A DNA stretch of 35,507 bases from positions 1-35,507 of the forward strand of contig PWVB01000084.1 in the NCBI GenBank assembly GCA_003562365.1. The letters run 5' to 3'. A program made the translations under genes and the position numbers. The notes under the pieces are model-generated. The model had not been told where the DNA came from. It made no database searches and saw only the letters and a program-made list of their open reading frames with translations. The stretch's first letter is position 1. Each line of letters begins with the position of its first letter. This document shows, piece after piece, positions 1 to 35,507 of the stretch. This DNA is from Anaerolineae bacterium (GTDB lineage: Bacteria; Chloroflexota; Anaerolineae; B4-G1; SLSP01).

Positions 1-899
1 CCAGTAACGCTGAGTGACAATGCCATTCGGATGGCCACCGAGCAAATTGGGCAGGAGCGGGCTACCCAAGATCGCCAACCGGTGGCGGCTGCGTGGAACC
101 CTGAGGCGGTGGAACTGCCCGCTGGGCCCCAGCAGCCCCCGCAACGGCTGTATGGATCCATAGATGCGACCTCGACCCGCACCGAGGAAGGCTGGCGGCA
201 ACCCAAACTAGGCTGTTGGTACACCACCGCCCCCCCCCGCCACAAGCGCGCCTCGAGGAATGGGAACCAGAGGTGGAAGAGCTCCACTATTATGCTGATT
301 TGGCCCCAGCTGAAGCGTTCGGGCGATTGAGTTATGTCACCGGCTGCCACCAGGGGGCACCGCAGGTTACCGAACTGGTGTTTATCGCCGATGGGGCGCC
401 CTGGATATGGGAGTTGGTAGAGCTACACTTTCCAAACGCGGTGGAGATCCTGGACTGGTATCATGCCGCCGAGTACGTGTGGGATGTCGCGCATACTTTC
501 TATGGACCAGAAAGTCCCCAAGCTAGGGCGTGGGCCAATGCGTGTCTGGACAACTTATGGCATGGGGATGTCGAGGCGGTGTTGGCCGCCTTCCGCGAGC
601 ATCAGGATGACGCGGAGCACGCTGCCAAGGCCCGCAAGGCCGGGGCCTATTTCACGACGCATCGGCACAGACTGCGCTATCCGGAATTCCAAGCGCAAGG
701 ATACCATATCGGGAGTGGCACCATTGAGAGTGGCTGCAAACGCGTCATCGGCGCCCGGCTCAAACAGGCCGGCATGACGTGGACTGCCCAGGGCGCACGG
801 CAAGTCATCAAAGCCCGAGCGATGTATCTCAGCCAGGAATGGGACGCTTTCTGTGCGCAGCGCGCTCCACTACGCCGTTCCTATGGTCAGGCTGCATGA
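1..899 (+). mobile_element. Partial ISKra4-family insertion sequence (3' portion)
   Basis: Everything from the window edge to the stop at 899 is transposase-coding sequence. The left end of the element lies outside the window. The right terminal inverted repeat should lie shortly after 899, but it cannot be recognised without the left end for comparison. The lipoprotein gene and its likely promoter begin within about 20-90 nt of the transposase stop, so the right boundary is probably before about 920. Confidence 0.7.
1..899 (+). pseudogene. ISKra4-family transposase, 5'-truncated by window, frameshifted
   Basis: The reading frame is open from base 1 (frame 1) and carries the first catalytic aspartate region (YGSIDATST, near 150-180). 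At the C9 run 230-238 homology moves to frame 3, where it continues with PPPPQARLEEWEPEVEEL, the second aspartate (FIADGAPW, about 390-410) and the catalytic glutamate (IESGCKRVIGARLK, about 724-765), ending at TGA 897-899. This D, D, E order and the IESGCK motif are typical of ISKra4-type DDE transposases. The change of frame equals loss of one C, or a -1 slippage on the C run. It could therefore be a dead gene, a sequencing error, or a two-frame transposase made by slippage. The start codon is not in the window. Family assignment is confident; functional status is not. Confidence 0.8.
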
Positions 900-919
900 C
901 AACTCGTTAGTGCACCCGT

Positions 920-947
920 TTGTCTGTTCCTGTCCTTAGGCTATGAT
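920..947 (+). promoter_or_regulatory. Possible sigma70-type promoter for the lipoprotein gene
   Basis: TTGTCT at 920-925 and TATGAT at 942-947 are separated by 16 nt. The -10 matches consensus at 5 of 6 positions and the -35 at 4 of 6. The predicted transcript would start near 954, giving a leader of about 32 nt that contains the AAAGGGGG ribosome-binding site. Confidence 0.4.
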
Positions 948-985
948 GGGCTGCGGTTCCATAGGATGACAAAGGGGGCGTGGCG

Positions 986-1417
986 ATGAAAAGCAGATTC
1001 TGGGTGCTGGCGGCAGTGCTGTTGTTGATAGCGGTCGCCTGTGAGGGGGGTGGGTCGGTAAGTGGAATGCGAGGGACGTGCCGCTCGATTGGGGACAGCG
1101 GCAGTTGCGACGGCGGGTATAATCGGCTGTCAGGCGTCTATAGGCAGCGTTTGGATCTCGACTTCTATCAGTCTGGTGATGCTGTGCAGGTAGATGCAAC
1201 TGTCACTGTGGAAAGCGGTAGGGTGCGGATCTCTATCACGGCACCTGACGGCACTCTGACCTCAGCAGAGGCAGTTTCCGGCAGTCCAGCTTCTATCTCG
1301 GGACTCGGCACTGCCGCACGAGGCGCCGCGGGTACTACCTACCTCAGCATCACCTATGAGGCAATCGATGGGGAAGTCAGTGGTCTCGCGTATGCCATAG
1401 AATTTGGTAGGCCGTAG
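986..1417 (+). CDS. Small predicted lipoprotein
   Basis: A 143-residue protein with a positively charged start (MKSR), a hydrophobic stretch (residues 5-18) and a cysteine at residue 19 in IAVAC, followed by EGGGS. This is the layout of a lipoprotein signal peptide cleaved by signal peptidase II, so the mature protein should be lipid-anchored outside the membrane. The rest is rich in T, S, V and G with a probable beta-sandwich pattern (YQSGDAVQVDATVTV, VRISITAPDGTL). I do not recognise a named family and give no function. ATG 986 is preferred over GTG 980 because AAAGGGGG at 971-978 sits 7 nt upstream of 986 but only 1 nt from 980. It ends 12 nt before the convergent stop of the next gene, leaving no room for a terminator. 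Confidence 0.75.
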   Translation: MKSRFWVLAAVLLLIAVACEGGGSVSGMRGTCRSIGDSGSCDGGYNRLSGVYRQRLDLDFYQSGDAVQVDATVTVESGRVRISITAPDGTLTSAEAVSGSPASISGLGTAARGAAGTTYLSITYEAIDGEVSGLAYAIEFGRP

Positions 1418-1429
1418 GAGACGCCGCAG

Positions 1430-2335
1430 TCACTCGTCGACTGATACCGGATTGACTGTCACGGTGCCGATACCTAGGCCGATCACCACCTCGGCACGAT
1501 AGTCTGCTTGCGCATAGTTAGGCGAAGTATAGATCTCGCCATCTCGCACATAGTTCGCCGGCAGATTTCGGGCCACCAAACCGGTGTCCATCACGATGCG
1601 CAGACCAAGCTCTCGTGGCACCGTCATCTGTAGAGTGCCGATGCCGCCGTCAACCGTGATGCTGCTGTCACGCTGTGGCAGTGCCAGATGCATACTACCT
1701 ATGCCGAAGTTGAGGATGGCTTGGTCGACTTGAAGATGGCTCAAGAGCAAGCTCGAGTTCCCTATGCCCATATCCAGCAGCAGATCCAATGTCACCGTGG
1801 GGTTGAGCCGAACTTGCCAAAGAGGGTCGCGGCCTGGGCTTACATAGCGGAGCGGACCTCGATCTGTGGTGCGTACGCAGAGCAGGGCTTCGGCCCCTGC
1901 AGAAAAGTCATGATCGAGTATCTGGCCCTTGGGGAGTTGGACCTCGGCTTCCACCAAGTTTGGAGAGCTGCCTAGGGCTGTGACCGTGAGGTCGGCGACG
2001 CCTGGAGCCAACTTGATGACGGCGTGGCGGGTGCTTTGCAGAGGGTAGCGGATCTCGGTGGTCTGCATCGCGATTCTGTCACGACCGAGTGTCTCGGCCA
2101 ACCATACCCCTCCCATCAGCAAGACCAGCACCATCGTGGCGGCAACCAAGGCGCCCCAGATGGATCGCCGTCCTAACAGGAGTTCCAACCCTGCTGCGAT
2201 GAGCAGAACGGGCCAGAGCTGTAATATGTCACGCAGACCCCAGTCCAGATAGCCCAGGTTGTTCAGCAGCAGTATGATGCCCAGCCCGATCAGTAGAGTG
2301 GGTCCGACCAGACTAACGTGTCTACGGTTCTCCAT
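1430..2335 (-). CDS. LiaF-like membrane protein (DUF5668 plus beta 'toast-rack' domain)
   Basis: A 301-residue protein. Residues about 9-75 hold several hydrophobic segments in the LiaI/LiaF-like pattern (GPTLLIGLGIILLLNNLG, then LWPVLLIAAGLELLLG), with a further segment around 60-78. The remainder is a beta-repeat domain with recurring G-I-G turns (DMGIGNSSLLLS, NFGIGSMHLALP, DGGIGTLQMTVP, GLGIGTVTV), the signature of the cell-wall-active antibiotic response/DUF2154-type domain of LiaF. In Bacillus, LiaF restrains the LiaRS two-component system and responds to envelope stress; no liaRS genes are in this window, so the same role is only a guess. It is last of three minus-strand genes, 15 nt after the preceding stop, with AGGGAGAA as ribosome-binding site. 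The C-terminal domain would face outside or inside depending on the number of TM segments, which I cannot fix. Confidence 0.8.
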   Translation of the reverse strand: MENRRHVSLVGPTLLIGLGIILLLNNLGYLDWGLRDILQLWPVLLIAAGLELLLGRRSIWGALVAATMVLVLLMGGVWLAETLGRDRIAMQTTEIRYPLQSTRHAVIKLAPGVADLTVTALGSSPNLVEAEVQLPKGQILDHDFSAGAEALLCVRTTDRGPLRYVSPGRDPLWQVRLNPTVTLDLLLDMGIGNSSLLLSHLQVDQAILNFGIGSMHLALPQRDSSITVDGGIGTLQMTVPRELGLRIVMDTGLVARNLPANYVRDGEIYTSPNYAQADYRAEVVIGLGIGTVTVNPVSVDE

Positions 2336-2350
2336 GAGCTATTCTCCCTC

Positions 2351-2983
2351 TCACTTTGTGAGATTGCGAATGAGGACGTAGGCGCCGACCAGAATCAGGA
2401 CCAACGGCCAGATCAGATTGCCCAGTTCTGTCAGCGCAGAGAGGAAGATGATGCCGATTAACGCTAGGATACCTGCGGGAAAGAGCGCCCAACCCATTCG
2501 CTCGGTATCGGAGGGCAGCAGGTAAACGAGAACAAAGGTTAACCCCATCCCCAACATAAACAGTCCAACGAACGCCTCACCCGTGACAAAGGGCTCCAGG
2601 GCGATGGCAGCTGCGAGGGACAGCAGTACACCGCCGGGGATCAGGGCCCACCACTCCTGCCGATCTGTCCTCAGATAGATAAGCCAGAAAGCCAAGCTCA
2701 GCGCACCGAGGAAGACTGCGGCGCCCCACTGGTCGCCCAACGCTGGCAAGAGAACGTTGATGCCGATCAAAGCGGCAACGCCCAATAGCGCCATTGCCGG
2801 GATCGCCGCCCACCAGTTGTTGCGATTCTCTGCTGCTGTGTACCCGAAAGCCAGCCCCCCCAAGGCGAAGAGCACCGCCCAGATTGCGCCGAGTTGCAGC
2901 AACGCCAGGCTTTCTAACAAGAACAGCACACCCACCAGGATTAGCAGAATCCCCCATACTACCTGGGAACGCAGTAGTTTCAT
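2351..2983 (-). CDS. Polytopic membrane protein, LiaI/DUF5668-like
   Basis: A 210-residue, very hydrophobic protein with about seven or eight short membrane segments. It opens with VVWGILLILVGVLFLLESL, the same W-G-x-x-L-I-x-x-G-x-x-L-L-L pattern seen in the two flanking genes, and closes with IWPLVLILVGAYVLIRN, a second copy of the pattern. The duplicated W-P/G-L-L-L-G hairpin suggests an internal repeat of the DUF5668/LiaI fold. No catalytic residues are visible. It is the middle gene of the operon: 26 nt after the upstream gene and 15 nt before the LiaF-like gene. AGAGAGGAA precedes the start. Likely role, by association only, is envelope-stress sensing or a scaffold for the LiaF-like protein. 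Confidence 0.75.
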   Translation of the reverse strand: MKLLRSQVVWGILLILVGVLFLLESLALLQLGAIWAVLFALGGLAFGYTAAENRNNWWAAIPAMALLGVAALIGINVLLPALGDQWGAAVFLGALSLAFWLIYLRTDRQEWWALIPGGVLLSLAAAIALEPFVTGEAFVGLFMLGMGLTFVLVYLLPSDTERMGWALFPAGILALIGIIFLSALTELGNLIWPLVLILVGAYVLIRNLTK

Positions 2984-3009
2984 AGGTTGACTATTCCTCT
3001 CTGATGTCT

Positions 3010-3534
3010 CTAGCGGCGACGGCCAAGCACAGCACGAATCAACAAGAAGACACCTAAGCCAATAAGCAGCACCGGCAGGTAATCCCTAAACGGAAACACG
3101 CCAAACTGGTCCCCTATGACACTGCCGAAGACGACGAAGAGCACTGAGCTGACCAGTATGGTTTGGAGCCCATCAACAATCTCCCGCCTGTTCCATTTCA
3201 CCAGCCCGGCAAGGAAGACGCCCAACCCGGCGAAACCCGGAATCAGTGTCCAGAGATAGGCCCAGCTTTCCCAAGTGATCACACCCTCGACCTGTAAGTG
3301 CAGCACGGTTCCGATGCCGCCAACAATGCTCGCCGGGACCAGCATATCCGCAGTACCGGTAAGGGCGCCGATGACAAGCAGGACTAGGGCCACCACCAGA
3401 ATGATCATAGGCCAAGTGATACGCTCACCGGCCCAGATGTTCAGGGTGGGAAAGACCTGCAGGGCCAGGAGAATCGCGCCAATAAGTATCAGGATAACGC
3501 CTGAGGTGATACTCTTGCGTCGCTGATATGCCAT
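3010..3534 (-). CDS. Polytopic membrane protein, LiaI/DUF5668-like (first gene of operon)
   Basis: A 174-residue protein with about five membrane segments. It begins with a basic stretch (MAYQRRKS) and then SGVILILIGAILLALQVF, and ends with YLPVLLIGLGVFLLIRAVLGRRR, so both ends carry the same LiaI-like hairpin flanked by positive charges, implying cytoplasmic termini. AAAGGAGC lies 5 nt before ATG. It is the promoter-proximal gene of a three-gene minus-strand operon with 2351-2983 and 1430-2335. An inverted repeat just upstream (3553-3580) may be its operator. The function is unknown; the family label rests on hydrophobic pattern and context. Confidence 0.75.
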   Translation of the reverse strand: MAYQRRKSITSGVILILIGAILLALQVFPTLNIWAGERITWPMIILVVALVLLVIGALTGTADMLVPASIVGGIGTVLHLQVEGVITWESWAYLWTLIPGFAGLGVFLAGLVKWNRREIVDGLQTILVSSVLFVVFGSVIGDQFGVFPFRDYLPVLLIGLGVFLLIRAVLGRRR

Positions 3535-3552
3535 CCGCTGCTCCTTTCAACA

Positions 3553-3580
3553 TGGACGTAGTTCTTGGCTGCGACGTCCA
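3553..3580. promoter_or_regulatory. Inverted repeat upstream of LiaF-like operon, possible operator
   Basis: TGGACGT at 3553-3559 and ACGTCCA at 3574-3580 are exact inverted 7-mers with 14 nt between them, placed 19-46 nt upstream of the start at 3534. Two half-sites about two helical turns apart would suit a dimeric regulator, for example an envelope-stress response regulator. No clear -35/-10 pair is visible around it, so the transcription start is unknown. Confidence 0.4.
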
Positions 3581-3658
3581 CTAAGACTTGTCTACTCTAT
3601 GTACGCATTGGCTTGCAGGAAGTTGCGGACGTCTCGCAGATGATGGGAAAGCGGTGTT

Positions 3659-6022
3659 CTACTGAATCTTCAGAACTCCTAAAGGGACGAGATCGTGGAG
3701 GAATCGTCCCTGTGGGCCCTCGGCGGGTAGCCGCAGCCCGTCCTCTGCACCATAGAGCCCAGCCCAAAGCGGATAGGTGCCGGGCGGCAGCGTCTCGGGA
3801 ATCTGTAACCGGTGGAGATCTGGCACTTGATCTCCGGCGACCCAGAGGGATGTTGGGTACCATCCATCGCGAGGTTGGGCATCGTGCTGTGCGATAGGAA
3901 CCGCTGCATACGGTTGCCAAAGGTGTACAAAAGCAACGTAGTCCCTTGTCGGTCTGACACTGGCGGACCAGTAGAGCTTGACACCAATCTCGGCCCCCGG
4001 TTCTGCCGTGCTGGGGACGCTATAGCCGATGAGCCGGATACCATCGCCGAAGTCAGCCGTGGCGGGTGTATCGGGCTCAACGGGCGCGCTGTGCGACGAG
4101 GCGACCTGAATCTCACCCACGACCGGCGGCTCCCGTGAACTGCCATCTCTGCTACTGGCCGCGAGTCGCGCACCCGTCGCGGTGTCGAAGAGCCCTACCA
4201 GCACCTGATAGCGCAGTGGTGCCTCTGCATCAGGCGCGAGGCGTGTTCGGTAGGTGTCACAGAAGGCTTCGCCTTCAGTCCACAGCGATGTCGGGAAGCG
4301 TCCCAAGCCGGGATACGTGTGCCGTTCAGCTACACGTGCCTCGCCAGGCCCGATTATATGGACGAAGACGGTGTAGTCCTCGACCATCGGGTTCAGGGCT
4401 GTCCAGCATGCTTCCACTTCTATCAGCTCACCGCGATTAACGCGCGACGGCCGCACATTGGCGCAAATCAGGCGTGCCTTATCAGCATAGTAAATATCAG
4501 TGGGGTGCGTACATGCGGCCAACACGGCATCGTTGCTGCGGTGCAGTGGTGGTGCAAAGGTTGCCAGGATCCTGGCGCCAGGCGCCAGCGTGGTCAACCC
4601 CGCTGTCAGTCCCAGAAGAACCGTTGTGAGCAGGCGACCGATGCGCTGGTGGCGGCTGGCGATGCTTCGTAGGCCCAATGCTAGAATTAGCGCCCAAGCG
4701 CTTAAGGCCGGGAAGAGCAGGCGCCCGTGGGGCGCCTCTACCAATGTCATCCAGTGGGCTAGGGCCGCCCCGATGGCGATCAACCAGAGGGTCGCGACGG
4801 TTCCAACAACGGTCACGACGCCTAAAGAAGACACATCCAGAGGGTTGGTTGAGATCCGCCAACCGTTAAACAGATGGCGCAACCCGGCGACCAGACAGAT
4901 GAGCGCGATGACCCAGAGCGCCACATAGATGCCGTCGGGCCAATGCACGTGGCCCCAGCCATAGGCGCCCCAAAAGGAGCGCAGTAGCAATGGTACTTCG
5001 GACAGATACTGGTCCAGACGTGCCGGTTCGGCACGTCCCCATAGCGTCTGGATGTGGCTCCCGAGCCCGAGCAGGGTCCCCGTCTGCAATATGTTTCTAG
5101 CGTACCACCATCCGCTGACAAGGAGTGTGACGCAGCTGTAGAGCGCTAGGCTAGCACTGATCCTAGGGATCGAAAGGGATTCTGAAGTCTGTACTCTAGC
5201 GAAGCGGTGGGCTAGGATCAAGCAGAGACCCAGGACAGGGACGATCCCCAATCCACTGGACTTGGTCAGTACGGTAAGCCCGGCGAGGAGCCCGGCGAGA
5301 GCTGCACGACGCCAGTTTGCGCCCTTCATCAGGATGCGCGCGCCCAGCCAGAGAGACGTTGTCGACAGAGCGGCGGCGGCGCTGTCATTGTTGATGACAC
5401 TGCTAATGAACACGAACTGCGGGTGAAACGCCACGAGCGATGCGGTCACCAGCGCCCAGCGCTGGCTCCGGAACATCTCGTAGCCGAGGGCCCACGCTGC
5501 GAGAACAGTGATCAGACCGAAGGCCAACGAGGCCATTCGTGTAGCTCGTATGGCTAGGACCGCACCTCGCCAAGGCCATACCTCGGCCTGAGGATGAATG
5601 AGCATATTCTTGTTGTCAGGCACCGTTCCAGGTGCTTGGTGACCAAAACCGGGATTGTGCCACATCACCTCGTCGAGATTGCTATCTTCGAAGGGGTGGC
5701 GGATTAGCGCTGCTGCCAGGTAATAGAGTGGGGGTTGGGCCGCCTGTTGATGGGCACCGCTCCGATCATCAGTCAGAGAAGGTAATCCGTATCCCTCTGC
5801 GAGCCACCTCACATAGGCATAGTGCCAAACCTCATCTGGTGCCTCGAACACCGGCGTGAAGGCGACGTGTAGTCCGACCAGCAAAGTGAATGCCAACACA
5901 ACTGACCACAGCGGATGGCGTGGCACATAACTCTTGAGCCACCGACAGCACCCAGCGGCCGTTATAGAAAGCGTCTCCCGCGGCGTTTCGCGAGTGTTGA
6001 GGTGTTGGGTTGCTCTGGACAT
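3659..6022 (-). CDS. Large membrane glycosyltransferase (GT-C fold) with C-terminal beta-sandwich domains
   Basis: A 787-residue protein. Residues about 36-54 form the first membrane segment, followed at once by the acidic loop FEAPDEVWHYAYVRW (D63, E64, H67), the hallmark of GT-C/PMT-type enzymes that use polyprenyl-phosphate sugars and act outside the membrane. Roughly ten further membrane segments run to about residue 500. Two similar soluble domains follow (about 535-650 and 665-787); both contain a TVFVHI/VAFVHL strand and a FPTSLW/YPTSLW motif, indicating a tandem duplication. The downstream ATG at 6022 is chosen because an extended -10 box (6034-6042) lies just upstream, leaving no room for the longer form starting at 6112. 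No strong ribosome-binding site is visible. The acceptor, a protein or a surface glycan, cannot be told from sequence. It stands alone, 124 nt upstream of the LiaF-like operon. Confidence 0.8.
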   Translation of the reverse strand: MSRATQHLNTRETPRETLSITAAGCCRWLKSYVPRHPLWSVVLAFTLLVGLHVAFTPVFEAPDEVWHYAYVRWLAEGYGLPSLTDDRSGAHQQAAQPPLYYLAAALIRHPFEDSNLDEVMWHNPGFGHQAPGTVPDNKNMLIHPQAEVWPWRGAVLAIRATRMASLAFGLITVLAAWALGYEMFRSQRWALVTASLVAFHPQFVFISSVINNDSAAAALSTTSLWLGARILMKGANWRRAALAGLLAGLTVLTKSSGLGIVPVLGLCLILAHRFARVQTSESLSIPRISASLALYSCVTLLVSGWWYARNILQTGTLLGLGSHIQTLWGRAEPARLDQYLSEVPLLLRSFWGAYGWGHVHWPDGIYVALWVIALICLVAGLRHLFNGWRISTNPLDVSSLGVVTVVGTVATLWLIAIGAALAHWMTLVEAPHGRLLFPALSAWALILALGLRSIASRHQRIGRLLTTVLLGLTAGLTTLAPGARILATFAPPLHRSNDAVLAACTHPTDIYYADKARLICANVRPSRVNRGELIEVEACWTALNPMVEDYTVFVHIIGPGEARVAERHTYPGLGRFPTSLWTEGEAFCDTYRTRLAPDAEAPLRYQVLVGLFDTATGARLAASSRDGSSREPPVVGEIQVASSHSAPVEPDTPATADFGDGIRLIGYSVPSTAEPGAEIGVKLYWSASVRPTRDYVAFVHLWQPYAAVPIAQHDAQPRDGWYPTSLWVAGDQVPDLHRLQIPETLPPGTYPLWAGLYGAEDGLRLPAEGPQGRFLHDLVPLGVLKIQ

Positions 6023-6033
6023 AGTGACTGCTG

Positions 6034-6042
6034 AGTATAGCA
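6034..6042 (-). promoter_or_regulatory. Extended -10 promoter element of the glycosyltransferase gene
   Basis: Read on the minus strand the bases are TGCTATACT: a TGn extension followed by TATACT (5 of 6 matches to TATAAT). No good -35 is visible, as is usual for extended -10 promoters. Transcription would begin near 6027, giving a leader of only about five bases before ATG 6022 (nearly leaderless). Confidence 0.45.
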
Positions 6043-6150
6043 TAATCCCGGTGCCTGACCTGGTAGGCATCGGCATCCGACCGGCGGTATTCCTGGGTGT
6101 GCCGCATTCCACTCATCTTCGGTCAGGATCGCCACTTAGGGTAGCAAGAC

Positions 6151-6178
6151 TTGCCCTCGGCACGACTGGGAGTATGAT
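6151..6178 (+). promoter_or_regulatory. Possible promoter of the GH4/kinase operon
   Basis: TTGCCC (6151-6156) and TATGAT (6173-6178) are 16 nt apart. Matches are 4 of 6 and 5 of 6. This places the transcription start near 6185, about 40 nt before the GH4 start at 6227. Confidence 0.4.
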
Positions 6179-6226
6179 TGCTCTGGGCTCTTCTGTTCCG
6201 GTGTTGCCTGTCCGAAAGGTGGGAAG

Positions 6227-7519
6227 ATGAAAGTAACCGTGATCGGTGGGGGTTCTACCTACACACCTGAGTTGGTAAGCGGATTTCTGGCGCGCGCCGA
6301 CAGCTTGCCGGTGTCTGAGCTGTGGTTGGTGGATATTGCGCCGGAGCGGCTTGCTACTGTCGGCGGCTTTGCTCAACGTATGGTCACGGCGCAAGGTGCG
6401 CCGTTTGCCGTCCGACTAAGTACTGATCAGCAAGCAGCACTGGCTGGGGCTCGCTACGTTATCACGCAGTTGCGGGTGGGCGGTATGGGGGCGCGTCGCG
6501 AGGACGAGTATCTGGGAAAGCGCCACGGCTTGATCGGGCAGGAGACGACGGGGGTCGGGGGTATGGCAAAGGCACTGCGCACAATCCCCGTGATGCTGGA
6601 TGTCGCCCGCGATATGCGGAAGGTTGCACCTGGCGCGCTATTGGTCAACTTTGCTAATCCTTCGGGTCTGATCACTGAGGCGCTTACGCGCTACGTTCCA
6701 GAGGTACCGGTGGTTGGTCTGTGCAACGTACCGATTAACGCAAAGATGGAGATGCTAAAAGGGCTGGAGATGCGCCGCGGTCAGCACTTTGAGCCTCAAA
6801 CGGCACGGTTGGATACGTTGGGCCTCAACCATCTATCCTGGCACCGTGGCTTCACCCTTGAAGGCGAGGATGTCTGGCCTGAGGTGCTGGACGCTTTTTT
6901 GAGCGAGTTGTGGGAGCAGGAGCAGCCGGACTGGGACCCGCAAACCATCGCTGCCCTGGGTATGATCCCTAACTACTACCTTCAATACTACTACGCTACC
7001 GAGGACAAGCTCGCTGCGCAGCAGGACTGGCCACCGTCGCGCGCGGAGCAAGTGATGGCGATTGAGCGGAAGCTGCTGGAAGACTACGCTGATACAACGC
7101 TCGATACCCCGCCGGCGGAGCTTATGCAGCGCGGCGGGGCCTATTACGCCACGGCGGCAACACAGCTGCTCACTGCCCACCACAACGATCTTGGTGAGGT
7201 ACACGTAGTTAACGTTCGTCACGGCGGAGTCATCGATGGATGGCCTGCCGACTGGGTGCTGGAGATGCCCTGTCGTGTGACCCGTGAAGGGGTCGAGCCA
7301 CTACCTGCCCCACCATTGCCGATGGTCTGCTTCGGTCTGCTGGCTGCTGTCAAGAGTTACGAGATTCTCACCGCAAACGCCGCTACCCATGGCGATCGGC
7401 GTGCGGCTTACCAGGCCCTGCTATCCCACCCGCTGGGACCGTCCGCCGAAAACGTCGGCGCTGTGCTCACCGACCTCCTAAAGACTCACGCGGCCTATCT
7501 GCCCCAGTTTGGGAACTAA
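6227..7519 (+). CDS. GH4 family glycosidase, 6-phospho-beta-glucosidase-like
   Basis: A 430-residue protein, the normal length for glycoside hydrolase family 4. These enzymes use NAD+ and a divalent metal (usually Mn2+) to oxidise C3 and eliminate the glycosidic bond, and mostly act on 6-phosphorylated glycosides in the cytoplasm. Visible signatures: the Rossmann loop GGGSTYTPE (residues 7-15), Asp36 at the end of beta2, GQETTGVGG (104-112), NPSG (144-147), the metal-binding Cys166 in GLCNVP, and His202 in LNHLSW. The tyrosine-rich NYYLQYYY (249-256) is where the catalytic tyrosine base is expected. It is followed after 24 nt by a BadF-type sugar kinase, probably co-transcribed. The choice of beta-glucoside as substrate is the commonest for this subgroup but is not proven here. 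AAAGGTGGG precedes the ATG. Confidence 0.9.
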   Translation: MKVTVIGGGSTYTPELVSGFLARADSLPVSELWLVDIAPERLATVGGFAQRMVTAQGAPFAVRLSTDQQAALAGARYVITQLRVGGMGARREDEYLGKRHGLIGQETTGVGGMAKALRTIPVMLDVARDMRKVAPGALLVNFANPSGLITEALTRYVPEVPVVGLCNVPINAKMEMLKGLEMRRGQHFEPQTARLDTLGLNHLSWHRGFTLEGEDVWPEVLDAFLSELWEQEQPDWDPQTIAALGMIPNYYLQYYYATEDKLAAQQDWPPSRAEQVMAIERKLLEDYADTTLDTPPAELMQRGGAYYATAATQLLTAHHNDLGEVHVVNVRHGGVIDGWPADWVLEMPCRVTREGVEPLPAPPLPMVCFGLLAAVKSYEILTANAATHGDRRAAYQALLSHPLGPSAENVGAVLTDLLKTHAAYLPQFGN

Positions 7520-7543
7520 CTGCCTGATCAACGAGGTGAGAAG

Positions 7544-8515
7544 ATGAGCCGTTACTTCCTGGGTGTCGATGTGGGAGGCACGAAGAGCCACGCTGTGGTG
7601 ACTGATGACCACGGGCGCGCCCTGGGATTCGGCCACGCTGGTGCCGGTAACTATGAGATGGTGGGCTGGGAGGGCTTGGAAGCGACACTCACGCTCATCA
7701 CTGAGGCTGCGTTGAGCGCGGCTGGGGTTGAGGTGGCGCAGCTGTCGGGCGCTGGGTTTGGCATTGCCGGATATGATTGGCCTGGTGAACGATCATCGCA
7801 CCTGCGGGCGATCGCGTCGCTAGGCCTGCAGTGCCCGCTGTCGTTGGTGAATGATACCATTATCGGTCTCGTGGCAGGGGCTCCGCTAGGGTGGGGGATT
7901 GGTGTAGTGGCGGGCACCGGGTGCAACTGCTGGGGTCGTGATAAAGATGGCAATACGGGTCGGGTCACTGGTGAGGGCCACCTTTTCGCCGAGTACGGAG
8001 GCGGCGGTGACCTGGTGACCGCGGCGGTGCAGGCGATCTCTTTGGCTTGGTCGCGGCGCGGGCCCGTTACTCGCCTGACCGATGCCCTCGTCGCTGAGCT
8101 TGGCGCTGTTGGAGTAGAGGATTTGCTGGAGGGTATTGTTCTGGGCCGCTACTTGCCCTCGTCAGAGGCTGCGCCACTGATCTTCGAGGTCGCGGCGCAG
8201 GGTGATGCCGTTGCGTTGGACATCGTCCGCTGGGCGGGTCGCGAGCTCGGCGGGTTGGTGGTTGGGGTGGCGCGTCAGCTGCATCTCGAGGCCCGTGCGT
8301 TTGACATCGTGCAGATCGGTAGCCTTTTCGATGGTAGCCCCCTTCTAGGGCAATCGCTTCTGGCGAAGGTTCGGGTCGTTGCACCAGAAGCCCGCGCCTT
8401 ACGCCTTCAGGCGCCGCCGGTGGTCGGCGCAGTGATGCTGGCGATGGAAGAGGGCGGTGTCGATTTCCACCCTCTGCGTGAGCAGCTGCTCCAGACCAGC
8501 GTGAAGCTCTCGTAG
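7544..8515 (+). CDS. BadF/BadG/BcrA/BcrD-type ATPase, N-acetylglucosamine-kinase-like
   Basis: A 323-residue member of the ASKHA (actin/hexokinase) superfamily. The phosphate-1 loop is LGVDVGGTKS (residues 6-15, Asp9), the likely catalytic Asp104 is in LVNDTIIGL, and the phosphate-2 loop is VVAGTGCNCWG (residues 121-131). A glycine-rich adenosine-type segment (YGGGGDL, 151-157) follows. This layout matches N-acetylglucosamine kinases rather than the radical-enzyme activators, which carry an Fe-S cysteine pair not seen in the corresponding position. It most likely phosphorylates an amino sugar or sugar with ATP in the cytoplasm. Sitting 24 nt behind the GH4 gene, it may either make the phosphoglycoside that GH4 cleaves or phosphorylate the sugar GH4 releases. 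GAGGTGAG precedes ATG 7544. Confidence 0.8.
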   Translation: MSRYFLGVDVGGTKSHAVVTDDHGRALGFGHAGAGNYEMVGWEGLEATLTLITEAALSAAGVEVAQLSGAGFGIAGYDWPGERSSHLRAIASLGLQCPLSLVNDTIIGLVAGAPLGWGIGVVAGTGCNCWGRDKDGNTGRVTGEGHLFAEYGGGGDLVTAAVQAISLAWSRRGPVTRLTDALVAELGAVGVEDLLEGIVLGRYLPSSEAAPLIFEVAAQGDAVALDIVRWAGRELGGLVVGVARQLHLEARAFDIVQIGSLFDGSPLLGQSLLAKVRVVAPEARALRLQAPPVVGAVMLAMEEGGVDFHPLREQLLQTSVKLS

Positions 8516-8610
8516 TAGACGGTATCGATGCCTGTGCTGCTACGCTGATGGAAGGCGGCAGCCTCTGTCGGCTGGTTGAGCGCAAGCCAGAGACTTGGAG
8601 ATCATCGCGT

Positions 8611-10629
8611 ATGGTTGAGACATCATCTTCATCGCCTCTGCAGGCTATCCTCAAACGCGGGGTTCTATCGGACACCGCAGCGTTGACGGTGATTGCGGCA
8701 CTGGTGGGACTCCTGACCGGCGGGGCTTCCATTGGCTTTGTCTGGTCGATACGTCTTCTGGAGCAGTATTTCACCGGTCTGCGTATCACTTGGCTTGTTC
8801 GCGCGCCGCTTCTGGTCCTGTTGATTCCCGCGTTGGGGGGGTTGGGCGCAGGCCTTCTCATCACTTACGTTGCTGAGGAGATGCGCTATGGGGGCATTCC
8901 TCCCGTGTTGCGCTCGGTCGCGCTTCACGGTTCGCGACTGCGGGCGCGCCTGATTTGGGCGAAGCCGCTGGCAACGGCGATCTGTATCGGCACCGGGGGA
9001 TCGGCTGGTAGAGTCGGACCGATTGTGCAGATCGGTGCGGCGCTGGGCTCCCACGTAGGCCAGCGTTTCCACCTTACCGATGAGCGGGTGCGCAACCTAG
9101 TGGCCTGTGGCGCGGCAGCGGGTATCGCCGCAACGTTTAACGCACCTATCGCCGGGGTCATCTTCGCTCTCGAGGTGATCACCGGTGAGTTTACGCAGGC
9201 CTTTCTATCGACGATTGTGATCTCCGCTGTCGTCGCCAGTATTGTAAGTCGCAGCGTGCTTGGTGCGGACGTGGCTTTCGCCGTGCCGGCCTATACTATG
9301 CGCCAGCCGCTGGAGATTATGTTTTTTGCGGTACTGGGTGTGCTGGCAGCGTTGCTTGCCTGGTCCTATATCACCACCTTTTACGCGAGCCGCGATTTGA
9401 CACAGCGACTGGTGGGTGTGCCAGCAGCGCTTCGTCCTGCGCTGGGTGGTCTCCTGTTGGGCCTTCTTGGGCTGGCGGTGCCCCAGATACTGGGCATGGG
9501 ATTTGGTCAGATTGGCCTGGCCCTTGATGGACGGCTGCCACTCTCTCTGATGGCGGTGCTCGTTGTTGCCAAGCTGTTGGCGACGGACCTAACGCTGGGT
9601 ACGGGGAGCTCAGGGGGGCTCTTCGCGCCGGCCCTGTTTATGGGGGCAATGCTGGGCGGCGCCTTTGGTGAGCTTCTGCACCAACTATGGCCCGCCGCTG
9701 CACTGGCACCTTCCGGTGCTTACGCCTTGGTGGGAATGGCGGCCGTCTTCGGGGCGGCGGCGCACGCGCCGCTAACAGCATTGCTGATCATTTTTGAGAT
9801 GTCTGGCAGTTACGGTTTGATCCTGCCGCTGATGATGGCTACGAGCATCAGCACCGTGGTGGCGCGTGCCTTACAGCGTGAGTCGATCTACACGTTGACG
9901 CTGGCTCGCGAGGGAGTCCATCGGGGGCTTGGGGAGGAGATGGACATACTGCAGAGCGTTCGCGTGGACGAGGTGATGACCCCAAACCCGGTGACGGTGC
10001 ATTTGCGGACCCGTCTGGAGGCGCTGGCAGCGCTGATTGACCGCACCCACCATCGTGGCTACCCGGTACTAGACGCCGATGGTGCCTTGGCTGGTATCGT
10101 TTCACACCGTGAACTGGTGACTGCCCAAGCTCGCTGGCGGGACTGGGCGCAGCACACCGTGGCTGAGGTCTACATTCCTGATCTAGTGGTGGCCTACACT
10201 GACGAATCCGTCTCCTTAGCCTTACAGCGGCTCGGCGTCTACGATGTGAGTCGACTGCCCGTAGTGGCACGTGAGAATCCCCGTCAACTACTGGGCGTGG
10301 TGCATCGCAGCGATATCGGCGCTGCTTACCAGCAGGCATTGGCGCAACGGGACGATCTGCGCCGAGCGGACCAGCGGAGACGCTTAGAGATGCAGGCTGC
10401 TGCTGATGTTGTTGAATTGATGGTGCCACCGGACTCTCCGGTAGCTGGAAAGCGCATTGGTGACACCTCCTGGCCTGCGGGCTGCTTGATTGTGGCGGTA
10501 CATCGGAGCGATGAGGTCCTGGTGGGGCGCGGTGAGGTGATCATCCGCCCAGGGGACCGGTTGACAGTTTACGCCCGGGATGACTGCCTGGAAGCACTCC
10601 GCCCGCTGATCGCTGGAGAGGACCGCTAG
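8611..10629 (+). CDS. CLC-family chloride channel/transporter with CBS pair and RCK-C domain
   Basis: A 672-residue protein. Residues about 20-440 are the CLC membrane domain, with RYGGIPPVL (92-100), GGSAGRVGPIVQIG (129-142), FNAPIAGVIFALEV (176-189) and TGSSGGLFAPALFMG (around 330-346). Residues about 453-570 hold two CBS domains (VDEVMTPNPVTV; VAEVYIPDLVVA), which usually bind adenine nucleotides, and about 600-672 a TrkA-C/RCK-C domain ending in RPGDRLTVYAR. Two positions are unusual. The external gating glutamate of the GREGP motif is Val135 (GTC 9013-9015), and the internal proton glutamate (second E of the IEE motif in E. coli CLC) is Val189. Both substitutions are associated with loss of proton coupling, so passive anion conduction is plausible. 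ATG 8611 is chosen over 8548 because TTGGAG precedes it. The gene ends on the minus-strand stop of the PHP gene. Confidence 0.88.
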   Translation: MVETSSSSPLQAILKRGVLSDTAALTVIAALVGLLTGGASIGFVWSIRLLEQYFTGLRITWLVRAPLLVLLIPALGGLGAGLLITYVAEEMRYGGIPPVLRSVALHGSRLRARLIWAKPLATAICIGTGGSAGRVGPIVQIGAALGSHVGQRFHLTDERVRNLVACGAAAGIAATFNAPIAGVIFALEVITGEFTQAFLSTIVISAVVASIVSRSVLGADVAFAVPAYTMRQPLEIMFFAVLGVLAALLAWSYITTFYASRDLTQRLVGVPAALRPALGGLLLGLLGLAVPQILGMGFGQIGLALDGRLPLSLMAVLVVAKLLATDLTLGTGSSGGLFAPALFMGAMLGGAFGELLHQLWPAAALAPSGAYALVGMAAVFGAAAHAPLTALLIIFEMSGSYGLILPLMMATSISTVVARALQRESIYTLTLAREGVHRGLGEEMDILQSVRVDEVMTPNPVTVHLRTRLEALAALIDRTHHRGYPVLDADGALAGIVSHRELVTAQARWRDWAQHTVAEVYIPDLVVAYTDESVSLALQRLGVYDVSRLPVVARENPRQLLGVVHRSDIGAAYQQALAQRDDLRRADQRRRLEMQAAADVVELMVPPDSPVAGKRIGDTSWPAGCLIVAVHRSDEVLVGRGEVIIRPGDRLTVYARDDCLEALRPLIAGEDR

Positions 10630-11312
10630 AAACTCGGGGGAGAGGGCTGAAGCTTAAGGCGTTGGCGGATGTGGGTCAATGCGGCGCCCGCCCAGCCTGG
10701 CGTCGCGGTCCGTTTCGGTGCATGGCACGAGTAACGGCCTTGGCGAAGAGCTTCTACCAACTCGCGGTCGTTCGCTGGTTGAGTGGCCAGTTGATTGTAG
10801 TAATCTCCGAGCCGATCGGTCTGGTGCGCGTCGGAATTGGCGAGCACTCGCAGTCCTAGATGAGAGGCCAGTTGGCGGATCTGGTCTTCGGCGGCAAGCG
10901 GCGTATTATGGGAATAGAGTTCGATGGCGTCCGGCGGGTGACGGGTGATGTCGATGCGCAAGGACGTTCTGTAGCGGAAGGGGTGGTTCAGTGCCAGGAA
11001 GCCCTCCCGTCTCCGAATGAAGCCATAGAGTTCGGGGTAGGTCCATCTCTGGTTCTGCAATTCGGGTGCCTGCAGACCTAGGACCAGCACGTGCTCTCCC
11101 TCCTCAAGCGAAATCTCGATACCGCCGAAGATGTGGAACGGGGCATATTGGGCGTTCAGTTCACAGAGTCTGGTTGGGGGCGCCAGCCGGTCGTGGTCGG
11201 TGAACACCAGGCCATCCAGACCGACGGCGATCGCCGCCTTGATCATCGCTTCTTCTGTGGCCTTGCCGCAGGCCGAGCGCTCACGCGTGTGAACGTGTAG
11301 GTCGAGTCTCAT
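10626..11312 (-). CDS. PHP-domain phosphoesterase
   Basis: A 228-residue single-domain PHP protein. Metal-ligand motifs appear in order: DLHVHT at residues 4-9, TDHDRL near 39-44, the glutamate of GGIEIS near 64-69, NHPFRY near 109-114, and NSDAH near 159-163. This set predicts a trinuclear metal site and hydrolysis of phosphate esters. Substrates in the family range from histidinol phosphate to nucleotides and DNA 3' phosphates, and nothing here chooses between them. AAAGGAA lies upstream of ATG 11312. It converges on the CLC gene, and the two stop codons share the tetranucleotide CTAG at 10626-10629. Confidence 0.85.
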   Translation of the reverse strand: MRLDLHVHTRERSACGKATEEAMIKAAIAVGLDGLVFTDHDRLAPPTRLCELNAQYAPFHIFGGIEISLEEGEHVLVLGLQAPELQNQRWTYPELYGFIRRREGFLALNHPFRYRTSLRIDITRHPPDAIELYSHNTPLAAEDQIRQLASHLGLRVLANSDAHQTDRLGDYYNQLATQPANDRELVEALRQGRYSCHAPKRTATPGWAGAALTHIRQRLKLQPSPPSF

Positions 11313-11508
11313 TGGTATTCCTTTGGGGTCTGAGCGTCCTCACAGTGCCGTTACGTCTTCTTCCGCTGATCGACGCGTCAGTCTACCGCGCTTTGGGGAG
11401 TCGGCAAGTCTAGGTTGCGTCAGCGATAGGTGTCCGGTGATCAGTCGGAACCTAGATCTCGCGGTGTGGTTCAGGTCTCTGTATCTTACGGTTTTCGGTC
11501 GTTCATTG

Positions 11509-11545
11509 TATAATGCTGAGGTGCCTCGAGGTCTGTCTCGAGCAC
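11509..11545 (+). promoter_or_regulatory. dinG -10 box and leader inverted repeat
   Basis: A perfect TATAAT at 11509-11514 predicts transcription from about 11521. No convincing -35 is visible. From 11521 to 11545 there is an inverted repeat, GTGCCTCGAG then GTCTGT then CTCGAGCAC, with one bulged C. It ends a few bases before the ribosome-binding site GGAAAGGA (11549-11555). It could be an operator at the start site or an RNA hairpin next to the ribosome-binding site. It does not match the LexA boxes known from E. coli or Bacillus. Confidence 0.5.
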
Positions 11546-11561
11546 TGTGGAAAGGACCTTC

Positions 11562-14489
11562 ATGGCCAAGCATTATGTTTCAATTGACTTGGAGACCACC
11601 GGCCTCGACGCGACGCGAGATGCAATCATCGAGATTGGCGCCGTGCGGTTTGACGAGGACCAGACACTGGCGCGGTTCTCGACATTTGTCAACCCGGAAC
11701 GCAGGATCCCACTCTTTATTACCGAGCTCACCGGTATTCGCGATGAGGACGTGATTGATGCCAGCGGTGTCCAGGAGGCTGCCTCAGAGCTCGCTCGGTT
11801 TGTGGGTGAGACACCGGTGGTTGGGCACAATGTAGGGTTTGACCTGGCCTTTCTACGGCGCCAACGGGTGCTATTGCACAACCCAGCCATTGACACCTTT
11901 GAGTTAGCGGGGATCCTGGTGCCGCACGCTAATCGATATAGTCTGGCCAACCTCGTCCGCGAGTTGGGCATCGACCTACCCGATCAGACACATCGCGCCC
12001 TTGATGACGCCGAGATGGCCCAGGCGCTCTTTGCCGTCCTGATGGAGCGAGCGATGCTGCTGTCGCAATCGACGTTGGAGGAGATAGTGCGGCTCGGACG
12101 CCGGGTGCGTTGGGACGGGACCGCCTTCTTCAGCGATGCACTCCACCAGCGCCGCCGCCGTGGCTTCCAGGGTGGGATCGGCGCCCAGCTTGCCGAGCGC
12201 AAGGGTGTAGATGCAGCCGGGCCGCTTTTCCTTGACGAGACGCTACAGGCACCCTTGACGCCGCGACGCGAGCTGCAGCCCATTGACCTAGTGGCGCTCA
12301 CTGCGGTCTTGGCGCCTGACGGTCCTATCGCTGAGGCCTATGCCGACTATGAGTATCGTGATCAGCAGGTTGAGATGTTGCAGGCTGTGGGGGCGGCTTT
12401 CAACCGCGGCGAGCATTTGCTGGTTGAGGCCGGTACCGGGACCGGCAAGTCGCTGGCCTATCTGATTCCTGCCATCGAGTGGGCGGTGCTTAACCGCCAG
12501 CGGGTGGTGATCTCTACCAACACCATTAACCTCCAGGAGCAACTTGCATACAAAGACCTCCCAAAGCTGGCGGAGGCCTTATATGAGTTCCGAGCCCAGG
12601 TGCTCAAGGGGCGTGTTCATTATCTCTGTCGTCAGCAGTTTGAGGCCCTGCGCCGTCGTGGCCCTATGAGCGATGATGAAATGCGGGTATTAGCCAAAAT
12701 ACTTGTCTGGCTACCGAATACCCTGGAGGGTGACGGCGATACGCTGTTTCTGCCCACTCCTAACGAGCGTCAGATTTGGCACACGCTGTCAGCGGCTAAC
12801 GAGGCCTGTGATCCGGATCGCTGCCGCTTCTTTCAGACTGACAGCTGCTTCTTCTACCGCGCTCGCGCTAAGGCCGAGAGTGCCCACTTGCTGATCGTCA
12901 ACCACGCATTGCTGCTCGCCGATGTCTTGACCCAGAATCGGGTGCTCCCAGAGTATGGAGTGCTGGTTGTGGACGAGGCGCACCACCTAGAAGGGGCTAC
13001 GACCGACTCGTTGCAGTTTCGCCTCAGTTGGGTCGATCTCTCTCGGGGATTCGGCGGCCTAATGCGGGGCGGGCGCGGCTTCCCGGGCCTAATTGATGAA
13101 ATCGCGGCAGCGTCCAACAGGCTACCGGCGCCCGCGAGCCAGCCGGTGCAGCAGCTACTTGTGAGTCTGCACGATGCGGCTGCACGGGTCGAGGGTGTTC
13201 TTGAGACGCTCTTCAATGAGCTGGACGGGCTGTTGCGGGCACAGGCAGGAGGTGGGGGGAGCTACGGCCCGTCTCTACGCGTGACCCCTGAGTTGCGCGA
13301 GCTGCCAGAGTGGAACAACCTGGCGCTGTGCTGGTCACAGGCCGCGCCGCATCTTGGCGTTTTGGTTGATGGCCTCGTCCGCTTGGTTGAGGGACTCAGC
13401 GATGCAGTGGATGTGGAGCTGCCGCAGCTGGCCCGGGCGCGGGCCCGTTTGCTGGGAATTACGCGCTTGCTAGAGCGCGTCCAGAACGAGCTGCAGCATT
13501 TCATTGTTGCCCCGCTGGAAAACGCGGTCTACTGGCTGGAGGCCCGGGGCCGCGGACCGCTAACCCTGAATGTCGTGCCTCTGGATATCGGTGCGCTGGT
13601 CCAAGAGCATCTGTTTTCCAAGAAGCGATCTACGATCCTGACATCGGCCACGCTGCGCATTGAGGGGAGTTTTGACTACTTGCGCGACCGGTTGGGGGTG
13701 ACTCCGGATGTGGCCGAGTTGGCGTTGGGGTCGCCTTTCGATTACCCTTCAGTCGCTTTACTCTATGTTGTTTCTGACATCCCTGAGCCTCGGACAACAG
13801 GCTACCAGAAAGCGGTGGATGAAACGCTGATCGATCTCTTCAAGGCAACCCAAGGCCGTGCCCTGGCACTCTTCACTTCGTATAGTCAGCTACGTGCTAC
13901 CACGCAGGCTATCACATCGCCGCTTGCCGAGGAGGGCATTACCGTCCTCGCTCAGGGTACCGGTACCTCGCGCGCTCAACTGCTAGAGAGCTTCCGCAAC
14001 GGAGAGCGGATCGTATTGCTTGGCACTCGTTCTTTTTGGGAGGGCATCGATGTTTCGGGCGAGGCACTTTCCTGTCTTGTGATTGTCAAACTGCCTTTTG
14101 ACGTTCCGAATGACCCGATCGTAGCAGCCCGAGCAGCAATGTATGCTGATCCATTCAACGACTATATGGTCCCGGAGGCCGTGCTGCGTTTCTTGCAGGG
14201 TTTCGGTCGTCTCATCCGCACCGCCGCGGATCAGGGTCTCGCTGTTGTACTGGACCGTCGCATATTGAGTAAGCGCTACGGACGACGGTTCATTGACTCC
14301 CTGCCGGATCCACGGCTCTATCAAGGGCGGCGGGCTGACTTGCCGATGATCGCCGAACACTGGCTGGCGGGTCAGACTCTTCCCTCGGCAGCGACGGCTA
14401 TGCTTTCCGATGACGAGTCATGGCTGCTCTCGCCGTCGGACGATGTCTCTGGCGATGATGAAGAGCCGTCGTGGTTCTGGGGAGCATAG
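11562..14489 (+). CDS. dinG: DinG/XPD-type DNA helicase fused to a DEDDh 3'-5' exonuclease
   Basis: A 975-residue protein. Residues 1-165 form an epsilon-like exonuclease with all five DEDDh residues visible: Asp9 and Glu11 (DLETTG), Asp94 (HNVGFD), His144 and Asp149 (HRALDD). The superfamily 2 helicase follows: Walker A AGTGTGKS (290-297), DEAH at 471-474, and late motifs including GTRSFWEGID and QGFGRLIRT. Cys356, Cys416, Cys421 and Cys429 are spaced like the four ligands of the [4Fe-4S] cluster in E. coli DinG/XPD, so a cluster is likely. The enzyme would unwind DNA 5'-3', including R-loops or structured ends, and trim 3' ends. ATG 11562 has GGAAAGGA at 6 nt; GTG 11547 has none. The next gene, plsX, starts 99 nt later. 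Confidence 0.92.
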   Translation: MAKHYVSIDLETTGLDATRDAIIEIGAVRFDEDQTLARFSTFVNPERRIPLFITELTGIRDEDVIDASGVQEAASELARFVGETPVVGHNVGFDLAFLRRQRVLLHNPAIDTFELAGILVPHANRYSLANLVRELGIDLPDQTHRALDDAEMAQALFAVLMERAMLLSQSTLEEIVRLGRRVRWDGTAFFSDALHQRRRRGFQGGIGAQLAERKGVDAAGPLFLDETLQAPLTPRRELQPIDLVALTAVLAPDGPIAEAYADYEYRDQQVEMLQAVGAAFNRGEHLLVEAGTGTGKSLAYLIPAIEWAVLNRQRVVISTNTINLQEQLAYKDLPKLAEALYEFRAQVLKGRVHYLCRQQFEALRRRGPMSDDEMRVLAKILVWLPNTLEGDGDTLFLPTPNERQIWHTLSAANEACDPDRCRFFQTDSCFFYRARAKAESAHLLIVNHALLLADVLTQNRVLPEYGVLVVDEAHHLEGATTDSLQFRLSWVDLSRGFGGLMRGGRGFPGLIDEIAAASNRLPAPASQPVQQLLVSLHDAAARVEGVLETLFNELDGLLRAQAGGGGSYGPSLRVTPELRELPEWNNLALCWSQAAPHLGVLVDGLVRLVEGLSDAVDVELPQLARARARLLGITRLLERVQNELQHFIVAPLENAVYWLEARGRGPLTLNVVPLDIGALVQEHLFSKKRSTILTSATLRIEGSFDYLRDRLGVTPDVAELALGSPFDYPSVALLYVVSDIPEPRTTGYQKAVDETLIDLFKATQGRALALFTSYSQLRATTQAITSPLAEEGITVLAQGTGTSRAQLLESFRNGERIVLLGTRSFWEGIDVSGEALSCLVIVKLPFDVPNDPIVAARAAMYADPFNDYMVPEAVLRFLQGFGRLIRTAADQGLAVVLDRRILSKRYGRRFIDSLPDPRLYQGRRADLPMIAEHWLAGQTLPSAATAMLSDDESWLLSPSDDVSGDDEEPSWFWGA

Positions 14490-14588
14490 AGGACGGAGCC
14501 GATCGGGGTGGGTGGTCGCGGGGAGCACTAGTGGTCTGTTCACCGCAAAGTCTGGTTAAGCGGGGCCTAGTTTTAAGAGGGGGAGGCG

Positions 14589-15617
14589 ATGCGCATTGTG
14601 GTTGATGCTTTTGGATCCGATAGCTGCCCTGGGCCCGATGTCGCGGGTGCGGTGCTGGCGGCCCGGGCTTGGGGTGACGAGATTGTCCTGGTGGGTCCGG
14701 AGGACCTGACACGGGACGAGCTGGCCAAGCACGACACCGCGGGGCTCAATATCCGGGTGGTCCACGCGCCCGAAGTGCTCACTATGGAAGACCATTCGGA
14801 TGCGGTGCGTCGTAAGGAAGCATCCTCGATTCGGGTGGGAATGCAGATGGTGCGCGATGGGAAGGCGGATGCCTTCGTGTCGGCCGGCAATACCATCGCC
14901 TGCCTGGCTGCGGCGATCTTCGACCTGCGCCGGATTCGAGGCATTCGCCGTCCGGCGCTCTGCACCGTCTACCCACTCACCTTTAAGCCGACCGTCTTCC
15001 TCGATATGGGCGCCACTGTCGATCCGACCCCTGAGATCCTTATGCAATTCGCACGGATGGGTGCCATCTATGCCGAGAGGGTGCTGGGTATTGCGGATCC
15101 CCGGGTAGGCCTGCTGGCTAACGGTGAGGAGGAGGAGAAGGGCACCCTGGTGCTGCGCGACGCCTTTGGTCTTCTTGATGAGAGCGGACGCTTAAACTTT
15201 GTCGGAAACGTAGAGCCCAAGGAGGCTGTCAAGGGCGCCGTCGACGTCTTGGTGACCGACGGCTTCACCGGTAACATCCACATCAAGACCGCCGAAGCCG
15301 TAGCGTCTTTCGTCAAGCGGCTGATCCAGCGTTACCTGTTTAGTCCTCTCTGGTCGAAGGTTGGGCTGGTGTTGCTGATACCGGGCCTGATTGTTGGGTT
15401 GCCCGGCTTGCTGCTTCTCGCACCTGGCCTGCGCCGCTTCGTCAAACGCCTAGACTATGCAGAGGTCGGTGGCGGGTTGTTGCTGGGTGTGAACGGTGTG
15501 GTGATCGTGGGCCACGGACGTTCAAACGCCAAGGCCGTGAAGCACGCTATTCTGCGGGCGCGCGAAGCCGTGGCCGCCGAGGTGGTGCCGTCGATCAAGG
15601 CAGGTCTAGGCGTATAG
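14589..15617 (+). CDS. plsX: Phosphate acyltransferase PlsX
   Basis: A 342-residue protein of normal PlsX length. It transfers an acyl chain from acyl-ACP to inorganic phosphate, making acyl-phosphate for PlsY in phospholipid synthesis at the inner face of the membrane. Recognisable family blocks are MRIVVDAFGSD (usually DAMGGD), HAPEVLTMEDH, the glycine loop VSAGNTIACLA, LDMGATVD, LLANGEEEEKGT, FVGNVEP, VLVTDGFTGNI, and near the end GGGLLLGVNGVVIVGHGRSNAKA. The last, plus a hydrophobic stretch around 255-280, matches the membrane-contact region. GAGGGGGAGG precedes ATG 14589. The usual partners (fabD, acpP, plsY) are absent nearby; a membrane protein of unknown role follows after 50 nt. Confidence 0.93.
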   Translation: MRIVVDAFGSDSCPGPDVAGAVLAARAWGDEIVLVGPEDLTRDELAKHDTAGLNIRVVHAPEVLTMEDHSDAVRRKEASSIRVGMQMVRDGKADAFVSAGNTIACLAAAIFDLRRIRGIRRPALCTVYPLTFKPTVFLDMGATVDPTPEILMQFARMGAIYAERVLGIADPRVGLLANGEEEEKGTLVLRDAFGLLDESGRLNFVGNVEPKEAVKGAVDVLVTDGFTGNIHIKTAEAVASFVKRLIQRYLFSPLWSKVGLVLLIPGLIVGLPGLLLLAPGLRRFVKRLDYAEVGGGLLLGVNGVVIVGHGRSNAKAVKHAILRAREAVAAEVVPSIKAGLGV

Positions 15618-15667
15618 GCAGGACGATCCCACGATAGCTGACGTGGGAGGTAGGTAGGGAGGGTGCT

Positions 15668-16381
15668 ATGCGAATTGTTGCCAATGAGTCGCACATCAAG
15701 ACGCGCAGGAAGATCGGCGAGCGAGCACCGCTGGTGGGCCTGGTAGTTCTGGCTGTGTCAACGGTTCTTATCTTTGTCCGACCGGATCTGATCTGGCTGA
15801 CAATGATTATAGTCTGGGTGGGGTTTCTGATCTCGCTTACCGGGAGCTATCTGGGCGATCGTTATGTGGGACCCAACGCCCATCATCAGCGGGTACCTGA
15901 GGCGCTGAAAGGGATGGGGGGGCGGTACACGCTATTAGTGTACCGGCTGTCGACTCCATTTGTGTTGGTCGAGCCTGGGGGCCTTACGACTATCACCGTA
16001 AAGTCTCAGAGCGGAACGGTGTCCTATGAAGATGGTCGCTGGCGCCATAAGCAGAAGCTGGGATTGCTGCGCCGATTCGCTGGTCAAGAGGCGTTGGGGC
16101 GTCCGTTCAAGATGGCTGAGGCGGAGCGCGCCCACGTGAGTGAGTATCTGGAGAACCATCTTCCTGAGGGGATGGAGGTACAGGTCAGAGGGCTGGTGCT
16201 TTTCATCCATCCGGATGTCGTGCTCCACGTTGACGAGGAGACGGCGCCGTTCCCGGCGCTGCGGGCTGCTGAACTCAAACGGTGGTTGCGCAAGAATCCG
16301 CTGGAGCCCAGACTGTCCACCGAAATCCGCAGTGCCCTGTTCGAGGCTCTGGATTTGGAGGATCCTAGGGCAGACGGTTGA
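15668..16381 (+). CDS. Two-TM membrane protein with degenerate NERD-like domain
   Basis: A 237-residue protein. Residues about 22-38 and 42-62 are hydrophobic membrane segments, after a basic start. The soluble part begins with GDRYVG and contains FVLVEPGGLTTITVKSQSGTV (about 98-118), resembling the core strand of nuclease-related (NERD) domains, which normally read as glycine, then a hydrophobic-E-x-K motif. Here the glutamate is replaced (ITVK), so nuclease activity is doubtful. The rest (EYLENHLP, VRGLVLFIHPDVVLHVDEE) keeps a mixed alpha/beta pattern. It sits 50 nt behind plsX, with GGGAGG ahead of the ATG, and ends before a long palindrome. Function is unknown; the NERD link is a pattern-level judgement. 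Confidence 0.7.
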   Translation: MRIVANESHIKTRRKIGERAPLVGLVVLAVSTVLIFVRPDLIWLTMIIVWVGFLISLTGSYLGDRYVGPNAHHQRVPEALKGMGGRYTLLVYRLSTPFVLVEPGGLTTITVKSQSGTVSYEDGRWRHKQKLGLLRRFAGQEALGRPFKMAEAERAHVSEYLENHLPEGMEVQVRGLVLFIHPDVVLHVDEETAPFPALRAAELKRWLRKNPLEPRLSTEIRSALFEALDLEDPRADG

Positions 16382-16416
16382 GTCTCCAGATCCACTAGAC
16401 CGGGGTGGTGTATCTG

Positions 16417-16460
16417 ACACAGCCCTCCCGATGACCACGTGGTCATCGGGAGGGCTGTGT
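16417..16460. terminator. 44-bp perfect palindrome, bidirectional terminator
   Basis: Left arm 16417-16438 (starting ACACAGCCCTCCCG) and right arm 16439-16460 (ending CGGGAGGGCTGTGT) are exact reverse complements with no spacer. TTT follows on the plus strand. It lies between the convergent genes ending at 16381 and 16481, so it can stop transcription in both directions. Confidence 0.75.
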
Positions 16461-16480
16461 TTTGATCAATCGCGTGGCTC

Positions 16481-17584
16481 CTATTCCGGTGGTAGGGGAG
16501 GCGGATTCTGGCCAAAGAGCTGGCTGAGCTCATTGACCTCCCCGGCCTTAGTCCAGTTTGCCATTCCGGCCTTCCAGACCAGTGTCTCAGGCTTAAGGTC
16601 GCCAGCCTGAGCCTTTTGCTGCAGGGCGTTTATGTCGAAGGGTCCTGCCTGTTGCCCGCCGATAGCGGCGTAGTAGGCCGCCTGCTGAGGCAATGGTGGG
16701 GGCGCGGCGGCGCCCTGCCCACCCTGGGGCTGTTGCTGCTGCATCGACTGCCCGAACATCTGACCCATAGAGGCACCTAGCCCTACACCTGCGCCCAGGC
16801 CCACGCCGGTCCCAGCACCGCCCCCGGGATTGCGAGCCGCTTCCACCATTGCCTGTGCGCCCTGATACTGCATATAGGCGTTCATATCGCCAATGGCGCC
16901 CATAGATGCGGCTGTGTCAATTGCTTTGGCGGTCTCCTCGGTGGGTGAGATCGATTCGATGTAGAGTGAGTTGAGTGTGACACCTCGGGCGGCGAATTCC
17001 TCGGCGGCCTTGGCCCTCGCGCCCATCGCCAGTTCCTCCACGAAAGCAGCCATCTGGATGATCGACTTGCCCATCTCGCCGATGAGATCAATCATCTTAG
17101 TCAGGATGATGCTCCTGAAGAAGCTTTGGATATCTCGAGTGCGATAGAGATGCTGGGTCCCCACTATGTTGGAGACGAAGAGCTGTGGATCGGTGATCTG
17201 GATGGCATAGGTCCCATAGCCGGTCACCCGGGCCATTCGCAGAATGGGGTCCTGGATCGTTATGGGTTGGGGCGTGCCCCATTTCATATTGGTGAACTCG
17301 CGCAGGCTGACGAAGTAGACCTCAGCCTTGAAGGGCGTCTGGCCAGAGAAGGCCTTGCCCACCAGATTAACCAGCAGCGGGACATTCGCCGTGGTGATCG
17401 TGTGACGTCCGGGCCCAAAGGTGTCAAGGGCTTTACCGTCACGGAAGAAGACGGCGGCCTGTGACTCGCGCACCACTAGCTGACTGCCGATGCGGAAATC
17501 GCCCGATCCGCGCTCGGGAAAGCGCTGGACGATTACGTCTGGACCTTCATCGATGTGTTCAATGATATCGAAAACACGGGCCAT
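16481..17584 (-). CDS. SPFH/band-7 domain protein with C-terminal GYF-2 domain
   Basis: A 367-residue protein. Residues about 20-250 form an SPFH-like domain of the 'virion core protein'/YdjI type (RIGSQLVVRESQAAVFFRDGKAL; FGPGRHTITTANVPL; ARAKAAEEFAARGVTLNSLYIESISP). A low-complexity glycine, glutamine and proline stretch follows (about 250-310). The end is a GYF-2/DUF4339 module with GQQAGPFDINALQ and LVWKAGMANW, which usually binds proline-rich or terminal peptide segments. There is no transmembrane helix, so it probably assembles on the inner membrane face. ATG 17584 is chosen because GGAGGT precedes it by about 9 nt; the longer form from 17638 has no such site. It is last of three minus-strand genes and likely works with the helical protein 83 nt upstream. 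Confidence 0.85.
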   Translation of the reverse strand: MARVFDIIEHIDEGPDVIVQRFPERGSGDFRIGSQLVVRESQAAVFFRDGKALDTFGPGRHTITTANVPLLVNLVGKAFSGQTPFKAEVYFVSLREFTNMKWGTPQPITIQDPILRMARVTGYGTYAIQITDPQLFVSNIVGTQHLYRTRDIQSFFRSIILTKMIDLIGEMGKSIIQMAAFVEELAMGARAKAAEEFAARGVTLNSLYIESISPTEETAKAIDTAASMGAIGDMNAYMQYQGAQAMVEAARNPGGGAGTGVGLGAGVGLGASMGQMFGQSMQQQQPQGGQGAAAPPPLPQQAAYYAAIGGQQAGPFDINALQQKAQAGDLKPETLVWKAGMANWTKAGEVNELSQLFGQNPPPLPPE

Positions 17585-17667
17585 AGTCTTGTACCTCCGT
17601 TTTAGGGCTGAGTGCCTAGATCCAGTGCCATACACCACCTGATCCTAATGCGTGCCGCGGCCTTACG

Positions 17668-18186
17668 CTACTGGGCGGTTCCACGCAGTACGTCTGCTCG
17701 TTCGTCGAGGGTGGCGTTGGCCTCGCGGGCGAGGTCGCGGATCGTGCGCACCAATGCGCGAGTGTTCTCGCCTTCTAAACCTTCCTCGGCGTGGGTGATT
17801 GCGGCGTCGATGCGATCGACGTAACTCAATAGCGCCGCATCGAATTCGTAGACCCGATCGAGATCATCCTCTTGTATCTTGGCAGCGTCAAAGAGGCCAC
17901 TGTAGCCATAGGAAGCAGTGCGCACGCGATCGATGAAGGTCTGAATCTGCGTGGCCGCGCTGCCTGTCTCGTTCATCAGCTCCAGCTTACCTGCTGAGAT
18001 CAGATCGGTCTGCAGGGTATTGAGCCGTCCTTTCACGGTGCGCATCCGGTTCACGATGTGATCACGCAGCAGCCGATCGGCTGCGCGTCGTTGCTCCTTC
18101 TCCTTGTATCCCTTGTAGCCAGGGATCTGGGCCGCGAGCTTCTCTACAGCGGACATACCATCCTTGATATTGTCGAGCAGACTCAT
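17668..18186 (-). CDS. Small all-helical protein next to SPFH gene
   Basis: A 172-residue soluble, mostly helical and highly charged protein (MSLLDNIKDGMSAVEKLAAQ; RDHIVNRMRTVKGRLNTLQTDL; AITHAEEGLEGENTRALVRTIRDLAREANATLDER). No membrane segment, cysteine cluster or catalytic motif is visible. I do not recognise a named family. Heptad-like spacing suggests coiled-coil bundling, and the gene order suggests it is a partner of the SPFH-GYF protein. The start at 18186 is fixed by GGAGGG 8 nt upstream and by a promoter at 18236-18264 that lies inside the longer open frame; a start at 18378 would be upstream of that promoter. Confidence 0.75.
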   Translation of the reverse strand: MSLLDNIKDGMSAVEKLAAQIPGYKGYKEKEQRRAADRLLRDHIVNRMRTVKGRLNTLQTDLISAGKLELMNETGSAATQIQTFIDRVRTASYGYSGLFDAAKIQEDDLDRVYEFDAALLSYVDRIDAAITHAEEGLEGENTRALVRTIRDLAREANATLDERADVLRGTAQ

Positions 18187-18235
18187 GCTGAATCCCTCCT
18201 GCGTGGTGCCTTTTCGTTGGACTGTCTCGAGTCTG

Positions 18236-18264
18236 ATTGTAGCACAGATTGGAGCTGATGTGAA
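18236..18264 (-). promoter_or_regulatory. Promoter for the helical protein/SPFH genes
   Basis: On the minus strand TTCACA (18259-18264) is followed after 17 nt by TACAAT (18236-18241), with a TGC extension just before the -10. Both hexamers match consensus at 5 of 6. The transcript would begin near 18229, about 43 nt before ATG 18186. Confidence 0.65.
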
Positions 18265-18398
18265 GCGGGCTGGGCTAACCGCCAGTTGCGGTCCAGCAAC
18301 CAACGTGATGCCCAGCCCGGCTGGGCAGCCTCTGCCTGCTTCACGGGCACGAGCCGTCCAGTATCCGATGGCTGACATTGTGGCGCGGGACGCTGCCC

Positions 18399-19244
18399 TT
18401 ATACTGAGTCCACCTCATCATACATCGAGATAATCTCTCTGGATGTCTCCTCAAGGTACTCTAATTGCTGCTTGTGGATGGCCTCCATTCCCTCGGCATA
18501 GAGTTCTGCATCAAAGGCCAAGCCGAGTTCTGCGCGCATTGCGCTGAGGATTGGGACGACCAGGCGATTGAGCTTTGCCAGCTCCTCCATCGCCTCATGG
18601 GTCAGGTTCAGCTGGTCCACCACCAACCGCTTGCCAATAGTGGATTGCTCGGTCAGCAGACCCTCGATCCGTTGTTGCGCAAGGCCGACTTTCTTCTGGA
18701 GTGTCCTCAATGACTTGGTGGCCTCCGCTTCTGTGGCCTCCAACTCGCGGATTTGGGTCGTCAGCTGCTCGTGCTCTGCCACTGCCGCCTGAAGCTTGGT
18801 GTCGATGGTTTGTGAACGCTGCCATAATGCGTTGACGCCCTGCCGGCTTGCTGTCAGCCTCATAAACATTCCGCTGAGCTCCTGCGTGAAGGTGGCAACC
18901 GCGTCGATGGTCTCAAGCTCTCCGACGATGTTCACCTTGGCGATAGACGGAAGCTCTGCCGTATAGGAACGCATCAGCTCTTGCTCGGTCACGTTCAGCT
19001 CCCCGAAGCGTCCGATAGCAGCGATGCCGGTTGAGATGGCTTCCATGGCAGCCAGGTAGATGTCCTTACGGAGGTTGAGATCCCGATCTCTGCTGCGCAT
19101 CTCTCGATCGTGTTCATGCTGGATGCGCAACCGCTTGGTGTTTGCCATATTGGTGAGGACCACGCCGATGACAGTGATCACCGAACCTATGATAAACCCC
19201 AACACCGTTGGGGGCACTGCCTGAAACAACGCGTGAAGGTCCAA
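18399..19244 (-). CDS. Membrane-anchored coiled-coil protein
   Basis: A 281-residue protein with one membrane segment near the N terminus (VLGFIIGSVITVIGVVLTNMA, about 14-34), followed by a basic/acidic helix (RIQHEHDREMRSRDRDLNLRKD) and a long heptad region (about 140-215: KLQAAVAEHEQLTTQIREL, then LRTLQKKVGLAQQRIEGLL). The rest is helical. The start is TTG 19244, supported by AAAGGAGGAGG about 4-6 nt upstream; no nearby ATG has a comparable site. The soluble part probably faces the cytoplasm. No family recognised. It precedes the SPFH pair on the same strand but is separated by 212 nt that carry a second promoter, so it may be expressed apart from them. Confidence 0.75.
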   Translation of the reverse strand: MDLHALFQAVPPTVLGFIIGSVITVIGVVLTNMANTKRLRIQHEHDREMRSRDRDLNLRKDIYLAAMEAISTGIAAIGRFGELNVTEQELMRSYTAELPSIAKVNIVGELETIDAVATFTQELSGMFMRLTASRQGVNALWQRSQTIDTKLQAAVAEHEQLTTQIRELEATEAEATKSLRTLQKKVGLAQQRIEGLLTEQSTIGKRLVVDQLNLTHEAMEELAKLNRLVVPILSAMRAELGLAFDAELYAEGMEAIHKQQLEYLEETSREIISMYDEVDSV

Positions 19245-19767
19245 GAGCCTCCTCCTTTATAGTTAACTACGACGGGCGCCTGGATGTGTCAATCCGGCCT
19301 CCGCAGCGGCAGATCCAGTCTCGATTGGCAGACTCAGGTTGCCTATTGTGCATCGACTGGTTCGGGTATGCAAATGGCGCATCGGGAATAGCGCCGCAAT
19401 ATCGGACAGTCTCATCGTCCCTACATACCGTGGATGCATGGAGGCAGCATCAACGTACAGGGCGGCGGGTTCATTGATGACCTGGCAGAAACTCGTCCAA
19501 CTCAGAATCCGGGGCTAGGGAGTCTGCGCCCCCATCGTCTACGTGCGCCATCTGGCTTACTGTGATCGCTGCGCTATCGTGTACCGGTCCGTGATTTTAC
19601 TATTTGTCAGATCTCGTTATACTAATTATGAGAATTGATGCTGGACTTAGTCACCGACGATCCGATCTAGCGGTTCGGTGTCGAATCTGCCTGGATCGGA
19701 GCGGTTCCAATGATGACAATGGCCTAGTCAGAAGACGTTGCTGTATTTGAAACGGAGGGACTTCACA
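19245..19767. other. 523-nt intergenic region between divergent genes
   Basis: No convincing gene. It carries the ribosome-binding site and start region of the minus-strand coiled-coil gene. A perfect TTGACA (minus strand, 19287-19292) has no good -10 at normal spacing. Toward the STAS gene, TTGTCA (19604-19609) is followed after 17 nt by TATGAG (19627-19632), a weak candidate promoter that would give a leader of about 130 nt. Within that leader TCCGATC (19661-19667) and GATCGGA (19694-19700) are inverted repeats able to form a stem-loop of unknown meaning. Confidence 0.5.
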
Positions 19768-20145
19768 ATGTTTGAGATTATGGAACAGACAACGGAGAGT
19801 TGTATTGGCGTTAGGGTCAGTGGTGAGATCCGAGCCAACGACTATCGCAAGCTGGAACCTCTGCTGACCAATGCGATCAAGGCCCACGGGATAGTCAATC
19901 TCGTAGTCCACCTTGAGGACCTTGAGGGTATTGAGGATGCGGACGCACTTCGTGAGGATGTTAGGTTGGCACTGAAGAGCTATGGCGACATCGGTAAGAT
20001 CGCCGTGCTGGGGACTGAGAAGTGGCAGGAGTGGGCTGCGAAGCTGATGGATCCGATCCTGTTCACCATCAAGGTAGCCTATTTCGGTCCTGATGCGATG
20101 GAGGAGGCCTGGGATTGGGCGTGTGGTGCTGGCTGGAAAGCCTAG
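19768..20145 (+). CDS. SpoIIAA-like STAS-fold protein
   Basis: A 125-residue protein with the pattern of the SpoIIAA-like family (PF11964 type): a first strand ending VSGEIRANDYRKLEPLL, a central LVVHLEDLEGI, then IAVLGTEKWQEWAAKLMDPIL and a terminal YFGPDAMEEAWDWA. Members have a STAS-like alpha/beta fold but lack the phosphorylatable serine of true anti-anti-sigma factors and often associate with membranes; their role is largely unknown. No anti-sigma kinase gene is nearby. ATG 19768 is preferred over 19738 because GGAGGGA (19754-19760) lies 7 nt upstream. The gene is monocistronic, closed by a hairpin at 20192-20236. Confidence 0.8.
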   Translation: MFEIMEQTTESCIGVRVSGEIRANDYRKLEPLLTNAIKAHGIVNLVVHLEDLEGIEDADALREDVRLALKSYGDIGKIAVLGTEKWQEWAAKLMDPILFTIKVAYFGPDAMEEAWDWACGAGWKA

Positions 20146-20191
20146 GCAACGTGCCGTGCGGTAACCATACATTTATGATAAGGCTGTTTGC

Positions 20192-20236
20192 GATCGCGGT
20201 CCCGGCGACTCTCGCAGGAGTGCCGGGGCCGCGATC
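20192..20236 (+). terminator. Hairpin terminator after STAS gene
   Basis: GATCGCGGTCCCGGC... (from 20192) pairs with ...GCCGGGGCCGCGATC (to 20236) around a short loop, with one G.T-type mismatch and one bulge. The stem is about 18 bp and very GC-rich. The following T run is weak (TGTT). Confidence 0.6.
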
Positions 20237-20279
20237 TGTTGGGCCGTAGGTACTGGCGGTGAGGTATCGGCACTGGGTT

Positions 20280-20308
20280 TTGACAGAGGACGGGGGGATA
20301 GCTACAAT
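20280..20308 (+). promoter_or_regulatory. Near-consensus sigma70-type promoter of the sugar operon
   Basis: A perfect TTGACA at 20280-20285 and TACAAT (5 of 6) at 20303-20308 are separated by exactly 17 nt. The transcript should start near 20315, about 29 nt before ATG 20344. This is the strongest promoter in the window. No operator repeat is evident, although GGGGGG occurs in the spacer. Confidence 0.75.
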
Positions 20309-20343
20309 GCAGGCAGTTCAGCTTGCCCAAATGGGGGGATCTG

Positions 20344-22071
20344 ATGGATGTAATATATAACGCTGGAGGCGAAGCGCTGGCAGCCTACCTGTCCGATTGT
20401 GAACAGCGGTACAGCTCTGAGCATAAGATGATCGGCCGAACATGGTCTTCACCCGGCTATCACACGCAATATCCGGAGGGAGCGTGGGCTCATCCAACCC
20501 GCGATAGTATGACGTATGCCTTGGCCTTGCTGCGGGCCGACCGTCTACAGGACAGTGAGACCGCTTGTAACGTGACTTTGTCCCCTGTCGAATCAGAGGT
20601 TCGGGCTACACGGGCTGCTGAGGTGATTGGCAAGGTGCTCACGCTGCAGGAGACGAAGCCGACGGCGGCGACTTATGGAATATGGCCTTGGGTGTTGGAG
20701 GAGCCACTGTCTGAGATGGCGCCCCCGGATTGGAACTGGGCTGACTTCATCGGCGCGCTCTTGGCCCAGATGCTGGCGCAGCACCCAACGCAGCTTCCTG
20801 ACGATCTGTTGTCTGCGATGCGCGCCAGCCTAGGCCACGCAGCCTCAGCTATCTTCCGACGCAATGTGGCTCCCAGCTACACCAATATCGCCGTTCTCGG
20901 AGGATTTGTGACGGCTGCCGCCGGCGAGCTATTGGAAGCTTCGTGGCTGCTGGACTACGGGCGCCAACGTCTTGCCGATGTCGTTGCATCAGCCGAGTAT
21001 CATGGTGGGTTTAACGAGTACAATAGTCCGACTTATACCTTAGTTGTTCTACACAGTTGCGAGCGCGCGTTACAATTGCTGCAAGACCAGTCAGCTCGGG
21101 CTCATGCCGAGGCGCTGCGCGAACTCGCCTGGCGTACTATTGCAGAGCATTTTCATCCGCCCACGGCGCAATGGAGCGGTCCCCATAGCCGCGCGTATCG
21201 CGATCGCCTCGATCCGGCAACGCATCAGATCCTGCGCTTGGGTGCAGGACTCATGGAGGACGATGGATCACTGCTGTGGCTGGTGGACCCACTGCCCTGT
21301 CCGCCCGCGTTGGCGGAACGCTTCCGGGTCTTGCCGGCGCCGGAGACGGAAGTTGTCCGTGCCTTCATCCGTCGTCCTGAGGCTTGGGCCTCACGGACCG
21401 GGACGACCTGGCTGGCGGACGGTGCCGCTCTTGGCACGGTCGACTACGAGGACTTCTGGACGCAGAGGCGTCCGTTGATAGGTTACTGGCGTGTCCTGGC
21501 AGAGGCTCCTGCGGTGTTGCGGCTGCGATTTCTCCACGATGGACGAGACTTCGCTTCAGCGTGCGGTCAGCACGCGCAGGCGGACAACCGCGTTCTGACC
21601 GGCTTCGGGTTGCTGACCAATCGTGGGGATTGGCACCTCCATCTGGATCGTCCAGATGACGGCTTATTCTACGTCAGTGATCTGCGAGTCCGCTATGAAC
21701 TGGATGCCCAAGATGCGCGGGTGCGGCAGATGTCGTCTGACCGCTTTGAGATGGTGGCAGGCGACTATCGCGCGGTGATCCACGTATTCCCGGGCACCTT
21801 CGATGGCCGTCCCGTCTCCTGGACATGTGGTATGGTTGGGGGGAAAGCCGTTGTAGATGGCATTTGCTACCAGGGTGACCCGGTGGCTTTCGATCCTGCC
21901 GCTGTGACGCAGATTAACCTGGGGGTGGCTTTGGAACTCCTCCGACCAGGGGAGCACGAGGTGGATTTGGGCCCGGTGTGGCACTCTGCCACGGATGAGA
22001 CGCTCAAGCTGGCCTGGCCTGCAGCAGGTCTACGGCTGACGGTGCCTCTGTATCCGCATCCATCACGGTAA
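20344..22071 (+). CDS. Uncharacterised protein, probable alpha/alpha-toroid plus beta domain (putative polysaccharide-active enzyme)
   Basis: A 575-residue protein that I cannot place in a named family. Residues about 1-290 are mainly helical with aromatic-rich loops (TWSSPGYHTQYPEGAW; YGIWPWVLEEP; PPDWNWADFIG), and about 300-575 are beta-rich. This two-part shape is that of many polysaccharide lyases and related hydrolases (heparinase and PL8/PL15/PL17-like). Possible active-site segments are GGFNEYNSPTY (around 222-232) and WSGPHSRAYRD (around 278-288), which place N, E, Y, H, R and Y side chains near the toroid cleft. There is no signal peptide, so it should be cytoplasmic, unusual for a lyase acting on long polymers. 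ATG 20344 follows GGGGGAT by 6 nt and a strong promoter. Gfo/Idh, isomerase and aldo/keto reductase genes follow. Confidence 0.75.
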   Translation: MDVIYNAGGEALAAYLSDCEQRYSSEHKMIGRTWSSPGYHTQYPEGAWAHPTRDSMTYALALLRADRLQDSETACNVTLSPVESEVRATRAAEVIGKVLTLQETKPTAATYGIWPWVLEEPLSEMAPPDWNWADFIGALLAQMLAQHPTQLPDDLLSAMRASLGHAASAIFRRNVAPSYTNIAVLGGFVTAAAGELLEASWLLDYGRQRLADVVASAEYHGGFNEYNSPTYTLVVLHSCERALQLLQDQSARAHAEALRELAWRTIAEHFHPPTAQWSGPHSRAYRDRLDPATHQILRLGAGLMEDDGSLLWLVDPLPCPPALAERFRVLPAPETEVVRAFIRRPEAWASRTGTTWLADGAALGTVDYEDFWTQRRPLIGYWRVLAEAPAVLRLRFLHDGRDFASACGQHAQADNRVLTGFGLLTNRGDWHLHLDRPDDGLFYVSDLRVRYELDAQDARVRQMSSDRFEMVAGDYRAVIHVFPGTFDGRPVSWTCGMVGGKAVVDGICYQGDPVAFDPAAVTQINLGVALELLRPGEHEVDLGPVWHSATDETLKLAWPAAGLRLTVPLYPHPSR

Positions 22072-22086
22072 TTATGGGAGAAAGCT

Positions 22087-23244
22087 ATGGCTGATCAAGC
22101 GATGCTCCGTGTCGGTATTGTGGGCGCTGGCGGGATCGCCCGAGGACAGCACATCCCGGGCTACAGACTCTGCGACGCAGTTGAGGTCGTCGCTTTATGC
22201 GATGTGGATGAAACAGCGCTCCGCGAGGTTGGTGAGATGGTCGGGGCTACAAGGCTAACATCCGATTATGAGGCACTTGTGGGGATGGACGACCTGGATG
22301 TAGTGGACATCTGCACCTATCCGAATACTCACCATCCCATCGCGATGGCTGCGATCGCTCAGTCCAAGCACGTCTTCTGCGAAAAGCCTCTCGCTTTGAC
22401 CTATCCGCTTGCGCGCGAGATGACGGAAGCGGCCGAAGCTGCAGGCTTGGTGACCGGCGTGGGCTTCACCCACCGCCTCACTCCGGCGGCCCAGCTAGCA
22501 CATCACCTGGTTTCCAGCGGCGCTTTGGGGGAGCTGTACCAGGTGGTGGCCGTGTATTCTATGGGGCACGCGGGGTTTCTTCATCGCCCGATGCGCGAGC
22601 GAGCTACTCGTGCAGTGACCGGTGGTGGCCCGCTCTTTGAGCTAGGGCCGCATATGGTGGATATGATCCGTTGGTGGACTGGAACGGAGATCTCGGCAGT
22701 CTGTGCACAGAATCGCACTTTTGTTCGAAAGCGCCGGTGGATCGGCACCGGAGAATGGGCCGACGTCGACATCGAAGACGCCTCGACTTTTCTGGCTGAC
22801 CTAGACGACGGTGCGATGGCAGTCTTCAGCCACAGCAGTGCCGTTACCGGCCGGAATTTCGACCAGCGTGTCGAGGTCTATGGCAGCCGCGGAGCGCTGC
22901 TCTACGATCAGGCGCGACCCTACGAGCTGCGGGCCTGCATCGGTGAGGAGATGGTCGAGCTGTGCTCCGGCTACGGCTTGTATGACCCTCTCTGGGGTCT
23001 CTACCGTCAGGAAGAACCCTACCCTGTGCTGCCAGTCCCACGCCGGTTTGTCGATACCGTTCCGGGAGCGCAGGAGGGAAGGCCAGTGCGGAGTTTTGTT
23101 CCGGCGTTTGTGGACTCGATTCGCGGGGCGCCGTCGCCGCTGCTCCCTACCTTCTGCGACGGAATGCAGGCACAGCAAGTGCTGGACGCAGTCCTGCTCT
23201 CAGCAGCCGAGCGACGCTGGGTGGATGTGTCATCGGTGAGCTGA
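22087..23244 (+). CDS. Gfo/Idh/MocA family oxidoreductase (first copy)
   Basis: A 385-residue NAD(P)-dependent sugar or inositol dehydrogenase-type protein. The Rossmann loop is VGIVGAGGIARGQHIPGY (from about residue 9), with Asp at the end of beta2 (ALCDVD). The catalytic lysine is in VFCEKPLALT (around residue 100), and the second half contains GGGPLFELGPHMVDMIRWW, where His and Asp are the usual active-site partners. Family members oxidise or reduce a ring hydroxyl of sugars, often as one step of a two-enzyme epimerisation or elimination. It starts 15 nt after the unknown 575-aa gene, with GGGAGAAAG ahead of the ATG, and is part of the same operon. Substrate unknown. Confidence 0.88.
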   Translation: MADQAMLRVGIVGAGGIARGQHIPGYRLCDAVEVVALCDVDETALREVGEMVGATRLTSDYEALVGMDDLDVVDICTYPNTHHPIAMAAIAQSKHVFCEKPLALTYPLAREMTEAAEAAGLVTGVGFTHRLTPAAQLAHHLVSSGALGELYQVVAVYSMGHAGFLHRPMRERATRAVTGGGPLFELGPHMVDMIRWWTGTEISAVCAQNRTFVRKRRWIGTGEWADVDIEDASTFLADLDDGAMAVFSHSSAVTGRNFDQRVEVYGSRGALLYDQARPYELRACIGEEMVELCSGYGLYDPLWGLYRQEEPYPVLPVPRRFVDTVPGAQEGRPVRSFVPAFVDSIRGAPSPLLPTFCDGMQAQQVLDAVLLSAAERRWVDVSSVS

Positions 23245-23275
23245 GATCGGTGCAAGGTGTGAAGGGAGAGACAAC

Positions 23276-24259
23276 ATGCGATTGGGTTTGGACCTGTACA
23301 GTGTGCGCTCCCAGGGTTGGAATGCACTGCAGATGCTGGACTACTGCCACGAGCTGGGCGTGGCGGTGGCACATTTTGGCTTGGGTGAGCTGGGAACGAC
23401 GGACACCGAGGCGCTTACCGCTATCCGTGACTACGCTGATCAGCTAGGCTTGGAGATTGAGCTGGGGATGGGGTCAATCTGCGAGACGTCGGTTACCTTC
23501 AACCCGCGGGATGGTTCTGCTGTCGATCAGACCCGCCGAGCGTTAGAGATCGCTGCACTGCTTGACTCGCGGGTCCTCAAAGTCTTGCTGGGCAACCGCG
23601 AAGACCGATGGTCCTCCACGCCCATGGCGACTCACATTGCGAACTGTGTGGCGACGTGCCGGGCGGTTCGCGAACAGGCGCGCGATCTGGAGATTACGCT
23701 GGCTGTGGAGAATCACGGTGACCTGCAGGGCTGGGAGCTGCAGCATCTGATCGAAGAGGCCGGGCCAGACTACGTAGGCGCTTGCCTTGACCCTGGCAAT
23801 TCAGTCTCCCTGGCTGAGGACCCACTGGTTACTTTCGAACACGTTGCTCCGCATGTCGTCGCCAGCCATATCCGTGACAGCGTTGTTTGGTCCCATCCCC
23901 GCGGGGCTGCCTACCAGTGGGTCGCTCTAGGAGAAGGCAATGTGGGGTTGGCAACATTGGCGAGACGCTTCCAGGCAGCCTGTCAGACAGCTGCTTTCAC
24001 GCTTGAGATCCTCACCGGCATACCGCCCCGGGTTCTGCCCTACTTGGAGGATGGATACTGGGAAGCTTTTTCCGAGGCACGGGCCTGGGAGTTTGCTCGG
24101 TTTGAGCGCCTAGTGCAGAAGGGCCAACCCTTCGCCGGCACTATGGTGGCTGTCGTTGACTGCGACGCTGTGCCACCGGCATATGTCGATGCACTAAGGG
24201 CCCAACAGTGCTACGATGTTGAGCGTAGCGTGACCTATGCAAAGAGCATAATGCGGTAG
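23276..24259 (+). CDS. Sugar phosphate isomerase/epimerase-like TIM-barrel protein
   Basis: A 327-residue protein of the xylose-isomerase-like/AP-endonuclease-2 TIM-barrel superfamily. The metal-binding set is complete: Glu145 (AVENHGD), Asp172 (CLDPGN), His198 (SHIRDS) and Glu244 (FTLEIL). Members isomerise or epimerise keto sugars, cyclitols or 3-keto sugars using a divalent metal in the cytoplasm. Genes of this family beside Gfo/Idh/MocA dehydrogenases commonly process 3-keto-glycosides or inositols, which fits here, though the substrate is not proven. Spacing from the upstream dehydrogenase is 31 nt; GAAGGGAGAG precedes ATG. The following aldo/keto reductase begins 123 nt later, the largest gap in this operon. 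Confidence 0.85.
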   Translation: MRLGLDLYSVRSQGWNALQMLDYCHELGVAVAHFGLGELGTTDTEALTAIRDYADQLGLEIELGMGSICETSVTFNPRDGSAVDQTRRALEIAALLDSRVLKVLLGNREDRWSSTPMATHIANCVATCRAVREQARDLEITLAVENHGDLQGWELQHLIEEAGPDYVGACLDPGNSVSLAEDPLVTFEHVAPHVVASHIRDSVVWSHPRGAAYQWVALGEGNVGLATLARRFQAACQTAAFTLEILTGIPPRVLPYLEDGYWEAFSEARAWEFARFERLVQKGQPFAGTMVAVVDCDAVPPAYVDALRAQQCYDVERSVTYAKSIMR

Positions 24260-24382
24260 GGAGTCTTGTATAGATGTGCTTGCCAGCCGTCGAAATGATA
24301 CTGGGGTGTCCTCCGTAGTTAGATGGCGAAGGCTGCCACGGACTCCAACGGAGCGAACTCAGAGAGGGACAAGGAGACTGTG

Positions 24383-25327
24383 ATGAGAATGGTCGAGTTT
24401 GGTCAGACAGGAACCGAGGTGTCAGCGGTGGCGTTGGGGTGCATGAGCCTAAGTCGCGAGCGGATCGATGCCAGCAAGGCCACGGTGCGACGGGCCTATG
24501 AAATGGGAATCAACTTCTTCGATACAGCCGATATCTACGGGATTGGCGAGTCGGAGACGCTCTTGGGTGAGGCTCTCCAGGAAGCGGCGATTCCGAGAGA
24601 CGAAATCTTCGTTGCCACCAAGTGTGGTATCGTGCTTCAGGGGATGGAGCCGGCCTACACCTACAAAGCATATGATCTCTCGCCGGGCTACATCAAGGCG
24701 AGCTGTGAGGCGAGCCTTCAGCGACTCGGTATGGACTATGTAGACCTGTACCAGCCTCACCGGATCGATTACCTGACCCACCCGGAGGAGACAGCCCGCG
24801 CTCTGGAGGATCTTAAGGCCGAGGGCAAGATCCGCCACGTCGGGGTGAGCAACTACACACCGGATGAGATTCGCGCCCTGCAGGCCTATATCCGTCTGGA
24901 GAGCCTACAGACAGAGTTCAGTCTGCTGCATCTAGAGCCTATCGAGACAGGCCTAGCGGCAACTTGCCAGGCGACGGATATGACCATGTTGCCCTGGAGT
25001 CCATTGGGCAAAGCGGTGCTGACCGGGAGGCCAGTGTCGCACGATGATTGGCAAGAGCAGCGTGACTATGGGGTCGTGGCACAATTACGTCCCTTTGCGG
25101 AGGCCTACGGTTTGACCTTGGGCCAGATAGCGCTGGCGTGGCTGATGCAACTGCCTGGACCTGTGATTCCGCTCGTAGGCACAGCGAACCCCGACCACAT
25201 CGCTGAAGCTGCTGTTGCGGTCGATGTGGTTCTCGAACGGGATGATTGGTACGAATTGTTGGTGATCGCGCGAGGGCGACCGATGCCTTGGGGCCAGAGA
25301 CCTTACACTTATCTCAAGGAGCGGTAG
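24383..25327 (+). CDS. Aldo/keto reductase
   Basis: A 314-residue protein, typical length for the NADP(H)-dependent TIM-barrel aldo/keto reductases. The catalytic tetrad is visible: Asp47 (FFDTADIYG), Tyr52, Lys80 (ATKCG) and His126 (YQPHRID). Further family blocks are GVSNY and, near the end, IPLVGTANPDHI, which binds the cofactor phosphate. It reduces aldehyde or keto groups of sugars or similar compounds. ATG 24383 is preferred over 24323 because AAGGAG (24371-24376) lies 6 nt upstream. It ends 7 nt before the next Gfo/Idh gene, so the two are co-transcribed. Confidence 0.9.
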   Translation: MRMVEFGQTGTEVSAVALGCMSLSRERIDASKATVRRAYEMGINFFDTADIYGIGESETLLGEALQEAAIPRDEIFVATKCGIVLQGMEPAYTYKAYDLSPGYIKASCEASLQRLGMDYVDLYQPHRIDYLTHPEETARALEDLKAEGKIRHVGVSNYTPDEIRALQAYIRLESLQTEFSLLHLEPIETGLAATCQATDMTMLPWSPLGKAVLTGRPVSHDDWQEQRDYGVVAQLRPFAEAYGLTLGQIALAWLMQLPGPVIPLVGTANPDHIAEAAVAVDVVLERDDWYELLVIARGRPMPWGQRPYTYLKER

Positions 25328-25334
25328 CGCCTAT

Positions 25335-26342
25335 ATGGCTCGATCTGCCGATGCGGTTCGCGTTGCCGTCTACGGTTGTGGGCGTTGGGCGAATCGCACC
25401 CATATTCCGAATCTGATGCAGATTGAGGGAGCTGAGGTGGTGGCCCTGTGTGACGTTGACCCGCAGGCGCTTGGTTCCACAGCGGCAGCTTTTGCCATCC
25501 CTGGAGTGAAGACCTTCCGCAACGCTCATGCGATGCTGGCAGAGGCGTCCTTCGATGCGTTGTTCTCGGTAGTGCGCGCTCGTCATCGCACCGATGTGGA
25601 AATCCGGGCTGCCGAGCAGGGCTGTCATCTCTTTAGCGAGAAGCCGCAAGCGGAGACGCTGGGCCTAGCGCGTCGGATCGATGACGCGGTACGCCAGGCC
25701 GGTGTGTTGAGCACAGTTGGCTTCCGAGAGCGATACCGTCCGCTCTTTCAACGTGCTCGAGATCATCTGTTGGACAAGACCATTGTGCAAGCTACCTTCC
25801 GGTCCGTCTATGGGTTGCGGGCGCCTCGATGGACCGACGCCGACACGGCATCGCCAGAGCAGCTTCCGGAGGAGATGTTGATGTCCTGGGGCGTCCACGC
25901 TGTCGACTATATTCGTTTTCTGACCGGACTTGACCTCACCCGAGTTGCGGGGTTTGAGCATCAGCCACCACCTTACCTCACCCCCATCGCCCAGTCCCTG
26001 CACGCGGAGCTGACCACGGGCGCCCCGGTTTCCGTGATCTTTGTTCAGGCTGCGGCGGGGGTTGCCCCAAATCTGCCGGCCTTCGACCTGTATTACGAGG
26101 GTGGGACACTATCTCTGAGGCGCCAAGGCACCAACAGCTGGTCGTTGTCAGTTGACGGTGTTGAGATAGCACGCGATAGTACCTTCGATCCGTGGCTGGC
26201 CCAAGATCGCTGCTTTATTGAAGCGATCCACACGGGTGATCGGCGCTGTCTGCTCAATGACTATCACGACGGACTGGCCTCTTTGGCGCCGGTGCTGCGC
26301 GCCCAGCACCTGGCTCGAGTCGCCCGGGGCGCTTCAGGGTAG
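25335..26342 (+). CDS. Gfo/Idh/MocA family oxidoreductase (second copy)
   Basis: A 335-residue protein, shorter and clearly diverged from the copy at 22087. The Rossmann region reads VAVYGCGRWANRTHIPNL, with the variant loop GCGRWA instead of GAGGIA; beta2 ends ALCDVD. The catalytic lysine is in LFSEKPQAET, and the second-half motif is SWGVHAVDYIRFLTG, with His and Asp as usual. It would oxidise or reduce a sugar-like substrate using NAD(P). It is the last gene of the operon and overlaps the 3' end of the convergent peptidase pseudogene by 9 nt (26334-26342), so there is no terminator between them. Confidence 0.88.
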   Translation: MARSADAVRVAVYGCGRWANRTHIPNLMQIEGAEVVALCDVDPQALGSTAAAFAIPGVKTFRNAHAMLAEASFDALFSVVRARHRTDVEIRAAEQGCHLFSEKPQAETLGLARRIDDAVRQAGVLSTVGFRERYRPLFQRARDHLLDKTIVQATFRSVYGLRAPRWTDADTASPEQLPEEMLMSWGVHAVDYIRFLTGLDLTRVAGFEHQPPPYLTPIAQSLHAELTTGAPVSVIFVQAAAGVAPNLPAFDLYYEGGTLSLRRQGTNSWSLSVDGVEIARDSTFDPWLAQDRCFIEAIHTGDRRCLLNDYHDGLASLAPVLRAQHLARVARGASG

Positions 26343-28457
26343 GTTTAGCGGCTCTCCCAGCAGGTAGTGACAGAACCAACTCAGATTCTGCTGCATTACA
26401 GCGTGGCTTTCACGAGGCTTGCTGATCCCGTGTCCCATGCCGGGGAAGACGAAGAGTTCCACCGGCACATCCATCTCCTTCAGGCCACGGTAGAGTTCCA
26501 TCGCATTGGACAACGGGACCCGCCGGTCGTCCGCGCCGTGTTGGATGAGCATCGGCGTCTTGGCGTTAGACAGATTGGCTATAGGTGCAGAGCGTTGGTA
26601 ACGCTCGCGGTTCCGGAAGGGTGAGCCGGACAGATAGTCGACGGTGAAGTCTGGGATGTCATTGCTGATGTGATAAGTGTACCAATCAGAGATGCCAGCC
26701 CCGACCGATACTGCCTTAAAGGCCTTGGAGTGCAATCCCGCAAATGCTGAGATGTAGCCGCCTTGTGACCACCCCATACAGCCAACGCGTTCGGGATCCA
26801 CCCAACCGAGTTAGGTCAGATGCTCAACAGCGCTCTCCAGGTCCCAGAGGTCACCTATCCCCAGGTTGTTGACGTTGAGCTCCATAAAGCCCTGCCCACG
26901 TCCGATGGAGCCACGGTAGTTAGGCTTAAGGACCAAAACACCTTTGTTGACGAGTTGGACTGTCGGGTAGACGTTACGGTCCTCGCTGGTGAGTAAGTAG
27001 GCGGGGGAGAAAGAGCTGGGCCCACCGTGTATGATCAGTACCAGCGGGTAGCGCTTGTCGGGGTCGAAGTCCGTGGGCTTGCGCAACACACCTTCGATCT
27101 GGATGCCATCCTTGCTGTTCCAGCAGAGCTTCTCGATTACGCCAAGATCCCAGTTCTCGACTTGGGTGTCAAAGTCCCTGACCAGCGACGCCTGCCAGCG
27201 GACCTCGTCGTCGGTGGGATCGGCCACGCAGACTGCCGCGGAAGTCTCTGCGTCCATACCAATGAAGGCCATTCTCCCGCTCTGCGCGACATCCAGTTCC
27301 CCTCTCAGGTGGTGTCTACCTAGATCCAGCGAGACGGGACCACCACACTCCCGGAAACGGGCCACACGGATGACGGCGCTATCGACGTAGCTGCCAAAAA
27401 TCCCCGAAGCGGCCCAGGTGTAGTCTAGTACCTGGCGATCCAACGCTCCCGAAATGTTACGCATAGCGCCTAGAAAATCCCTGGCATCGTCCGCCGCCAA
27501 TGCGGCAGAGACGTCGATCACCCAAAGATCCTCACGGGTATACATTCGATCGTCGCGTTCTCTGTAGGCGACTAGTAGCTTGTTGCCATCGGGGGCTACG
27601 GTGGTCACCCGGGCGCCCCGGGGGATCGCCAGCTCGGTGACTTCCCCAAGGTAACCAATATCCCTGGGGTCGTCGAAGTCAGAAGTGCAATCGCTCTCCT
27701 TCTGAACTCGCTCACGCCGCAGATGGTCGGCAAGGGCAGTGTAAATATCCAGCGTGAGGCACACAACGGTGGTGTCACGCCGGTAGATCAAGTCGTCCCG
27801 CGGCCAGCCGGTGATGTATAAGGTGTCGCCGCCGGGAGATGGAGCGACCTGGCGGATGGCAAGTGGCTTCGGCAGCAGCCTGCTCAGCATAATCACTGGG
27901 CGGATGAGGGAGTCCGACTCCATATCTGCGCTGGCTCGCATATGCGCCTGATAGGTTCGCATAGCGGCAAAGTTCACGTAATAGAGTGCTGAAGGGCTAG
28001 GCTCTTGCTCAAAGTGGATGAAGCGGCCGAAACGATCCGTGCGTGTCTTGGACTCCTCGCGTTCGGGATCGGTAGCTTGGAATAGAATGCCGTCGGCAAA
28101 AGGTTCGAACCAGGTCACCCCTGTTTTGTGCTGGGTCACTTGCCAGCCATCGCCAATCAGCCCCTCGTAGACCCATACCTGCGCCTTGTTATCATCACGC
28201 TTCAGCACCGCCAGGGTGTTGTCATCTACCCAAGCGACCTGTTCGACGGTTCCGCTGCGGGTGAGCAGGTGGAAGGTTCCTGCGCTGAGATCGTGCACCT
28301 CACAGCGTGACTCGTAGCGATTAGCCCTCCAGTTGCTGCTTCGTACGATGACTGCCAAGCGGCGACCATCGGGTGAGAGTTTCACCCCGACCGGTGCGCT
28401 GAGCATCACCATATCGCGACACGACGGATGGGTGGACTGGTGGATCGAGCTGTTCAT
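26334..28457 (-). pseudogene. S9 prolyl-oligopeptidase-type peptidase interrupted by an in-frame TAA
   Basis: The frame encodes 707 codons plus stop, usual for acylaminoacyl/prolyl-oligopeptidase peptidases: an N-terminal beta-propeller (about 1-440; repeats such as SAPVGVKLSPDGRRLAV) and a C-terminal alpha/beta-hydrolase (RKPTDFDPDKRYPLVLIIHGGPSS onward). Codon 549 is TAA (26811-26813), read in frame between HLT and LGWVDPERVG. The catalytic Ser564 (GWSQGGY), Asp643 (GADDRRVP) and His676 (GMGHGI) all lie downstream and remain intact. A single C-to-T change in CAA would explain it. The truncated product would lack the whole catalytic triad. Apart from this stop no decay is visible, so the event is recent or an error. 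ATG 28457 has GGAGAG about 9 nt upstream. Confidence 0.85.
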
Positions 28458-28512
28458 CAGATTTCTCTCCTGGCAAGACATCCGGATGATCAACCATTGA
28501 GGACTCAAGCGC

Positions 28513-28521
28513 ATTCTAGCA
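28513..28521 (-). promoter_or_regulatory. Extended -10 promoter element for the S9 peptidase
   Basis: On the minus strand the bases are TGCTAGAAT, a TGn extension with TAGAAT (5 of 6). No good -35. The start of transcription would be near 28506, about 50 nt before ATG 28457. Confidence 0.45.
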
Positions 28522-29051
28522 TAAGGTTGAGCGATCGCGAGTCGTTCGGGTCGCCGTACCAGTAGCTAACACGGCTGGCTGTAGATCCGATCCTGGGGCT
28601 TCCCAACTGTCGGGTTCTCCCATCGGGGCGGCAGTTACCGTTTATGCCAGGGTCTTTCTGTGCACTGATCTTATCCGGACGCCTTCGACCACAATACCCA
28701 AACCGCTGCTCGTCCATTCTGTACCATCAGCGGATGTGCTGACTCTCAAGAGCCTGGTGGGCTAATCCGATATGCTTCCCGACGGCACGGTGGTGGCGGC
28801 ACTGCTGCAGGAGGCGACCAGTCTGCGTGGCGTGATTGTGTGTGGCCACACAGCGTCGCGCTAAGGTGACAAATGACACCCAAAGGCCGGAAGCATCGCC
28901 GTATCAGATGCCCTCCAAATGGTTGACCCTTTGATATCCTCAGTTACCATGAGTATGGTTTGAGTGCGATCTTCCGCCAAGCATCAGAGTTGTCGCGTCA
29001 GCTTCCAGGTCAAAGTCTGGGAGAGAGGATTGACAGGAGCGAGAATCGGAC
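28522..29051. other. 530-nt intergenic region without a convincing gene
   Basis: Only short open frames are present, none with a ribosome-binding site or recognisable motif. A 14-bp palindrome TGTGTGGCCACACA lies at 28839-28852. TTGACC (28923-28928) followed after 16 nt by TACCAT (28945-28950) is a weak candidate promoter for the downstream nfn genes. The segment is between divergent genes and may contain decayed coding sequence. Confidence 0.5.
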
Positions 29052-29909
29052 ATGTACGAAATCGTATACAAGGAGACCCTCAGCGAGCACAGCAAGTTGA
29101 TGGTCGTAGAGGCCCCGGATGTGGCGCGCAAAGCGGATCCGGGGCAATTTGTGATTGTGCGCATTGACGAACAGGGTGAGCGTATTCCGCTGACGATTGC
29201 CGACTACGATCGGGACGCCGGGACCGTGACACTGGTTTTCCAAGAGGTTGGCAAGTCAACGATGCATATGGGCACCCTGACTCCGGGCGAGGGGTTCCGG
29301 GATCTTGTCGGGCCTTTAGGTCATCCAACCGAAATCGGAGAGCGTGGCACCGTAGTCTGCGTGGGAGGCGGCGTTGCCATCGCCGCCATCTACCCTATCG
29401 CCCGCGGTTTCAAGCAGGCTGGCAATGAGGTGTTATCGATCATCGGTGCTCGCAGTCGGGAGTTGCTGTTCTGGATAGAGCGGATGAAAGCCATCAGCGA
29501 CGAGTTGATTGTTGTGACCGATGACGGTTCTTATGGTCGTCAGGCTCTGGTGACTGATCCTCTTCGAGAGCTGCTTGAGCTGCGTGCTGATGAGATCGCA
29601 GAGGTGCACGCTGTCGGACCGGCGCCAATGATGAAGGCTTGTGCGCAGACGGCGCAGCCTTTTGGAGTGCCAGTCATCGTCAGTTTGAATACCGTGATGG
29701 TTGATGGCACCGGGATGTGCGGTGGTTGTCGCGTCGAAGTCGGTGGGGAAGTGCGGTTTGTTTGCGTAGATGGCCCGTCCTTTGACGGGCACCTGGTGGA
29801 CTGGGATATGTTAATGGCACGACAGGCCTTCTACCGCGATGAGGAACACCATGCTGTCGCGCACTGGGAAGAAGAATGCCGGCTCTTGGCGGCTGAGGAG
29901 GATGCCTAG
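29052..29909 (+). CDS. nfnA: NfnA-type ferredoxin-NADP+ reductase subunit (sulfide dehydrogenase/GltD-linked FAD protein)
   Basis: A 285-residue flavoprotein. Early strands carry GQFVIVRI and the FAD-binding RIPLTIADY (44-52); the NAD-binding half holds VVCVGGGVAIAAIYPIA (about 101-117) and AVGPAPMM (187-194). The C-terminal cysteines Cys223, Cys226 and Cys238, with Asp218 just before, match the unusual Asp/Cys3 [2Fe-2S] site of NfnA (small subunit). With NfnB it forms the cytoplasmic complex that couples NADH and reduced ferredoxin to NADP+ reduction by electron bifurcation; similar pairs are often labelled sulfide dehydrogenase. The next gene begins on the base after this stop. Annotating it as dihydroorotate dehydrogenase electron-transfer subunit would be a common error; no pyrD is nearby. 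Confidence 0.88.
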   Translation: MYEIVYKETLSEHSKLMVVEAPDVARKADPGQFVIVRIDEQGERIPLTIADYDRDAGTVTLVFQEVGKSTMHMGTLTPGEGFRDLVGPLGHPTEIGERGTVVCVGGGVAIAAIYPIARGFKQAGNEVLSIIGARSRELLFWIERMKAISDELIVVTDDGSYGRQALVTDPLRELLELRADEIAEVHAVGPAPMMKACAQTAQPFGVPVIVSLNTVMVDGTGMCGGCRVEVGGEVRFVCVDGPSFDGHLVDWDMLMARQAFYRDEEHHAVAHWEEECRLLAAEEDA

Positions 29910-31364
29910 GTGACCGAGCTCAGCATGAAGAAACGTTTGGAGATTCCACGCCAGGAAATGCCGACCCAGGATCCTGACGCTCGCTGTGCCAACTTCGGCG
30001 AGGTCGCGCTAGGCTACACGTATGAGCTGGCGCTTCGTGAAGCTCAGCGATGCCTGCAGTGCCCGGATCCTGCCTGCGTGAAGGGTTGTCCGGTGGGTGT
30101 TAAGATCCCCGAGTTCATTGCCGCTTTGTGTGAGGGGGATCTACCACGCGCCGTAGCGGAGATGAAAGAACGCAACGCGATGCCCGCCATCTGTGGACGG
30201 GTTTGCCCGCAGGAGACGCAGTGCGAGGTTTTGTGTGTTCTGGGTAAGCGCGGAGCTCCGGTCGCTATCGGTCGACTGGAACGCTACGTGGGCGACTACG
30301 AGCTTCAAGAGCGTGTTTGCCCTACACCGGTGCGTGAGGCACCCACAGGTCAGCGCATCGCCATCGTTGGTTCGGGGCCGGCTGGGCTCACCTGTGCAGC
30401 CGAGTTGGCGGTCCAAGGCCACGAAGTCACGATTTTCGAGGCCCTCCACAGCTCTGGTGGCGTGTTGGGCTATGGTATCCCCGAGTTTCGTCTTCCTAAG
30501 CAGGTGGTGCAGGACGAGATCGACTGCGTCGTGCAGGGACTGGATATCCAGGTGCGCTTGAACACTCTCATCGGTCGCACCTTTACCGTCGAAGAACTGT
30601 TGGAGGACGAAGGTTACGCCGCGATCTTCGTTGGGTCGGGTGCGGGCTTGCCCAATATGGTGCGTATACCGGGCATCAATCTCAACGGAGTGCTGTCGGC
30701 AAACGAGTTTCTGACCCGCGTCAATCTCAAGAAGGGTTACCGCTTCCCTGAGTATGATACTCCGGTCAAGGTGGGTAAGAAGGTCGCTGTCATCGGTGCA
30801 GGTAATGTTGCAATGGACGCCGCGCGCAGTGCGCTGCGGCTAGGTACAATGCGGGCGCTGGAAAATGGGGGGACTCCGCCCGAGGTGCACATAGTCTATC
30901 GTCGGTCCATAGAAGAGGTACCAGCGCGTCTTGAGGAGTTCGAGCACGCGCGAGAGGAAGGGATTCATTTCAATTTCCTCGTCAATCCTGTCCGCATCCA
31001 CGGTAATGAGAGGCGCGAGGTATCTGGGATGCGCGTTCAGCGTATGGCATTAGGCGAGCCGGATGCCAGCGGACGCCGGCGTCCCCTGCCGATTCCCGGT
31101 GCCGAGTATGATATGGACGTGGACATGGTAATCATGGCCTTAGGTACTCGTCCAAATCCCATTGTTTTCCGCCACGCTGCGGGACTGGAGCGTACGGAAT
31201 GGGGCACGGTCGTGGCTGATGAGGAGACCGGCAAGACCACGGTATGTCCTATATGGGCTGGTGGTGATGTGGTCACTGGAGCAGCCACAGTCATCAGTGC
31301 GATGGGTGCTGGTCAACGTGCTGCTGCTAGTATCGATGCTTACCTGCGCACAGGGGAGTGGTAA
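29910..31364 (+). CDS. nfnB: NfnB-type NADPH-dependent oxidoreductase (glutamate synthase small-subunit-like)
   Basis: A 484-residue protein with two N-terminal [4Fe-4S] cysteine sets (Cys48, 51, 56, 60 and Cys95, 99, 105, 109), an FAD loop IAIVGSGPAGLTCAAEL (about 150-166), and an NADPH loop VAVIGAGNVAMDAARSAL (about 291-308). Near the end GGDVVTGAATVISAMGAGQRAA binds FAD. It resembles the glutamate synthase small subunit, but no large subunit (gltB) is present and its partner is NfnA, so the bifurcating transhydrogenase role is favoured. Start is GTG 29910, directly after the nfnA TAG; GAGGAGG (29895-29901) is 8 nt upstream, whereas ATG 29925 is too far. Translational coupling is likely. 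Confidence 0.88.
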   Translation: MTELSMKKRLEIPRQEMPTQDPDARCANFGEVALGYTYELALREAQRCLQCPDPACVKGCPVGVKIPEFIAALCEGDLPRAVAEMKERNAMPAICGRVCPQETQCEVLCVLGKRGAPVAIGRLERYVGDYELQERVCPTPVREAPTGQRIAIVGSGPAGLTCAAELAVQGHEVTIFEALHSSGGVLGYGIPEFRLPKQVVQDEIDCVVQGLDIQVRLNTLIGRTFTVEELLEDEGYAAIFVGSGAGLPNMVRIPGINLNGVLSANEFLTRVNLKKGYRFPEYDTPVKVGKKVAVIGAGNVAMDAARSALRLGTMRALENGGTPPEVHIVYRRSIEEVPARLEEFEHAREEGIHFNFLVNPVRIHGNERREVSGMRVQRMALGEPDASGRRRPLPIPGAEYDMDVDMVIMALGTRPNPIVFRHAAGLERTEWGTVVADEETGKTTVCPIWAGGDVVTGAATVISAMGAGQRAAASIDAYLRTGEW

Positions 31365-31376
31365 GTGCAGCACGCA

Positions 31377-31420
31377 AGCTCTACGAGCGGGCCTCGCTCC
31401 TAAGGCCCGCTCGTAGAGCT
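31377..31420. terminator. Hairpin between convergent nfnB and hsp20
   Basis: Two perfect 18-nt arms, 31377-31394 (AGCTCTACGAGCGGGCCT) and 31403-31420, enclose an 8-nt loop. No T run follows on either side, but the stem and its position 12 nt past nfnB and 20 nt past the hsp20 stop suggest a bidirectional terminator. Confidence 0.65.
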
Positions 31421-31440
31421 GCACATCGAAGCTACTGTCA

Positions 31441-31947
31441 TCAGCTGCCTTCGATACGGATCTGCTTTCGGCTCTGAGCTGCTTCTTCCTTGGGCAGGGT
31501 GATCTCTAACACTCCGTGTTTGAAAACGGCCTTGACCTCGTCGGCATCGACCGGCTGAGGGATGGGAACGATTCTCTGGAAGCTACCGTAGGAACGCTCC
31601 AGCTGATAGTAGCTTTTTTCCCGCGTCTCCTTTTCCTCTCGTTTTTCACCGCTGATGGTCAGCATGTCGTCAGAGAAGGCCACATCAATGTCGTCCTCGT
31701 CCACGCCTGGCAGTTCGACAGAGACTTGAATGGCTTTCTCGTCTTCGACGATGTCCACGCGAGGGGTGAAAGCTGAGACTCCCGTTTCCAACTCGCCGAA
31801 GGGTGTCAGACCGAATTGCTCCAAGAGATCGTCAAACAGCGTGTTGAAGTCCTGCTGCAGCGTCCGCGTGGGCTGCTGTTGTTTGACGCGAACTGGTATG
31901 TTCCGTCGTTCACGCTTTCTCCAAGGAATCAGATCTGTGATCGACAT
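31441..31947 (-). CDS. Small heat-shock protein Hsp20/alpha-crystallin
   Basis: A 168-residue ATP-independent holdase chaperone. The N-terminal arm (1-60) is basic then amphipathic (LQQDFNTLFDDLLEQFG). The alpha-crystallin domain (about 62-155) has FTPRVDIVEDEKAIQVSVELPG, LTISGEKREE and the diagnostic FKHGVLEITLPK. The C-terminal tail has an I-x-I motif (IRI), used for oligomer packing. ATG 31947 is chosen over 31965 because GGAGGT lies about 7 nt upstream. No CIRCE (HrcA) element is visible upstream. Confidence 0.93.
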   Translation of the reverse strand: MSITDLIPWRKRERRNIPVRVKQQQPTRTLQQDFNTLFDDLLEQFGLTPFGELETGVSAFTPRVDIVEDEKAIQVSVELPGVDEDDIDVAFSDDMLTISGEKREEKETREKSYYQLERSYGSFQRIVPIPQPVDADEVKAVFKHGVLEITLPKEEAAQSRKQIRIEGS

Positions 31948-32410
31948 TGGTCCACCTCCATCCACTCAAAATAGTGCCTCAACATCCATCATCTTGGTAG
32001 AGTCCAGCAAAGCCGCGGTAGGCATAGCGAGGAAGGGCCCTCTTAGAGGCTGAATAGCCGTTCAATGGGGCCGCACGGATTCCTCTTCTCTGGCTGCGAC
32101 ACCACTCTGACAATGCAAAGACTCTATCACGATCCGTATCTGCAGGATACGCTATGAGTATAAGATGCACATTAGCGCAGGATCAGAGGTTCATTAGAGG
32201 TGCAGAGGCGTCGTGAATGTGGCAGCGATTACCCCGAAGCGGGTGGTAAGGCGCGCTCTGACCGGCGTTCGGGTGCGGCAAGCGCGAATTGTCAGGCCTG
32301 CAATCGGGACTACACTGTCGCCGGGGACTGCGTCGGATCAGCCTCTCTCAAACGGCCTGATCGGCGCTTCGACACCGAAAACTGATGACTAGGATGCTCA
32401 AGGAGGGCTG
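31948..32410. other. 463-nt divergent intergenic region between hsp20 and tldD
   Basis: No convincing gene; the frame 32200-32385 has no ribosome-binding site or familiar motif. An inverted repeat CGTATC-TGCAG-GATACG lies at 32135-32151 and could be an operator or short hairpin. TATAAG (32159-32164) resembles a -10 but lacks a -35. The tldD ribosome-binding site AAGGAGGG is at 32400-32407. Confidence 0.5.
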
Positions 32411-33865
32411 ATGCTAGATCAGATAAAGGCGCACCTCGATCGACTTCGAGCCTCGGGTGCCACCTATGTTGACTGTCGTTGGGTACCTTCCGAAGATGCC
32501 AATGCGCTGACGATGTGGAACGGTAATTTGAAGCAGGCCGCTAGCTCGCGTCAGAGCGGTGTCGGTATTCGTGTGCTCTTCCAAGGTGCTTGGGGTTTCT
32601 CCGCGGCGTCGGATCTGAGCGACCTCGGGATAGTGTTTGATCGAGCGCTCGAGAACGCCCGGATTGCCGCGGAGCGCGTAACCTTTCCGGTGCGCTTAGC
32701 AGAGAAGGACAGCGTGCAGGACACCTTTATCAGTCCCTGTGCTGTCGATCCGTTTGAGGTGCCGCTGGCAGAGAAGGTGGCGTTCCTGGAGCTGCTGGAC
32801 GCGTCATTGAACCAGCGAGGCGTCCAGCAGCGGATGAGCACACTGGACTTCATCCGCAAACAGGTCCATTTCGCCGACTCGGAAGGTAGTGAGATCGGAA
32901 AGCAGATCATCGAGGTCTTTGCCCACATCGGTGTGCGAGGCGTAGATCCTGAAGGGACAGCTCACGAGCGCACGTTCCGTCTGGGTCGCAGGGGGGCGAC
33001 TCGTGGTTGGGAGTCGCTTGATCTTGATCATTTTCGCGAGAATGCCGAGCGCATCGTTAGCGAACTGAATCAGGTCCTGCAGGCTGAGACCTGTCCGGTG
33101 GACGATCGTTCGGTTATCCTGCTGCCAGGTATCATGTTTCTGCAGACTCACGAGACGATCGGTCATCCCCTGGAGCTGGACCGGATCCTCGGCTATGAGT
33201 TGGCATTCGCCGGTGGCTCGTTTGTCACGCTGCAGGACTTTGGCGAACTCCGCTATGGCTCTGAACGTCTGACCGCTCGAGCTGACGCTACGTTGCCCAA
33301 CAGCCCTGGGAGCTTTGGCTACGACGACGACGGTGTCCCGGCCGAAGACAACCTTTTGATCGACCGGGGCATCTTGGTGGGAGCCATTACGGGCCGGCAG
33401 ATGGTTGAGGAGGCCAACGCCAAGGCTCAACGTATCATCTTTCCTGAGAGCAGTGGCGCCAACCGTGCCACCGCCTTCTACCGTGTGCCGATCGAGCGTA
33501 TGACCAACATCAACATCGATCCTGGGTGTGACGGCACCCTCGATGACATCGTTGCCCGCACAGAGCGAGGTATCATCCTCGACGGCGACCGAAGTTGGTC
33601 GATAGGCTCTAACCGCGAGCAGTTCCATTTTGCTTGCGAGATTGGATGGCTCGTGGAAGACGGCAGGGTCATCGATGTCGTCAAGAATGCAACTTACAAG
33701 GACGATACGCTTCGCTTCTGGAATGCGCTCTCGGCGGTGGGTGACGCGTCTACCTGGGAGGTGGTCTACGTGGAGAACTGCGGCAAGGGGCAGCCCAACC
33801 AGGTGATGCAGCTGGGACACGGTATTCCCGTTTGCCGATTTGATGATGTGAGGATAGGAGAGTGA
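32411..33865 (+). CDS. tldD: TldD-like metalloprotease subunit
   Basis: A 484-residue TldD/PmbA-family protein. The active metal site is intact: HETIGH (His247, Glu248, His252, the HExxxH motif) and the conserved Cys457 in ENCGKGQP near the end. In E. coli, TldD and TldE form a barrel-shaped heterodimer that digests unfolded peptides and trims leader peptides of modified peptides such as microcin B17. Other family blocks include SRQSGVGIRVLFQGAWGFSA and NSPGSFGYDDDGVPAEDNLLI. AAGGAGGG precedes ATG. The partner gene starts one base after its stop. No modified-peptide precursor gene is visible nearby. Confidence 0.9.
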   Translation: MLDQIKAHLDRLRASGATYVDCRWVPSEDANALTMWNGNLKQAASSRQSGVGIRVLFQGAWGFSAASDLSDLGIVFDRALENARIAAERVTFPVRLAEKDSVQDTFISPCAVDPFEVPLAEKVAFLELLDASLNQRGVQQRMSTLDFIRKQVHFADSEGSEIGKQIIEVFAHIGVRGVDPEGTAHERTFRLGRRGATRGWESLDLDHFRENAERIVSELNQVLQAETCPVDDRSVILLPGIMFLQTHETIGHPLELDRILGYELAFAGGSFVTLQDFGELRYGSERLTARADATLPNSPGSFGYDDDGVPAEDNLLIDRGILVGAITGRQMVEEANAKAQRIIFPESSGANRATAFYRVPIERMTNINIDPGCDGTLDDIVARTERGIILDGDRSWSIGSNREQFHFACEIGWLVEDGRVIDVVKNATYKDDTLRFWNALSAVGDASTWEVVYVENCGKGQPNQVMQLGHGIPVCRFDDVRIGE

Positions 33866-33866
33866 G

Positions 33867-35252
33867 ATGAGCGACCGCTTCCTGGAGACCCTCAGCCATT
33901 TGCGCGTCTATGCTTTGGACAAGCCATGTGAAATCGCCATCTTCTACCATGAGGAAGCGAGTGCGTTGATGCGCTTTGCGAATTCGGCTGTCTCGCTGAA
34001 CACGACTGAGCACTTGATTCGTCTGGAAATTACTGCCTTTTATGGTCCACGGCGTGCCAGTTACGAGATGATCACGGACTTGAGCGAGCCGGCAGAGCTG
34101 CGGGACGGTATCGATATTGCTGCTGAAATGGTCAAACACGTGCAGCCGCTGACCTATACCCCCACCGTCCCGGAGTTTCGGGAGTCCTTTTGTGACGAGG
34201 CGGCCTACGATCCAGCCTTGGCAGAACTCAGTGGTGCTGATAAACTGGCGGTCTTCAATGCGGCGACTACTGGTCTGGAGACAGAAGCGATTCAGCTGTC
34301 CGGCATATTCTCTAACGGTGCCAACACCATCGCGCAGATCACCACACGCTCGCCGCACACTCAGGTATTCCGCACCAGCGATGCGCAGGTGACTATGGTG
34401 CTGGCGCATAGTAACAAGAAGTGGGAGGTGCAGGCCGAGCAGTCTGCGCAGCAGCTATTGGACCTTGATCCGCAGGCCCTGCGTGAAGAGTTGGGTTTCT
34501 TGGTTGAACGTTTCACCCACGATCCGGCTCAACAGCTGCCCCTGGGGCGTTATGACATCGTCTTTGGCCCGGCGGCGACGGCGACGTTGATCTCCTTTAT
34601 GAACTGGATCGCCGTCAACGGCGGCATGATGAAGCGTGGTTATGCGTGTCTGGACGAGGCGCAGATCGGGGAGCAGGTGCTATCTCCGGAGTTCACACTC
34701 GCAGACGATCCCAACCGGCGCGAGACCTATCCCCAACGTCGGGACTACATGGGCTTGCCTCGTACTCCCTTTCCCTTCTTTGAGGAGGGTATCTTCAAGG
34801 GCTTTGCATGGACTCAGGACGACGCTGACGAGTTCGGCGCCGAGCCAACAGGGCACACCGTTGCTCACAAGAGCCTTTCGCTGTCTGGGGGCGGAGAGGA
34901 TGTTGGCACGCTGCGGGCCCTAGCCTTCGTGCCACGAGATGGTGATCTCCTCTACATTCCCTTCCTGCACTACATGAATGTCGTGAACCCCACGCAGAGT
35001 TTGGTGACGGGCAGTTCCCGCTTCGGGGCATTGCTGCTAAAGCGAGATGGCAGCATCGTAACGCCGTATAACGTGCGTTTGACACAGCGGATTCTCGATA
35101 TCTTTGGTGACCGGTTAGCCTGGCTCTCGCAACAGACCGTTCCCTACAACACTTCCTCAAGCTACGGGGCGCGTAATCCCACGGCCGTCATTGTGCCACG
35201 ATTCATGCGTGTCAACGATTTGTCAATTAGCCACTCGAACCCGACCTTTTAG
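33867..35252 (+). CDS. TldE/PmbA-like partner subunit
   Basis: A 461-residue protein of the same superfamily as the preceding TldD, without the HExxxH motif, as expected for the TldE/PmbA half of the heterodimer. Blocks seen: AIFYHEEASALMRFANSAVSLNTTEHL, TITRSPHTQVF region, YDIVFGPAATATLISFMNW, and a C-terminal stretch SSRFGALLLKRDGSIVTPYNVRLTQRI. ATG 33867 lies one base after the tldD stop, so translation is probably coupled. An AGGAAAGG ribosome-binding site overlaps its stop, pointing to a third cistron beginning at 35268. Confidence 0.88.
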   Translation: MSDRFLETLSHLRVYALDKPCEIAIFYHEEASALMRFANSAVSLNTTEHLIRLEITAFYGPRRASYEMITDLSEPAELRDGIDIAAEMVKHVQPLTYTPTVPEFRESFCDEAAYDPALAELSGADKLAVFNAATTGLETEAIQLSGIFSNGANTIAQITTRSPHTQVFRTSDAQVTMVLAHSNKKWEVQAEQSAQQLLDLDPQALREELGFLVERFTHDPAQQLPLGRYDIVFGPAATATLISFMNWIAVNGGMMKRGYACLDEAQIGEQVLSPEFTLADDPNRRETYPQRRDYMGLPRTPFPFFEEGIFKGFAWTQDDADEFGAEPTGHTVAHKSLSLSGGGEDVGTLRALAFVPRDGDLLYIPFLHYMNVVNPTQSLVTGSSRFGALLLKRDGSIVTPYNVRLTQRILDIFGDRLAWLSQQTVPYNTSSSYGARNPTAVIVPRFMRVNDLSISHSNPTF

Positions 35253-35267
35253 GAAAGGACACAAACC

Positions 35268-35309
35268 ATTAGCCCAAACTACCGGCTAGGTGTCATTGGC
35301 TTCGCCCAT
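35268..35309 (+). pseudogene. N-terminal stub of a Gfo/Idh/MocA-type oxidoreductase, interrupted
   Basis: Fourteen codons from ATT 35268 read (I/M)SPNYRLGVIGFAH, which looks like the start of a Gfo/Idh/MocA dehydrogenase (beta1 strand and the G-F-A-H loop, normally followed by M-H). AGGAAAGG (35251-35258) sits 9 nt upstream, so it was translated, with ATT as a rare start or as a mutated ATG. From 35310 the sequence becomes hairpin-rich and non-homologous. The rest of the gene may continue beyond the element, outside the window. Confidence 0.55.
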
Positions 35310-35379
35310 AGATTTCTCCGCAGGGGACTCCCCGTTTTAACGGGGAGGGGAATGCGGTTCCCCTGTGCATTCCGTAAGG

Positions 35380-35407
35380 TTGAACATAGTTCATTTCGTG
35401 GTACAAT
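35380..35407 (+). promoter_or_regulatory. Promoter giving a leaderless transcript for the right-edge gene
   Basis: TTGAAC (35380-35385) and TACAAT (35402-35407) are 16 nt apart; matches are 4 of 6 and 5 of 6. Transcription should start about 7 nt past the -10, at the ATG itself (35414), so the message is probably leaderless. No ribosome-binding site is visible. Confidence 0.55.
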
Positions 35408-35413
35408 ACGAGT

Positions 35414-35507
35414 ATGAACAAGACACAGACCAGCGTCCGATTGACACAAGAAGCGATTAGATTGCGCGAACTACTGGCAGCGGAGTTAGGCGTTAGCCTG
35501 ACCGCCG
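35414..35507 (+). CDS. Ribbon-helix-helix (CopG-like) protein, 3'-truncated by window
   Basis: The visible 31 residues begin MNKTQTSVRLTQEAIRLREL and continue with LAAELGVSLTA. A short strand (TSVRLT) followed by a helix, then a G-V-S turn leading into a second helix, is the start of a CopG/Arc ribbon-helix-helix DNA-binding fold, as found in antitoxins and plasmid or transposon regulators. The frame is open to the window end. The ATG overlaps the stop of the hairpin-region frame (ATGA). The gene may belong to the suspected mobile element. Confidence 0.6.
   Translation, partial: MNKTQTSVRLTQEAIRLRELLAAELGVSLTA

Follow-up and report, generated by a model that had tools for sequence, protein, structure and literature searches.

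The right end of the window, by which we mean the whole stretch of 35,507 nucleotides analysed here, raises the question of what cut short a gene that begins directly behind a tldD-tldE pair. The window is the entire contig C496 of a draft genome (contamination estimate 4.84%), and its right edge is the end of that contig. The sequence-only reading, made from the letters of the window, had seen there the third cistron of a tldD-tldE operon, encoding a Gfo/Idh/MocA oxidoreductase and broken by a hairpin-ended insertion. We arrive, with a probability of about 0.95, at a member of the IS200/IS605 family that inserted 3' of a CCAT tetranucleotide in a GFO/IDH/MocA gene behind tldD-tldE, the remainder of which lies on a second contig, C332. 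The genes concerned are the following.

32411 to 33865, plus strand: tldD-like gene of the PmbA/TldD family (Pfam PF19289, PF01523, PF19290)
33867 to 35252, plus strand: tldE/pmbA-like gene (Pfam PF19289)
35251 to 35258, plus strand: AGGAAAGG, resembling a ribosome-binding site and overlapping the tldE stop (motif)
35268 to 35309, plus strand: first 14 codons (ATT + SPNYRLGVIGFAH) of the interrupted GFO/IDH/MocA oxidoreductase gene (joined reading frame; homologues)

The tldD-like frame starts with ATG and stops at 33863-33865. The product of tldE has full-length counterparts in relatives, 62-72% identical, and its stop codon occupies 35250-35252; the AGGAAAGG site is present over it, as had been described, and purine-rich sites resembling it stand ahead of the starts of the oxidoreductase homologue genes.

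The remainder of the oxidoreductase gene was found at the end of contig C332 (L180, minus strand), directly behind the right end of an element. Immediately behind it the sequence reads ATGCACGTTAAC… (ATGCACGTTAACGGC; MHVNGL…), and 356 codons stay open to the stop. Joining …GFAH (35309) to MHVN… after CCAT restores a GFO/IDH/MocA frame of 369 residues, with Pfam matches to PF01408 (E 1.6e-17), PF22725 and PF02894, all above the cut-off; both the N-terminal dinucleotide-binding domain and the C-terminal domains of the family are found on the joined protein. About 70 homologues, up to 76% identical, read GFAHMH(V/I)N or a near variant unbroken across the junction. Family members in Chloroflexota and in other phyla, L226, L227 and L309 among them, show 70-76% identity along the entire length of the joined protein; unlike them, the gene of the window is interrupted, has ATT at its start position and sits behind tldDE. 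Within its own genome, the only strong homologue is the one on C332, which lacks just the first residues, and no intact copy was found there. The sequence-only reading had proposed to look for a remainder beginning with M-H, a matching right-end hairpin and an uninterrupted relative: the first is the MHVNGL… frame, the second stands directly before it on C332, and the third are the homologues that span the junction. It had also put the break in homology after the His codon at 35309, and sequence of a repeat element indeed begins at 35310, after CCAT. The insertion falls inside the dinucleotide-binding fold, and the oxidoreductase was therefore most probably inactivated.

On the window side, the element is represented by its left end.

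35306 to 35309, plus strand: CCAT target (left cleavage site), retained in the left flank (listed left ends; empty-site joins in two genes)
35310 to 35507, plus strand: left part of an IS200/IS605-type element, running off the contig (some ten copies, nearly identical, in the source genome)
35324 to 35327, plus strand: putative left guide GGGA (position counting against IS608)
35328 to 35347, plus strand: main left-end hairpin CTCCCCGTTTTAACGGGGAG (DNA fold; conserved in diverged copies)
35349 to 35373, plus strand: second left-end hairpin (GGAATGCG ... TGCATTCC) (DNA fold)

Positions 35306-35507 recur at about ten places in the same genome, most of them at contig ends. Since these recurrences are 97-100% identical and each starts at the same base, the left end is not a product of chance. 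All the near-identical copies share the border CCATAG, by which the listed left ends were located, and diverged copies are present elsewhere in the genome. Among the 60 genomes of relatives searched, none outside the source genome carried this left end; no match was obtained against plasmids, and an Rfam search of the flanks gave nothing above the gathering score. Folded as single-stranded DNA, the left-end hairpins reach z = -3.0, with an equally good fold in 1 of 200 shuffles. The GGGA guide shows departures in some diverged copies. Two aberrant copies were also seen. The last ~70 bases of L017 (C138) hold a copy that has lost its main left hairpin by a deletion between two GCA repeats, which brings CCATAGATTTCTCCGCA next to TTCCGTAAGG; this copy is probably unable to move. 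At bases 120-245 of L019 (C329), a left end of the family lies beside right-end sequences of two kinds of element, in opposite orientation; this is a nested or rearranged remnant.

The other border could be placed just as exactly. The right ends of the tnpB-bearing elements finish in CTCCCCGCTTTAGCGGGGAGAGTCGTCAC or a near variant, beyond which the sequences diverge (27 aligned). The right hairpin, read from the sequence, is CTCCCCGCTTTAGCGGGGAG; GAAG precedes it and TCAC stands at the cut. Near-identical right ends number about 17, as against about 10 near-identical left ends, and not all of them can be paired. A second insertion has the same cut points: its left flank on C256 (L012) and its right flank on C263 (L183) join into a JetC-like protein. 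Its halves match one and the same PADLOC model, at positions 1-204 and 206-729, and the junction is spanned by homologues from twelve other genomes. It follows from this case that the element extends from just behind CCAT to just before the base that follows TCAC, and that the target is not duplicated; the empty-site joins in the two genes are both in frame and leave zero duplicated target bases. A longer target, CCATAG, which is common to the left ends, was considered and discarded: the two reading frames are restored only when the cut is placed behind CCAT.

These borders also bear on whether the contig end could be an assembly error that fused a repeat to the start of an oxidoreductase gene which is intact in the cell. 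The position of most near-identical left ends at contig ends, the places at which repeats defeat assemblers, would fit such an error. It would however have to coincide with a right-hand gene part that also meets an element right end at an exact border, with an empty-site join in frame, with a second gene showing the same, and with a genome in which no intact copy of the oxidoreductase was found. We regard an artefact as highly improbable.

The assignment to IS200/IS605 was borne out as it had been proposed, as an insertion downstream of a short target. The element sits directly 3' of the fixed CCAT without duplication, as seen in the two in-frame joins, and subterminal hairpins are present at both ends (the left folded, the right read from the sequence). 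A Y1 (HUH) TnpA is available from kin, not from the window copy itself: on C293, a diverged left end is followed by a Y1_Tnp gene (PF01797, 5.5e-22) and then by the start of tnpB. The 3' end of tnpB is found in right ends of this type, and the gene is presumed to be linked with the left end of the window. The tnpA or tnpB gene that was to be sought beyond the contig end was located in kin elements; the interior of the window element, and with it the full length and gene set of this copy, was not found in the assembly. The source genome (G000) contains 57 tnpB-type (PF07282) as against 26 Y1 transposase (PF01797) matches. Three or more kinds of right end occur with them, and some of these genes are interrupted by stops.

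IS608 of Helicobacter pylori inserts 3' of TTAC, with A+16/A+17 of its left guide pairing with T-3/T-4 of the target; its cleavage/guide sequences are TTAC/AAAG and TCAA/GAAT, and second left-end hairpins have been described for IS608, ISDra2 and IS605 (PMC5934647). The element described here resembles IS608 in its insertion 3' of a fixed tetranucleotide that is kept in the left flank, in the hairpins at both ends, in the second left-end hairpin, and in the order tnpA then tnpB of the kin copy on C293. By IS608 numbering, GG at +16/+17 would be complementary to C-3/C-4 of CCAT, and in a comparison of letters the right guide and cleavage sequences GAAG/TCAC stand beside GAAT/TCAA. It differs from IS608 in its target, CCAT instead of TTAC, and in the ribbon-helix-helix-like open reading frame (ORF) at the tnpA place of the window copy. 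With the TnpB-only (IS1341-type) elements it shares the probable lack of tnpA in the window copy and a genome in which tnpB outnumbers Y1 tnpA; it differs from them in the small regulator-like gene ahead of a presumed tnpB in the unseen interior.

The start of that interior is visible in the last nucleotides of the window.

35380 to 35407, plus strand: promoter-like TTGAAC-16-TACAAT, immediately ahead of the small ORF (motif)
35414 to 35507, plus strand: small ribbon-helix-helix-like gene (MNKTQTSVRLTQEAIRLRELLAAELGVSLTA...), 5' part only, its frame still open where the window stops (six copies in the same genome; similarity to an RHH_1 protein)

A gap of 6 nt separates the TACAAT box from the start codon of the small ORF (ATG), a spacing of the leaderless type, and in other copies the -35 position reads TTGACC or TTGGCC. 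The ORF is truncated by a contig end in all six of its copies in the genome. A stretch 57% identical to it lies within a complete 48-aa RHH_1 protein (PF01402, 7e-6) of a genome of the same class (L334); there, within bases 1490-2894, the ribbon-helix-helix gene stands directly before tnpB and has TACAAT a few bases ahead of its ATG. A search of the genome contigs with the DNA pattern of the small-ORF start gave no match. The hairpins and the small regulator-like gene of the earlier reading are both seen; the ribbon-helix-helix identity comes through the 57% identical stretch, as the 32-residue fragment has no Pfam match of its own.

The small ORF starts at the same place as tnpA in the kin elements. 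It is likely that the window copy consists of a ribbon-helix-helix-like regulator and tnpB without tnpA; this presumed absence of tnpA would imply movement in trans, by the TnpA of its kin. We lean, with some reserve, towards a tnpA-less unit that pairs tnpB with a regulator under a near-leaderless promoter and that has been spread to ten or more sites by the TnpA of tnpA-tnpB kin sharing its ends. A search for TnpB with CopG or ribbon-helix-helix genes found no relevant paper in the literature collection that was covered. The window copy could instead be a conventional tnpA-tnpB element, with the small ORF a mere leader or chance frame, given that left ends of kin in the same genome are directly followed by tnpA, and on C293 then by tnpB. 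We hold this to be rather unlikely, as the ORF occupies the very place at which tnpA starts in those kin and a similar complete gene lies directly before tnpB in another genome.

In the proposed course of events, the element would have entered as single-stranded DNA directly 3' of CCAT (35306-35309), between the GFAH and the MHVN codons, through a Y1 TnpA presumably encoded by kin elements. C496 and C332, which hold the two flanks, would then be linked in the cell by a single copy of the element, probably carrying the ribbon-helix-helix-like gene and then tnpB, without tnpA, and mobilised in trans. Other TnpBs are known to act on the empty site with a flank-derived guide and an adjacent motif. 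The TnpB of this element could do the same, its guide being taken from the right flank (ATGCACGTTAAC...) and CCAT serving as the adjacent motif. The event itself is an ordinary IS200/IS605 insertion; its one mildly interesting trait is that a regulator-like ORF takes the place of tnpA. It provides a clean case that can be checked and whose empty site is known, from a family member that targets CCAT and resides in a genome full of tnpB genes. If the pairing of regulator and tnpB is real, it would offer a simple case for the control of TnpB expression in elements that rely on the transposase of another. For the host, it means that one oxidoreductase is lost and that the second insertion has cost it a JetC-like protein of Wadjet-type plasmid defence.

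There remains the operon in which the interrupted gene was thought to take part. The gene order TldD, TldE, sugar-type oxidoreductase exists at this locus, but conservation failed: in all 11 relatives with downstream sequence, the oxidoreductase gene is absent behind tldE, nothing downstream of tldE is conserved in the relatives at 62-72% identity, and none of ~107 loci of oxidoreductase homologues has tldD or tldE beside it within the flanks examined. As far as seen, the arrangement is therefore only a local one of this genome.

The start codon told against the operon as well. The start position of the cistron (35268-35270) reads ATT, and no ATG, GTG or TTG follows before the junction; at the equivalent position almost every close homologue has ATG or GTG, and most have ATG. 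This, together with the separation of tldDE from the oxidoreductase gene in relatives, may suggest that the piece was no functional third cistron of tldDE, its start codon having changed from ATG to ATT, either earlier or later than the insertion. We consider this possible though not the favoured view, given the well-placed AGGAAAGG, the strand shared with tldDE, the gap of 15 nt and the 356 codons that the right-hand part has kept open. As a separate observation, relatives of the genus (L305 and L306; G004:C194 and G002:C188) carry three tandem paralogues of this oxidoreductase.
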